DNA of 64,000 bases, taken from positions 248,001 to 312,000 of the forward strand of contig NW_019029005.1 of the NCBI RefSeq assembly GCF_002105155.1. The letters are read 5' to 3'. The position numbers were made by a program, and so were the translations under genes. This stretch comes from Lobosporangium transversale (taxonomy: Eukaryota; Mortierellomycota; Mortierellomycetes; Mortierellales; Mortierellaceae). Below, one piece after another: positions 1 through 64,000 of the stretch (the stretch's first letter is position 1; each line of letters opens with the position of its first letter). A model generated the notes under the pieces. The model saw only the letters and a list, made by a program, of their open reading frames with translations. It ran no database searches and was not told where the DNA came from.

Positions 1-2841
1 CGCATCCGTCACTTGTCTCCTCCATTTCCACTATCATCTCCTCCTCCTACATCTCTTTCATCCTCCTATCCTTTGCGCCATTCATCCTCCTACATGTATA
101 CACCATCTAGTTATGATGCAAGTGTGGAGCGTGGTAGAGATAAAGAAAGATATAAGGGGAGAGAGAAGGAAAAAGAGATGGAGTTCGAGCATACAAGTTC
201 AGAAGTTGAGAATCATCATCCTGAGGCCACAGTAGGCTCGCTTCCTTTGGGTTTTCGGCAACACCACCATTCACAGCATCAGCATCACTCTCCTCGGGAA
301 AATGGCAGATCATCTTCTCCATCATTTAATGGCTCGATCGGAGTACAGAGCAATCAAAGCGACAGCGACCTTTATCAGCCCTCCTATCCGCAGCTGCAGG
401 TGCAATCTCACCCTGCTGCAGGAAAAGATCATGGACTGCAGCGGGAAATCAAAGATTCTGCCATCGCCGATCGGCTATCGTCTCTTACGAAATCTATGTT
501 TGTGCACCCTCCATGGCACGATGACAGAGAGTTTGGTCACAAAAACAATACAAACACACAACATACTACATCTTATTCGGCCCAATATCCATATAGACCT
601 GAATTAGGTCAAAACCGTAGCAATAAGGGTGCATTCTACTATGACTTACCTAGCAGAAGCGTAGAAGATGTTCTAGATCATACCCAGGATCCATCTTCTC
701 GCAACCATGCACACTCTTATCAGTCAGGACTTCGAGGTTTCTTACCTTCTCATAATCAAGATCCTTTGAGACATCATCACCCTTTAGACCAATACGAGCG
801 CAATCGATATGAGTTTAATGAGAATACCCATACATCTCGCACATCTGCAAACATTGAAAGCAGCCAGTACTACTCATCCCCTTACTCTCAGGGTAAATAT
901 CCACAAGTGAACCACCCCATTTCATTTCACGCTTCACATCGACCTTGTAGTCCTGCACAACTATCTCAGCATCAAGCTCAGCAGCAATATTCTCAGCAAC
1001 AGCACAATACAGGCCGTGAACAGCCAGAGCCTTCGATAAGCCAGTCTTTAGGAGCAAGATCAGACGTTACACCTAACTTACTTCCTCCTCCCACGAACAT
1101 TGACAGGTCGTGGAAAGGATACAATGGATGCACAGTTGACCGTAGCAGTGCACTTCATGATTCTAGCTATGATAGCAATGCAGAAGAAGAGGAAGCGTTG
1201 AGAGAGGAGGAGAATATGCAGCAACAGCGCCATCGATTCAAGTTTGGAACAGAAATGCCGAGTACAGTTGATTTAAAATCAGCGATTGAAAGTTGTGACG
1301 CACTTTGCAGGTTTGCTCTCCATTACGCAGAGCAAGCAAATGCAGTTCATAGCGGTGGTTATGACTATGGCCAAATGGATCCTGATATGCGAGCGAACTT
1401 ACAAAAAATCCGCAGTATGAATACCACTATGCTTATTGGCCTTCAGCATATCGGAGGTGGGTCCAATGAAAAGTCTGGTGCAGAAGCATCAGGCAATGCT
1501 AACAATCAACAATACGAACGAATAGAGCGAGAAATGAGTCCTCTACGATTCGGACCCGGTAGACCACCACATGAGATGGTTCATGAGCTTGCGAAGGCAG
1601 CCACATCCATATTCCAGCTAGCTATCCGTATCAGGTCTTGGATGGGGATGACTCCAGAAGAGCGGGAACTAGATGAAGAAATCAATACAATCCGCGGTAA
1701 GCGCTGTCTACTTATGGATAGTGCATTGGCATCCGCCACAATGGACCAGCATGGCAATATCCAAAAAGATTGGACCGTTGTCCCTGCTGCTGCATCAAAC
1801 TCCAAGTCTTTTATGAACGACAGCGGATCTGGAGCAGCACCGACACACATCTTATAGTCAAGGTCAGAAGCATCACAACACTATGCGAAGAATAGTCGAT
1901 TACCTGGCCGTACTTCAGATTATCGTGGTCGGCGCGGTGGCATGGATACGGACGTTGATGGCTTTGGAAATAATAGCGACACAATGATATCTGTCTCGAT
2001 GTCGCATCATCAGTCTCCTCACAGACCCTCATCGGCTCCCTATCTGTCTGACCCGAGCGTGGCTAGATCTCATCAAGAAGGGCTCGGAGTAGGAAGAGAA
2101 AGTAGTCGAGCGAGTAGTGTGAATAGTCAAAATGGGCGTGGTGGTAGCAACGCTTCCAATAGTCGCAACTCTAAAAACAGCGATGTCCCATATCAAAAGT
2201 ATCGCAAGCGAGCCAAGCGGACACAGCCACCTGGCCGATGCTTGTCATGTGATTCATCAGATACACCCGAATGGCGCCGTGGGCCTGACGGTGCCCGCAC
2301 ATTGTGCAATGCGTGTGGGCTTCGTAAGTGCAAACACTTTTTGTTGCTCTATGTCTTATCACCGATAGTGTTATTATTGTTATTATTATTTTGCTTCTTT
2401 GATTGACGCAATATATCATCAATCATGCTAGATTATGCTAAGTTGGTGAAGCGTCAGAATGAGCAAGCGCAGCAGCAAAAACAGATAGGTTCAGGACTTT
2501 CGCCGATGAAGAAGGGCCTATTGCCCAATAACGCACGGATGGCACAACTGCAAGCATTAGCATTTCCCCTCCGAAAGCGCAATGGCAATCAGTCGGTCGA
2601 TTCATCAAGGCAGCAGAAACTGGAAGTCGGAGTGAATTCATTCTCTGATAAAAATTATCCTCCATCTTCGCCTGCTCCTGCAACTATTACTCCACCAAGT
2701 TCTGAGCACATGGGTTCGAACGCTTCGTCGCTGCCTCCACCGGATCGCGATGCTGATAGTGATACTAATGACAATGGCACGGGAAGTGCTTCTGCAGAAC
2801 GGGGCGAGGCAGACGACTCGATGAAGCAAGGTCATACATAG
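1..2841 (+). CDS. GATA-type zinc-finger transcription factor, 5' partial
   Basis: The reading frame is open from the left edge, so the true start lies outside the window. The N-terminal 400 residues are Ser/His/Gln-rich. A conserved helical region follows (about 1255-1760, containing [18 protein letters not shown] and [13 protein letters not shown]). The zinc finger is C-x2-C-x18-C-x2-C with [20 protein letters not shown] at about 2236-2323, and it is cut by an intron at 2324-2431. Splicing restores [11 protein letters not shown], the canonical fungal finger end. The 18-residue loop is the WC-2/NsdD kind, but no PAS domain is seen, so I do not assign a named orthologue. The tail is low-complexity and acidic, stopping at 2839-2841. 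Oddity: an in-frame TAG at 1855-1857 separates the helical region from the finger. The frame stays open and protein-like on both sides, so an unrecognised intron, a base error or a real stop are all possible. Expected role: nuclear DNA-binding regulator. Confidence 0.8.
2324..2431 (+). other. intron inside the GATA finger
   Basis: The donor GTAAGT follows GGGCTTC, and the acceptor CTAG precedes ATTATGCTAAG. Joining gives G-L-H-Y-A-K-L-V-K-R, matching the family exactly. This intron also explains the false stop in the unspliced frame at about 2406. Confidence 0.9.
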
Positions 2842-2969
2842 GCCGCTTTTTAATCTGAATATTTTCACTTTGTCTTTTTTTTTTGTACATGGATTCTTTT
2901 TATTTTTATTTTTTGTTTTTTTGCCAGAGTTTTTGTTGTCAATGCTCTTCTTAGTATAATTTCATTTTG

Positions 2970-3002
<33 letters not shown>

Positions 3003-3365
3003 CAACATTCGTATTTATCTTTCATATTCAACCTGTACTATATCTTTGTTTTTGTTTTAGTTTTGCTATTGCTTTTGCTTTTGCTTTTCCCTTTGACTTT
3101 TATTTTATTTTTTGAGAAGCCAGCTCCAGAAATATATTTACATTTTTGTAAAGAATGTTTATGAAATACGTCAATGAAGTAAAATAAGAAAAAAAAAAAA
3201 AAAAAAAAAGCTGTAATTATTGGTTATCTTATTTGAAGGGTGTATCTACATTTTCAAAGATTTTTTTTTGAGAGAGAGAGAACGATGATAAATGCTCCTC
3301 TGAACGCACTCAACGACAATGATAGCCTAAGGCGGCAACGGCTGGTTTTGTTCTTCTGATATAGT
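2842..3365. other. 3' spacer between convergent genes
   Basis: This is AT-rich sequence with a T run at about 2970-3002, an A run at about 3189-3209 and a short (GA)n at about 3271-3281. I see no gene. It probably holds the 3' UTRs of the GATA gene and the convergent HMG-like gene. Confidence 0.6.
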
Positions 3366-4589
3366 TTAATATCGTTGATGTCTTGATCTTAGCCGCTCAT
3401 GTTCAGTCATTCCTTGCTCTTGTTGCTGTCTCTCCATCTCTACCTCTCTTTCAAACGCTAATAGAGCTGAGTAATCTTTGCAAGAGGCTCTGCAGTCCAG
3501 TGCATTAACGAGTTCGTCGATCATCCTCTCATCCTCGGCCTTTTTTTTATTATTAATTCTATCATTACTGTTACTTGAAGGTTGCTGATATTCAGAATTG
3601 CTGTGCTTGTCACCGTCATCCATCTCCATGTCCGTACCATAATCTTGATTTGCTCGTTCAAGCCATTGTGCTTTTTCTTCTGGACCTAGGCTCTCCCAAA
3701 CAATCATTTTTGCGATAAACAACTCGTCATATCGCTGAGTCTGCGACGCCAGTTCCTGAAATGCTTCATGTTTCAACATGACAAGTGCTTGATGCTTTGG
3801 ATCGATTGATTCTGAAGCTGGGTCACTTGGCAAGGAAAATAAAGAAGGTGTAGAGGGTGATGTGAGAGGAGAGGTCGGAGTCAGCATAGGAGACGAAAAA
3901 GACGTGCTTGGATAAGAAGAAGAGGATGGTGTCCATGGATGAGTACTATTGGAGCAATTGGAGTCTATGGAGACTGCTGTTATTGTGTCTGAGGAAGGAG
4001 AGAGTGTAGAACTTGACTTTATCGTAGGAACATCCGTAGCTGCGCCTGCGGCGTCAATAACAGTTCTTGGTTTTGGACCACCAATTTTTGAACTAAGCTT
4101 TTGAGAATGCCTCTTCAGTTGGCTGTCATGGAGGTAATGATGAATCCGGTAAGCTTGGAAAGCTGAGTAGAAGTGGTAGTTAAGGAAGGTGGTGATGAAT
4201 AGGTTGATGATGTGGAAAGCTGATATTACATATTGAAACGAAAAAAAAAAAAAAAAAAAAAAGCACCATTAGTGACGGATCCCCATATTTCTTAACAGTC
4301 AAGGAAGATCAAGCCAAACTTTTCAAGTACACACCCTGTGTGTTATGTGGTTGTGGTCAGCAATACAAAAAGTGGCAACAGTAGCATTAGCATTTGTATT
4401 GGCATGAAGACCATGAAAGCGAGCGATGCGTTCCTTGAGACGCGTGTGATGAGTACGTAGCAAGGATCGTTTGAAAGTAGGACGAGCATGATGTAGATGA
4501 TGAGAATATGAATGAGATCGTTTTTGTTTCTGTTGCTGATGGCGTTGTCTATCACCCCGCACGGTCCCACCAGGCCTGTGGATACGCAT
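3366..4589 (-). CDS. HMG-box-like protein, Ser/Thr-rich
   Basis: The proposed start at 4589 lies just downstream of a CT-rich promoter-like stretch (minus strand, 4600-4760). Exon 1 (4335-4589) is basic and rich in His, Gln and Arg. The likely intron is 4220-4334 (donor GTGTGT, acceptor ATATCAG). Exon 2 opens with a Ser/Thr-rich stretch, then PKPRTVIDAAGAATDVPTIK, a Ser/Pro-rich linker and a C-terminal helical segment. In that segment, HEAFQELASQ and WESLGPEEKAQWLERA look like helices of an HMG box (family pattern: large aromatic and basic residues, then LSPEEK). The match is to part of the domain only. The frame changes once near 4125, so the join between the exon-2 start and the rest needs a one-base correction. 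It could be a nuclear DNA-binding protein. The family call is tentative; existence as a gene is more certain than its function. Confidence 0.45.
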
Positions 4590-4599
4590 TGTTCAAAGA

Positions 4600-4760
4600 A
4601 ATGTTGAGAGAGGAAGAGTGAAAGAGTATGAGAGTGTGAGAGAGTGAGAGAGAGAAGGAGAAAATGTGGATGGGTTTGTACGCGTGGGAAGAGTATTAAT
4701 AGAAAAGTAAAAGAAAGAGAAGAGGAACGAAAAAGAATTGTCACAGGAAAGAAATAAAGA
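4600..4760 (-). promoter_or_regulatory. CT-rich promoter-like tract of the HMG-like gene
   Basis: Read on the minus strand this is almost pure pyrimidine with (CT)n repeats, ending about 10 nt before the ATG at 4589. Such tracts are common just upstream of fungal start codons. Assignment rests on position and composition only. Confidence 0.4.
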
Positions 4761-5095
4761 TGGCCCAAATGTTTCACAAATCATTGTGAAGAGTGTTTTG
4801 GCTTTGCCCAACAAACAGAAATGCACTACTAAAAGCGCGTTGTTTGAATTATGACTCTCTGGCGGTTGGGCGTCTATCTGTTTCTGTTGATGTTTCTGCA
4901 TGCAGGATGCATCAGATCTGGAGGACGCAAATCTTCTTCACGATTGATTATTATTATGCCGACTTGTATATTAGCTTTATTATTTTTGCTCAACCTACTC
5001 CTTCTGGCAACACATTGGAACTTTGCTGTTATATTTACAGCTCATCACTGCTCTGAATGATGCAACCAGCCTACAGGCTTTTTTTTTATTTTATT

Positions 5096-5884
5096 TTATT
5101 TTTTACTTGCCAGCTTCTTGCGCAAAGCTCTGGTCCTCTTACGAAGCTTCTTATATTTGTGCTTCCTCATCTTGATCCTCCTCTTGCGTAGCACACTTGT
5201 CATATGCATCACATTCGTATCATCCATTTCATCCATGATGGTACCGATAGTAGGTGGAGTCTGAAACCCGAGTCATTTGGCCATCCACAATGGACACGAC
5301 ATTCAATAAACGACTCTGTTGCTGACGCTCGATGAGATGGAAGAACTCCTGCACAGTTTGCTTTGAATCAGTGGATCTGAGATTGCTGCTACTGTTGGGC
5401 GGTGAGTATGGGCGAAGTGAAGAGAAGTAATTGTTCAAATCCTCGACAGATTCTATTAGCAGTTTTTTTTTGTGTTAATATGTACGTTAGATTGATGCGG
5501 TCCATAAAAACGCCCGAAATATATAAGTATATCAGCTTTAAATTAACCAGGCAGCTAACCTTCAAAATCACTAAAAGAGTTGATCCTAGTATCAACAGGG
5601 ACATGGGTAAGACCAAGCAGGGGACGATGAAGCGCAAAGAAGGATCCATGTGCTAGATCAACTCTATCCATTGACGCCGCGTTCACTTGACGCTCGGGCT
5701 TAACAATACTCAAAAAATCAAGCTTAGAAAGATCACTCGAGGAAGGGGACGAGGAAGACGAAGACTGGTAGCGGCGTGCAGTGGTGTAGATAGAGGAGCG
5801 AACCGTGGTAGCGGCATTAGCTTTGATAAGCGTCATGACACCTGAGATGGCAGATCTCTTCAATGTTGAGGTACTTGAAATCAT
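5096..5884 (-). CDS. mitochondrial small ribosomal subunit protein mS38 (Cox24/AURKAIP1 family)
   Basis: The start at 5884 gives a Ser/Thr/Arg/Ala-rich mitochondrial targeting-like N-terminus. Exon 1 ends at 5560 and the intron is 5453-5559 (acceptor AATAG). Joining reads ...SFSDFE-ESVEDLNNYFSSLRP. The C-terminus carries the family hallmark, a very basic tail TSVLRKRRIKMRKHKYKKL followed by more Arg/Lys, ending at 5096. mS38 is a component of the mitoribosomal small subunit in the matrix. Oddity: the frame shifts by one base at about 5262-5270 (GGGTTT on the coding strand). Upstream reads GQMTR, and the other frame continues PPTIGTIMDEMDD into the basic tail. One fewer base there joins the two, so a consensus error in a homopolymer is likely. 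Family assignment is strong because the tail is diagnostic. Confidence 0.85.
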
Positions 5885-7124
5885 TCTTTTTTATCTTTTT
5901 TTTTTTTTTTCTTCTCGGCGTGATATAAATGTCTGTTCCTTCGGAGGAAACAGAAAAAAAAAAGAAAAGAAAAAAAAAAAAAGATTGAATGGGATCCTGT
6001 AACTGAAATCTCGATGGATAGTAAGTTCCTCAAGAGACGGAAAATCGGGTTGTTTACGATAAACGAAGAAGCAGTCGTGAAAGTGATCACTATTGTATAA
6101 AGGGGAAGCCTGTATGAAACAAGGTTGGCTTTGCATTTGTATAAGTGTAGCCATCCCACTATTGCACAATTGCAAGGCATCATGCATAAATAGAATTATC
6201 TTTGTACTTGGCTTGAGACATGAAAAAATCCAAGAAGGCTGCCCACGACTTTGTCCAAGGTTGAAATGATAGTGTGCAAAGCAGGAAAGAGCAGGAAAAA
6301 AGTCGTAGGACCCACATGCTTCAATTACTCAATTTTTCACCTTTCCTCTCTATTTCTTCTATCCCTATCCTTTATCCTTGACTTTACATATTCTTCGTTG
6401 TTCATTTACCCAGAAAGTGTTCATCCATCTGGGACCCATTAGGCTTTTTTTAAATTGATTCTGACCTGAACAAGGTATGTTTTATACAAGGTGTGTATCC
6501 ACCACTTTGAATGGCATCAGATTATCCAACAGCATCATCCAGACTCAAGCTCATTTATACTTTAGATGAGGATGGATGCATGGCTTCATAATTGAACAAA
6601 TGGATGGATGAATCTTTTAGACATTGTCGTATCTAGCTGTTTTCCATAGCCTAAATTTTTTTTTTTTTTCTTGCATTGTAAGATAGTGATCATACTAAAG
6701 CTGTGTAGACCAGTTCAAGCGCTGAAAATCTGAGAATAGCACTGACACACAAAAGCAAAGAGAAATAAGTGTGCTGCCAACCAACACTTCCCGTCGCCGC
6801 ACGCTCCGCTGACCAAACCATACCCCTACCCTCTTCCTAACCTTCTTGGTCATTTCAGCTCCATCTCTTTCTTTCGCATCGCGACAAGAAGCAAAGAGGA
6901 GATTTTGACTGATACCCCTGAAAAGAATGCTTTCACTTCTCTTAACAGCGGCAATACTATAACCATATATCCAATTCTCAAGCCTCCAGCAGTTTGCATA
7001 GAGACTCTATTTTTTTTACCTCTTCCTTGTTTTATTTTCATCTTTTCTTTTCTATCTTGCTACCAAACCTGCGCAAATCCTCTCCTCCATCGAAATCAAG
7101 TCATTTGAACCAGATTCGATACCT
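5885..7124. other. divergent intergenic region
   Basis: This holds the 5' flanks of mS38 (minus) and the LAMMER kinase (plus). It contains mixed A/T runs at about 5888-5990 and 6656-6670, and pyrimidine-rich stretches at about 6780-6850 and 7000-7070 that look like the kinase promoter/5' UTR. The short open frames have no protein-like composition. I see no RNA gene. Confidence 0.5.
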
Positions 7125-9833
7125 ATGACCAACTCAAGTACAGTGGTAGCAAGAAGGACAGCTGACTGGGCAGAGTTCTACAAGAACGGGCAGCCCAAGG
7201 AGGTGATCGTGATCGATGACGATACGCCACCACCCTCACTCTCATCCTCGTCTACTTCCTCAACTTCCTCTGTTCAACATGTTTCTACTGGCAATCTTGG
7301 AACCTCACCACGGTATCGTGTCGTGCAGACACTGCCATCACACTCTGGAGCCCATTCGTATCTCAATGCATCCTCAATACCAATGGTAGGAACAGGAGGG
7401 CAAATCACAAGGAGAACAAACAAACGACTGCCTTCGACAGATTTGGCATCAGGATCAAGCGGCGGTTTTTCTCATAACACAAACCAACATTACACCTATC
7501 CTCAGCAATCATATGTATCCAATCATCATGAACATCAGCCATCTTACATATAATAACCCCATCGTGGTCGATGCTCCCACCAAGAAGCGGAGGCGTCCGG
7601 ATATCAAATACGTGCAATCGCGTGCACCACAGGAGAACCAGGCGCCATACTACCCACCAGCACCTTCGAGCCATGCGAATACCTCCGTAGCCAATCGAGA
7701 TGTAATTGACAACACCCTACATTAAATGCTTGCCTCAAGACGATGGTGGAAGTACGACCTTATAACTATACGGTGTTATTTATCTAACTTACGTTTTGCT
7801 ATACTTTGCTTTGACATCATATCCTAGACCCTAACCAATGTGCCTCCATGGGATGACAAGGAGGGCCACTATATTGTTGTTGTGAACGACGACTTTACAC
7901 CACGCTGTAAGTGCATTGATAGAAGCTACAATAGAGTTTTCCTCGAATAACGCATATTTTATGTACAGCAAATATGAGATCTCATCCTTGCAATTTCATC
8001 CGCATAGATCGAATTGTTAGATTACTAGGGCAAGGCACATTTGGTAAAGTAGTCGAATGTTTCGATAGGGAAACAGGAAGACACTGCGCCATCAAGATTA
8101 TTAGAGCAGTACAAAAGTATCGGGATGCCAGCAAAATCGAGACACGCGTTTTAAACACGCTCAAAAAAAATGATCCTCCCAACGCATAGTAAGTTATCCG
8201 AACAGTAAGAAGATGAAAAAAGAAGAGTGATGTATCGCTCAGAAACCCTTTGAATATACTATACTAACTACATCTACCTATTTCACTTCTATCCATTTGT
8301 TTTTCATTTCTTTTATTCAGTAAATGCCTTCATTTGAATGACTGTTTTGTACATAGGAATCATGTGTGCATGGTTTTTGATCTTTTGGGTCAATCGATTT
8401 ATGACTGGTTGAAGGATAACTCGTTTTGCCCATTCCCGCCCAACCAAATACAATACTTTGCTTATCAGCTCTTGAAGAGCGTTGAATGTAAGCCTTTATA
8501 CTTTTATTTTTGATGTCGGTATCAACCTAGAGTTCTAGCACAGTCAACGAGCTAGAAATTTAATGATTTTTAATCCATTTTCTCGCTAGTCTTGCATCGG
8601 TTACGGTTGATTCACACAGATTTGAAGCCAGAAAATATTCTCCTGGCTAATGGGGCGTACCGACAGGTCCCATATAAAGTAAGTGAAAGGACCGTGGCAT
8701 TATATGATATCAAATAGTGACATAGAAGGACCTTTGGAATACTAAATAGAAGCTTTTCTTGCTCAATGCCCTATTCTTAATTCATTCTGTATTAGAAATC
8801 GCCTTCAAAAATGCGGAGGATTCTATTAGATCCAGAGATTCGTCTTATAGACTTTGGAAGTGCAACGTTTCAGGATGAGCATCATTCGAATGTTGTCAGC
8901 ACGCGACATTACCGGGCACCTGAGATTATTCTTGGTGAGATTACATATAGACTAAGCTTTAAAAGCTTGAATGAAGTTGCGGCTCGATTTTTTTTTTTTT
9001 TCCTTTTCAAACATTAAGTTCAAATTATATGCTTCCTTTTTGGATCTTGATATCGTTATAGGTCTTGGGTGGTCATTTCCATGTGATATATGGTCTATAG
9101 GATGTATTTTGGTCGAGTTTTTGACTGGAGAGGCCCTCTTCCAAACGCACGATAATTTAGAACATCTTGCCATGATGGAAGCGGTGCTAGGACCTATCCC
9201 CGATAAGCTTGTCCGGTCATGCAAGTAGGTCAATCATTTCCTCGAATATCCATGCTTTTCTACTACCTTATTTACTTTTCACATTTGAACGGAAGTGACT
9301 GCATAACATGCAGAGCTGGTTATATTAAACATCTTTGATTACCTCTGTCCTTTTCAGCAAATCTGCGACCAAATACTTTGTGCATGGGCGTCTGGATTAC
9401 CCTAATGATGAAACGAAGCGGACTAGTCGAAAATATGTTAAGGCTTTGAAGCCTCTCAAGGTAAAAGAGTTAATTTTTTAACTTCAATAGAGCTCATTCT
9501 GTCTTTGATTGAGAGTGTGTGTGGAGGTGAGAATGAGAAAGACGGAGAAAAAGAGAAATGGAGGAAGCAAAATTTTCTAACCTGAAATATTTTGTTGCTT
9601 TTCGTTTATTATACATCGCGTAGGATTATGTTGTGCCGGTCACCAACCGTGTAGAAAACTTGTCGTTTGCAGGAGATCTCCGCGATCTCTTGAGTAAACT
9701 GTTGACATATGACCCTGAGAAGCGAATCACAGCAGCGCAAGCATTGAGGCACCCATACTTTGGATACATTGTGGATGAATCTGGACAGATATCAGGCAGA
9801 AGGATGTCTGATTCGTACCATCCGTCTAGATGA
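7125..9833 (+). CDS. LAMMER-family dual-specificity protein kinase (CLK/Lkh1/Kns1-like)
   Basis: A conserved kinase domain is spread over eight exons. Introns: 7702-7827, 7907-7968, 8189-8320, 8488-8589, 8679-8795, 8935-9061, 9225-9357 and 9461-9623. All are GT-AG and all restore frame. Motifs in order: [12 protein letters not shown] before the domain, glycine loop [12 protein letters not shown], Lys in AIKII, catalytic loop [20 protein letters not shown] (DFG), [23 protein letters not shown], and [11 protein letters not shown], the signature that names the family. The N-terminal region is Ser-rich with a basic KKRRR patch (possible nuclear signal). Family members phosphorylate SR splicing factors and link splicing, growth and stress signalling. 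Oddity: the N-terminal frame ends in TAATAA at about 7550 and coding continues in another frame ([15 protein letters not shown]), a one-base shift at about 7543-7555. The start at 7125 is the first Met of the open N-terminal frame. Confidence 0.95.
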
Positions 9834-10677
9834 AATACCCACAGCATCTACTTTTCTTTATTGTCATCCATTTTTTAATGTCATAATTATTTTCTTTTAT
9901 TTCAAATTGTATCCTTCTTTTTTCTTTTCTGAGTAACGGAGAAATTTTTTTTCGCTTCCTCTTCCTTCCTATTCATGTAGAAGCAAAATGCTTTATGAAG
10001 CATGCCGCTACCCAGTTACTGTGTTGTTATTTTACTGCTACTGTTTTTTTTTTTTTTTTTTTTTTTTTGGTCCTTATTTGATTTTTCATTATTCATTTAT
10101 TTATTTTTTTAAACAAACCGCACTATTGTACTTTTAACGCTTGCGAAAACGAAGTTTATGAATAATACAAAATGTTTATTTTGTTTTTGTAAAATCAATT
10201 GCTACAAATGAAAGAGTAGTAGGAGTGAAAAGAGAGAAGGGAGTACGTTACTACTATTCTTATTCTTATCTCTGTATTTTTGTATTTTCTCTCCTACTCC
10301 TCTCTATCTTCTGTTGGAAATGACACGTAAGTATAGCAATGAATGTTTCACTCTCCAGACATCCAATTGCCAAATTATTTATTTATATTATGGAAAGAAT
10401 ACGTTTTTGAAAAGTTAAAAACGTTTTCGTCTTTAGATTCTGATGCCTGTTTATGAATAAAAAAAAAAAAAAAAAAAACATCAATGTGTCTATCTGGATG
10501 TTGGTGCGCTGGAATGTGTGTATGAATGGGATAATTTATGATGCTGAAAGTGTAAAATGTGAATGCATAAAAATAAGGATATGTGAAAGTAATCATGACA
10601 TGCATAAAGTAATAAAAGTAACAGATATGACAACAGCTTGGTAGAGGTAGCCGCCATAATAGCCTCTCTACTCATCG
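9834..10677. other. 3' spacer between convergent genes
   Basis: AT-rich sequence with T/A runs at about 10044-10068 and 10458-10478. No coding signal was found. It probably holds the 3' ends of the kinase gene and of the convergent membrane-anchored protein gene. Confidence 0.5.
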
Positions 10678-13174
10678 AAATTGAACTGTGATAGCCTCGT
10701 CCCAAATCTCCCAACTGAGGGTCTCCGGCTCGTTTCTTTCGACCGCCTGGACCTGCAGCGGGTGGATCCTGTAGCCATGCAGCTGTCAAGACAAGCTCTT
10801 TAGAGGATGGTTTGTGCTGTGACTGATATTGAAGTGGTGGTAATGGTGATGCCTCTGGTATCGAAGCTGACGGTGAGGAAGTCGTTTCTAGGGTTTTTGC
10901 AGAATAAGGTGTAGTGGGCGAGGTTACGCTCGTGGGAACTGGAGATACATGATCCATGACAGGCGATATCGCTCCAGCTTCAGCTTGTATGTCGGCGTCG
11001 TCCCTTAAGGAGACAAAGATGTATTAGCTGAGCTCGCATTGTTGGGAATGACTGACATACTAGAGTTTTGGTCTGAGCTTGTGGTCGTGATCGATGGGAC
11101 GGGCGAAATGTTTCGAGCTTGATCTTGATATCGCATATGCTGTTCTTGGCCTTGTTTATGATAATGTTCGGCTACTATCTCTTTGCCATTCGGTGAGGAT
11201 GGCCGACTAGAAGAGAGAACCGGGGGAAGGGGAAATGCGGCTATGGCAGAGGTCGTGAATTGAGCGGTAGGTGCGCTAGGCTGCTGCATGGCAGGTGTAG
11301 AGGTTGATTTGGACGTTAATGGAAAAGGTATCGGTGTAGCTGTTGGTATAGGCGTGGGCGTGAGTGTGGGCGATGGGGTTTTACAAGTTTCAGAAGATGG
11401 TAGTTCTGATGGTGAGAATAACTTGCGCTGTACATAATTTTGGTGACGGTGCTGTGGCTGTTGCTGCTGTTGCTGTTGTTGCTGTCGTTCTGATTGATGC
11501 GCTAAGAGGGATGGTTTGCGTCGAGGTGGTCTTATCGGAAGGGGCGAAAGGTCTGCAACTGTTGGCTCTGATCGAAGCAGGGGATCCAGAGTATGAACCG
11601 TTTTTTGGTACGGGCGAAGGCGCTCGAGCTATTGCGGTGGGTTCAGGCGAAGGAACTTGTTTGACAGGAGTATGAGCATTGTTGTTATTTACTTTCTTAT
11701 GAGCAGTAAAGTGGGGGGGAAGAGGAAGGGGAAGAGGAAGATGAAGCAGCATGCATAAGTGCCCGGGCAGGTGGATGAACAACGCCAGCGTTGCCATTGG
11801 GGTCAGAGTCCGATGAGGGTATGTTACTGGAAAAATCTGGGGTTGGCGGTAAATATGGCCCCAGAACGAGATGCGCCGTATTTGGTCCACTAGAGTCTGT
11901 GCTAGAGTCTACATTTACAAACAGTTGTCTCTGCTTTCACTGTTGCTGTGGTTGATGCAGCAGCTGGTTTCTTTAGACCTAGACTAGCACCATTAGGTCG
12001 GCGGTGGGGTTGGCCCCTAACAATGCATACTTCACAGTTTCTGTTAACACATCAGTAAAGACAGGCTGTTGATGGTCCTTAGGCAGGATTGCTTGGGGCG
12101 GATGTCTTGTAAGTTCCTCTTTGCCTTTATACAAATCAGAAGAGCTCGTCTTATCCTCGACTCGTTGTCGCACAGGCGTAGATGGTGCAGTTGCTCCTGA
12201 CTGTTGTTGTTGTTGTTGTTGGCGGCTTGTTGCTGCTGTTAATTGAGTTTGTGTTTGTTGTGTTGCTGCCTGAGTTGAATTAGTTGTCATATCTTGAAGT
12301 TGTGGCGTCAAATTCTTGTGAGCAATATGCGATGGTGATGCTGCTGATGACAATGGCCCCACTGTGATCATTGTTGGTTCAGATAAGGGCGTCTTTGTCT
12401 TCAATGTGTCAGACAAGTCCAACTTCCGAACTGCCGCTCTTGTAATAGATACGGTAGCCTTGGCGGAAGGCATTAACGGCTTTTTATCTGTAATGACAGG
12501 GCGTGCGTGATTCAAAGGTCGCGGAAAGGTGAAGGGAGGTAGCCTTCGAGCCTACTTGGGGCTCTTTCACTTTCTCTGTCTTCCGATGGCTGGGCTGAGA
12601 TTCCACGCGGCACCATGACTGCCGGTGCCGACATGAGGTCCATCGCTTGATTTCTTTGAAGAACAGTAGCATTTTTGTTGTTGCTGCTGTGACAAGTGCC
12701 GCTTTTGCCGCTCGAGGCGTGAATAAATGCTAATTGTGTGGTGGCGTCAACCCAGGATGTAAGGCAGGAGTAGGCTGAATTGGACTCGGAGAACGGCATC
12801 GATCGAGGGGTAAGGCAGCACGGAATTGAAGAAGACTGACGTTTTTCTGAACGTCATGATCATCATCGTCATCATCACTAATGTCGCTGCTTATCCGCAA
12901 TAAAGCTTGGTGTGCTTGGCGATCTTTTGAGCTCCTGTTGCTGATGTGAGCGACTGGGCGTAAAAAGGGACGGAGGCCGAGGAGTAGTAACAGTATTAGA
13001 ATTAGTTGTAGTGATAGTAATGACGGTGGAAGGGGTGGAGGCAGCAGTGGTATTTTTGATTCGTGAACGTGTCTGCTTGTGCTTAATAGCTCGTTTTTTG
13101 TAACAAAAAAGAAATATCCCTCCAACGATGACTACGGAGGAGATGGCGATGACGAAAAATGGGGTGAAGTCCAT
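10678..13174 (-). CDS. single-pass membrane-anchored Ser/Thr/Pro/Gln-rich protein, unknown function
   Basis: The start at 13174 encodes one hydrophobic segment (FFVIAISSVVIVGGIFLFCY, residues about 6-25) followed by a basic stretch (KKRAIKHK). This is a signal-anchor layout with a long cytosolic-type tail. The tail is low-complexity: an acidic run of Asp near 12850-12870, poly-Gln near 12205-12225 and 11460-11490, and Pro/Ser/Thr segments. Protein-like coding passes through all three frames, with switches near 12885, 12745, 12520, about 11900, 11490 and 11010. This suggests several single-base indels rather than several genes. The C-terminus is uncertain: the frame ending SQFNFDE stops at 10678, and another frame runs to 10490. 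I recognise no catalytic domain. It could be a broken copy, but neighbouring essential genes show the same kind of shifts. Confidence 0.5.
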
Positions 13175-14620
13175 ATTAGCGGGCTAAGAAGACATTTCCA
13201 AGTGGGAAGACAGAGAAGAGAACAAAATGAATATATTACGAGAAAGGTGTAAAGATAAAACAGAGCAGGCCGCGTAAAAAAGGCCGTGTAAAAAAAATAT
13301 ATATCTATATGAAAAAGTGAAAGGAAGGGAGTCCAGTCATTTTTATAACTGAATAGACTTCTTCTTTTATGGGGTCATCGAGAAAGAGAACAAACAAGAA
13401 TAAAAGTGAGATCAGAGCTTTCTACATTTTCTACATGAACTAAGAACTGTATTTTACTCTTCGCCCTCGTTTTTGTTTTGTTTTGTTTTTTTGCTGTAAA
13501 CATAAAGCTATCGCGATATCATATTTTATTTATTAACCTTTGCCCATATTAATTCCTAAGCTTTGCTTCCTCTTTCTTCTCGCCCTGTATGCTCACTGCT
13601 TTTTTTTTTTTTTTTTGTTTTGCTTCATCGGAATAAGAGCCGATCAACCCGCCACATTGCCCTTGGTCTTGCAAAAGCCTACGCTTTGATACACATGTCG
13701 AAAACAAACTCACTTTCTTCACACAAATGCATCAGGTGGCAAGTCCAATCTTAAAAAAAAAAGAATGTGTTCTTTTCTAAAAGGAACGGGTTACACATCA
13801 TGGATAGAGGAATGAGCCAAACTTGATCGTTTGTTTGTTTTTGCTCTCACTCAATCATCTTCTGTGCACAGCAGTAGGGATGGCCAATAGACCGCATTGG
13901 TTACAAAAATGTATTGAATGCATGCTCAGTACACACATAACCATGACAAGTGTCATTGTGTTTATGTTGTTCCCAACCTCGCTTTTTTTTTTTGTTTCAA
14001 GGTCCTTTTTCGGACAGTTATTCAACCGACCATATGAACGTAAACGGTCGAACGGCTTCCAGCTCTGTTCTGTCTTGTTGTTGTTGAATGTGAGTGTTTT
14101 TGACACGCTGTAACACGGAGAAGACTACAAACAAACCACAGAATGAAGAAGCAGAGAACATCTGTTTATATACATGTATTTGTATATAAATAAACCGTCG
14201 CCTAATTGCCCATCCACGTTGCAAATACAAACATGTAGTAGGAAACTCTTAATTATGGGACATCGATCCTATTTCTCCGCTTGTTTTCTTTTGTTTATGA
14301 TCTAACGTAGTATATTTAAACTTCCTTTTCATTTCGAAAGGCCCTTTCGCCTTTTTAATACAACCTTGCGGGGCCTTGAATGTCCTTTGGAGAGCACAGT
14401 TCCCAAGTTATCCTCCGGTGCCTCAATAGACTATTGGCTCGGCTTTCTTAACCCTTGCATGCTTTTCTTCATTGGACACATTCATCTCCAATAATTTTTA
14501 ATTTTTTATTTGGACTAAAAATATCAAAATCGACAAGATCGTATAATATAAGCCAATATTTGTGGGGTGCTGCTCTCATGCCAAAGATGAAACCTAATTG
14601 CTAAATGGTTAATACTTTGT
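13175..14620. other. intergenic region
   Basis: This is 5' flank of the membrane-anchored protein gene (minus) and 3' flank of the amine oxidase gene (minus). It has T runs at about 13600-13617 and 13981-13991. Short open frames here have no convincing composition. No RNA gene was recognised. Confidence 0.5.
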
Positions 14621-17153
14621 TTAAAATGTCTGAGCGAGGATTTTAGCAGCCTCACGTCGTCCTGTCATGAGTGCACCATGCACGCTCGCAAACGAAGTTG
14701 AGGTTGTGTGTTCACCTGCAAAATACACTCTTCCTCGGATCGCATCGTCCACAGCGATCATCTTCACAGCCTTGACGGAATTCTTTTTGGCCAATCCAGG
14801 GTAATAGTTGAAGTAATCACCTTCGAAAAAACCACTGGCCCCTCTATTGTTGCTGATCAAGGAGTCCTTCTCTGAGAGCAAAACAGCCCTATTCTGCTGC
14901 TGTCTTTGCTGCTGGTACTGATGTAGGGCCTGCTGCTTTTGTTCCTTAATGCCTGTAGTTATCCTGTAGTGGTTGTAAGGAGGCCTTAATGTCTGAGATG
15001 ACATGGTAGTATCATTGGTGATCGCTGTTGAATTTATGACCGAATAAGGGTCTTTCAGCTTGAAGGTAGTGTTTTGTAGGCCACTATCAGGCCCAACGGC
15101 GGTTGCATTGTCGGTGGGTTTTACTGAATACTTAGTAAGGCTATTAGATCCATGATTAGGAGTAAGGGCTCGATCGTTGAAAACCTTATTGTCACCGATC
15201 TTGCTACTGTGGTAGCCATGACTGCCTTCGGCGCCACCCATCTGTGGAAGGCCTGCAAATTGATTGAGGCAGTTACCTGTGGCCATCAAGCTGACGGGTA
15301 ACAGTGTCTTCATAACTCTTAATCCGTCAGTGCCCTTGAGCTTTTCAGCATAGGTGTCGATCACCTTTTTGTTGGTGCCCAAAAAGCTGTTTCCGCAAGC
15401 CTTGATATCCAGTTCTTCGAAACGCGATTCTCCTCTCTTTAATACTTGCTCAGGACTCGACATGACGACAACAGATCGGGCTCCAACAGGAGTTTCAAAT
15501 TCCGCAAGATCCGATTGATGAGCGCCAACGGGTTACTTGTATAAGAACCTTTAGCAAATGGATCTGCGTTCCATCGAGTCATAAAGACAGCTGTGGGCCT
15601 TGTACCAACGGGATCCTTGATGAGAACGTCGAAGTAATGGGCAAGATGGCAAATCAGTACCTCTTTAGCTTCATCCTCTGTGAGTTTTTCAAAGACATCA
15701 GCGGAGTCATTAGCCATGTATGCAATCATGATAGGCGCATTGTGGATGGGCATGAAAGACGTGTAGTTCGCAAGGTCGCTCATATAAGTCTCTAAAGCCA
15801 ACATCTGTCGCTTATTAAGGTGACGACAGATGTTGGCGTTAGGTATACTTGAAGAAGGTATAGGTAAAAATTTATAAAGTGTTTATCCTTGGGCCAGAAG
15901 CAAATAGGAAAATGAAGGATCACTTTCACCATAGTGCCAAAGCCCAGGCGTTTGATAGCTGTTTGCTTATTCATGGGCAAAGGCGGTGAAAATGTGACGG
16001 AGTTGGACTTGAGGACTCCAAGGGGAAGAGTGACCAAAACTATATCCGCAGTAAATACACCCTTGTTGTTGAAACCTTGACGGCAGACTCTATAATTTTG
16101 AAAGAAAGGAAGATAAGCCTGTAGCGGTTAAGAGCATTGCTCTAATTTTGCTGTCAGTTCATCGTAGTTCAACTATCTACATGTTTCTATGTATCCCCAT
16201 TTCTTTTGTTTAAAATAAAAAAAAATAAAATAAAAAAAAAATAAATAAAAGCGAGGGCTTTTCATCATTCAAAGCGCATGTAATCACTCACCATCATACG
16301 CAATGTGATCCACAACGTGCTCTAGCCGTATATCGACAGGACCCATGTCCTTGCAGAGCGTATCCAATACGCGGTCATAACCGTTTGTTACAATGCAATG
16401 ATCGCCTGGAGGCATATTTTCAGCATCCATGTACTTGAGAGAGACCTTGTCAAGTGGGATTGCATTTTCATCTGCCCAGAACTGCGCTAACAGAGGCACT
16501 ATTTTCAGTTCTCTCTCTGACATGTAATTGGGTAGTTTTGGGTCGCTGGACTGCCGGGTTGCCAGATACTGACATAGCCAGTTTTTGAAGGAGGTTCGAA
16601 TAGAAATTCCTTTCCGATTGTCACGAGAATATTCTTTGGCTCTGCCAAAAATATCCCAGAGGATGGCCCAATAATGATTACTCTCATCCTGGGCGAGCTC
16701 CTTATGGCCGGGACGATCATATATGACATCACTGTTCGTAGCTTCTAGACGCACCTGGGCTGCCTGGGCCAGGCTCACAATGGGGTTTGAGGGGTCGACA
16801 CCATGGATCCAGGATGCCCCAAAGTCGACAGGGATATCACTATGTTCACCAGAAAACAGATTTCGGTGCGTGTCGAGTCTACCTCCGATGCGGTTCTTAG
16901 CTTCAAGGACGGTCACCTGAATCGTGGAAGGATGTTTGGATAGCTCGTAAGCTAAGCATCAATGACACAGTATGGATATATATTTTGTCGAACGTTAAGA
17001 GAAAATAGCATGCGGAATGATGAAAGAAAAGGATAATTTGGGAAATAAAAATAAAAAAAATGAACATGTGATATGCACCAACCCTCACTAACCCAACATC
17101 TCCTCTTTAGACCATTTGTCATTTTATTATAACGCCGCAGCAGGTGTGGGAAT

Positions 17154-17193
<40 letters not shown>

Positions 17194-17321
17194 AGTGAAG
17201 ACTATGTTCTAGTGGAAAGGAGTGAGACGGCCTCGAGAGGGCGGTATTATTGTAGTTTACCTGCAGCGAGACCAGAGATACCAGCTCCAATAATGATAAC
17301 GTGTTTCTTTATAGAGTCCAT
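14621..17321 (-). CDS. flavin-containing amine oxidase (polyamine oxidase/LSD-like fold)
   Basis: Starting at 17321 the protein begins with HVIIIGAGISGLAAG, the dinucleotide-binding GxGxxG motif for FAD. Intron 1 is 16952-17260 and contains a >30-nt homopolymer. Exon 2 gives VTVLEAKNRIGGRLDTH and FGASWIHG, both classic for the family. Intron 2 is 16090-16291. Later parts read VLVTLPLGVLK and, at the C-terminus, RVYFAGEHTTSTSFASVHGA, the FAD-contacting end. The family oxidises amines such as polyamines to aldehyde and H2O2. The substrate cannot be told from sequence. A low-complexity insertion (about 14840-15250) rich in Gln/Asn/Ser precedes the C-terminus. Three frameshifts are visible: about 16064 (after KVST, before NKGVF), about 15865-15870 (T run) and about 15513. 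Each is repaired by one base. A 14-bp perfect hairpin lies at 15797-15837 inside the coding region. Confidence 0.9.
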
Positions 17322-18278
17322 AGCTTTAGGTGTTGCGAAAGGTGTTGCTATTATAGTTGTGTAGGCTGAAGTTGTGTAGGCTGTACTAATTGGTTTTGTT
17401 GTTGCTGTTTGAATATATACTCGAATTGACTGAAGATGGTTTTTTCTATTGTTGGGCGAATGCTTCAAAGTACAAGAGAATTACAGAAGGTTGGTTGGTG
17501 TGACTGGTACTCTGGCATGCAAGGATGTGTCTTTGTGCAACCACCAGTCAACTTGAAAAAAGGAAGTGAAATGAGAAAACTTACAATGGGAAGCGATGTA
17601 ACGAACAAAAAAAAAAAAAAAGATGAACTTGTTCGGTCAGTTGGCTGGTTGCTGCTTGCTTGAGGGTTAATTTGTTGAAGGTGAAGAGAAAGAAGTGGAG
17701 AAAGAAAGAACGAACGAAAAGATTACTTGATGGGGAAAGTACGTCTCTTTATACGATTTTAAAATCTTTAAATAGCAAAGAAATATGCCCACATGGCTGT
17801 TCGTTTGGCTTCTTTTCAACGAACAGTTTATTCCAGGAGAGAAAGAATTGAACAAAGAAAGCAGGCATGCTATTGGTGTCTACTTCACTCTCTCTTCTCT
17901 CTCTCTCTCTCTCTCTTTTTTTTTATTTTTGTTCCTGACGATTATGTTCCTGAGTTTGGTCTGCAATTGCCGCAATAGGCCTATATTTTTACTCGTGGAC
18001 AGAAAGGCATTCCTTGCTTTAAATGTTCCAAGCGCTGAAGATATCAATCCCTTGTGATGAAGGGGTGTAGGGACTTCTAAAAATATAATCCCTCACGCTT
18101 TTTATGGTCTATACTGTCTTTCTCAAAATCACATACCATGTCCTACTATTAACACCATTCGGCTCTTCTTCCATCAAAGATCTTTTTTTTAAAACGACAT
18201 TTGATCACCATTAATCTGGCTCACTATTTCTTACAAGTCCTTAAGCCCTTTTATCCCAACTCCTCGAATCAAATCTTG
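17322..18278. other. 5' flank of the amine oxidase gene
   Basis: This is the upstream region of the minus-strand oxidase. It includes an A run at about 17609-17622 and a (CT)n tract at about 17890-17915. No gene was recognised. Confidence 0.45.
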
Positions 18279-18695
18279 CTACTGACCTAAATTCGACTCT
18301 CCTGCGACGCGTGGCCCACAAAATCTGGAACAAATGTGCTTTACATGCATGCCACACCATATGATAAGTGTCATTTTAAGAAGTTGGACTGAGCAAGACG
18401 GCGTTGGCACTGAAGTCTTGAAATTCGAGACTTTCATTGCGTTTTTGCTGTGAGAGTGACTGAACCTAGGCAGTTGACATGTAATAGAGGACCTAGCTCC
18501 TTGGTACTTGGGATTAGTTGGTCTACTGGTCTGGCTCTTAATCTCCTCGTTAATGATGTCCAGATTGTTCTCTGTAACTCTGGGTGAACGATAAAGAAAG
18601 TCAACTCGTCGCTCGCTGGAGATGTAGTATTGCTTTGGAATAAATGGTTTCTTGAAGCAGGCATTAATATCCCAATATCCTACTGTATCGGACAT
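18279..18695 (-). CDS. hypothetical protein, 138 residues
   Basis: This is an uninterrupted frame from ATG 18695 to a stop at 18279. The composition is mixed rather than low-complexity (for example MSDTVGYWDINACFKKPFIP and SERRVDFLYRSP), which is why it is kept. The C-terminal half is rich in Cys and His (IIWCGMHVKHICSRFCG) but with no zinc-finger spacing I recognise. No domain and no partner gene are evident. It may be a small gene, part of a spliced gene, or chance. Confidence 0.25.
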   Translation of the reverse strand: MSDTVGYWDINACFKKPFIPKQYYISSERRVDFLYRSPRVTENNLDIINEEIKSQTSRPTNPKYQGARSSITCQLPRFSHSHSKNAMKVSNFKTSVPTPSCSVQLLKMTLIIWCGMHVKHICSRFCGPRVAGESNLGQ

Positions 18696-19744
18696 TGCTG
18701 ATCGTCTGGTTGTTCTACTCAGTAATCTCTCCTTGTGTAGTGCTCGGCTGAGGATGTTGCATTGTGGTATAGATATGTGTCATGTATTGAAATAGTGCCT
18801 ACTGCCTATACTGTTGGTCATGCGGCCCTGCATTTGTTTGAAGGAGGTATTGGATGAATCGAACGAATAGCAAGACACCAATCAAAACCATCATGAAGAA
18901 AGTTCGATTTTACTCACCACAATGTCAGATCGCGTTCTATAGTAACCCCACCGGTCTTTCAATCCATTTGGGCCCCCATAACTCACTCTTTTCTACGAGG
19001 AAAGGACGAATTTGTAAGTCACCAAGGCCTGAGAAAGAATCCAAAACAATGGCACGCCACACGGTACATCAACCTCTTGACCTTATTTTCTTTGTAAAAA
19101 AAAAAACAAAAAAAAAAAAAGCAAAGAAAAGAAAAAGCATAGAATGGAATCAGAATGTAATGATCAGCCACGACTTGGCAATCTACTCTCTTGTTGAGTT
19201 CTCATTGAGTTTTGGAATGAGCATCGGCTCTTTTGAGGGTTTGTTTGATTCATACCACAAAAGAAGGTGATGGGTGTATATGTGTATATGTGTATATGAC
19301 TCTTGGCCAAGGTAATTTCTTTGTCCTCCGCTCCTTCTATTATACCCTCTCTGTCACCCTACTGCAAAGGGACCATACGCGCTGCATTTGAGTTCTTTCG
19401 TACAGGTGCTTCACCTTGGTCAAAAGAGGATCATCCTGTCACCTTTCACTGACGGACTCAATATTGTACTTTATCTAATCATTCTAAATGCTACGTGTTT
19501 AAACATTGTCGAGGCTTCTATCGTCCTCAATCCCATTACCATGTAAGATTGGAGCTCTTTCCTTTTTATGGACGAAGAAAACAAAAGTCAAAAATGACAA
19601 TGCTTCTTAATGTAATGTCTTTGTTACGACTTCAAGGGTATTTGCCTGTCATCTAATTGTATCCGAGATTTGTCTGCCACAATTGACTCATGTGCACTTC
19701 TGCTACCTGCTTACAACGACCACCATATCCAATAACCGCTATTA
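18696..19744. other. intergenic region
   Basis: No convincing gene. It has an A-rich patch at about 19097-19135 and a short tandem GTGTATAT-type repeat at about 19270-19300. Confidence 0.4.
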
Positions 19745-20587
19745 ATGGAGCAAGGTTTACCACCAATAAATAGCAAAGAGCCATTGGATGACAATATTCA
19801 AACTCTTCCACATCTTAGTATATTGAATTTGTCACCCCCACCTAGTCGGCGGCAGCTGAACGCGAGCCTGTGCCTCCACACGGTCCTTTTCGCAGTACAT
19901 CGCTATCAACCAATCAGTTACTATGCTATGTGGCTCAGCTGCAAGGACTTTTCCTCCTCACAGTGCCGCACAAGCCAACCCAATACTCATATCCAAGGGT
20001 GCCCGAGCTTAGTCTCAGCTTACGGAGCCACCATATCTATCTCAACAGCGGCAACAACAGCAGCAACAACAACAACAATTGTAACGTTATTATAACGAGA
20101 TAACGACGCCCGCTATTTGGCTCGTTATGAATGGGCCGAAGGTAGTAACGAGTTAAATTCTTTCTTCCATCAGAGGCATTAATGGGTGCTATGAGATTTT
20201 AGGGGACGTTCCTGAGACTATAGTGCTTGCGAGTGGCGTTGGTATGTCACGCCCTGAGAGTTAAAACTATTTTGGTCTCCATCATCCATTCAGGCTAAAC
20301 TTTAAACAACCTCTAGAAACCAAATCTGCTTCTCCATCAAGAGATTTTGACGGAAGCAATAACAACAACAGTAAACTAACAATAGCACTGGCAAGTTTTA
20401 TGTGCGGCAACGACAGCAGCGGCCATTGCGGTTGCCATCTGCCACAATGAAAAAATCTTACGGGGCTGCTGGAGAAGGCACAAAGCCTAGTGAACAGGAT
20501 ACTCTGTTACGTCTGGCAGATATAGAGGGAGGAAAAAAGAAGAGGAGAGTGGTAGAGCCAAGAGATTTATTCCAGACATTGTGCTGA
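19745..20587 (+). pseudogene. possible broken or multi-frame coding region, unknown product
   Basis: From ATG 19745 a protein-like frame (MEQGLPPINSKEPLDDNIQT) runs into a Pro/Ser-rich segment. Coding character then appears in the overlapping frame at 19870-20103, which ends in a Ser/Asn repeat (CAGCAA/CAACAA repeats at about 20045-20080). It appears again at 20402-20587 (MKKSYGAAGEGTKPSEQDTL, then a basic GGKKKRRV). Stops interrupt all frames between these pieces and no intron borders join them convincingly. It resembles the low-complexity regulators elsewhere in the window with several indels, but no DNA-binding domain is visible. It is labelled as broken only because no continuous frame can be drawn. 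Confidence 0.25.
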
Positions 20588-20930
20588 CACTCCCTACACC
20601 TGCAGAGGCAGGTAGATTGTCCAGCAACTTCGCCATTTAAAACTTAAAAAAAAAATGATGGCGAGATATCTACGTCAATGTGATTGAGCGATTTTAGCAT
20701 TCAATTGATTACATTATTTGTATTCTCTAAACAATATAAATATATTAAATGAATTAAATGGGTTTTTTATCATTCCTTCTCCTTCTTTCACTCCTTTCCC
20801 TTTCTCCCTCATTCTGAATCTCATTGGAATCTCATTCCTTGCATCGCTGATTCGGTTACAATCTCTAAACTGGTTATTAATATTATAGCTATTACACCAT
20901 TTGTCTTCTCCCTTTCCTCGTCTCGTCCGA

Positions 20931-22430
20931 ATGGCTTCGCCCTCCTCAAATTCACACACTCTCTTCCGTGCCAAAGGCATTGGCAAAAAAAAAGAAGACG
21001 GCACATGGCTCTTAAAAAAAAAGAACAAAATAATAACTAAAGGGGGAATTTTTCACTGGCCCATTTCTGGTAATAGGGTATGTGCAAATATGAATAACGG
21101 ACATATTAATTTAATAATATTATTATTCGTCTCGGCAATTAACAATTACTATCTATCAAGCTGATCCCATTCCTTGTTTTATCCCACTTTAGTAAATCTA
21201 CTCTGCTCAAGTGCATCAACCAGACCATTTCTATGGATGAAGGTCAGGTTTGGCTGAATGACAAGTAAGTGAGGAGAGATAATAATCATGAGAGACATAA
21301 CAAAACAAACAAACAAAAAGATCTAGAACTTAAAATTAGAGATTAAAAGAAAAAAAAAAAAAAAACCTGCAATTGCCAAAAATGGTCATGCTCCTCCGAT
21401 ACTGATACTGCCATCTCTTAACTTACAAAAAACCATAAACAAAAAAATAAAAAAAAAATAAAAAAAATAAAAAAAAGAACTCCGGATCAATGGGCATCCC
21501 AACATGGCGAAGTTTAGTCATGTATATCCCTCAACGCACCGCTGTCATGGAAGGAACGCCTCTCGATTTCGTAGAAGTGATTCGAAAGTTCCAAACTCAC
21601 AAAAATAACACCGATTATTACGATGACCCCGTCCAAGTTGCACTAGAGTATGTCTCCATGTTTTTTGTGTGTCATCTAATCGAAGACTATCGATACGCCA
21701 ACCCAAAAAAAAAAAAAAAAAAAAAAAAATTTAGTAAGTATTTAACATAAAGTACTAACTCCATCTCATCTTTTTTTTTTTTTTTTTTTTTTTTTTTACA
21801 TCTTGTGTACGCATACCAATCTGCTCCTTTAATTATTAATCTCTAGCTGGGGTGTTCGACCCGATCTCTGGCATAGCAAGTGGAATACTCTCTCTGGAGG
21901 AGAGATACAACGAATCGCTCTCGCTATCGGATGCTCTTTCCGTCCAGAAGTCCTGCTTCTTGATGGTATGTGGCTACTTCTTTTTCTTCATAGTTTTTGG
22001 TCTTGAAATCGATGTGAAATCATTTTATATTTTTCATTGAAATCCTTTTTTTTTTTTTTTTTTTTTTCGAAACTATCGTGCATGCATGTGTATGTGTACT
22101 GATAACCTGCTAGAACCCACATCAGCGTTGGATGAAGAAAGTTGTGACAAGGTCGAGGAGACCCTTCGAGGACTCAACTGTATCTGGGTCACTCATAATC
22201 CTCACCAAGCCAAGCGTATCTCTAGCGCAGGAACATTGCAAATGCGTGAAGGCGATAACAGCGAACCTGGCAGCCCTTTGAGCGTAACTATAGAGAGCAA
22301 TCGTGATCATGGGGATGGACACGTTAAACCAAATGGAAGCAAGCATAACAAGGCCTCAGGCCATTCAAAATCTTCCTCAAATGCTTCTTCCTCAAGCTCT
22401 TCTTCCTCCAAGACCGCTGGTGCCCATTAA
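20931..22430 (+). CDS. ABC-type ATPase (soluble, single nucleotide-binding domain)
   Basis: Exon 1 from ATG 20931 reads MASPSSNSHTLFRAKGIGKK and KEDGTWLLK, typical of the strand before the Walker A. Exon 2 (21193-21264) opens with KSTLLKC, so the P-loop is split by an intron (donor GTATGT near 21077). The codons just before it do not give a clean GxxGxGKST without a one-base change. Exon 3 ends at 21647. Exon 4 (21847-21965) has the ABC signature LSGGEIQRIALA and the Walker B strand EVLLLD. Exon 5 (22114-22430) starts EPTSALDE and contains the H-loop IWVTHNP. The C-terminus is a Ser-rich tail. No membrane domain is encoded, so it would need a partner or act as a soluble ATPase. The closest known layouts are bacterial FetA/YbbL-like and plant STAR1-like ATPases. 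The exon-3 acceptor is unclear because the preceding 80 nt are A-rich. Confidence 0.8.
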
Positions 22431-23011
22431 TAGTATTTTTGCCGGTGACTCTACATTTTAACATAGGATAATAAATAAATCTTTTAACACACATCATCGC
22501 TCCAGGCACAAGGGTTGCCTTTATTCAACCTTTCGTATACCTTGCATACATGGAAAGCCACCATGGTAAGGAAATAAAAGAGTTTTTAGCAGATAACTAC
22601 ATCCCTAGTTCCGATCAGCATTGAAGGGGTTAAGTACAAATAAGACCAAATATGTGGTGAATACATCAAAGGGGCCAAGAATTACAACCATTATGGTGTT
22701 TAAAAAGATTAAATAACTTAATATGTACTCTCTCTGGGTTTTGTATCTTATTTACCATTATAAACTGTCTGAGAACCCAGGTTTATCGAGTATCTGGAAT
22801 ATATTTGAGTAACGTAATTCATTTCAAAGGCTTTGAAACGTGCTTTATTTGATATCTCTATGGAGGAGCGGAGGAAATCCATTTTCATGAGGTCAGGCCT
22901 GAAAGGACAGCTTCGGTTTGTTTATTTATTTTATTTACAAGGAAATAGCTGTCTATAATATTACGATTCATAAAAAAAAAAAAAAAAAAAAATCTTGCAA
23001 TCTCCTGTTTA
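22431..23011. other. spacer between convergent genes
   Basis: AT-rich, with an A run at about 22973-22992. No gene seen. It holds the 3' ends of the ABC ATPase and the Myb/zinc-finger gene. Confidence 0.5.
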
Positions 23012-25499
23012 TCACGCAGCAGTGCTCGTTTTAGGAGTTGATCCATGAGTTTGCAGTAAATGGTTTTTGAGGCCATTAATATTGGTATATCCCTTGCCAC
23101 ACCCTGGAACAAGACATTTATAAGGCTTGTTCGATTCATCCTCTTCCTTTGAGTAGTCTGAGGTATTAGGAAGCTCCATAGAAGCTGTAGGAAGACGACG
23201 CACAGAAGCTGTGACAGATCCACTTGAAGACGCTTTAGAGGCACTGATACTGCTGTAGAGATCAATATGATCATTCCGCATATGGTTATTTAGACTCGAT
23301 TGACTCACATACGACTTTTGACAGGCAGGTGCAGCACAAGCGAACTTTTTCGTTGATGATCTGGATGCCGGCGCCTTGGTTACTTTGGATGTGAATGTAG
23401 CAGGAAGCACTGAAGCTGGAGTAGAAAATGCCGGGACCGTAGCAAGTAGCGCTGAAGTCGTTAATGACAGAATGCTGGAATTCGTTGCTGAATTGAGATT
23501 GCTAGCCCCTGCATCTGTAGCTGTTGTTGTAGTTATCGACATCGGTTGAACAAAAATAGGCTCGTGTGCGGCCACGTTGATATGTGTCCCAAAATGTATT
23601 CTATCATGCAAAGGATTCCCCATGGGATTTGCGAAAAAAAGCTCCTTTCCTCCAAAGATATCAAAATCTGCATTATTATCAGTCGTATTGCTGCCATTAT
23701 TGCCATCGGTGCTATTAGAGATATCCTGCACATTGTTAGGCGCTGACATTGCATCTATAACCATATGATCGCCGTTACTAGCTACTTGATGCTGCAGTAA
23801 TAGATTGCTGTCCAAGGGCGAAGATGCTGCTGAAGTTAAATCTATCATATCAATGTCGAGGTCGGTATGGCTATTTTGCGGGATGACCATGGCATCCGTC
23901 CTGAATATTGTATCATCGCTGTGCATAGTCATCGCCCTATGACCGTGGCTATTGGTTATGTGCGTGTTTAATCCTTGAATTTGGTGATAACTCTGTTCAC
24001 ACCCTAGTTCGGGACAGTGTAGCAGAGTACGATGGTTTTTAGGTGAAGATGCTCCTGAAGAGGTCTGCGAGGATGCAGCTGACCCTTCTAGTGACGATGC
24101 ACTATGTGGAATATTAAGGGCGTTATGTGCTATATGTTGGAAAAGAGTCTGTGGTGGATGGTCTTTTTGAGAGGATTGGTGTAGTTGTAGATGAACCTCG
24201 GTTGGAGTGGGGGAGTTGGGAAGACCCATCATTGAGGTTTCAAACACAGTGGAAGGTATGGGCATGCGGAGACCAAGGCTAGGTGATGGTGCACTAGAAG
24301 TAGATGTATTAAGTTTGTTATGAGAATTGGGAGTGCTTTGTCGAGCCGTCCGGATGGCTTTGCTGGAAGACTCTGAGGTGTCTTCAATGGTATTAGAATG
24401 ACCCGTATGTCCCGGTGAGTTCTTAGCATGTGTGACATGGTATTGAAGACCATTGATGTTCTTGTATCTTTTCCGCATCTCACAACCGGGCATAGTGCAT
24501 CGAAAAGGCTTTTCGACCGTAGTCCCTGCATGCGATGCCTTAATGTGATAGTAGAGGAGCGATGGTGATGAACTCATGAAATTACAGTCAAGGATTGCGC
24601 AGCCATACGGCTTAGTGTCGTCCTCAGGTTCACTATTGTCTGCTTGATCACCCTTAATATCGCTCGCAAGTTTTGCAAAAGAATCATCGTCCAGCGTGAT
24701 CCCATGCTCCAGAAACTCTTCGTCGAAAAATGAATCTCGCATCAACAGGATATCGTCTGAATTTACGTGATAGTTTGCATCGGATTCAAAGTCATCGTTA
24801 TGTGTATCTAAAAGAGCCTCCAGACGACGGGTTTCGGCAAGGATGGCTGCATCATTGCTGCTTCCTTGGCCTCTTTTTTTGTTGACTCGCTTCATGTGGT
24901 TGATCCCTCTCTGAATTTTCCGCCAGCGGTTTCGACAGTGTACCAGGTCTTCCTGGAAAGGCCAGAGCAATCTTTTGCCACTGACTGCCAAACTCCTCAA
25001 ATCTCTGTAACAAGATAAGATCGTCCTCTGGAGTCCAGGCAGCCCTATCAATATGTGGATCCAGACCTTCGCGCCATCTCTTGGCACATTGGTCATCAGT
25101 ACGCCCAGGAATACGCTCTGCAATCTTGCTCCATTGCCCCTTAAACATTTCCACACCGGTCCTGAGTAAGTGATCCTCTTCTGGGGTCCAAGGACCTTTT
25201 TTGAGCTTAGGGTCGAGTGAGTGGAACCAACGTTTCCTGCAATTTTTGTTGGTTCTTCCTGGTACACATGCTGCAATCTTGGCCCACTTTTCTGTTTTAT
25301 CCCCGTATTTTTGAACTGCAGCACGAAGGAACTCGTCTTCCTCAGGTGTCCATACTATTCTCTCGCCACGATCCCGTTTTCGAGGAGCAGCTGCTTCTTC
25401 TAGATTAAGAAGGTCTTCAATATTAGGCTCTTCCTCTCCTGTCAGCCCCAATGAAGGCATATCCTGTGGCAGCGCAGCATTAAAGACCACAGCCGGCAC
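23012..25499 (-). CDS. R1R2R3-type Myb repeats fused to SFP1-like C2H2 zinc fingers
   Basis: Three SANT/Myb repeats lie at the N-terminus: IVWTPEEDEFLRAAVQKYG...CRKRW, GPWTPEEDHLLRTGVEMF...CAKRW and AAWTPEDDLILLQRFEEFG...HCRNRW, with the regularly spaced Trp residues. After an acidic linker come C2H2 fingers: YGCAILDC..., FRCTMPGCEMRKRYKNINGLQYH, LLHCPELGCEQSYHQIQGLNTH, FACAAPACQKSYVSQSSLNNH and the C-terminal YKCLVPGCGKGYTNINGLKNH. The [RG]YxNINGL(Q/K)xH pattern is that of SFP1-type fingers. It is probably a nuclear DNA-binding regulator with two DNA-binding modules. A one-base shift at about 24945 falls between PGR and VHCRNRW in the third repeat. The start is uncertain: 25499 is GTG directly after a possible acceptor (AATAG), so an upstream exon is likely. 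The first internal Met is at about 25460. Confidence 0.88.
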
Positions 25500-26795
25500 C
25501 TATTTATATGACAGAAAAGAATATATATATATATAAGAGAGAGGCCTTTAGCTTCTTTCGTAGTCAACATTATATGTCAATGGCTATCCTTTTGCATTAA
25601 AGTGTAAGATCTTCTGCCTTGTAACCATCCATGTCCTTACAGGTTATCCTTTGACCCACCCTCGTGTGGGGGTGAATAGAACGTGAACTATAGACCATGG
25701 ATCACAAAACTGGGCGTTAGTTGTGGTAGTACCAATATATACAAGGGCTGTTCAAAAAAAAAAAAAAAAAAAAAAAAAGGAGTAGAAGTATAAGCGCAAA
25801 CCACCTACATCGAATTGCGACGATGCCTGGTATGCAAAGTGCGAATAAGGCTCAAAGTCAGAGTGAGAACTGTAGCTGTCGCTCTGGTGAAAAACGAAGT
25901 GATGGATGAGACGAAAAAAAAAGCAAGCAAGCAAGGGTGTCAATTAGTAAGGAGAAGAGAGATGGAAAAGGAGCACCTTGGGTTGAGTGAGTGCTGCCAA
26001 ACCCTTGTCCACTTCTCTTCCTCTTGAACCAGCGCTTTTGCTCATTACCATGTTCACTGCCATGGAGTGCTAGCAAGGGGTCATTCGCTACACGGTGCTG
26101 ACGATGTACATATACACACCAGCAAGGTTTTTTGTTTTGTTTTGCTTAGTTTTGTTGCAAAGTAGAATTATAAAAGCTATTTTTTTATGAATGAAATAAA
26201 GAGAAATGGGGCAGGATAATTGATAAATATGGAACAACTTATTGTGTATGAGAATGAAGGAGATGAAGGAAGAAAGGGAATAAGTGTGAGGTATGGGGTA
26301 TGAGGTGTGAGGTGTGAGGTATGAAGAATGAATGTGAGGCGTGTGAAGTAAAAGAATTTGGAATTGAGATGACTTGTCGTCTCCTGATCGAAGCCTTTGT
26401 TGTAAACTCGTTCCTGTAACATTGTAATTACAGCCACAAAACCCTTGACAATTGAAAATTCAAATGACTTGGATATGTTGCTCTTCAACCCCTGCATCTC
26501 AATTTTTGGACTTTCAAAGAACTGGCACACTTTCTCCATCAGCCCTCTTCTGGCCCGGGAGAGGTGAGGGAACAAACTTCTTAACCTCCTCTCCAAAAAG
26601 ATACTTTTTTTTTTCACATTTTTGTTGCACTTTTGTTGCACTCTCACGCTCAGTATCCATATCTTTTAATTGATTCAACAGACAAGTATCATCACGACAT
26701 CGGATCTCAAATAAGCGATACAACAAGAGCTTCTTATAACGGATATATTATACCATTCTACAATTAAAGATGCCACTTCGACAGCTGTGATACTT

Positions 26796-26831
<36 letters not shown>

Positions 26832-27843
26832 CAATGCATTCTAATATTTATTAACGAGAAATCATCTGTACCATCTCTCTCCGCTCTGCAGATTAGATCA
26901 ACTAGGACATCAAGAACAAAAACTACACTGTATGCTGTAGGTGCGTTCCTTTGTAATCCAACAAGGACTATGATTTGATTGCAAGCGCATCAAAAGATGC
27001 TTTTTTTTTTTTTTTTTTTTTTTTTGGTTTTTGGTTTTCAACGGCCGACATGCGTGATCGATCAGAAATAAATGACAATAAATCTAAACATGCAGCAATG
27101 CAGCTCTTAAGAATCAAACAAGATACGGTAACCAGTATATACAGCCGACATTGCTGTTTTTCTTATTGCTGGTGTTGATGATATGATGAGCTGTGGAGCA
27201 TGATTGCTGTGGCTGCTGTGGTTACAAGCTCTATTCATACAATCTAGACTTGCGTCTCCTACCCCACATCTGCAGAGTCGGTAGTTTAATGGGATTCCAG
27301 CCTTAAACCTCTAAAGATGTATGTATGACATAAAGATCGATCCATGAATTACGTGTTCAGGTTCCCTTGCTTTGCCTATCCAATTTTGCTAGATCATTGC
27401 TGCGGATGAAAATAGACAACGACAATAGTAAAGGTGTCCTATAGCCCATTCAGGTAATTGTATGCATTGCTCCATGCGCTCGATTCTCATTAGCAGCGTT
27501 TCGAGTCTGTGACAAATATTCCATAAGTTTATCATGCCATCGCAAGTCAGGCAGGTCTGTCAATGACTGTACGAATATAAGCGCTTTTATAAACTAACTA
27601 CCATCACCATTGACCTACACTCAACAAGCTATTCTTAAGTTAGGATTACATCCCCACATGCAAGCGGCGTTCGTGCAGAAGAGGAAGTGTGGATGTTTGA
27701 TATAGGTATAGGTGTAGACACCCCAATTTATGATGAACATTATTCTTCCATTTCGTCCACCCTCGCATCGAATCGCTTGCTTTTTCATCATTCAGCTTTT
27801 CGGGAAGGGGAAGTATAAATTATTAAACAGCGGTCATTAGGGG

Positions 27844-27876
<33 letters not shown>

Positions 27877-29395
27877 ATTATAAGTTCACGAAGTCTATGG
27901 TTATCTCAAGGGCATCTGCCTCCTTCTGTCAACTTGAGTACAGCCCCTTTGATAAATAATGTGGCGTCAGATCAAGTATTTATTCCTGAGGCTTGTGGTG
28001 CTGGGACTGAAGCTAGACCAAGAAGATTGCAGTCAAGAAAGACATATTAAATTTTTTTGCAAGTGCTCAAAAAAAAACTGGAACTGTTAAATAACAAAGT
28101 TCTATCAGATTCACAGATACATTTATAATTTCCTACTTAGCAGGATCAAGAATAATGATCAGTTTGCAGCGGTCATTCATCTTGATTAGAAATCTATATT
28201 AACTTCCTACCCTTATATTATGTACACCATTTGCGTTGTCGATGGATGGTGCTTGGAAAATATGAAAAAAATGTTAAAGCTTGGAAAAAGCAACAGTCCT
28301 CATCTAGTTTACGAACGCAACGGAATTATCAAATCTATACAAAAGATAAAAAAAAGCTTCGTTTTTTGCGTTTCCTCTGGTCAAGTTTAGGCTGAATAGT
28401 CGATCGATCGCGAAGCATAAAAAAAACCATTTAGTCTCTCCTGGAACGACGAAAGATGCGTGCAAAAGAAAAAAAAATGGCATGGTGCCATTCTGTTTCT
28501 TTTCAAGCACTCTGATCTTTCACTTTTAAAAAAAGTATCCTTGACCAGCCACAGTCATTTTTACATGCAAGTCAAAAAGTAGTTTTTGTTAGCAGGAGCC
28601 CTCTCCTCAACAAAACATAAATTCAATCAATAAATCTGGGAAGTTTGATTCAGGCCAAATATCTCGTTGGCCCAGGACGGGGGGGGTGTGTGAGCACAAG
28701 CATCAAAGGAAGTTCTCGATTTTCAGCTCGAGATTCCTGGCTTGGCCCTTTTAGATCTTTAATTCTGGGGGTTGGGGAGATGCACTTCCTCCAACTTTTG
28801 TATACTAATGCCATAATTAATTTTTTTTTTCACTCTCACTCATTGCTCTCCCTAAAAAGTAAAGTGTCGAAAGATAAAAAAAAAGCAATAGCCAAGTGGT
28901 ATGCATCCAACGGCGCAGCAGAACGATAAAAAGACTAAAAGAAAAGTATCTACAATCCACAGGTCATTCATCATGTGATGAAGCTTGGAAAAAGAAAAAA
29001 AAAAAAAAAAAAAAAGAAAAAGAAAAAGAAAAAAAAGGCCAAAAAATCATTTTTTCATAAAAAAAAAAAAAAAAATGAAGAAAAAAAAATTGAAAGTGGT
29101 GGATCAAGTTGACAACAGCCATAAAGGAGAGGCTGGGCTGAAGTATTGATAGGTGGTGATGATAATAACAGAGGAAGTGACGAAAATTTTAAACTGCAAG
29201 CTCGATAATCAAAACACAAAAAAAGAACAAAACAGCACAAAAAACGAGGAAGGGTAAGAAAGTGTAGTTGAGCGCGAAACCAAAACTGATGTGCGCAAGG
29301 CGAGGGGCCCCTCCACCGTATTGAGATGGAGGAAGGCCATCGAGGTCCTCAAGGTGGCGGGAAACCACCTGACGATCTCCATCACTTGGGAAGGC
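25500..29395. other. long intergenic region (3.9 kb)
   Basis: No gene can be supported. Homopolymer runs occur at about 25756-25778, 26798-26827, 27001-27025, 27843-27873 and 28990-29075. A tandem-like GAGGTGTG/GAGGTATG tract lies at about 26285-26330. An open frame at 26177-26726 (minus) turns into hydrophobic low-complexity and reads the repeat tract, so I do not call it. No tRNA or rRNA signal found. Confidence 0.4.
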
Positions 29396-31596
29396 TTACT
29401 CATTGGCATAGATAGCAATCGAGTTAGAGGCTGTCTGCCAGAATTTGCCATCAGCTGTCTCATTGGCCATAAGATTCAAGCTCGACGTCAGAAAAGATGT
29501 GACAGATGTGGATGGGAGCGAAGACGGATAGTAAGCCATGCTAGTGTCTTCTTCAGCTGCTGTCTGATGAGTATCCTTCTCTAAGTTGGAATCGGCTTGG
29601 TCATTCATGTCCGAACCTCGGCCCATGAAGGTACTACCAGCCTCGTTTGCCTGAAGAAATGATGCAATCAGGTCACTCTGCTGTTGAAAAGTAGGTAAGA
29701 AATCATTGGAGATAGCCTCTTTTGTAGGGGACAGGGGAGCGTGCTCAAAGTTGCTTTCATTCGACTTGGACTCAACAGAGATAGGCTGCGGTTGGAGCAA
29801 ATTGAGCAACTGCTGCTCATGATCGAGAGTTGAGGCAGGAATGGAGGCATGCCCAAGTGGTTGCGCAAAACTCGACATCGCTTTTCCAGAATATTAAGGA
29901 ATTTGTACATTTGACCAGGCCTCATATGTTCAACCAACATCTGAAAACGAGCGTCATCGAAAATAAGAGACTTTGGTGGCGTTGTGGGTGGAGTAGGAGT
30001 TGAGGTCTGGCTCAACATTGAGGCAGGAGCCGCGCTGAACATCAAGTTAGAGAAAGGTACACTACCCAAAGCAGTTGGAGGAAGCGAATAAAGACTCATT
30101 GGTGGCATGGTAGGAACCTCGGCATTAGTGAGAGGAGAGCATACAGAGCTATTTGACGAAAATGAGCCACCGTCACTTGTCAATAGAGGCGATTCGGATG
30201 AGAGAGACTGGAGTTCAGCTGATGAGGGTGAACCATTGGTATAAGGGGACTTGATACAAGCGGAGAATGTCGGACTTGACGAAGCAAATGTTTGAGACTG
30301 TACTACTGTGGAAGCATTTGCACTATCGTCAGTCCTATGATGTACACGCTGCTCATCTTGAGACTTGCCGCTCGATTCATACTTTCGGAGGTCGACAATG
30401 CTTTGACGCTTTGCTCTTGTCCTGTAGCTCCACGGGCGCGAGCGGCTGATTCAATTTCAACATCCATGTTTTTGGATGAGGACGTAATGAGAGAGGACGA
30501 TAAAACCGAAGTATCCAACTTAGGTGCCAGAATGGCCCTATAAAGTGATGATTTTGGAGATGGGGTAAGAGTATAAGGGGCAGATGACTCGCGCTGTTGA
30601 CCCTGACTTAAAGATGGCTTCTGGCGGACATAAGAGGACGATGACCGTTGTACTGTTTGTAATATAGTCCACAAGCATTGCACAATGAATGCTTGCGATC
30701 CAAAGTACGACGCCACAATGGCGTTTGGGTAACCTTGCAGTTGAAGCATTCGAGAGTACGAGGAGGCCGCGAGCTCTGCTTTTTTGTTTTCTGGGTTTTG
30801 GAACCTGCCTTTTGAAGTGCAGCTGCGAGGCTCCAAACATCATCTTTGGAACTGGAGTCCAAGTCTGCGGAAGAAACGTTATCGAGAGTGCTTGCACTGG
30901 TTTTGGGAGCCAAGATAGGAGACGAAGTTTTGGTCAAATCATATTCTCCGAAAGCATCCTCACCATTCTTGGTAGATGTTGTTTGCTGCTGTTTAGATGC
31001 TTGCTGTTGCTGGAGCTGGAGCTGTGCCTGCATCAAGAGCTTTTGCTGATACTGCTGTTGCTGGAACTGCTGCTGATGTTTAAGCAATTGTAAGCGAAAG
31101 TACTCTTGTTGCTCAGGTGTAGGTTGTAGATCATCATCATCATCTATGCTCGAGCGGATGGTCGATGGCCTCCATGACAATGTGCTTGACGAGAGGGTTG
31201 ATGATTTGCTGGAGAGCGATGCTGATTGTTGAGTCTGACTCTGGAGCTCCTGAAGCTTTTGCAGAGCCTCCAACGTCTTGGCACCTGTGAGAGATGATGA
31301 AGAAAACGAATCAAAGGGTTAATAAATGGAACAAGTGAGACGCTGTGAGAAGATGGAGCTATGTCTGATATTACAAAGCTCCTAAAAGACTTTGACGTAC
31401 CTGAGATATTTCGAAGAATAGTCGCTGCCAGATCTTGAATGGGAGCGTCTGGTTTTGTGACGGTATCACGCGAAGCAATGGTCTGGAGAATAAGCTTACG
31501 AGACTGGTTGAGCAAGTGTTGCTGGATCAGTTTCTCCGCATCGAGGGTAGTACGAGCCTTAGCACTGGGCGAGTCAATGTCCATATTAGTAGGCAT
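29396..31596 (-). CDS. GATA-type zinc-finger transcription factor
   Basis: The start is at 31596 (MPTNMDIDSPSAKART). Exon 1 ends at 31401 and the intron is 31285-31400 (GTACGT...ACAG), joining NIS-GAKTLEALQKL. A Gln-rich coiled region precedes one zinc finger, CFNCKVTQTPLWRRT...LCNACGLYYKQYNGHRP (C-x2-C-x18-C-x2-C). Right after HRPL the frame breaks. One added base would give the canonical HVRQK, and coding continues in the next frame (KPSLSQGQQRESSAP). Further switches occur at about 30310 and at about 29885, where GAAAAG needs one more A to give LEKAMSSFAQPLGH. The C-terminal half is Ser/Pro-rich and ends NSIAIYANE at 29396. The same frame continues protein-like past that TAA (SDGDRQVVSRHLEDLDGLPP). 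It is a presumed nuclear regulator. The target pathway is unknown. Confidence 0.85.
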
Positions 31597-33951
31597 GTCG
31601 GCCTCAGGTAAATGGATAATTGTAGAAAACTTCAGAAACTGGGTAATATCTATGACAGAAGCACGTAAAGAGAACGGCGTTAGTTGATGGTGGATTAGAA
31701 AGCAACTGAGTGGAGGTCACGTTATTTAGGGTTCAAGGTTAAATAGGTTAGAGGAGGAACATAAACAAAAAGCACGCCATCTCGGGACATATCGCAGCGG
31801 GCACAGTTGCACTGGCTGATTGCACATATTACCAATGATAATTAGGCAAAGCTCTGTGTTAATAAAAAAAAAAAAAAAAAAAAAAAATAGGAAGACACAT
31901 AAACAAGCAAAGAGAGGAATATGGAAGAACGAGAAAAGAAAATAAAGAACAAGAGGGATATCAAATTTATTGCAGAAAAGATTTTTACCTTCGATCAGAA
32001 AGAGAAAGTTTGTATAAAAAAAAAAAAAAAAAAAAAAAAAAACTACAACCACTTAATGGATGAATTTGCGAGGAAAGCTGTCTGTGGGTATATATGTGGG
32101 TATATGTGCGCGTAGTGCGAGTGTGGAAGAATAGTTGCTGGTATAAATAGTAGAAAGTTTGGTCGAAGTGGGAAGAAAGAGAAGAAAGGAAGCGGCGTGT
32201 TGGTTCGATAAGAAGAGAAAGAGAGGAACAGAAAGAAAAAAAGGACGAACATTGTTCGTAGTACTTCAGCTACTCTTTATATAACCGCTCGGGTCAGACC
32301 TATGGCAATGCTCTCGACCATTTTTACCTGTCTGCTCAAATGTGATACAAAAAAAAAAAATCTGTAGCCATGATTGAATACAAATGAATAACAGATGGTT
32401 GGGGTCTGCTCTTGATTTGTCACCTTTCTAGAGTAGATTTTATTGTTTACAGATTGAAACGCATTGGGGCCATTCTTTTTTCTTTCCAATTGAGTTGTGT
32501 AAAAAGTGTAGACACAGAAAAAACTTTTACACAACGTGTGTAAGCAACTTGGTGACATAAAAATATAAAACACCTTTCATAACCCAGTGGTCGCACCAAA
32601 ATATCGGTTCATTCTTAAGCTACCGTGTCCCCACTCAACATTATCATTTATGAAAGCTAACATGAAGATTCAAATGCATCATGTATCGATATTGCAGCTT
32701 TTTTATTTTATTTATATTATTCTTTTTTTTTATTTCAATTACCTTCGCGACTAAAGCCATCAAGATATCATCAATGCTGTTCTCTATGAATGATTAAAAT
32801 GGCACCTAACCTCTGTTCTTGACTGACGCTGGCAAATTGGAGCATGTATATACATTAATTTAAAAAAATTTGCCGCACTTTTTTTGTTGTTGTTCAACAG
32901 GTCAGGGAACCAATTGAGTGAGTCCAGTCGCGGTAAAGAAAAAAGGGGTTGAACAGAATAACTCAAAAAGAGATGGCGGCAGCCAATCAGATCTCAGGAA
33001 TACTAGAAAACGCGTCATTTCGACCATCGTTGCTTGGTTGCAAAAAATAATGCACGTAGTCACTCTAACAGGTTTCCATCTGTGCCTGTGCTCTCGTTAT
33101 GTTCCGTCAAACATTGCGACTACATTCATCTCAACACGCCCAACTGAGCTATAATGGAACAGCTCTCTATAACATGTATCAATATAAAGCCCTATTCAAT
33201 CAGTTGCAGGAAATTTCATGTGGCCTCTAGATGAATTCATAATGAGTGAAGTAATAAAGAAAAAAAACAGTGATACGCCAGAGTTCTTACCCGCTACCTT
33301 CTGCATTATACATGTACTATTACTTTCCTCAAAGAAAAAACGTCAATGTGTCGAGCACGCTGTCGTGCATAATATACTCCACGAGTATTTTTTATAATTC
33401 TGTTTAGACCTAGCAAGCTTTTGTTCAAATGTATCTCACTTTACCTTCTCCACCTCTTTGTGTCCCAAACATTGAGACATGATTTATGTGCATGGTGTCT
33501 CAATGATCCGACTTGAATAAAACTCAGTATGTATACATGTATATATCAAGAGCAAACATGACCCATGATTAACAAATTGCTCTCACCAAGCGTTTTGTTT
33601 TTGTATCACGTCTGTTCTAAAAAGAATTAACCTAGATGGTAAAATCGTGCTTGTTTACTTTTGATGCATGTTCCAGAAATTGTTTTTGGTAGCTTTTGAT
33701 CTTTCATAATACGCATGCTCAATCTCATCTTCTATGGATGGTACAGTCAAGAGACCAAAGTAAGGCGGAAAGAGTACCATTAAGGTTGAAAATATCGTGA
33801 CCCATAATGACTGAAACAAATAGATAGCCCTATTGTGAAGCCCTTTGCTCTTTTTATTTGCCCTGTTTTGAAGAACTATAAAAATGGTGGCATTTAGTTT
33901 TGATTAGTATTTGCAACAGACATTCACTTTATTAGGGGCCTCGCTGCACCC
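31597..33951. other. 5' flank of the GATA gene and spacer
   Basis: Two long A runs lie at about 31862-31888 and 32018-32042, and minus-strand pyrimidine-rich sequence (about 32160-32250) looks like promoter/5' UTR for the GATA gene. The rest is AT-rich without coding character. Confidence 0.4.
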
Positions 33952-34146
33952 TTACCAGTCAATGCCTCCAATATCCCTGCTACATGATAGACAAGGGATG
34001 AACGCACGTCCATAGATAACACGGCCATAGAAAACACGGCCATAGAAGTGGAGATTATCTTGTGTGGCTGTTAATAAACACGTGCTGCTTGTTATTACAA
34101 TAAGGGATGACAAGAGATGTAGTGAAGTAGTGAAAGCCATCTTCAT
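33952..34146 (-). CDS. small putative secreted peptide with FYGRV-type repeats
   Basis: The 64-codon frame starts with MKMAFTTSLHLLSSLIVITS, a plausible signal peptide (charged start, hydrophobic core, small residues before the likely cleavage near ALTATQ-like sequence). The mature part holds three imperfect repeats FYGRV-FYGRV-IYGRA and then a Cys pair (PCLSC). The repeat is also seen in the DNA (TATGGCCGTGTT units at about 34010-34045). Small secreted repeat peptides are known in fungi, but I cannot link this to a family. No intron is needed. The chance of a spurious short frame remains substantial. Confidence 0.4.
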   Translation of the reverse strand: MKMAFTTSLHLLSSLIVITSSTCLLTATQDNLHFYGRVFYGRVIYGRAFIPCLSCSRDIGGIDW

Positions 34147-34748
34147 CCGCTATTGCATGACTGAGTCAGAAACATTGTCAGATGGAGGAAGTGAGAGACC
34201 CGTAGGAGTCGTGTAATTGCTGGCATGACATCCAGAGCTTATTGAGCTCTGTGGAATAAAGAACCAGAGCCACTGTATCACAATATATACAAAAGCTATC
34301 CGGATTAAAAGGTCTTGCACGAAGAAAGCAAAGCAAATCTAATGCACGCTAGTAGACTTTTTTACGTGACCGAGTATCTATGATGTGTTGCTAGGTATCA
34401 TCCACTCGTCTAGATACCTTGGCCATCAAATTCCTGAGCAAACTCAGACCATTCCCTTCATAAGACCTTAGCGACATACTCGTTCTTATCCTTTTAAGGA
34501 ACATGATTAAGACTCAAAACGACAACTTTTACTCTTTATCCGACGCAGTATCTATGCTCCATGTAACTCTGGTCATCTATAAGGATCCGGTTGCACTTGA
34601 CTATTAAACAATCCTTACTCTGACTCAATTGAAAGCCGAGAGTATTAAACCTTTTCCTTTAACAACCCATTCCCAATCGCGTAGGCTATCTGAATTTCGG
34701 CCATTATCTACTTGACTACCATTCAAAGGTAGTTGAGAATACTTGAGG

Positions 34749-34779
<31 letters not shown>

Positions 34780-35404
34780 TTTTCCACAAACCTTTCAAAA
34801 ATAGTTCGTCAAAAATAGAAATATAAACCTCGCTTAGGAATCATAGCACCCGATTGTTGTGCTTGTATACTATGGCCCTCCAGTGCAAAGTACCTTTTTC
34901 ATACGCCACTTAACTATTCCAGCCCCTTAGTTATCAATCTTCTACAGCTTTTTTTATTTTTTTACTTCTCGCTACCTTTATTATTGCGAGACAAAGGGAG
35001 CTGAAGATTGCTGTGGAATTGACAGCAACCTCCGGAGAAAAAACCAATTGGCCAAAAATTAAAAAAACGATGAAAATTAAAATGCCGGTATGCAGATCCA
35101 ATAGGAAAATAGTCCAGCTGGAAAAACCGGCACACTTGTGTCCTTCGGTTGCAAGTCTTCCGGTTGTCTTGGGGTGATCAGTTTCTCTATCATAATAATC
35201 GAATATATATTTTCTTCAGATCTCTTCTCTCTTTTGATCTCTTTCCCCGTAATTCTTTTTCTCTTTTTCTCTTCTCTTCTCTCTTCTCTCTCCATTTTTT
35301 TTTTTTTTTCTTCATCATTCATTTATAATCCAGCCTTGACATTTGTTCTTCGCTTCCTAATCATTCCTTCCCAGTCTTTTTCATACGCATCGCACATTCT
35401 CAAC
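34147..35404. other. intergenic region and thioesterase promoter
   Basis: Contains an A run at about 34748-34777. A strong pyrimidine-rich tract at about 35215-35310, with (CT)n and (T)n, lies 100-190 nt before the ATG at 35405, consistent with a promoter/5' UTR. No other gene seen. Confidence 0.45.
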
Positions 35405-36518
35405 ATGATGTCAACAGATCAAATCACACCATTCCAGGTGCTTTGGAAGAGTCGACCTCATTTATTACAACCAACAATTTCGCTGCGCTGGATTGAAGGC
35501 ACAACCGAATGTAGACACATTGAATCTCTCTTTCTTCTTGTCGATGGACGCACGCGATGCACACTTGAAGCAACTCCTCAAAGTTTTCCCACATCTCAAA
35601 GATAAAAGCAGAGTTGTTCGCTATGCAAACATTAAAATGGATCAGCATTATCCCGAAAACTACAGACACGTCGCTGATGCTCGCAGCAGACGCGGAACGC
35701 GCCCTCATTTTGGTCAGTTGCTCCGTGTGGAGACAAGGTTCGTCAATATGGGCAATACCAGTGTCAAGTTCCAGCACCGTTTCTTGACTGTGCCTCAGTC
35801 GCAAGCCAGTCGTGACTTCAATAACAGGGATGAGGACATACTGTATACTGAGCTAAAGGAAGGTGATGAGCCCGAGAGACTGATTGCTAGCGCAGAAGGG
35901 GCTCTTGTTTTTATCAAGTGGCAGGAAGATGATAAAGGCCACCGCTTCTTCAAACCCACACAAGGTGTCTTTCATAATCTTGACCTAGCTGCTCCAAAAG
36001 TAATTCACTTTCTGAGGGAGACTGCTCCTGAAAGGCGGCCATCTGGTTCTGCACGCCCCAAGAATGCCTTTCGTGTACAGATTCATCTTCGCAAGTCGGA
36101 TGAAGACGAATTAGGCCATGTCACCAATTCTCGTTACGTATCATTAATCCATGATGTTTTGACGTTTGGACTTCGCACCGGATACTACGCTAATGGAGCA
36201 GGGATTTCTCAAACGCCCAACGACCTACACGTCATTCCATCACATTCAGGAACAAATGAGTCAGACATCGCAGTACCCGCAGGATCAATGTTCTATAAAC
36301 GAGGAACTATCTATGAGCTCTATGTTGGGTACGAGCGAGAATTAAAGGTCAAACCAGGAGTCTATGTTTGGAGCTGGGTGGAGCAAGATAAAATCCAGGA
36401 TGAGTATGATGTGATACGGTTTGAGATTTGTTCGACCGAGGATGACGGCCAGGAGCAAGTAGTGTCTTTGTCGCGCGCCATCGTAAAAGAGGATACCACC
36501 ACACGCCCATCGCTCTAA
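35405..36518 (+). CDS. double-hotdog acyl-CoA thioesterase-like protein
   Basis: Starting at ATG 35405 (MMSTDQITPFQVLWKSRPHL) the protein is about 370 residues. The C-terminal half has the hotdog signature DEDELGHVTNSRYVSLIHDV, where Gly-His-(V/T)-N-S-R-Y is typical of 4HBT/acyl-thioesterase proteins, followed by YELYVGYERELKVKPG. The N-terminal half (QLLRVETRFVNMGNTSVKFQHRF) looks like a second hotdog fold. It probably hydrolyses an acyl-CoA or related thioester. Substrate and compartment are unknown, and no targeting signal is evident. No introns. A one-base shift lies at about 35550-35556: VDGRTR continues in the next frame as DAHLKQLLKVFPHLK. Both sides are clearly coding. Confidence 0.75.
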
Positions 36519-37208
36519 TAAGACTAACTGAATAGACAGCATTTTGATGTACAACTTGTACACTTTAGATTGATTATATTTTCCATTAGGCATATTTAAA
36601 TAGACATTAATAAAGTTATATATTTTAATTCAGCATGTGAAGTAAAGGGAACCGTATAAATTTGTTACTATCCAAAAGTAAGCGGTACTTTGGGTCGAAA
36701 CTTTGGATGTCTTGCTTGAGATATCACGGAAAGACTATGTGGACTAATCAGTCTCATCTGTAAGAAAACTGACAACGTCTAAAAACTAAAATCACGTTGG
36801 ATAACGCAGTAGAAAAAAGGACTGTGATAGTCTATCGCTGATGATACTGACGGCAGACTCGACTAGCAAGTTGAATACTTGAAAGGTTTGAAAAACTTCG
36901 CTTCTGGGAGTCGCATCCATCAACACTCTCGGTTCTACTTGTAATAACCACATCTTCAATTAAAAAACTTTTTGAGCTTTATCTGCAGAAAATAAAAATT
37001 AGGGCCAGATTGCGCCATTAAGGGTCAGGAATCCACTTGTTTATTGCTTTCTTTTTTGTGAGTAACATGAATCTGTTTGTTGACGGTTTCTTGGACCTTC
37101 ATCGATTGCTCTTCAACATCGCCAACATTCGGCACAGGACAATAAGAGACAGGAGCTGTAAATACATTGGCTACAATCCTATTCAACAATAGCATTCCCT
37201 AATCAGCC
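36519..37208. other. intergenic region
   Basis: AT-rich spacer between two plus-strand genes. It should hold the thioesterase 3' UTR and the eIF2B alpha promoter. No feature recognised. Confidence 0.45.
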
Positions 37209-37927
37209 ATGGCGGAGAATTTCGACGTCGTTACAACATACAAGAGCTTATTGCTTAACTCACCTGTACGGAAGGTTTTATTAACTTGTCTGTTTTCCCT
37301 TCACAGAACACTTGGCAACGAATAACTTCATTTCAATACCTGCTGATATGGATTCGCGTTCCCCCATATGGTTTTTAGGAGCTTTCCATGCCAGTGGCAG
37401 CTATTCAGTCCTTAGTTGAACTCATCAAGCATTCGAAAGGCAAGCTCTCTTGGTTTTGTCTTGCATGACTTTCGTTAGCATTAATATATTTACATTATCT
37501 TCACGTTGCTTTCGGGAAAATCTTCGCCAACTCTTATTCCCTATCCAACAGCCACAACCATGTCTGAGTTCATGCTTTCAATAAAGGATGCAAGCCAGCA
37601 GCTCAAGTCATCTGTCCGCAATTCGATATCGCTTTCGGCAGGTTGCGATCTATTTTTACGATTCGTGACCAGAAAACTCACAAGATGTAGCAGACTTTGA
37701 GATCTGGAAAAAGACGCTCATTATACGTGGTCAGAGCTTTGTAGAGAAGGCTGATGCGTGTCGTTACAAGATTGCAGATTTAGGCGTGCCTTTTATTAAG
37801 GATGGAAGCGTGGTCTTGATCCATGCCCATTCGCGCGTGGTTTCCCTGTTATTGCAGAAGGCTGCAGAGAACCACAAACGATTTAAGGTGTTTGTCACAG
37901 AGTCAAGTCAGACACAAGGAGGGTAGG

Positions 37928-37962
<35 letters not shown>

Positions 37963-38702
37963 GTGGATTGTTGTGGTGGCGCTGCTTTTTCTTATACTAT
38001 GACTCATTTATTGTATGTGCGTTTGTACAACGGCTTTCCCTGTAGTATCCGATCTGCTAAAGTCCTTCGTGCTGCAGGAATCCCTACAACTATCATCTTG
38101 GATGCTGCTGTCGGATATGTGATTGACAAGGTTGACATGGTTCTTGTCGGTGCTGAGGGGTTGTGGAAAATGGAGGTTTAATCAATCAGATTGGATCATA
38201 CCAAATGGCAATTGTGGCCAAAGCTGCCAATAAACCTTTTTATGCCGTTGCAGAAAGGTATTCATATGGCTGCCATGTACAATCAAAGGCATTTTACTAT
38301 TTTATCTTACAGTTTCGCAAAGTACATTGTGACTCTTGAATTAATTTTATCTATTGGTTTCCCTTTCGTTTTTCTAGCTACAAGTTTGTGCGTCTATTCC
38401 CTTTGAATCAATATGATCTCCCCACTTATAACGCGGACACGCTATCATTCCAAGAATTAAATGTCGACCAAAGTTCTCTGACAAAGGAGGATGGCACCAT
38501 CCCCGCGGTATCAACATCTTCCACAGGTTCAGCGCCATCACAGACAGCGTTGCATATGAAGACATCTGAAGACAGAGCTTCACAGGGCTCGAACCCGTTA
38601 GTAGATTACACACCTCCTAGCTATATCACATTGCTTTTCACGGATCTGGGCGTCCTCACACCTTCTGGCGTTTCAGATGAGCTCATCAAATTGTACTTGT
38701 AA
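37209..38702 (+). CDS. translation initiation factor eIF2B subunit alpha (Gcn3 family)
   Basis: Five exons: 37209-37265 ([19 protein letters not shown]), 37379-37439 ([20 protein letters not shown]), 37552-37922, 38046-38257 and 38378-38702. Family landmarks are [70 protein letters not shown] and the C-terminal [20 protein letters not shown]. The second intron (37440-37551) uses a GC donor (GCAAGC) and a CAACAG acceptor. eIF2B alpha is a regulatory subunit of the cytosolic exchange factor for eIF2 and senses eIF2 phosphorylation. Length and order match the family. Two one-base shifts occur. One is in the A run at about 37670-37674, between RFVTR and SQDVADFE. The other is in the GGGG at about 38157-38160, between VGAEG and [12 protein letters not shown]. 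An internal acidic/Ser-rich insertion follows FPLNQYDLP. Confidence 0.93.
37440..37551 (+). other. GC-AG intron in the eIF2B alpha gene
   Basis: The upstream exon ends ELIKHSK with AAAG, followed by GCAAGC instead of GT. The acceptor CAACAG precedes CCACAACCATGTCTGAG, restoring KATTMSEF in frame. GC-AG introns are a known minor class with otherwise strong donor consensus. Confidence 0.7.
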
Positions 38703-40859
38703 AGAAACAGCTGTTACTGAGTAAAGATCAAGGCATTGTTAATTCATTGAACAAACAAACAAACAAATAACAGAGAACACGTAATAGTCCTGACATTCCA
38801 AATGCTGACTCAAAATTTAATGCATACTTGAGAGAGGCTGTGCGTGCATGTGTATGCTTATGACAGATCAACTTGGGTGTCTGTAAGCCCTACTTTGCTT
38901 GGCTTCGTCGTCCTCTTGCATAATTTATCAAATCGTGTAAATGGAAAAAAACAGATGGGTCATGTACATGTTCTTCTGCAAAAACATTACTTTGCGTTGG
39001 TTGAGAAAACATGAAGGGGTAGCTCTGGAGGATGACCTAGAGGAGAAGACCAAGAACAGGGATAGTCTTGAGCTACAATCGATAGGAGTCTAGATCTAAT
39101 AAGTGATGGTGCCACACGTTTTTCCAGAACTTTGGTGTGTAAAGCTGATCAGAGGAGATCAGACGCGTTCTTTGTTTTCTGATGTGGCGACTAAAGGGAT
39201 CTGTACGAAAAGATTTTTGACAAACGCTGTGATATGCAAGAAAAAACAAGAAAGGCATGTCATGAGAATGCCAACCAGAATTTGCTCACCATTAATGTAG
39301 ATTTGCGCCTTCAGAGAGTGTGGCGGGGCGAGATGAGAATAATGGTGCATCTATCGCTTCTTTTATGTCATAGATGAGCATCTCAGAAGAAGGTAAAAAC
39401 GGATACGTTTCTGCTCCGAGTACCACTACCCTTCCCCACATATGCCTTGGTAAAGAAAGGAAAGAAAGCAAGAGACAGAGATAGCTGGGCCAGAATCGTC
39501 TATTGGAAAGAAATATCACAGCTCAATTTACACATGTGTGCATATTCATATTCACATAAACGAATTTCCACAAGGGCCGTTACTAAGAGGCAAATGCTTA
39601 TCAGTGAATATTGGATACACCAATTCAAAATTCAAAATATGCATGTCAAAAGCCCCACGTTCGGATGGTCTGTGTATTTTGTGTTTGTCGTCCATGTAAA
39701 AGTGCACAACATTCACAAGAAAAAAAAAAACGAGGGAAAGAACATCCATCTTTGTGAACACAAACGGCATATCAAATCTAGACAGAGAAAAGAGGCGAAG
39801 ACGAATAAATGAAATGGAAAGGACTTAAGAAATTGACTATTAAAGTGGAGCATCAATGATAATGCTAATGCAGCCATCATCACCATCCATGTCATCCTAC
39901 ATTTTTTTTTTTTTTTTTTTTTTTTTGAGTATCGATCATAATGCCTCGCCTCTTTGTTCCTCTCATTTGTTATTGATCCAACGCCCAAAAGACGGAGTTC
40001 AGGGTTGTGCAAAAAAAAAAAAAAAAAAAAAAAGAAAACAAAACAAAACCAAAAAGGGGAGGATTTTTTGCACCGCTCACTGACTGCATACCTTACTCTG
40101 ATCAAACTCCTTCTCATGATCATTGAGGGATTGAAAATGAAGATGTAAATGAGGAAAAGGAGAATGGCTATTGTAAATAGGTGGCAATAATGAAGACGAT
40201 GCTCAGTAGTGAAAGTAATAGAAGTAATAGCTTATAATTAATAATTAGTTAGTAGTTAGTAGTTAGTAGTTAGTGGTTCGTAATTAATAATTAGTAATTA
40301 GGTATTAACAATAAAAATATACACATTCTTGTTGGCGATTTGATTTGCATGGTGTATATCGCAACCATTGAATGTCCACAAAAACGTGTAGTGAGGGAAG
40401 CACACCATGCGACCAACCTCATTGACAAACCATGCAAACCATGCAACCATGTCGAATCATGCAACGCCTTTTTTTTTTTGTCTTTTTTTCTTTTCTTTGT
40501 CAGAGTAAGAGAGAAGCCATTGGTTTTTCTTTTTGTTTCTCAGTCTCAACTGTTGTTTGAAAAGTCATTCCTAACCATTGCTCTGTTGTTTCCTGATCTT
40601 AATTTTTACCAAAATATAAAAGATTTTTTTTTTAAGGAGCAACTGCTGACCTGTTTCGACTAGTGGCTACTTGCACCCTAACACTACCCAACCTAAACCC
40701 AAGAAGAGCACAAAGCACCTTGTGCCTGTGCATGCACCTACTACTTACCCCTTCCCCCCATTCAAACTATACCCATCCAGTATACACCATTGGATTTGGA
40801 TTCGACACCATTCAATACCTTCTGGTTTACATACAATCTACCAAAGTATCTCTCTCCAT
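38703..40859. other. intergenic region with short repeats
   Basis: No gene supported. Contains T and A runs at about 39902-39926 and 40011-40033, and the tandem repeat listed separately at 40235-40295. Short open frames are low-complexity. Confidence 0.4.
40235..40295. repeat. TTAGTAG tandem repeat flanked by a 15-nt direct repeat
   Basis: About four copies of TTAGTAG occupy 40246-40275. The identical 15-mer TAATTAATAATTAGT occurs on both sides (40235-40249 and 40281-40295). Probably a microsatellite grown by slippage. Confidence 0.7.
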
Positions 40860-41170
40860 CCTGTCTTTTCTCTGCTCTTTTCTTCTGCTTTCTTTCTTTC
40901 TTTCTTTTTTTCTTTCTTTCTCTTCCTCTCTCCTTCCCCTTTGCTTTTTACTCCCCTCACTTCCATCCCTCCTTCCTTATCCCAAGCATTTACTAACACC
41001 ATCCTTGTACTTTTCTTGCTCCTTCCTTGCCCACTTCCTGGGCGTATTTAATCATTCTCTCTCCCCTTCACTTCCTTCCCCTTTTCCTTTTTATCCCTAC
41101 ATCTCCTTGTTCCTGCCTTTTTTTTTATTTTTTTCTTTATTTTTTTTCTTATTTTTTTCCCTTCTCAGCT
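40860..41170 (+). promoter_or_regulatory. long polypyrimidine tract upstream of the WRKY-like gene
   Basis: About 300 nt are almost entirely C and T on the coding strand, including (CTTT)n, ending about 300 nt before the ATG at 41475. CT-rich promoter tracts are usual in fungi, but this one is unusually long. A 271-codon open frame crossing it is composition-driven and is not called as a gene. Confidence 0.5.
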
Positions 41171-41474
41171 CACTTCCGTCAGTGCAGGGTGATTTGCATA
41201 GATTACTTTATTTTTTTTCTTGTTCTTGCTCACTTGCAGTTTGTGAGGTCAGTTTTGTCAGCCAGCTCTTGTTAACTGAGCACGCACCGGAAACGAGAGC
41301 AGTACAGCACAATAAAAAAAAAACAGATATAAAAAAAAGAGAGACAAGAGGTGTCCTATCAACTTCTCTAACAGTACGATTCAAGGACGCGACGAAAAAA
41401 AATAAAAAAAAGAAAAAAGAAAAAAAGAAAAAAGAAAAAGAGTATATTCATCCGGCGAAAGAGCAAAAGAAAAG

Positions 41475-43984
41475 ATGAATTCCGCCTCTTCCTATGCGTT
41501 TCTTCCGTATCCGTCAACCTCGCAGGTGACCTCGCCAGGATTACAGCACCAGAATCAACCTCAACAGTCGCAACAACCACAACAACCACAGCAGAAACAG
41601 CAACAGCAACAGCAACAGCATCCACTTGGTCCAGTGACCACTCAACAACAACAGCAACAGCAGCAGCAACCTCAACAACCTCAGCAGTCGCAACAATCGC
41701 AACAACAACAGCAGCAGCAACAACAGCAGCAAGACTTGACACAGGATCTTTCTGCCCCTCCGACCCCGCTGTCATTGCATCCCTCATTGCAAACTTCTTC
41801 TGCAGGTGTCTCCGTTTCTGGGTCCCTGGCAGCATCGCCAGTCAGTGTTAGTAACAACACACTCAGCAACGCTTCAGGTCCCACGCTTGCAAGCCATGGA
41901 CATCCAACCATCAACACTGCTATACTCACAAGCTATGGCAATATGTTGCCATCACCGCAATCCTCTCAAGTCCCTTCTACCCCTACCACTGCTACATTGC
42001 TCCCTTCAACTCCACCACCACACACTGCGGATCTAGATTCAATTCTAGCAACCTATGCGAATCAGCCCGAGTTGCTTAAGCTTATTATTGCCTCTAAAAC
42101 AGAGGAAGACCGGCGCTGGGCTGAGGAGGCTCGATTCAAGATGATGGATCTGATCATGAGAGGCGAGAATCGAAATCTCATCACAGGCTATGAAGGATTG
42201 CTTGGTCAAGTTGTTCCAGGCCCAACTGCAGGGACACCCACATCAACCATCCCTACTGGTAACATGGGGACCAGCCCTACAACAAGTACTGTAGCTACAA
42301 GCACTATAACCACGAGCACTGCTACCATCCCTACTACTACAACTACAACTTCTAGCGCCTTAGGCCTGGCAGTTTCTGGAAAACGTTTTATGGATAATGC
42401 GTTTGATTCGCATTCTGGAGCAGCAAACTCAGGAAATGGGAGTGGAGGGAGCAATGGCTTCGCTCAAGGAGCAGATCTGGCTCTTGCCCGTAAGAGATCT
42501 GTTACTTTTGCCAGAGATGTACACCATGGTCATCTGCGCTCACAATCCATGTCCTCGGTACCATCACTCTCCAGCACAGGATCGACTATAACCGCTTCCG
42601 CTGATCAGTTTGGTACGCTATCAATGATGGGCTTGACCGGACCCAACACAGCTCTTCAGCAACAGCAACAGCATCACCCTCACCAAATACCATCGCACCC
42701 CTCACTGAATCAGTTGGCACCATTCACATTGCAGCAACCATTCCAGCAACAGCATTTTCAGCAGCACCAGAGTCAGCAATCGAACCAGATGCAGCAGGTA
42801 GCCCACCAGCAGCTGCCACCACACTTTGGCCAATACCCACAACCTTTTCCATATCATACTATGTCTCAGTTTCAACCTCAAAACGTTATTCGTAGAACAA
42901 GTTCGCTCTCACACCTCTCACACTTTGCTCAGAATCCACACGCAACAGTGACCGAACCTCGCCTAGCCGCAAGTCGACCAAGGAATGACAGTGCTTCTTC
43001 GTTCAGAACACTAGATGACAGTGGTATGTGAAGATGTTTTATTGATATTGACTTTACAAGTAGTGAGCAATTGCCCATATTCATATATATACTGGCCGCC
43101 TACTGACTGTTCTTTTTTTTTTTTTTTTTTCCCTCCTATTGATTACCAACAATCATACAAAAAAAAAAAAAAAAAAAAAAAAAGATGACGAATCGGATGA
43201 TGGTTATAACGACCATCCAGTTTTGGGTGGTATGGATGGATAGTCGACCAGGGTCATCTTTAGTATGCACAACATGATGGGTGGCAATGGGAGACGTCAC
43301 TCACCTTGGACTTTTCGGACATGGCTACTGTCTCTGGAAATGGGCCATATACATCTCAGCCACCGCAACAAGGCAGTCAGCATAACCAGCCAGGCACTTC
43401 TTCATCGATCCTTTCATCCCTTCATGGGACAGGCTCCGTAGTTTCTATGGGTATTTCCGGGCTAGGGCATGGTACCACTGTACGAAATGTGCCAACTAGC
43501 GCAGCAGGATTAAGTGGCTCAACTACGTCAGCCGCGGTATCAGCAGCAGATCAAAAGAGAAAACGTAAACGTCGAGAAATGCAGCCTGTTAACAAGATTG
43601 TCGAGTCACCTGATCCTCATATAGATCAATATCTGTGGAAGAACAATGGAAACACACTCAGAAGAAAGACTGGGTGTAAAAGTATTTATTACAAATGTTC
43701 TAACAGCGCTGGAGGATGCACGGTAAGAAGTTTGAAATAATGGATTTTTTCACGGTATCCCTATCGCTACATCGGTCGCTTGGGGTTTATCCTAACCTTG
43801 CCATTTCATTTTGCTATTTAACATTTACAATGCCCTTAGGTCAACAAAACTGTAAAGAAAAAGAAAGCGGCGGGTACATTACAAAGTAAGAGGCGAACAT
43901 CTGGAGGACTGCATCAAATTCAAACGTGCTCAGATGGCGGCCCAGGCGGCTCAGAATGCATACAGCCTCCAACGCGAGCAGTAG
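41475..43984 (+). CDS. WRKY-like zinc-finger protein with Gln-rich N-terminus
   Basis: Exon 1 (41475-43023) has poly-Gln tracts (about 41565-41740), Ser/Thr/Pro-rich regions and one helical segment (TADLDSILATYANQPELLKL...EEDRRWAEEARFKMMDL). Exon 2 (about 43186-43722) starts with an acidic stretch (DDESDDGYNDHP) and includes KRKRKRREMQP followed by PHIDQYLWKNNGNTLRRKTG and CKSIYYKCSNSAGGC. Exon 3 (43840-43984) starts VNKTV. The order W-x5-6-G-x-YYKC-x6-C-V-K-V is the WRKY/GCM1 fold. The heptapeptide is WKNNGNT instead of WRKYGQK. Using the other frame, the finger ends GEHLEDCIKFKRAQMAAQ, supplying the His. Frame shifts are needed at about 43240, 43305 and 43860-43890. It is a presumed nuclear transcription factor. 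Introns: about 43024-43185 (with T and A runs) and 43723-43839. Confidence 0.78.
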
Positions 43985-44070
43985 ACTAAAGAAATTTTTT
44001 TTTTTTCAAATATTATTATTATATGTTTATTTATTGTTAATTTTTGATGACCGATGATGATCAGTTCTAT

Positions 44071-44189
44071 TCATTTTCCTGCCTCAGACTCTGCCGCAGC
44101 TTCTTCAGACGCCTTGTAGATCTCCTTATAGTTGACTTTGTATCCCTTCTTTGCTGCATTTGCTTCATCCATTGCGACTCTTTCCTCCC
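44071..44189 (-). CDS. possible 3' exon of an unidentified gene
   Basis: On the minus strand an acceptor TTATAG is followed by a clean frame GEERVAMDEANAAKKGYKVN and YKEIYKASEEAAAESEAGK, stopping at 44071. Composition is strongly protein-like (Lys/Glu/Ala helix). Upstream exons were not found between here and 44796, although a second protein-like frame (KPQKYPVRKFLQERMRHVANL, ending near 44234) lies just upstream. It could belong to one small gene with indels or to a read-through of the Yar1-like gene. Function unknown. Confidence 0.3.
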
Positions 44190-44795
44190 CTATAAAAAAA
44201 AGAAAAAAAAATCAATGACTGTATAATTTCTTTTACAAATTCGCCACATGTCTCATTCTTTCTTGTAAGAACTTCCTTACAGGATATTTCTGTGGTTTGG
44301 TTGGGATAGTACTTGAAGGCACGCTTGTTCCCGACGGCGAAGGTAAATGTCGTTCTTCGTTAAGGCATAGAAACTGAAGCCAGCTTTTTTTATGCATTAG
44401 TGGTTAAATACTGTATAAACATGTGCTGGAGATGTACATAAAGATTAAGGATGAACCCTTTTACTTACTGACTGTTAAACCAGCCCTAATTACCAATATA
44501 TTCAATAAAAAAAAAAATATAATAATAATAAAAAAAGGTGCAAAGTTATATGGCAGGCTCAGTGAAGAACAGGCATCTCGAAAATTTCAAATCAAGGCTA
44601 AATCAAGTTTTAAAATGACATTTCATCATTCTTTACCAGGTAAGCATAATATGTGAAGGTTTATTCAAGTTAAGTTTAAACATGGTTTATATGATGTTCA
44701 TGTAAGAATGAATGAATCAAGAAAAAGAATGCATGGTGTGTGTATGGAAGGAGCGGAAGAAAGGTTGAAAATGACTGCTTTTCTTATGTCGTTCT

Positions 44796-45754
44796 CTATG
44801 CCTTTGATGTTGATCCTTGGTCCTCGCCGTCATCGTCCGATTCCTCCTCGTTATCGTCATTATCGTCCTCTTCTTGAAGTTCCTCGTCGGGCTCTGTGTT
44901 GATCAACATCCAGGCCACAACCTTCTCACGTTCTTGGATCTCTGCCTCCACCATAGCGGTGTGTCCAGCTGCATTCTTTAGCTATTAAACAAAAAAAAAA
45001 AAGAGAAATATCAGGGAATAGAAAGTAAAGAGTAAGTTAAAAAAAAAAAAAAAAAAAAAAAAAGCAAATGAATGTGCATTAATATATGTGTGGACGGCGA
45101 TCCATAGGATATCTGCAAAGCTATATTAGAAATCGGTAACACCAATACCTTGTAGTCAGCCTTTCCTTTGCTGACTAAAGCCTCGACAACCTTGACATGA
45201 CCATTAGTGGCAGCCCAGTGTAAAGCAGTGTTTCCTTGTTCATTCTGAATATTGATAGCCTCCGGCGATATAATAGATATGAGATACTCGACTATATCTA
45301 CTCATTACATGAAATCGAATACTACTGTAAGCCCTCTTTGTTCACAAATGAAGAATAATGGGTCCCTCCTCCGTTTCCTTGATGTCCGCAATTTCAAGTC
45401 ACGTCCTTTTTTGGTATTTATTTGACATGGTCACTGATCATAACCTCTTTTATGGTGGTTGTTTTCTCCTCGAGTCTTCAAGCAGGAAGATAAAATTCAT
45501 CCTGCTATTATATTTCCAGTGCTTCCTCGCTTACCAATATGTCCATTAGCAGCTGCCATGTGGAGGGGGGTCTTTCCATATTCGCTTTGTTGAGACAAAA
45601 CGGTCTTGGCCTTCTCTGGTCCTAATGACTTGACCATGCCCTGAATCTCTTCCAGTTCGCCGTAACGAGCGCATTCAATCAGTTCCTCTAAACTCTCGGC
45701 ATCTTCGACTGACAGCTTTGACATGGGTTGTATTAGCTGTTGCTCTGTTGTCAT
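44796..45754 (-). CDS. ankyrin-repeat protein, Yar1-like (ribosomal protein S3 chaperone)
   Basis: Three exons: 45535-45754, 45149-45297 and 44796-44981. Both introns (45298-45534 and 44982-45148) are GT-AG and restore frame. The start is MTTEQQLIQPMSKLSVEDA. Two ankyrin repeats are clear: YGKTPLHMAAANGHI-DIVEYL and QGNTALHWAATNGHVKVVEAL, then AGHTAMVEAEIQEREKVVAWML. The C-terminus is highly acidic (EEDDNDDNEEESDDDGED). The size (about 184 residues), two-and-a-half ankyrin repeats and an acidic tail match yeast Yar1, which chaperones Rps3 during 40S assembly. This is one of the few genes in the window with no frameshift. Orthology is inferred from layout rather than from a search. Confidence 0.8.
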
Positions 45755-46992
45755 GATTTGTGGCAATGGCTTTAATGAAAATAAATGGCTACTGAAAAAG
45801 AAAAAAAAAAAAAAAAAAAGCTTTTCTACATTTAAGACAACAATTCCACGTGATAGTTATTTGCCACCAATCAACTATCCCTTAAACCGTCAACCTGGCA
45901 AATTTGCCATTATAAATGGGCTTAAAATCCAGCAATTCATGGGCATTGCCTTGAAAATTTATTTCGATGTCGAAATAAATGACCGAAAACTAAACTGTCA
46001 TGGAGCTATCCTGGCTTCTTTATCTGTGCCAATAAAAAACTCTTGAAGGCTTTCGCATGACACTAGCATCCTCTTGGGGGCCATTGTGTTGTTTATTTAT
46101 TGACTGGTGTAATAGAAGTGATAATATTTGCCATAGTATCGACTTGAAAGGAGGGCAATCTGAGTTGATTCATTCTACCGCACCATAGAGCTTGCTCGGC
46201 AAGACTTGATTGTCACATCATTTGCTTCTTCGTCTTCTGTGTTCCCTGGGTTGGTAAACACTGCTAATAGAGTTTGTTGGGCTTGTTGAAACCAGAGGGA
46301 ACCACAGCAACATATCAACCCAAGATGATACAAATATCTCTGTTGGAGTGAGTGCTGAACTGTGTGGTTCAGATGTAGTGGACATAAACGGCGAAAGGAT
46401 GCATCGAAAGGATGTGAGCGGTTTATGAGAGCAAGGAAGAAGGGGTTGGTATACCTGTTAAAGTCCTTGGCAAGAGAGCATGAGTAGTAGTTGTGATCAA
46501 AAGTTGATTTCGGTGAGTCCGCATAACAATGGTATAGTTTCTAGACCCTATCTTCCACGTACAGCATTGCATTATTGGTGTTTTCAGACCTGGCACTAAT
46601 CATGCGAGGTATTTCTTTTTCTGAGGATTCCTTGTGTTAAACGGCCAGACAGAAAGCTTAAAAGACATACAGACACAACGGTGAAAAAAATGTATGTGAG
46701 CAAACAGTTGCTGTGTTTATTTGTTGTCTGCACATGCCTTCTTTCATCGCGGGCTTTTTTTTTTCCTTTTTTGTTCGTCAATCACTGTGTGCACGAATAA
46801 GCAGCTGAAGCATCTCCTTGGTTTCTGTACATGTGTAGACACATTTTACATCGCGGCGTCTTATTTATTTTCTGCAATTCCAAAACACAAAACACAAGCT
46901 TTTTCCATTGGTGCCTCCAGAAGAAATAAACAAACTTTATTTTGGTGGCCACTCCACAATCATGCCATGGTTATAACAATCCCTAGGAAAGG
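45755..46992. other. intergenic region upstream of the Fanzor locus
   Basis: This is the 5' flank of the Yar1-like gene (minus) and should contain the left boundary of the Fanzor-bearing segment. I looked for terminal inverted repeats matching the right side (50750-51700) and found none by eye. A local imperfect inverted repeat (GTTCCCTGG ... CCAGAGGGAAC) sits at about 46241-46302. Confidence 0.4.
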
Positions 46993-47217
46993 ATGAAACG
47001 CGTCGGTATTAATCTCGCTTCTGTAATTCTAAATGCATATATTTTGGCGATTGGTATCAACTATCAAGTTCGCACATACACACACCAAACGACCGCCAAA
47101 AACCACCACTCTCGCTTCTGCTCTCCATCCATCCACAAGGCGCTGCGCAATATCACCATTAACAAGGCACCGTCCAGTAAGAAAGGGTGCTTAGCTAGCT
47201 TTTACTCCAAGCAATAA
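46993..47217 (+). CDS. possible degenerate XPG-N-like segment of the PIN nuclease
   Basis: A 74-residue frame reads KRVGINLASVILNAYILAIG and later NITINKAPSSKKGCLASFYS. In FEN1/XPG enzymes the N-domain has a similar layout (I-D-A-x-x-x-[IL]-x-x-x-L-x-A-I, then a D-G-x-P-x-x-K motif). The two catalytic Asp positions here would be Asn. The match is weak. The link to the I-domain at 47530 needs an intron or indels across 47218-47480. It may be unrelated. Confidence 0.2.
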   Translation: MKRVGINLASVILNAYILAIGINYQVRTYTHQTTAKNHHSRFCSPSIHKALRNITINKAPSSKKGCLASFYSKQ

Positions 47218-47484
47218 GCACATCACCTATCTCCGCCATTGATGCCGGAACCTGAGAGCCAACGAATATCTCTGCTTTAACGCAATAGTACTGGGGCTGT
47301 TGGAGCAAAGAACGACATCTGAACCCATTCTCTGATAAAAAAGACTTTTTTTTTCTTTAGTTTGTTACCTTTGACAAGGATATAATCATCAAGTCATATC
47401 TGTCAATGCATTTATTACCCCTGTTCAAAATTATAAATCTTCTTTTACTCATTAAATTCCTCACAAAGCACAAAGCAAGGGCCA

Positions 47485-47503
47485 GTGCAAACAAAAGAAA
47501 CTG

Positions 47504-47534
<31 letters not shown>

Positions 47535-50500
47535 TATGGACGCTTTGGAGAACAATATGAGCACCTTCGAGAGAAATTCTCGGAGTGGGGTATGGACTCG
47601 TCCTCAAGTCATGAGGCGCATCCAGAAGGGTCTTCGAGAAGTCCACACCCTGAGCGTCCAGGACAAGGATCAGCTGGCAACAGGCCTTAGTTCTGTCTTC
47701 GATGTTGTCTGTGTGCATATGAAGCGGACCCATGCATAGGGTGCCATGATGAGGAGAATGATAGGATCGTGATATCCCAAGACTCTGATTTTTTTGCGTA
47801 CGAACGAGTCTGCTTCCTAGTGCGACCCCTTCCGCACCGTAGACGGAAGTTTGGGTTTACGACGTAGACAACGTTATCCAAGCACTAAGACTGCCATCAC
47901 ACGCGCATCTGGTGTTATTCTGTGCCATCGCAGGCAATGACTACTCAAGGAACCTCGAGACGTTAGGCCCGATTATAATCTTCGATTAATTCGAAAGGTT
48001 GCGTGGAACGAGAACTACTAATAAAATGCTTCGGGCTACCTAAGGGAAGCTAGAAGGTGTTGGGAAGGAACGTAGCCTCTGAGGAAGGCCGTTTCAGTGT
48101 AGCTCTCCGCATTTTTACTTCCGGCCATCAAACGTCGGCCCAAGCGTTACCATCGAACAATGAGTTCGATAACTTCAAGCAGCGTCTACTCAATGGAAAG
48201 GATCTTCGCCATAGAATGGCTCAGCAAAGGCGAGCGCAGCGCCGCAGAACGTAAGAAAGCTCAAGCTATAGTTTTTGGCCTTGAAACCAACGTCCCCAAT
48301 ACTAATCGTTAGTCCCTTTCTTGAATAATGTAGAGGCGTACCATCATTCTATATAGCGGAAGGGTCACATAGGAACCAGTTCCGGCCCATCTTTTCTGAC
48401 AAGGCGAGCATATTGAATGGGCGCACAGTTGATATCAGTAACTGCCGTCAGCACGATAGGCCGGGCCTTAAGCATCCACCACGTCGGAGAAAGGCAAAAA
48501 AGAAGCAACAGAAAAAACAAAAGCGGAAGCACAAAGGCAAGAAGCCCCACAGGGCTAAAAAAGAAGGTGCACCAATTAGGAACTTGAAGGATGCTACGAA
48601 GGTTGATCACAGCTACAGCAGTAAGCACCCTATCAAGGCCTTAACAATTGGGTCCCTTAAGGCCTCCATGGCAAGGAAAGGCGGACTGGACGCAGATGAA
48701 AGGGATAGTATTGCAAGCCAGATCCGAGGGGCAGTTGTTGTCCTCAACCGACTACGCCGCTATGCATACTGGGCGGATTGCCTTGGACATTGAGAGGATC
48801 ATGCGGTTACCAGGGGCAGCAAAGTCGAGGAAAAAGGCACTGGACGAGGTCTTGGATAGCAATGATTATTCCTTCCGTCTCGCCACCCTTCTTTTGAGTG
48901 GTCAAGGTGGCCCCAATTCAGCTTACGCGAGGGCAAAAAAACAAGGAAAGGCGGTAGAAACGCCCACATCACCTCGCTTATGAACATTTCAAGGCCACCA
49001 CTGAACTTTCCCCAATAAAGGAATAGACATCACATTGGGGGACGTCCAAGGCTTTGATCCCAAAAAGATCACATTTCCAAGAGCGTCAGACTTACTAATG
49101 GGCCAAGTACAGACATCATTAAGGCAGCACTACAGGAACGCAATGGTATAGCTTGTGTAGGGTATTTTCATGCATATTCTGCAATCAAATGCTCTTTATT
49201 CACACCTTTTTTTTTTTTTTTTTTTTTTTTCTTAGTTTGATGTCGAGAAAACAAACGAAGATATGAGCGACATTGAGTTTTTTTTGCGGGAGAACAAAAA
49301 AGTGAAAAAATACTCAGACTTTCCTACGCCCCCTGGTCACCCGGGTATGTGTATCTGTCTGAACACGCCCTAGTTGACATCCTCTGGGCGAACGAAGATA
49401 CCAAGCAGCTGCTGGAGCGTATTCTGCCTCTCAATAATCTTCCAAGACTGCAATGTATGAGTGTGTACAGGGAACAAAAGGGGTTTTGATACAGGCTCTC
49501 TTTTGTGACATTGGAGGTGATCGCATGGTTCGTGGATATCAAGACAAAGTATCCCTGCAGTCACAGGACAAAGATCTAACTCGGTTCAAACTCAAAGGAA
49601 CGATTTCTACCAACGGTCTAGTTCTGAATCTACTTGCCTATGACACAACCCAGACGAAGAGACAGCAGCAGTCTGACGTAGATGAAGAAGCCCCAGCCAA
49701 GAACTGGAGCTTTCTCAGGGATTTCTCAACACGACGTGTTCAAAGGCGGCCGGTGAAGACCTAACAGATGAAGACTACGCAAACATAAACTGGAAGAGGA
49801 GCTCCAAGCTGCTTGAAAACGTTGAGCTCACATTCAACAAACCAGGGCGATGCCCATCCGCAAACACCACAACTATCGTCGGATGTGATCCTGGTATTGT
49901 TAACGCCCTTACGTTTTCCTCGCTGGACCTCACAACCCTAACTTGCGGCAAACGGTAAAGGTGAGAAGCAGGTTCTTGTACCTCCCTGTCCTCCGCTTCA
50001 ATCACCTGTTGAACAAAAGGAAGCGTGAAAAAGGAATGATTGAGGTTGAGAGCGCCATCCCTGTGTTTGGAAGGGATACGTATAATGAGTACTTTCAATG
50101 GATGAACGAGGAGTCTCAGACACAGACAGGATCAACGAATTTGGATGTGCTTCAAGAGTTCTACGAGTCCAGATGGCACCTGAAAAAAAAATGGGACCTA
50201 CGAAAGGCTCAACGAGCTACGTTCGACTACGCGGTACAGCGAGTGTTGAAGATGCTTGGGGATAAAGGAGTACTTGTCGTCGGCCTAGGGTCCTTTGAAA
50301 GTAGTAAAGGAGTTCCCAGCAAGCACACTGCTATAACGAGACATCTTGTCACACAGGTATGGCTTTTTTTAAAAAAGTAAAGAAAGCTGGAAAGCCATAA
50401 ACCCTTGCTAATAAACGACTGCCATTTGAAACGCTTAGGTCAAAGCACGAGGACACTTCGCTGTAGGAGCGCACGAATTTTACACCAGCGCCCGCTGTCC

Positions 50501-50749
50501 CCGACCCCTCTGCGATAGCTTTTTAGAGACGGTGTACCCTCGCTCTAAATATTGCGGACATGTAAGGTATTCTTCGACCGTGACGCAGTAGGGGCGGAAA
50601 ACATCGCAAGAATCGGTCTTGCTCAAATTGAGAGACAAGAGAGCCTGCAAAGTACAAGCCCACGGAAGAGTCGCCTGCTCCGGCTGCAAAGCGCGCACGA
50701 CGCTAGACACAAGTATTTGGGTGCCGGCACACCCACAAAAAATTTGTAA
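47485..50749 (+). CDS. FEN1/XPG-like (PIN) nuclease region joined to a Fanzor (TnpB-like) RNA-guided nuclease
   Basis: Region 1 (about 47530-47980) matches a FEN1/XPG I-domain: EADPCIG (47721), VISQDSDFFAYERV (47771), YDVDNVIQALRLP and AIAGNDYSRNLETLGP (47930). Region 2 is a linker (SNNEFDNFKQRLLNGKDLRH) spliced at 48251-48333 into GVPSFYIAEGSHRNQF and a very basic stretch (KKKQQKKQKRKHKGKK). Region 3 has helices (FPRASDLLMGQVQTSLRQHY), an intron 49146-49235, then FKLKGTISTNGLVLNLLAYD. Region 4 is RuvC: IVGCDPGIVNALTFSSLD (Asp 49887-49889), VLVVGLGSFESSKGVPSKH, an intron 50357-50438, VGAHEFYTSARCP (Glu 50475-50477), a zinc ribbon, and FFDRDAVGAENIARI (Asp 50582-50584). The xEFYTSxxCP...C..C...RDxxxAxNI order is the TnpB/Fanzor hallmark. 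All three introns keep frame, so it is a spliced eukaryotic gene. Several one-base shifts interrupt it. Fusion into one protein is inferred from collinearity. Fanzors cut DNA using an adjacent guide RNA. Confidence 0.82.
50357..50438 (+). other. spliceosomal intron between RuvC strands of the Fanzor domain
   Basis: Donor GTATGG follows HLVTQ; acceptor GCTTAG precedes VKARGHFAVG. A CTAATAAAC-like branch site lies about 30 nt upstream of the acceptor. It joins the RuvC-II side to the conserved Glu segment in frame, showing the gene is adapted to a eukaryotic host. Confidence 0.8.
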
Positions 50750-51700
50750 GTTCTGTTTATTTTCGTCTCCTGTATCCATCCTCTCTAATCTTTTGCCCCT
50801 GAATTTCTGGACTAACTTTAAAAACCGTACAGATCAAACAGATAATGCCATCTGGATTCTACACAAGAAACAATACGCTCATAAACTAAAGTAGTGATAG
50901 GCCAATGCCTCGAGGGCCGTCTTGCCAAAGCCAGACTGATATTCACGGCGGAAGAACACAGTTGAGCTTCTGATCCGCCCGTTAGTTTGTTGCTGGTATC
51001 CATGTCTAGTATTTTGGGTGAGGAACTCCAGGATAGAACTATTCAATTATTTATTTTGTATCCTCAACCCTGAGCGAGTTCAAAATCTGAATATTGGAAA
51101 AGATAATCGCTCAAACCAGGAGTGACAATTTCAGAGAGTGATCGAACCCATACAGAAGTCAAGCCAGTGGAGCGGGAACGATGTCAAGTACGCGTGGGAT
51201 GAAATCCTGACAGAGTTGGTGAGGTTTGGAAATGTACGGGTCACGCAACGACTTGAGTATAGGACAGTATATTATGCACTTGGCCAGCACATCCGTCTAC
51301 AAAAATTCTCGGCAGTAGGTGTTAGCTGCGTGCCAGAATGTTGCATAAAGCTCTTTTTTTTTTTTTTTTAGTGGACATTCCTGCTGTGAGCAGTAATAAC
51401 AAACTGAGGGTAACATTGACCAGCTAGATTTAAAAGGCAAGGAAGGGAGTGGCTGTTGGATAGAGAGCAGAGATGGTACAAAGAATGAAATCGGCAATAT
51501 TGATGGGAAATCATAGGAGTTAGACCTCTACAGAGGCTACTGATGCACATTGGATGGGTCTCCAGCTTTTATATCTCTTCTCACCAAGCTGTATTTCATA
51601 AGCTTATACCCTTCCTCGAAAGCAACTAGACAATAAGGATTAGATGGATATCCCTGACCGCTCACTCTTTTTTCTGAAGGAATGTCAGGACCGAGCACAC
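50750..51700. other. region downstream of the Fanzor gene; possible guide-RNA (omega RNA) and right end
   Basis: In known TnpB and Fanzor loci the guide RNA overlaps or follows the 3' end of the nuclease gene. This stretch has little coding character, except a frame at 51138-51371 (IEPIQKSSQWSGNDVKYAWD) with no recognised domain. I could not identify a terminal inverted repeat or target duplication by eye. Confidence 0.3.
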
Positions 51701-52020
51701 CAAAATTTTATTTAAATTTAGATTATATCTGAATGGGAGCGTGGGATATTAGCTACACATGATGTTCCAGTATTTTAAAAACAAAAACTTTCTCTGAACT
51801 GTTCTTTATTCTTTTTCTCTCTCTTCTCTTGTGCAATTTATCTACGTTCACACTCTCAGAGCCTCGATTAATTCTTGTTGCCTTCTGTTTTCCTTTTTCT
51901 TGCACCAATTCGTTCCCCAACCCCCACTCCCAGTGAATAAAAAAAAAGGAAAAAAAATGATATTCATCAAATGAAGGCCAATCCTCTCAAGCACAGCAAG
52001 TCAATTCAGGTCTGGCGGTA

Positions 52021-52900
52021 ACAACATAACATCTACATCTCCAAACAGCAGCTATCATTCAATAACAAAAGGAGAAGAGAACACAGAAGAAAAACAGAAG
52101 TAGGAGTACCGCCATCCTCGACACCCGAACCCATTGATAATGTTTCAGAATCCTTTGCAACTCTCTCGGTCAATCCAGCGTCTGAATTATCAGATATGAA
52201 CACAATCGATAAAAGTAATACAAATGAGGTGTGAGCACACAAAGAATGCCTCTCAGTCCGTGAAGATAGAGGAAGATACTAAGCCCTGAGGAAGCTTGCT
52301 GAGGGCCAAGGGTCTCAAGAGCACACATCGCCAGGTTTTTTACGTTATATTAATTGCCCCGTCGACTCCGTATCCAAACGAAGTCAAAAACATTCGATCT
52401 TGATCGATACTGCCCGCATGCTAACGCAGATTCCTCAAGTGGGTATGTTTTTTTTTTTTTTTTTTTTTTTTTTTTGCATTTTAACTTTGATACATTTTTT
52501 GCTCAATAAATGTAACCATGTGTTTCTTCTAGGGAGTTTTACGTGCAGACATGACACTTCGATGTGGTGTGCACTACTGGGGTTTCGATCTAGTCAAGAA
52601 CGGACAGTGTATCGCGCACCCTGACGAAACTCTAAATGCCTGTCCTGTCTCTGACTTGGAGTGGTAGGCATTTTTATATATTTATTAATAAACGACTATA
52701 TTTTACAAAAGGTCCTGCTAGAAGGGCCAACTATGCTACAACATAACTCTAATACCGACGTGGGCGTGAATAGCGATCGCGGATATCCCTTGGAGGATAT
52801 TCGTCATGCCTCAGGCCTCCACCGCTTCCGTTATTACTATACGCTCGACCATGAAGTGATCATGATTGCGCTCTTGCCGTTTAATGGAAACAGAGGATGA
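52021..52900 (+). CDS. unidentified spliced gene
   Basis: Protein-like segments: VPPSSTPEPIDNVSESFATL (about 52108), HSILIDTARMLTQIPQVG (about 52390), then after a T-rich intron (acceptor TTCTAG at 52532) VLRADMTLRCGVHYWGFDLV and KNGQCIAHPDETLNACPVSD (52533-52663). After a second intron (52664-52711) comes VLLEGPTMLQHNSNTDVGVN and HRFRYYYTLDHEVIMIALLP, ending at 52900. Intron borders are plausible, but phases need one-base corrections at both junctions, as elsewhere in the window. I recognise no domain. The 5' end is undefined. It is convergent with the LENG1-like gene, whose 3' end abuts at about 52906. Confidence 0.35.
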
Positions 52901-52905
52901 GTGTG

Positions 52906-53555
52906 CAAGGTTGGTTGCTCTGGATTAAACTGTTGGCTATATGCACCGACAGATCCATGGCTTTTTTGTGGGTTACATAGTCTGGATTCAATAGTTTGTG
53001 AACTTTTGTTTGCTCTGCTTGTTCTCTTTCCAAACGCTCCTTCCTCAGTTTCTCGATCGTGCTCAGCTCTTTCTCTTTGTGGACCTAATGGTTAAGAGAA
53101 GAATACAATCTAATGAATGAGAGGACCAAGAGATAGCCTCGATAAGGATATAACAAAACGATGGGTATTTACTGGCTGCAATGGCTCGTCTCCTTTCTGT
53201 AAACGCTTCGTTTCTGACTTATGCGGTGACGATGATGACTTGTACTTCTTCAGACGTTGCTCGTCTCGCTTTCCCAGCATTGATTTCATTGCACTCATAG
53301 GATCTCTCGAACTTTGCTGAAATTATGGTCTCGATCTCTTTAAAAAAAAATAACATCGTAAAATACATCCATATTAGTGTTATGAATCAGTTTTATGGTA
53401 ATGATCAGGCACCATATCAGAGAAATAAACTTTCGATCTTTACTTTTTGCTGATGTCCCCTTGAGAATACGTAGGAAGCAACCATGGTTCTTTTCCTATT
53501 TATGTATTTATATGGCAAATTGGTATCTTAAAAGCGGCATCTTTATCTACGCATT

Positions 53556-53587
<32 letters not shown>

Positions 53588-54324
53588 TCCTTTGACATTA
53601 TCAAGAAACATGCCCGACTTTCGTTCAAACTTATTTAGTTTTGCTTTTTTCTCTGCTTCATACTCTTCATTTCCTTTGTTATTATAGCCCGCCTCCTAAA
53701 TGAATTATGGATAAAATCAAAGAGGTGCTTAATAGCAAAAAAAGAAAAGAAAAGAAAAGAAAACTATGTTTTATACATAATTACTGTGTAATACACTTAC
53801 TCGCCCTTCTAAATCGGCCCAGAAGTTGACATGTTGAGCTCTTGAATCCTTAGATATGGACTTCGAGTCTCTTTTTCTAGCAAGTTAGGTTGCCCTTCGT
53901 CAAGGATTTCAGTGTCATTGCTAGAGAGCACCCGGCGCTTCGCTCGATCCCTTAGCACCTTTAGCTTATATTCTCTATCCTTATGGTGATTTTTGATCGC
54001 GAAGGGTTAGATCATACAGCTCCGGGCTTGAAATAGCTCCATTCACGAAAATAGCTAATGGGCAGTGGAAGTAAGTCTTACTGCAGCTAATGTCTCTTCG
54101 GCCTTCCTCTTGTTCTTCGCTTCTGCTTCTGCTTCATCCTTTCGGACACGGTCACGATTTTTTTGGTTATAAACGTGCCAACTGAAGCGATACAGATTAT
54201 TAAAAAAATATATAGAAATATAAATATATCAATATTTTCCCTGGTATGCTGCGCTTCATAAAGCATATTGCACTTATTGCCTTGATTTACTCCTTGTTAC
54301 CTCTTGTGTGGCAAGATGTTCATT
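52906..54324 (-). CDS. LENG1-like protein with Cir_N domain (splicing-associated)
   Basis: The start at 54324 gives MNILPHKS, spliced (intron about 54182-54301) to WHVYNQKNRDRVRKDEAEAE, the hallmark N-terminus of the LENG1 (leukocyte receptor cluster member 1)/Cir_N family. Exon 2 ends at 54082. Later exons read DREYKLKVLRDRAKRR and HVNFWADLEGR (to about 53803), GYNNKGNEEYEAEKKAKLNK and SGMFLDNVKG (about 53585-53690), and DPMSAMKSMLGKRDEQRLKK (about 53160-53320). The last exon reads STIEKLRKERLEREQAEQTK and YSQQFNPE (about 52906-53093). The matching order and motifs make the family secure. The precise 3' end is not. At the exon-1 donor the run GGG is one base longer than the phase requires, and two further shifts lie in exons 3 and 6. 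Relatives are nuclear and associate with splicing complexes. Confidence 0.75.
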
Positions 54325-54483
54325 TCAATGAGTTGCCTTTTGTTTGTGGACCATCACACTGGAAAGGCAAACTTTAGAATGGTGATGTGACTCGCTTGTT
54401 CATGCTGTTTGTTTAATTTTCGACATAAACTCTTTAATATTTGTCCGGCGACGCAACTTCATTCACCAAAACGCACTAAATTC
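54325..54483. promoter_or_regulatory. short divergent promoter between LENG1-like and presequence protease genes
   Basis: Only 159 nt separate the two start codons, which point away from each other. The interval should hold both promoters. No TATA box or motif stands out. Confidence 0.5.
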
Positions 54484-55897
54484 ATGCTTGCTGCTGCAAA
54501 GGTTGCAGCCATCCGGAAATAACTGCGCGCACGCCAGTCTCATCCTTAAATCGTACAGACTGGTCTTGCTACTCTTTCCACAAGTGGTATGGAAGTGTGA
54601 GCGTCGAGGAAGGCATGGATACATATGGCTACGCAGCTTATAGAGCTAATAACTGACGCTTGTGAGATGTTGCTTATTTGTCACTATAGAGACATGGAAG
54701 CCTGGAAAAACACTGTGTGGATATAAAGTGCTCGAGGTATGGTTGACATGTCTAATTAAACCCGATGCTGTATCATGCCATCCCATCAATATGCGCATTA
54801 TACAGAAATACTGGAAATTTGACCTATTTTGTTAATCGGAGATAGACTCGACACATTAAGGAGCTGGAACTCGACGCTATTCGGCTAAGGCATGAGAAAA
54901 CAGGAGCAGAGCATCTTCATATCTCCCGAGATGATTCCAAAACGTCTTTGGCATCGGATTTGCCACGCCTCCAGAAAATAGCACGGGTGTTCCCCATATT
55001 CTCGAACATACGACACTCTGTGGCAGTCGATCTTTTCCAGTGAGAGACCCGTTCTTCAAGATGTTGAATCGTAGCATGGCTACGTTTATGAATGCTTTCA
55101 CAGGTTTGTTTGTAGTTCATTTCAATGATTGTCATTAATATTGATTGGGCTTGAATCGACGTGCTTACGCACAATATATTCAAATATCGATTGACTAGCA
55201 AGTGATTACACTTTGTATCCGTTTTCAACAACTAATCCCATTGACTATAAGAACTTGAGGGACGTTTACATGGACGCTGCATTCTTTCCGCATCTCAGGG
55301 AGCTGGATTTCAAGCAAGAAGGATGGAGGCTAGAACATGAAGACCCCAATGGTACTTTTGTTTTGTCTATTATTTAAAGATTGGATATTGTCGGTGTCAA
55401 AAGTTGACTTTGGATAATAACCGTAAAATTTGTCTCAATGGGCTGGTTGATTCTAGACAAGAGTTCCCGATTGTTTTCAAAGGGATCGTGTATAATGAGA
55501 TGAAGGGACAGATGGCAGATTCAGGATATTTATTTTGTCAAAGATGCAGCAGTTCATGTTCCTGGAACGACTTATGCTAATAACAGTGGAGGGGACCCTG
55601 CTTATATCACGGATTGACACACGAAGAACTTGTTCGATTCCACAAAACTCACTATCATCCAAGTAACGCTAAATTCTACAGTTATGGCAATTTTCGTTTG
55701 GAGGATACGCTTGAGGCTATCAATTCAAAGCTACATGAATTTTCTCCAATCACGCCTCCAGTCGTCGATAAAGTCGTCAAGCCTTTCGAGAGCCCTCGGC
55801 GAATCAATCTAACCTGCCCTGTCGATCCTAGTACGCAAATATTCGAAGAAGTATATGGGATAGAGTGTTGCATAACCTTTCGAATATTGATCTGACT

Positions 55898-55929
<32 letters not shown>

Positions 55930-58664
55930 CTCAGTGACGCCCCCTGAAAAGCAAGCCAAGATGTCAGTTTCTTTCTTGCAAATAAGGCTACTGTACGCGT
56001 TTAAATCTCCTCGATGCGATACTAATGAAGAACATCCGTGAGATATACGGGGAAAATTGACGAACACTTTTGTTTATTGGGTTTAGGATACTTTTGAAGG
56101 GTTTGGCCTCAGAATCCTTTCAGATTTACTTACAGATGGCCATGCCTCACCAATGTACAAAGCTCTAATCGAGTCTGATTTGGGGTCAGAATACTCTTCG
56201 AACACTGGATACGATGGGTCAACCATGATGAGCTCACTGTCATTTGGCGTTCAAGGGATGAAAGTAGAAAATGTGCCCAAGGTAGAACAGACCATCATCG
56301 CAGTCCTTGAAAAAGTCAGAGAAGAAGGCGTCGACCCCAAGCGTGTCGAAGCCATTGTTCACCAGATGGAGCTTGGACAGAAACATGTATGAAATCGGTT
56401 CAAATAGAGTCAATGCTGTTTACGCTCTTTTCCACTCGGAAAGTACACCAATTAATTTTATCTTCTTTAACAGAAAACATCCTTTTTTGGAATGGGTCTT
56501 AGCAAGGACTTTCGTCTGGCTGGTTCAATGGCTGTAATCCATTGGATCTTTTAGAGCTTAATAAGGTTAGCAAACATAACAAATATAATGCGTATTGTTT
56601 TCAGAGTCGCTGCCTAGACTGACACGCAGCCTTTTGTACCCTAGAACATTGATCGTTTAAAATCCGAGTTTCATCTGGTCCATTCTTCCAAAACTTGATA
56701 AACAAGTACTTGTTGAATAACCCACACAAACTCGTATTCACTATGGTTCCCAGCACTGACTATGGAGCAGAAGTCGCAGCTAACGAGATGACGCGCCTTA
56801 TGGGCAAGACTAGTGTTCTAACCAAGGCAGACAAGGAGGCTATCTATGAGCAAGGCCAGGCATTGCTCAAGAACCAAGAAAAGATTGAGGATGTTTCATG
56901 TCTTCCGACTTTAAAAGTAGATGATATTTCGAAGAAGACAAAGATCTTTTCATTGGAACATAGCGCCGTAAACAGCGTCCCCGTGCAATGGAGACCCACC
57001 TCAACCAACGGTATCACTTATTTCCGAGGATCAGTGTCATCTCAGAATTACCCCTGACCTAAAGAAATATCTACCGCTTTTCGCTGATTCTCTAACATCT
57101 CTCGGTACGCATAAGCGTGCAATGAGTGAGATTGATGACGAGATCAGGCTACACACAGGTGGAGTCCGTGTTGCGCCTTTCCTTTCCACGAATCATTCTA
57201 GTAAGTTATACTTCTGCTTGGCTTGATTGTATTCTAGCTGAGCGGTATTGTCATGATTATTAAAGCCATTTTGCCTTACTTATTTCCCTTCTATGATCAT
57301 GAACTATATAGCAATTGACAGGACTGAAGAGGGCCTGTCCTTCAGCTCTTATTGCTTGGACAAGCAAGAATCGTATGTACGATCTTATGGGCGCGCTCAT
57401 TAGCGAAACAAACTTTGACAATACCGACAAGCTCAGAACTTTGATTAAAGGGTACGTGAGCGTGTATCAAAGAGAAATCTGTTCAAGCTTTGCACTGAAT
57501 TTAATTCGATCGACCTCAATTGTTTTTGTAGAATGCTTCGGCTCTCTCCAATTCCGTTGCAGACTCTGGACATGCTTTGCTAGAACCAATGCTGGTTCGC
57601 GCTTGACACCTGCTGGCGTAAGTCATTTTGGATATAAACAAATAATAGTATGAGCGTTAAATATTTACATGTGAAGCTAATGCATACTGTTGTTTTTATT
57701 ATCTAGTATGCTTCTGAGATTTATGGTGGTATGACTCAGGTTCAATTCATGAATTCGCTTGCGCAAATGGATGACCTCACTGAAGTATCGCAACGTTTAA
57801 AGGAGATTGCTAACGTGGCAATCAAGCGTTCCAGCCTAAGACTTGCCGTTACCTGTGGAGATGATCAAATGTCGAGCAATGAGAAAGTTATCGGACAATT
57901 TATTTCACGTCTTGATGCTAGCCCTGTAAAATCTTTTTCCCAGGTAAGATGGATTAATTTAAAGTGTTTAAAAAAAAAAAAAAAAAAAAAAATATCAACA
58001 CCATTTTATTGTCAATTATTAGCTTGAATTCTCGCCATCGTATGAAAATTCCTTCTTTGGATTACCATATGGTATCAATTCACTGCAAAATGCCTGCGCG
58101 GTGTACATTACACACATGAGGATGGGGCAAAGCTTCAGATCCTTGCTTCACTCATGTCGAACTTGTTCCTGCATCGTGAGATTCGTGAAAAGAATGGTGC
58201 CTATGGTGGTGGGGCCGGCTACTCTTCTACAGGCGGTCTATTTCATTCTATTCTTATCGTGATCCTAGCCCCAAGAAGACGCTAAGCACTTACGAAGACT
58301 CTGTTCGTTGGGTGCTGGATCGTAAGGACTTTTCTGATCAAGAGATGGCAGAAGCAAAGCTATCAATCTTCCAACGCATGGATACCCCTGTCAGTGCAGC
58401 TGAAGAAGGAATGATTATATTTTCGGAGGGTATCACAGATGAAATGCGTCAAAAGTAAGTTTTAGAAGAATGAAACAAAAGGCCCTCGAGATAACAAGGA
58501 AATGCCTCCTGAACACTTGACTAATGATACTCTCTCTTTCTTTCTCTTACAACAGCCGTCGTGAACAGCTTCTCAAAGTTACAAGCGATGATGTCAAGGA
58601 GGTGGCTAACCGCTATCTACTCAACCAGCCATCGAGCCATTGCATCCTTGGTGACGAAGAATAA
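54484..58664 (+). CDS. mitochondrial presequence protease, M16C metallopeptidase (Cym1/PreP)
   Basis: Start [12 protein letters not shown] resembles a mitochondrial targeting peptide. The inverted zinc motif HxxEH is present as HILEH at 54995-55009, inside [14 protein letters not shown] and followed by [19 protein letters not shown]. Next come [109 protein letters not shown], and [15 protein letters not shown]. The C-terminal half ends [20 protein letters not shown], containing the conserved Tyr loop, and [10 protein letters not shown] at 58664. The enzyme degrades cleaved presequences and other peptides in the matrix. About ten exons with GT-AG introns are visible (for example donors at 55094, 55355, 56387, 57205 and 58455). 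Frame shifts occur at about 54950 (AAAA), 55613 (GATTGAC lacks a T for DLTHEEL), 56530, 57040 and 57365. Confidence 0.93.
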
Positions 58665-60058
58665 TTTTTTCACTCGTTTTTCTTTCAGATAGAATGCAAT
58701 AAAGCATCAAACCGCGGCACGGCACGGACATTAAACTAGCGAAAATACACGCGTGTATCCGATTTTAAAATAAAAAGATCAGTTGAAGTTTATTCATACA
58801 TTTCAAGGGCAGAGCGACTAGTGGCCATCCTTTACTCGGGATCACTTAAACTAGTAACCGTATTTGCCACACATGCCGCAGTCCTACGAGCTGCATGCTG
58901 TGTAGTCTTGATCGATATCGATGTTCATCACTATCATAGTTGCCGGACCCATAATACTCATCGTCCGAAGCAAATGCGCTATATTTGTCCCCATAAAGGA
59001 ACAAGAAGCAAGTGAATGTAGTAGAAAACCTATGCAACCATCGCTCTATTAGGATTTTAAAGAACTGGAGCATTCTACGTCCATGCATCCATGATAGGAC
59101 TTTGTACGTGTCAGAGTCCTTTGGGAAGAGGTAAAGTATAGATCCCCAAGATTCAAGTACTACCCATACCGCTTCAAAAATCCACATCCTTTCGAGTAGA
59201 AGGATTCGGTTCGATTGGCTTGAGATGTGTCGTCGCCTTCTTGATACCATCTGTTATTCGGACATCCTATTTCCTATAGGTTAGCCATTCCTATGTGTAA
59301 AGATCATCTCCCCACCAATCTTGCAGTGAAGGAACGAATGACTAGAGATACAGCGTTCTTGTGAAAGAATAAATGTTAAAGGAAGAATACAATTAAGGAG
59401 CACGAGTGGAAGGAGTAATGAAAGTAAGTGATAGAAGTTGGGAACAAGAGAGAAGCTGAAGGAAGTTGAGGAGTATGTTTATGTATGTGCCCATTCTCTG
59501 GAGCTCTTTTTCTCTTGATTCATCTACTTCATGTCACCACAATGCGCTTGTATCGTGGAAAAAACGTGTCTCTTGTAAATTCATTCTTTGAAGAAAAGAC
59601 ATCTGCATGGTCCTTACACACCTTACTCGCATGCCCCTCCCCCCCCATGTAATAATCTAAAAAAATTATCGCACGACCAACGTACACACTGATTTACACT
59701 ACTTCCGTCTCCTGTGCAAATAACCTTCATGGAAAAAGATATTGGATTAATCTAATTGGCAATCCAAGTGCAAATATAGTCAACTTTGAAGACTTTTTTT
59801 GGCAGCCCAGCTGTCAAGGAACACCCTCATGATTTGGCAACCTACCTAGCGTTATTAGCCTATTTCTATTATTTCTGTAAAAACTCTCGTATCTCGTTTA
59901 CTGAGGACAATCCTGTTTTTGATCGTGATATTCAGCTACAATCCAGTGAGGCACATCAACATATTTTGCGATCCTAATGCTTCCTGTCTATTGACATTTT
60001 TATTTAGAGGAAGCCCACCAATTAAAGGCGGGTTTTAATTAAAAAACTGGGATAATAA
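58665..60058. other. spacer with repeat remnants
   Basis: A minus-strand frame at 58846-59250 (including GDKYSAFASDDEYYGSGNYD) has mixed composition but no domain. I do not call it as a gene. The motif GTGCAAATA occurs at about 59714 and 59769, and TTGGCAGCCCAGCTG at 59799-59813; both recur in the fold-back repeat at 60059-60170, suggesting transposon remnants. Confidence 0.4.
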
Positions 60059-60147
60059 CCCCGTGCAAACAGCTTATTATTTGGCAGCCCAGCTGCTGCC
60101 GCAAAAAAGGCTGCCAAATAATGGTAAAAATTACTATTTGTACGGGG
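60059..60147. repeat. fold-back inverted repeat, DNA-transposon-like remnant
   Basis: Perfect 14-bp arms lie at 60076-60089 (ATTATTTGGCAGCC) and 60109-60122, with a 19-nt loop. Outer arms CCCCGTGCAAA (60059-60069) and TTTGTACGGGG (60137-60147) pair with one mismatch. Related ends (CCGTGCAAATATCATCACCCC) follow at 60148-60168. The nested palindrome resembles back-to-back terminal inverted repeats of a DNA transposon or a MITE. Confidence 0.65.
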
Positions 60148-60194
60148 CCGTGCAAATATCATCACCCCGAATAAAATGCTACCAGCAAAATGTA

Positions 60195-60267
60195 CGCTCC
60201 TGGGTGGCTTGAACCACCAACCTCCTGATTAACAGTCAGACGCGCTAACCAATTGCGCCACAAGAGC
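60195..60267 (-). tRNA. tRNA-Asn (anticodon GTT), no intron
   Basis: The 73-nt minus-strand sequence folds as a cloverleaf. The acceptor stem is GCTCTTG/CAGGAGC (one U-G pair), the D stem GCGC/GCGC with loop AATTGGTTA, and the anticodon stem TCTGA/TCAGG with loop CTGTTAA (anticodon GTT). The T arm is GGTGG/CCACC with loop TTCAAGC, and the discriminator base is G. A-box and B-box promoters are intact. It decodes AAC/AAU. Confidence 0.97.
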
Positions 60268-60376
60268 CTGAAAATTGTCGTAAATGACGCCTATTCATTT
60301 ACCTAAATATGTATTTCCTTTCAATTTATTATTTCCTATCATCCTATTTTCTACCATTTTTAAATAGTATTTAAGT

Positions 60377-60396
60377 AGCTTTTTCCTTCACTGCAA
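60377..60396. repeat. target-site duplication, left copy (SINE)
   Basis: AGCTTTTTCCTTCACTGCAA is identical to 61090-61109 and immediately precedes the tRNA-derived head of the element. Confidence 0.85.
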
Positions 60397-61089
60397 GAGC
60401 AAACAAGCCAATGGCTGAGTAGTAAAACTCGTCAGGGCACCCCCCTGTCTAGCCCAGGGGCCGGGTTCGAGTCCTGGTTAAGGCACATAAAGTGAAGCAA
60501 ACATGTGCCAGGTCAGGGATTTGCTTGAGTTTTATACTTTCTCTCCGAGACAGCCTAGTGTTCTCCGCTAAGGCTAAGATCGTGGGTGCACTACCCTAAG
60601 TCGCCTGGCTGGCCACATGTCTTAGGTTTATATTCCACCCCCAGCCGAACCAGCGGTACATCTGGCAGCATCCCCCATCACCCATTGACTAGGACAGCGA
60701 TGATCACAAAGTTTGACGGAGTCCAAAGTAGAAATTTCAGACCAATTCCGCAAGATTTGGTCCACATGCCAGTGGATTTGATCGAATAGAAAAAATTAAA
60801 AGTCGTCCTTAGCTAGAGTCGGCACGCCAGCCTCCGCGGCTTTTCACGGGCGCAACAGGCCACATCGGAAGGATGGACTTCGAGTACCGATCACGGTGTA
60901 CATTGGTAGAGAAAAACATGGATACGAATTGGCTCTTCACAGCCATCCCGTGCGAACTTTGAGAGTTTCGCTTGTTTCATAGTTGAGGGCGATATCATTA
61001 CTTTAGAGCGAGATTATGAAATAAAATTCCTCACCTCTGTGGGTTCTTGTTAACAGGAAAAAAAAAAAAAAAAAAAAAAAGAAAAAAAA
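60397..61089 (+). mobile_element. tRNA-derived SINE, about 690 bp, with poly(A) tail and 20-bp target duplications
   Basis: The head carries pol III promoter boxes: A-box-like TGGCTGAGTAG (60412-60422) and B box GGTTCGAGTCC (60464-60474). Between them is an anticodon-arm-like stem-loop (CCCTG...CAGGG). The first loop base pattern and acceptor pairing are not those of a working tRNA. The body (60490-61056) has no long frame. It ends in a long A tail (about 61058-61089) directly against the right target duplication. Identical 20-bp flanks and a 3' poly(A) indicate insertion by a LINE-type (target-primed) mechanism. A body of nearly 600 nt is long for a SINE and may include a LINE-derived tail. 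Perfect flanks suggest a recent insertion. Confidence 0.82.
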
Positions 61090-61109
61090 AGCTTTTTCCT
61101 TCACTGCAA
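61090..61109. repeat. target-site duplication, right copy (SINE)
   Basis: Identical to 60377-60396 and placed directly after the poly(A) tail. Confidence 0.85.
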
Positions 61110-61205
61110 AGAATCTTCTTCTTATTCGATGCCTTTTGCAGGTGAGTTTATCTTCATTATTCTCATTATGAATTCTCAGAAAATTAGCAGTTATTAAATG
61201 ACTCT

Positions 61206-61276
61206 CTTCTTATTATCGATGCCTCGTGGTCCTTGTTATCAAAAAAAAAAAAAAAAAACTTCTTATTATCGATGCC
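61206..61276 (+). mobile_element. tiny truncated retro-insertion with 18-bp target duplications
   Basis: CTTCTTATTATCGATGCC occurs at 61206-61223 and 61259-61276. Between the copies is only TCGTGGTCCTTGTTATC followed by about 18 A residues. A short tail fragment plus poly(A) between perfect direct repeats is what an extremely 5'-truncated LINE/SINE insertion looks like. Confidence 0.6.
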
Positions 61277-61486
61277 CTTTTGCAGCATCCTCAAAATCAT
61301 TCAAAGCATTACTTAGGATCACTATCGTATCCCAAAACCACGAGGCTCTTGCCCAATTCTTCATTTTTCATCATTACCTACTAGTTTCCAGAGATCACTA
61401 GTAGATGCTCTACGACAAAATCGAACTGGATCTAAACTATTTAATACGGAAGACATCAACATCGAGTGACAGATTAAGGAGTAGAG

Positions 61487-64000
61487 ATGCGGACCGGTGA
61501 AGTGGACCAGATGAGGCTTCCGCACTCAGCGGCCCATGACCTGAGGGTCCTTGCTCAAAAAAAAAAAAAAAAAAAAAAAAAAAAGCCTTCCACACTCGGA
61601 AGAGACCCAAAGGCATCTCCAGCATGGTTCCACAATGTTCAAAATGCCCTTCATGAGTCCCTTTACACACACAACTTTATCGAAGTATGGTGTAGAGACA
61701 AAAAGAACATTCTTCAGAGACTAGACGAAGAGGAAGAGAGAGATTTAAGGGAGCTCCAACAGCTAAATGAGGCTGAAAACAATGAGAGAGCAGATGAACT
61801 ACTCACAGAAGACAATATGTTGGAGGAGCAGCCCACTGAGGATGATGAGGATGATGAAGTTGGATATATAAGTTACCTCAGTGACGTGGAAGAAGACCCC
61901 AGAGAGCCACTTGATCCCCTAAGTGTAGAACAGCGGGAGGAAAGAGAAAGAAGAGCACAGTGTTACATACAAGAGGGTATGCAGGAGTATGAAGGATACA
62001 CTGAGTCTGATCGCGAACTCCAAAAAGAATACTTGCGAGAAAATTTTGAAAAAAGAGAGCGTTTGAGAGAAAAAGAGCGCGAAGCTAACGAGAGGCATAG
62101 GCTGTGGAAAGATCCTCAAGGAAGGAAAATGTTACAATTTCGCGACCGTTTGGAAAGAGGGAAGAGGGAGCAATGGTTGCTAAGAAAAATAGAGCAAGAG
62201 AGGAAAAAAGAAGAGGCGGAGAGAAGGAGAGTGTGGCGACGTGAACAGTGGGTGCAAGCCAAGCAAGAAGCCGCACACTCGAAGGCTATCGAAAGAGCTC
62301 GCCGTCAAGAACGCCTACGGTTACAGGCTAGGTTTCAAAGGCTCGATGAACAAGGAAGAAGAGAACAGCGACGACGAGCGGCTTTCAACCGAGCAAGACG
62401 TAGAGCACAAGAGCGAAACAAGATACGTGGACGCCATGAACTCGATGAACAAGCTCTCGATAGGAGGCTCAGGACGAAAGCGCAAGAAGAGATGGACTCC
62501 TCAAGAACAAGGAATAATAAAATCCCAGAGGGTCATCATCGGTGGTTTGGCTCCTCTGAGTGCCTAGGTGTAGAGATCCCACAGGTTGACATGGACAATA
62601 TACTGCGTCAAAGAGAGAAACTATCAACGATGAGTCAGCTAACACTTTACTCCGATGGGTCCCTTGAAGAGGCAGGAAGAAGGGCGGCGCGGATGGCTTT
62701 CGGGTGGTGGCTCAGATAGGCCCAGAAAGCTTCTCAAATGTAGTTTCAGGTAGAGTCGATGGGTATGCTTCATCCACCAAGGCAGAGCTAGTAGGACTGT
62801 ACGCAGCCATTCTAGTCAGTCCCCGTAACGTTCCAACGACTGTCTACATAGACAACATGGCGGTAGTGGTTCAGTTCAAGGACCTTGCTCAAAAGCGAGA
62901 AGCAAGCACTGAACGGCAGCGATTGCGATCCAAGTACGCAGTGTGGTGGGCAGCCATTTCGAGAGCGCTCTTTAAGCAGGGCGGGAAGGTAACTGTGAAA
63001 TGGGTCAAGGGCCATGCTGGGAATAGAGGCAATATAAGGGCAGACCAAGCCGCCAAAGATGCTCATTTTAGCGAAATGTGGACAATCAAAGACTGGAACA
63101 CAACGATCTGCGCTGTCACGCTATTTTCGAGAACGAGGTGGTGGAGGATGATCTTAGACACCTGCTAAAACTCCAATCAGCAGTGAGAACACATTACTTG
63201 TGGGCGTCTCAGAACAGAGTCAGGAATTATATTGCAGACTGGCGAGAAGTAGAATGGAAAGCAAGCCTGCATATTCTTCACGATGGCAACACGCCTAGAG
63301 GCCTCTTCACCAGCCCAGCAGATTGTCACAAGAGAGCGCACAGAATAAAAAGGTCCATGGTATGCTTCCTACACTCACTTATATGAGGCAGTGGCGACCG
63401 GACCTGTATGAGACTGACATCTGCAGGATGTGTGAACAGGAGCAGGAGGACATAGAACACCTCTGGCGATGTCCCATGACACTGGACGAGCAATTGAAAG
63501 GTTGGAAGCAGGCCATAGAACTCATCACGAAGGATGGCAAAAGAGCATTAGTGAAGGAGAAGAAGCTCTGGGAAGACAAACAAGGGAAAACACAGGAGCC
63601 AAACCTGAATAAAGGAGGCCCTCGTTTACACCTGTAGCCGACAACGTGATTTGGGGCTCTTTGGAAGCGATGTTCAAGGGCGTCAGAGAGATTCGACATG
63701 CGAGCACTCTGTTTGGTGAGGAAGATGTGGATATGGGACGGAGGAACGAGGGTGAGATGCCCACTGGACTGTCCAAGACTTGTACCACGGTTTGGTGCCG
63801 AAGGAACTGATACAAAAATGGAAGACGATCTTCAGAACCACAGCATCGATCTCAAGGTACATTGTTTGCCGCTTTGTCAAGTCAATCGAGGAACTCGGCA
63901 GGACTGAAATCTGGAACAGACGCTGCAAAGTCACCGTCAACTGGGAAAGAGACAATGGTATCACCTCTGTGAGCAAACGCGCCAGGGGACGCAACTGTGT
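61487..64000 (+). mobile_element. non-LTR retrotransposon (LINE) 3' part with RNase H, right end outside the window
   Basis: A long charged coiled-coil segment (about 61690-62560, for example LQRLDEEEERDLRELQQL and ERARRQERLRLQARFQRL) leads into an RNase H domain: LTLYSDGSLEE (62642), TKAELVGLYAAI, TTVYIDNMAVVVQF and KWVKGHAGNRGNIRADQAAK. These supply the D-E-D-(H)-D residues of RNase HI. Downstream are helices (DLRHLLKLQSAVRTHYLWAS) and a Cys-His knuckle, KVHGMLPTLTYMRQW...CRMCEQEQEDIEHLWRCP, typical after RNase H in LINE polyproteins. Further coding (LVPKELIQKWKTIFRTTASI, then TEIWNRRCKVTVNWERDNGI) reaches the edge. No reverse transcriptase motif is present upstream. One-base shifts occur at about 62706 (between FGW and VAQIG), 63124 and 63350 (A run). 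A 26-nt A run at about 61558-61584 sits near the left end. Confidence 0.8.

Follow-up and report, generated by a model that had tools for sequence, protein, structure and literature searches.

A multicopy mobile element of Lobosporangium transversale is predicted to encode an XPG/FEN1-type nuclease fused to a Fanzor

Does a single spliced gene of Lobosporangium transversale (Mortierellaceae) encode two different nucleases? The question is raised by positions 47485–50749 of a 64,000-nucleotide stretch of its genome (the window, meaning the whole stretch that was analysed), where the initial annotation had placed a FEN1/XPG-like nuclease collinear with a Fanzor. We found this region to be part of a multicopy mobile element (Table 1), whose family we call family 1; two divergent families in the same genome are designated families 2 and 3. 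Assembled from copies better than that of the window, the family 1 gene has four exons and approximately 1,080 codons, with a complete XPG/FEN1-type nuclease (exon 1) followed by a basic linker, a helical region, and a Fanzor RuvC/zinc-ribbon part. The proposed architecture is supported by exons that are open in other copies, by the conservation of intron positions, by a relative in a second genus, and by profile matches, and this is very probably a single gene with an N-terminal XPG/FEN1-type nuclease and a C-terminal Fanzor in one predicted polypeptide.

A DNA search of the species' own genome (42.7 Mb in 127 contigs; 40 of 107 candidates scored) with the 3265 bases of the region as a query returned at least 85 matching pieces. 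Fifty-five long pieces, which are 88–100 per cent identical, merged into at least 40 genomic places. Six copies were extended upstream; the full-length element is approximately 5.75 kb (five of these copies measure 5.4–5.8 kb and one measures 5.0 kb).

Table 1. Features of the family 1 element copy in the window (positions in the 64,000-nucleotide window)
Feature	Position	Strand	Basis
Mobile element, window copy	45874..50844	+	Alignment to full-length copies
Non-coding 5' portion, in which no long reading frame was seen to be conserved	45874..47510	+	Frames of six full copies
Deletion junction at a poly(A) run, ~790 bp missing	47511..47532	+	Alignment to C2 copy
Exon 1 remainder, XPG/FEN1-type I region (EAD, SQDSD, GNDY), small gaps	47533..48250	+	
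Intron 1, phase 2, site kept in family 2	48251..48333	+	
Exon 2: PSFYIAEGSHRNQFRP segment, Lys/Arg-rich linker, helical region	48334..49145	+	
Intron 2, phase 0, site kept in family 2	49146..49235	+	
Exon 3: Fanzor core, RuvC-I, DPG at 49887-49895	49236..50356	+	
Intron 3, phase 0, site kept in family 2 (family 2 acceptor is our reading)	50357..50438	+	
Exon 4: relocated Glu (EFYTSARC from 50475), zinc ribbon, RuvC-III DRD (50576-50584)	50439..50706	+	
Family stop codon TAG, frame-shifted in the window copy	50704-50706	+	
Intron-like signals GTAAGT ... CTAAC ... CAG in the 3' non-coding end	50746..50832	+	Read from sequence

Exon 1 of the full copies begins with MGLKSFFKLV, and we take its acidic positions to be the catalytic positions of FEN1/XPG nucleases. 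Exon 1 matches Rad2 (E = 1.5e-4), the XPG part of family 2 matches ERCC5 (5e-4) and FEN1, and an XPG profile matches both archaeal FEN1 (1.6e-5) and the host's own FEN1 (1.2e-5; probability of 81 per cent). In five aligned rows (four divergent members and the host FEN1), M1, G2, D34, D87, E161, D182, and D235 are invariant. The first Asp of the DxD motif is present in all rows but P0003, a protein of Mortierella sp. GBA43, which has Asn at this position and NDH for NDY. In every family, the XPG domain is located at the very N terminus and starts with Met-Gly, a placement that fits the need of the FEN1/XPG family for a free N terminus.

Measured against the Pfam cut-off for XPG_I (24.9 bits), one family 3 locus scores 25.3 bits and family 2 scores 13.9 bits, which is below the cut-off, whereas neither family 1 nor P0003 has a Pfam XPG match. 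A search of solved sequences with P0003 found neither XPG nor Fanzor, and the XPG piece of family 3 has no solved relative at E 0.01. A genome scan with Pfam XPG_I, which is independent of our queries, marked 11 places: four look like the host XPG, FEN1, EXO1, and another XPG-type gene, while the remaining seven comprise four paired with a Fanzor (on C13, C59, C93, and C49) and three unpaired (on C117, C116, and C38). Separately, L065:1246-1731 scores 25.9 bits with XPG_I, over the cut-off, and no Fanzor was found within 5 kb downstream; perhaps this locus is a relative without the fusion.

We consider it probable that both nuclease sites are active. The best-surviving competing explanation is that the XPG-type domain acts on RNA or as a nucleic-acid clamp, serving guide maturation or DNA positioning, and that the Fanzor cuts all the DNA. 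The substrates of FEN1-type nucleases are branched nucleic acids that have a free 5' end, and the guides of TnpB and Fanzor nucleases need defined ends; both facts would suit such a role, as would the loss of one catalytic Asp in P0003. However, four divergent members and the host FEN1 all retain Met1-Gly2 and five acidic positions, as expected of a DNA nuclease, and we therefore regard a role confined to RNA or clamping as rather unlikely.

The predicted C-terminal half, in which we recognized DPG, E-x6-C, TS, a zinc ribbon, and DRD, is a Fanzor by the criteria given in the available portions of two publications. These are a catalytic Glu that precedes the first Cys of the zinc finger by six residues (PMC10711439) and the pattern D-X(125,275)-[TS][TS]-X-X-C4 zinc finger-X(5,50)-RD (PMC3627910). 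The RuvC-I motif is DPG in families 1 and 2, P0003, and another protein, P0002, and DLG instead in family 3. The relocated Glu stands six residues before the first zinc-finger Cys (EFYTSARC, EYYTSAKC, EYFTSARC, and EYYTSKKC); the P0003 model ends before this Glu and the zinc ribbon. The D-to-TS distance is 172 in family 1, 175 in P0002, and 213 in family 2, and RD is present in all three. Our check of the pattern relaxed the first-knuckle spacing to CX2-4C; the first zinc knuckle is CX4C in family 1, P0002, and family 2 and CX2C in family 3.

With Pfam PF07282 (Cas12f1-like_TNB; cut-off of 26.3 bits), family 2 (29.7 bits) and family 3 (41.7 bits) score above the cut-off, family 1 (25.9 bits) and P0002 (25.7 bits) fall just below it, and P0003 has no match. 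SpuFz1 is the nearest solved sequence, weakly (E of 0.15 and 0.052, from P0002 and a profile), and exons 3–4 of family 1 matched nothing at E 10 or better among solved sequences. AlphaFold2 models of P0003 and P0002, made from only four alignment rows, are of low confidence, with mean pLDDT of 45.7 and 38.5.

In the window copy of the element, the right end is ACCGTACAGATCAAACAGATA and the left end is near ACTATCCCTTAAACCGTC. The right end reads ACCGTACAGATCA(A)ACAGATA in 25 of 27 loci with the anchor, and the sequence beyond it mostly differs; the left end reads TATCCCTT in 27 of 32 rows (among them both the window copy and its C50 counterpart), with a variant in the others. No long terminal inverted repeat was seen at the ends of the copies compared, and a reading of the frames of the six full-length copies picked out none that resembled a transposase. 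Searches with the joined flanks of nine copies found no empty site: besides the source copies they gave a duplicate of one right flank on C14 and some short partial matches, and no match crossed a junction. Target duplications were not established at the element copies.

A non-guided mobility enzyme, the sole enzyme of its element, in which the Fanzor fold binds or cuts the ends and the XPG domain processes strands, would be consistent with the lack of both a noticed transposase-like frame and long inverted repeats. Yet the protein retains the RuvC and zinc-ribbon features of guided Fanzors, and the available text of PMC3627910 describes some Fanzor elements that have no transposase and whose ends resemble those of a known superfamily. 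We consider such an enzyme quite improbable and favor a guided Fanzor.

Families 1 and 2 also have intron-like signals (GTAAGT, CTAAC/CTAAT, and CAG/TAG) between the stop codon and the right end. The acceptor lies 12 bases before the right end in the window copy of family 1, and a similar layout follows the stop codon in family 2 (L040 and L037). Overall, the putative acceptor is situated 12 to approximately 40 bases before the element end, and the next exon would enter the flanking DNA. In family 3, such signals were not seen by eye. The folding of the right-end RNA was no better than that of shuffled sequences (z of 1.18 and -0.41).

The motifs and the three introns named by the initial annotation were located exactly where it had put them, with GT at 48251, 49146, and 50357 and AG ending at 48333, 49235, and 50438, and these splice sites recur in other copies. 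Exons 1, 2, and 3 of family 1 measure 1037, 814, and, when unshifted, 1125 nt, and a single frame is kept; full copies start with ATG in exon 1, exon 4 runs to a stop after KRARR, and the introns are 80–97 bases long. The copy on C66 is open for 984 spliced residues across three exons, through the XPG domain and RuvC-I, and that on C69 has exons 3 and 4 open down to the stop; none of the 11 distinct family 1 copies that were spliced is open from start to stop. The pN/pS ratio is 0.55 in exon 1 (nine copies) and 0.49 in exon 3 (14 of the 21 copies with the RuvC-I frame, namely, those longer than 300 codons), values that are only supporting because open frames were chosen and frameshifts may inflate pN.

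A survey of relatives for the same domain order, which the initial annotation had suggested, recovered it in the two divergent families of this genome and in the Mortierella sp. GBA43 protein. Family 2 (L037, L038, and L040) has the same domain order and the same three intron positions as family 1, with approximately 31 per cent identity in the XPG part and, for the individual exon pieces of the Fanzor part, roughly 37–67 per cent. It includes 14 full-length XPG exons with open frames. All three family 2 copies that were spliced have a frame break in exon 2, and the intron phases of this family were therefore read from local frames. Family 3 (L067 and L068) has the same order, with stops between the pieces. 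Among the matches listed of the protein searches (two of which were limited to 8000 scored candidates), the annotated, predicted P0003 (998 aa) has XPG, linker, and RuvC-I in one protein, the L. transversale gene models P0001 and P0004 each continue from XPG into the linker and the helical part, and P0002 has linker and Fanzor. Viral contigs scanned with P0002 yielded seven matching stretches, none of them a relative. In profile searches, which had likewise been suggested, the pieces of the window copy have no Pfam PIN/XPG match and reach Cas12f1-like_TNB only at E = 0.13, whereas one family 3 locus is over the Pfam cut-offs for both XPG_I and Cas12f1-like_TNB. Because both domains recur in divergent families, chance is excluded.

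Across the genome, 104 XPG rows collapsed into 81 loci and 136 exon 4 rows into 129 loci. A Fanzor exon 4 lies within 5 kb downstream on the same strand at 64 of the 81 XPG loci, compared to 0, 2, and 2 of 81 in the controls and approximately 0.6 expected; these pairs are not independent events, since many of the loci are copies of one another by descent. No XPG was detectable upstream of 65 of the 129 Fanzor loci. The ones that were inspected are the window copy, which is deleted; L039, a derivative without XPG; and L070–L072, which are apparently truncated. The latter three score over the PF07282 cut-off, have no XPG found upstream, and on visual inspection resembled relatives of family 3 that are truncated at the 5' end.

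Some loci combine pieces of different families. The 5' part of family 2 elements contains a fragment of approximately 550 bases that resembles the Fanzor exon 3 of family 1, lies antisense, and is approximately 86 per cent identical (L040:1016-1563 and L037:1042-1589). In L039, a family 2 Fanzor 3' part adjoins an internally deleted family 1-like piece, and there is no XPG exon. Eleven other places share the truncated match and stop codon of L039 (the only one that was read), which suggests that this type of derivative has spread.

Could the two nucleases instead be neighboring genes of one element, separately transcribed and merely predicted as one? The database gene models are, after all, predictions. 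However, the phase-2 intron 1 between the XPG and Fanzor parts is conserved, and the spacing of the two parts is regular, with a median of 2249 bases. The PSFYIAEGSHRNQFRP residues just past intron 1, which P0003 retains, precede the first Met of exon 2 in family 1 and should therefore be read on from exon 1. In addition, a genomic deletion in L027, apparently between short repeats, has taken intron 1 and some coding sequence and leaves 512 residues in one unbroken frame that runs from the XPG domain into the linker. Two separate genes are thus highly improbable, and we retain the single-gene reading.

The window copy alone would not prove the fusion; the case is carried by the other copies. 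Its loss of approximately 790 bp consists of three neighboring gaps of 658, 103, and 28 bases relative to the C2 copy, and it has removed the start codon together with approximately 103 N-terminal residues (the N region with two catalytic Asp), which is why only the I-domain had been visible to the initial annotation. Over 4911 aligned bases, the window and C2 copies differ by 54 mismatches and 37 gaps, of which 23 are single-base and three make up the large loss. Such a deleted and gapped copy could pass for a decayed repeat with chance motifs, but other copies have open exons and relatives exist, both of which refute this explanation.

Decay alone is also a doubtful source of the frameshifts in the window copy. 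The large deletion is common to contigs C48 and C50, and C50 aligns with single-base gaps only. On either side of a patch (window positions 48018-50447), the two contigs match without a difference, for 2033 bases before it and 1802 bases after it, but within it there are 28 mismatches and 22 single-base gaps between them. The pattern suggests consensus error in repeats, and gene conversion is possible. Both contigs carry the same insertion, and parts of them seem to be the same region represented twice. Elsewhere in the window, a tRNA-Asn (GTT) at 60195-60267 on the minus strand is the sole match to Rfam (at the gathering threshold) or by ARAGORN.

In this Fanzor-carrying mobile element, the RNA-guided cut of the Fanzor is probably coupled in cis to a structure-specific nuclease. 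RNA-guided cutting by RuvC is established for known Fanzors. The Fanzor part would bind an RNA made at the right end of the element, with flanking DNA serving as the guide, and its RuvC site would cut matching double-stranded DNA in the manner of known Fanzors. Kept at that site, the XPG part would cut a branched or displaced strand arising from the R-loop or from repair copying. This activity would be 5' flap or junction cleavage, and it would help the element to be copied into the cut site or to stay there. We propose a role of the fusion protein in homing and repair more tentatively than the coupling itself. More speculative still, and on balance doubtful, is a natural two-nuclease homing machine aided by the right-end splice signals: after a guided double-strand cut, the built-in flap nuclease would remove the displaced or flapped strand and repair would copy the element, while the splice signals of families 1 and 2 would help make the guide-bearing RNA by joining the last bases of the element to flanking sequence.

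Several known systems share parts of this arrangement. Fanzor1 nucleases, such as SpuFz1 of Spizellomyces punctatus (PDB 8gkh), have the same RuvC DPG, relocated Glu, zinc ribbon, and RD and are likewise carried by fungal transposable elements. However, the sequence match to SpuFz1 is limited to the E-values given above, and the proteins described here differ from Fanzor1 in the CX4C first knuckle (families 1 and 2), in DLG (family 3), and, in all families, in the N-terminal XPG-type nuclease. With the FEN1/XPG (Rad2) nucleases they share the Met1-Gly2 start, the N and I regions, and the acidic active-site positions, but the XPG part is only 18–20 per cent identical to the host FEN1 and is here fused to a RuvC nuclease, borne by a mobile element, and multicopy. 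As described in the section of PMC3627910 on them, the MCi-2 Fanzor1 elements of Mucor circinelloides are similarly multicopy, without recognizable inverted repeats, and near-identical in their 3' part with variable 5' parts; they are reported, however, with target duplications of 11–12 bp, and one subfamily carries a partial Crypton transposase. An XPG domain is not mentioned in that section.

An N-terminal XPG-type domain on a Fanzor is likewise not mentioned in the available portions of PMC3627910, PMC10432273, and PMC10711439, and terms for extra domains or fusions do not occur in that of PMC11423790. The accessible part of PMC11071296 calls viral candidates 'Fanzor flap endonuclease homologs' and describes no fusion. 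Among openly licensed papers, we found no report connecting Fanzor with XPG, a PIN domain, or Mortierella, and in the literature so searched we found no earlier report of an XPG–Fanzor fusion.

How TnpB and Fanzor nucleases help their elements to spread after the cut is an open question, and the fusion bears on it. A lineage appears to have joined a structure-specific repair nuclease to a Fanzor and to have kept both sets of active-site motifs over a long divergence. With such a fusion, the fate of the cut strands can be tested directly, and nature provides a design for a guided cutter that processes the ends by itself. The pairing of the two nucleases may reveal the means by which such elements achieve their own cutting and copying.
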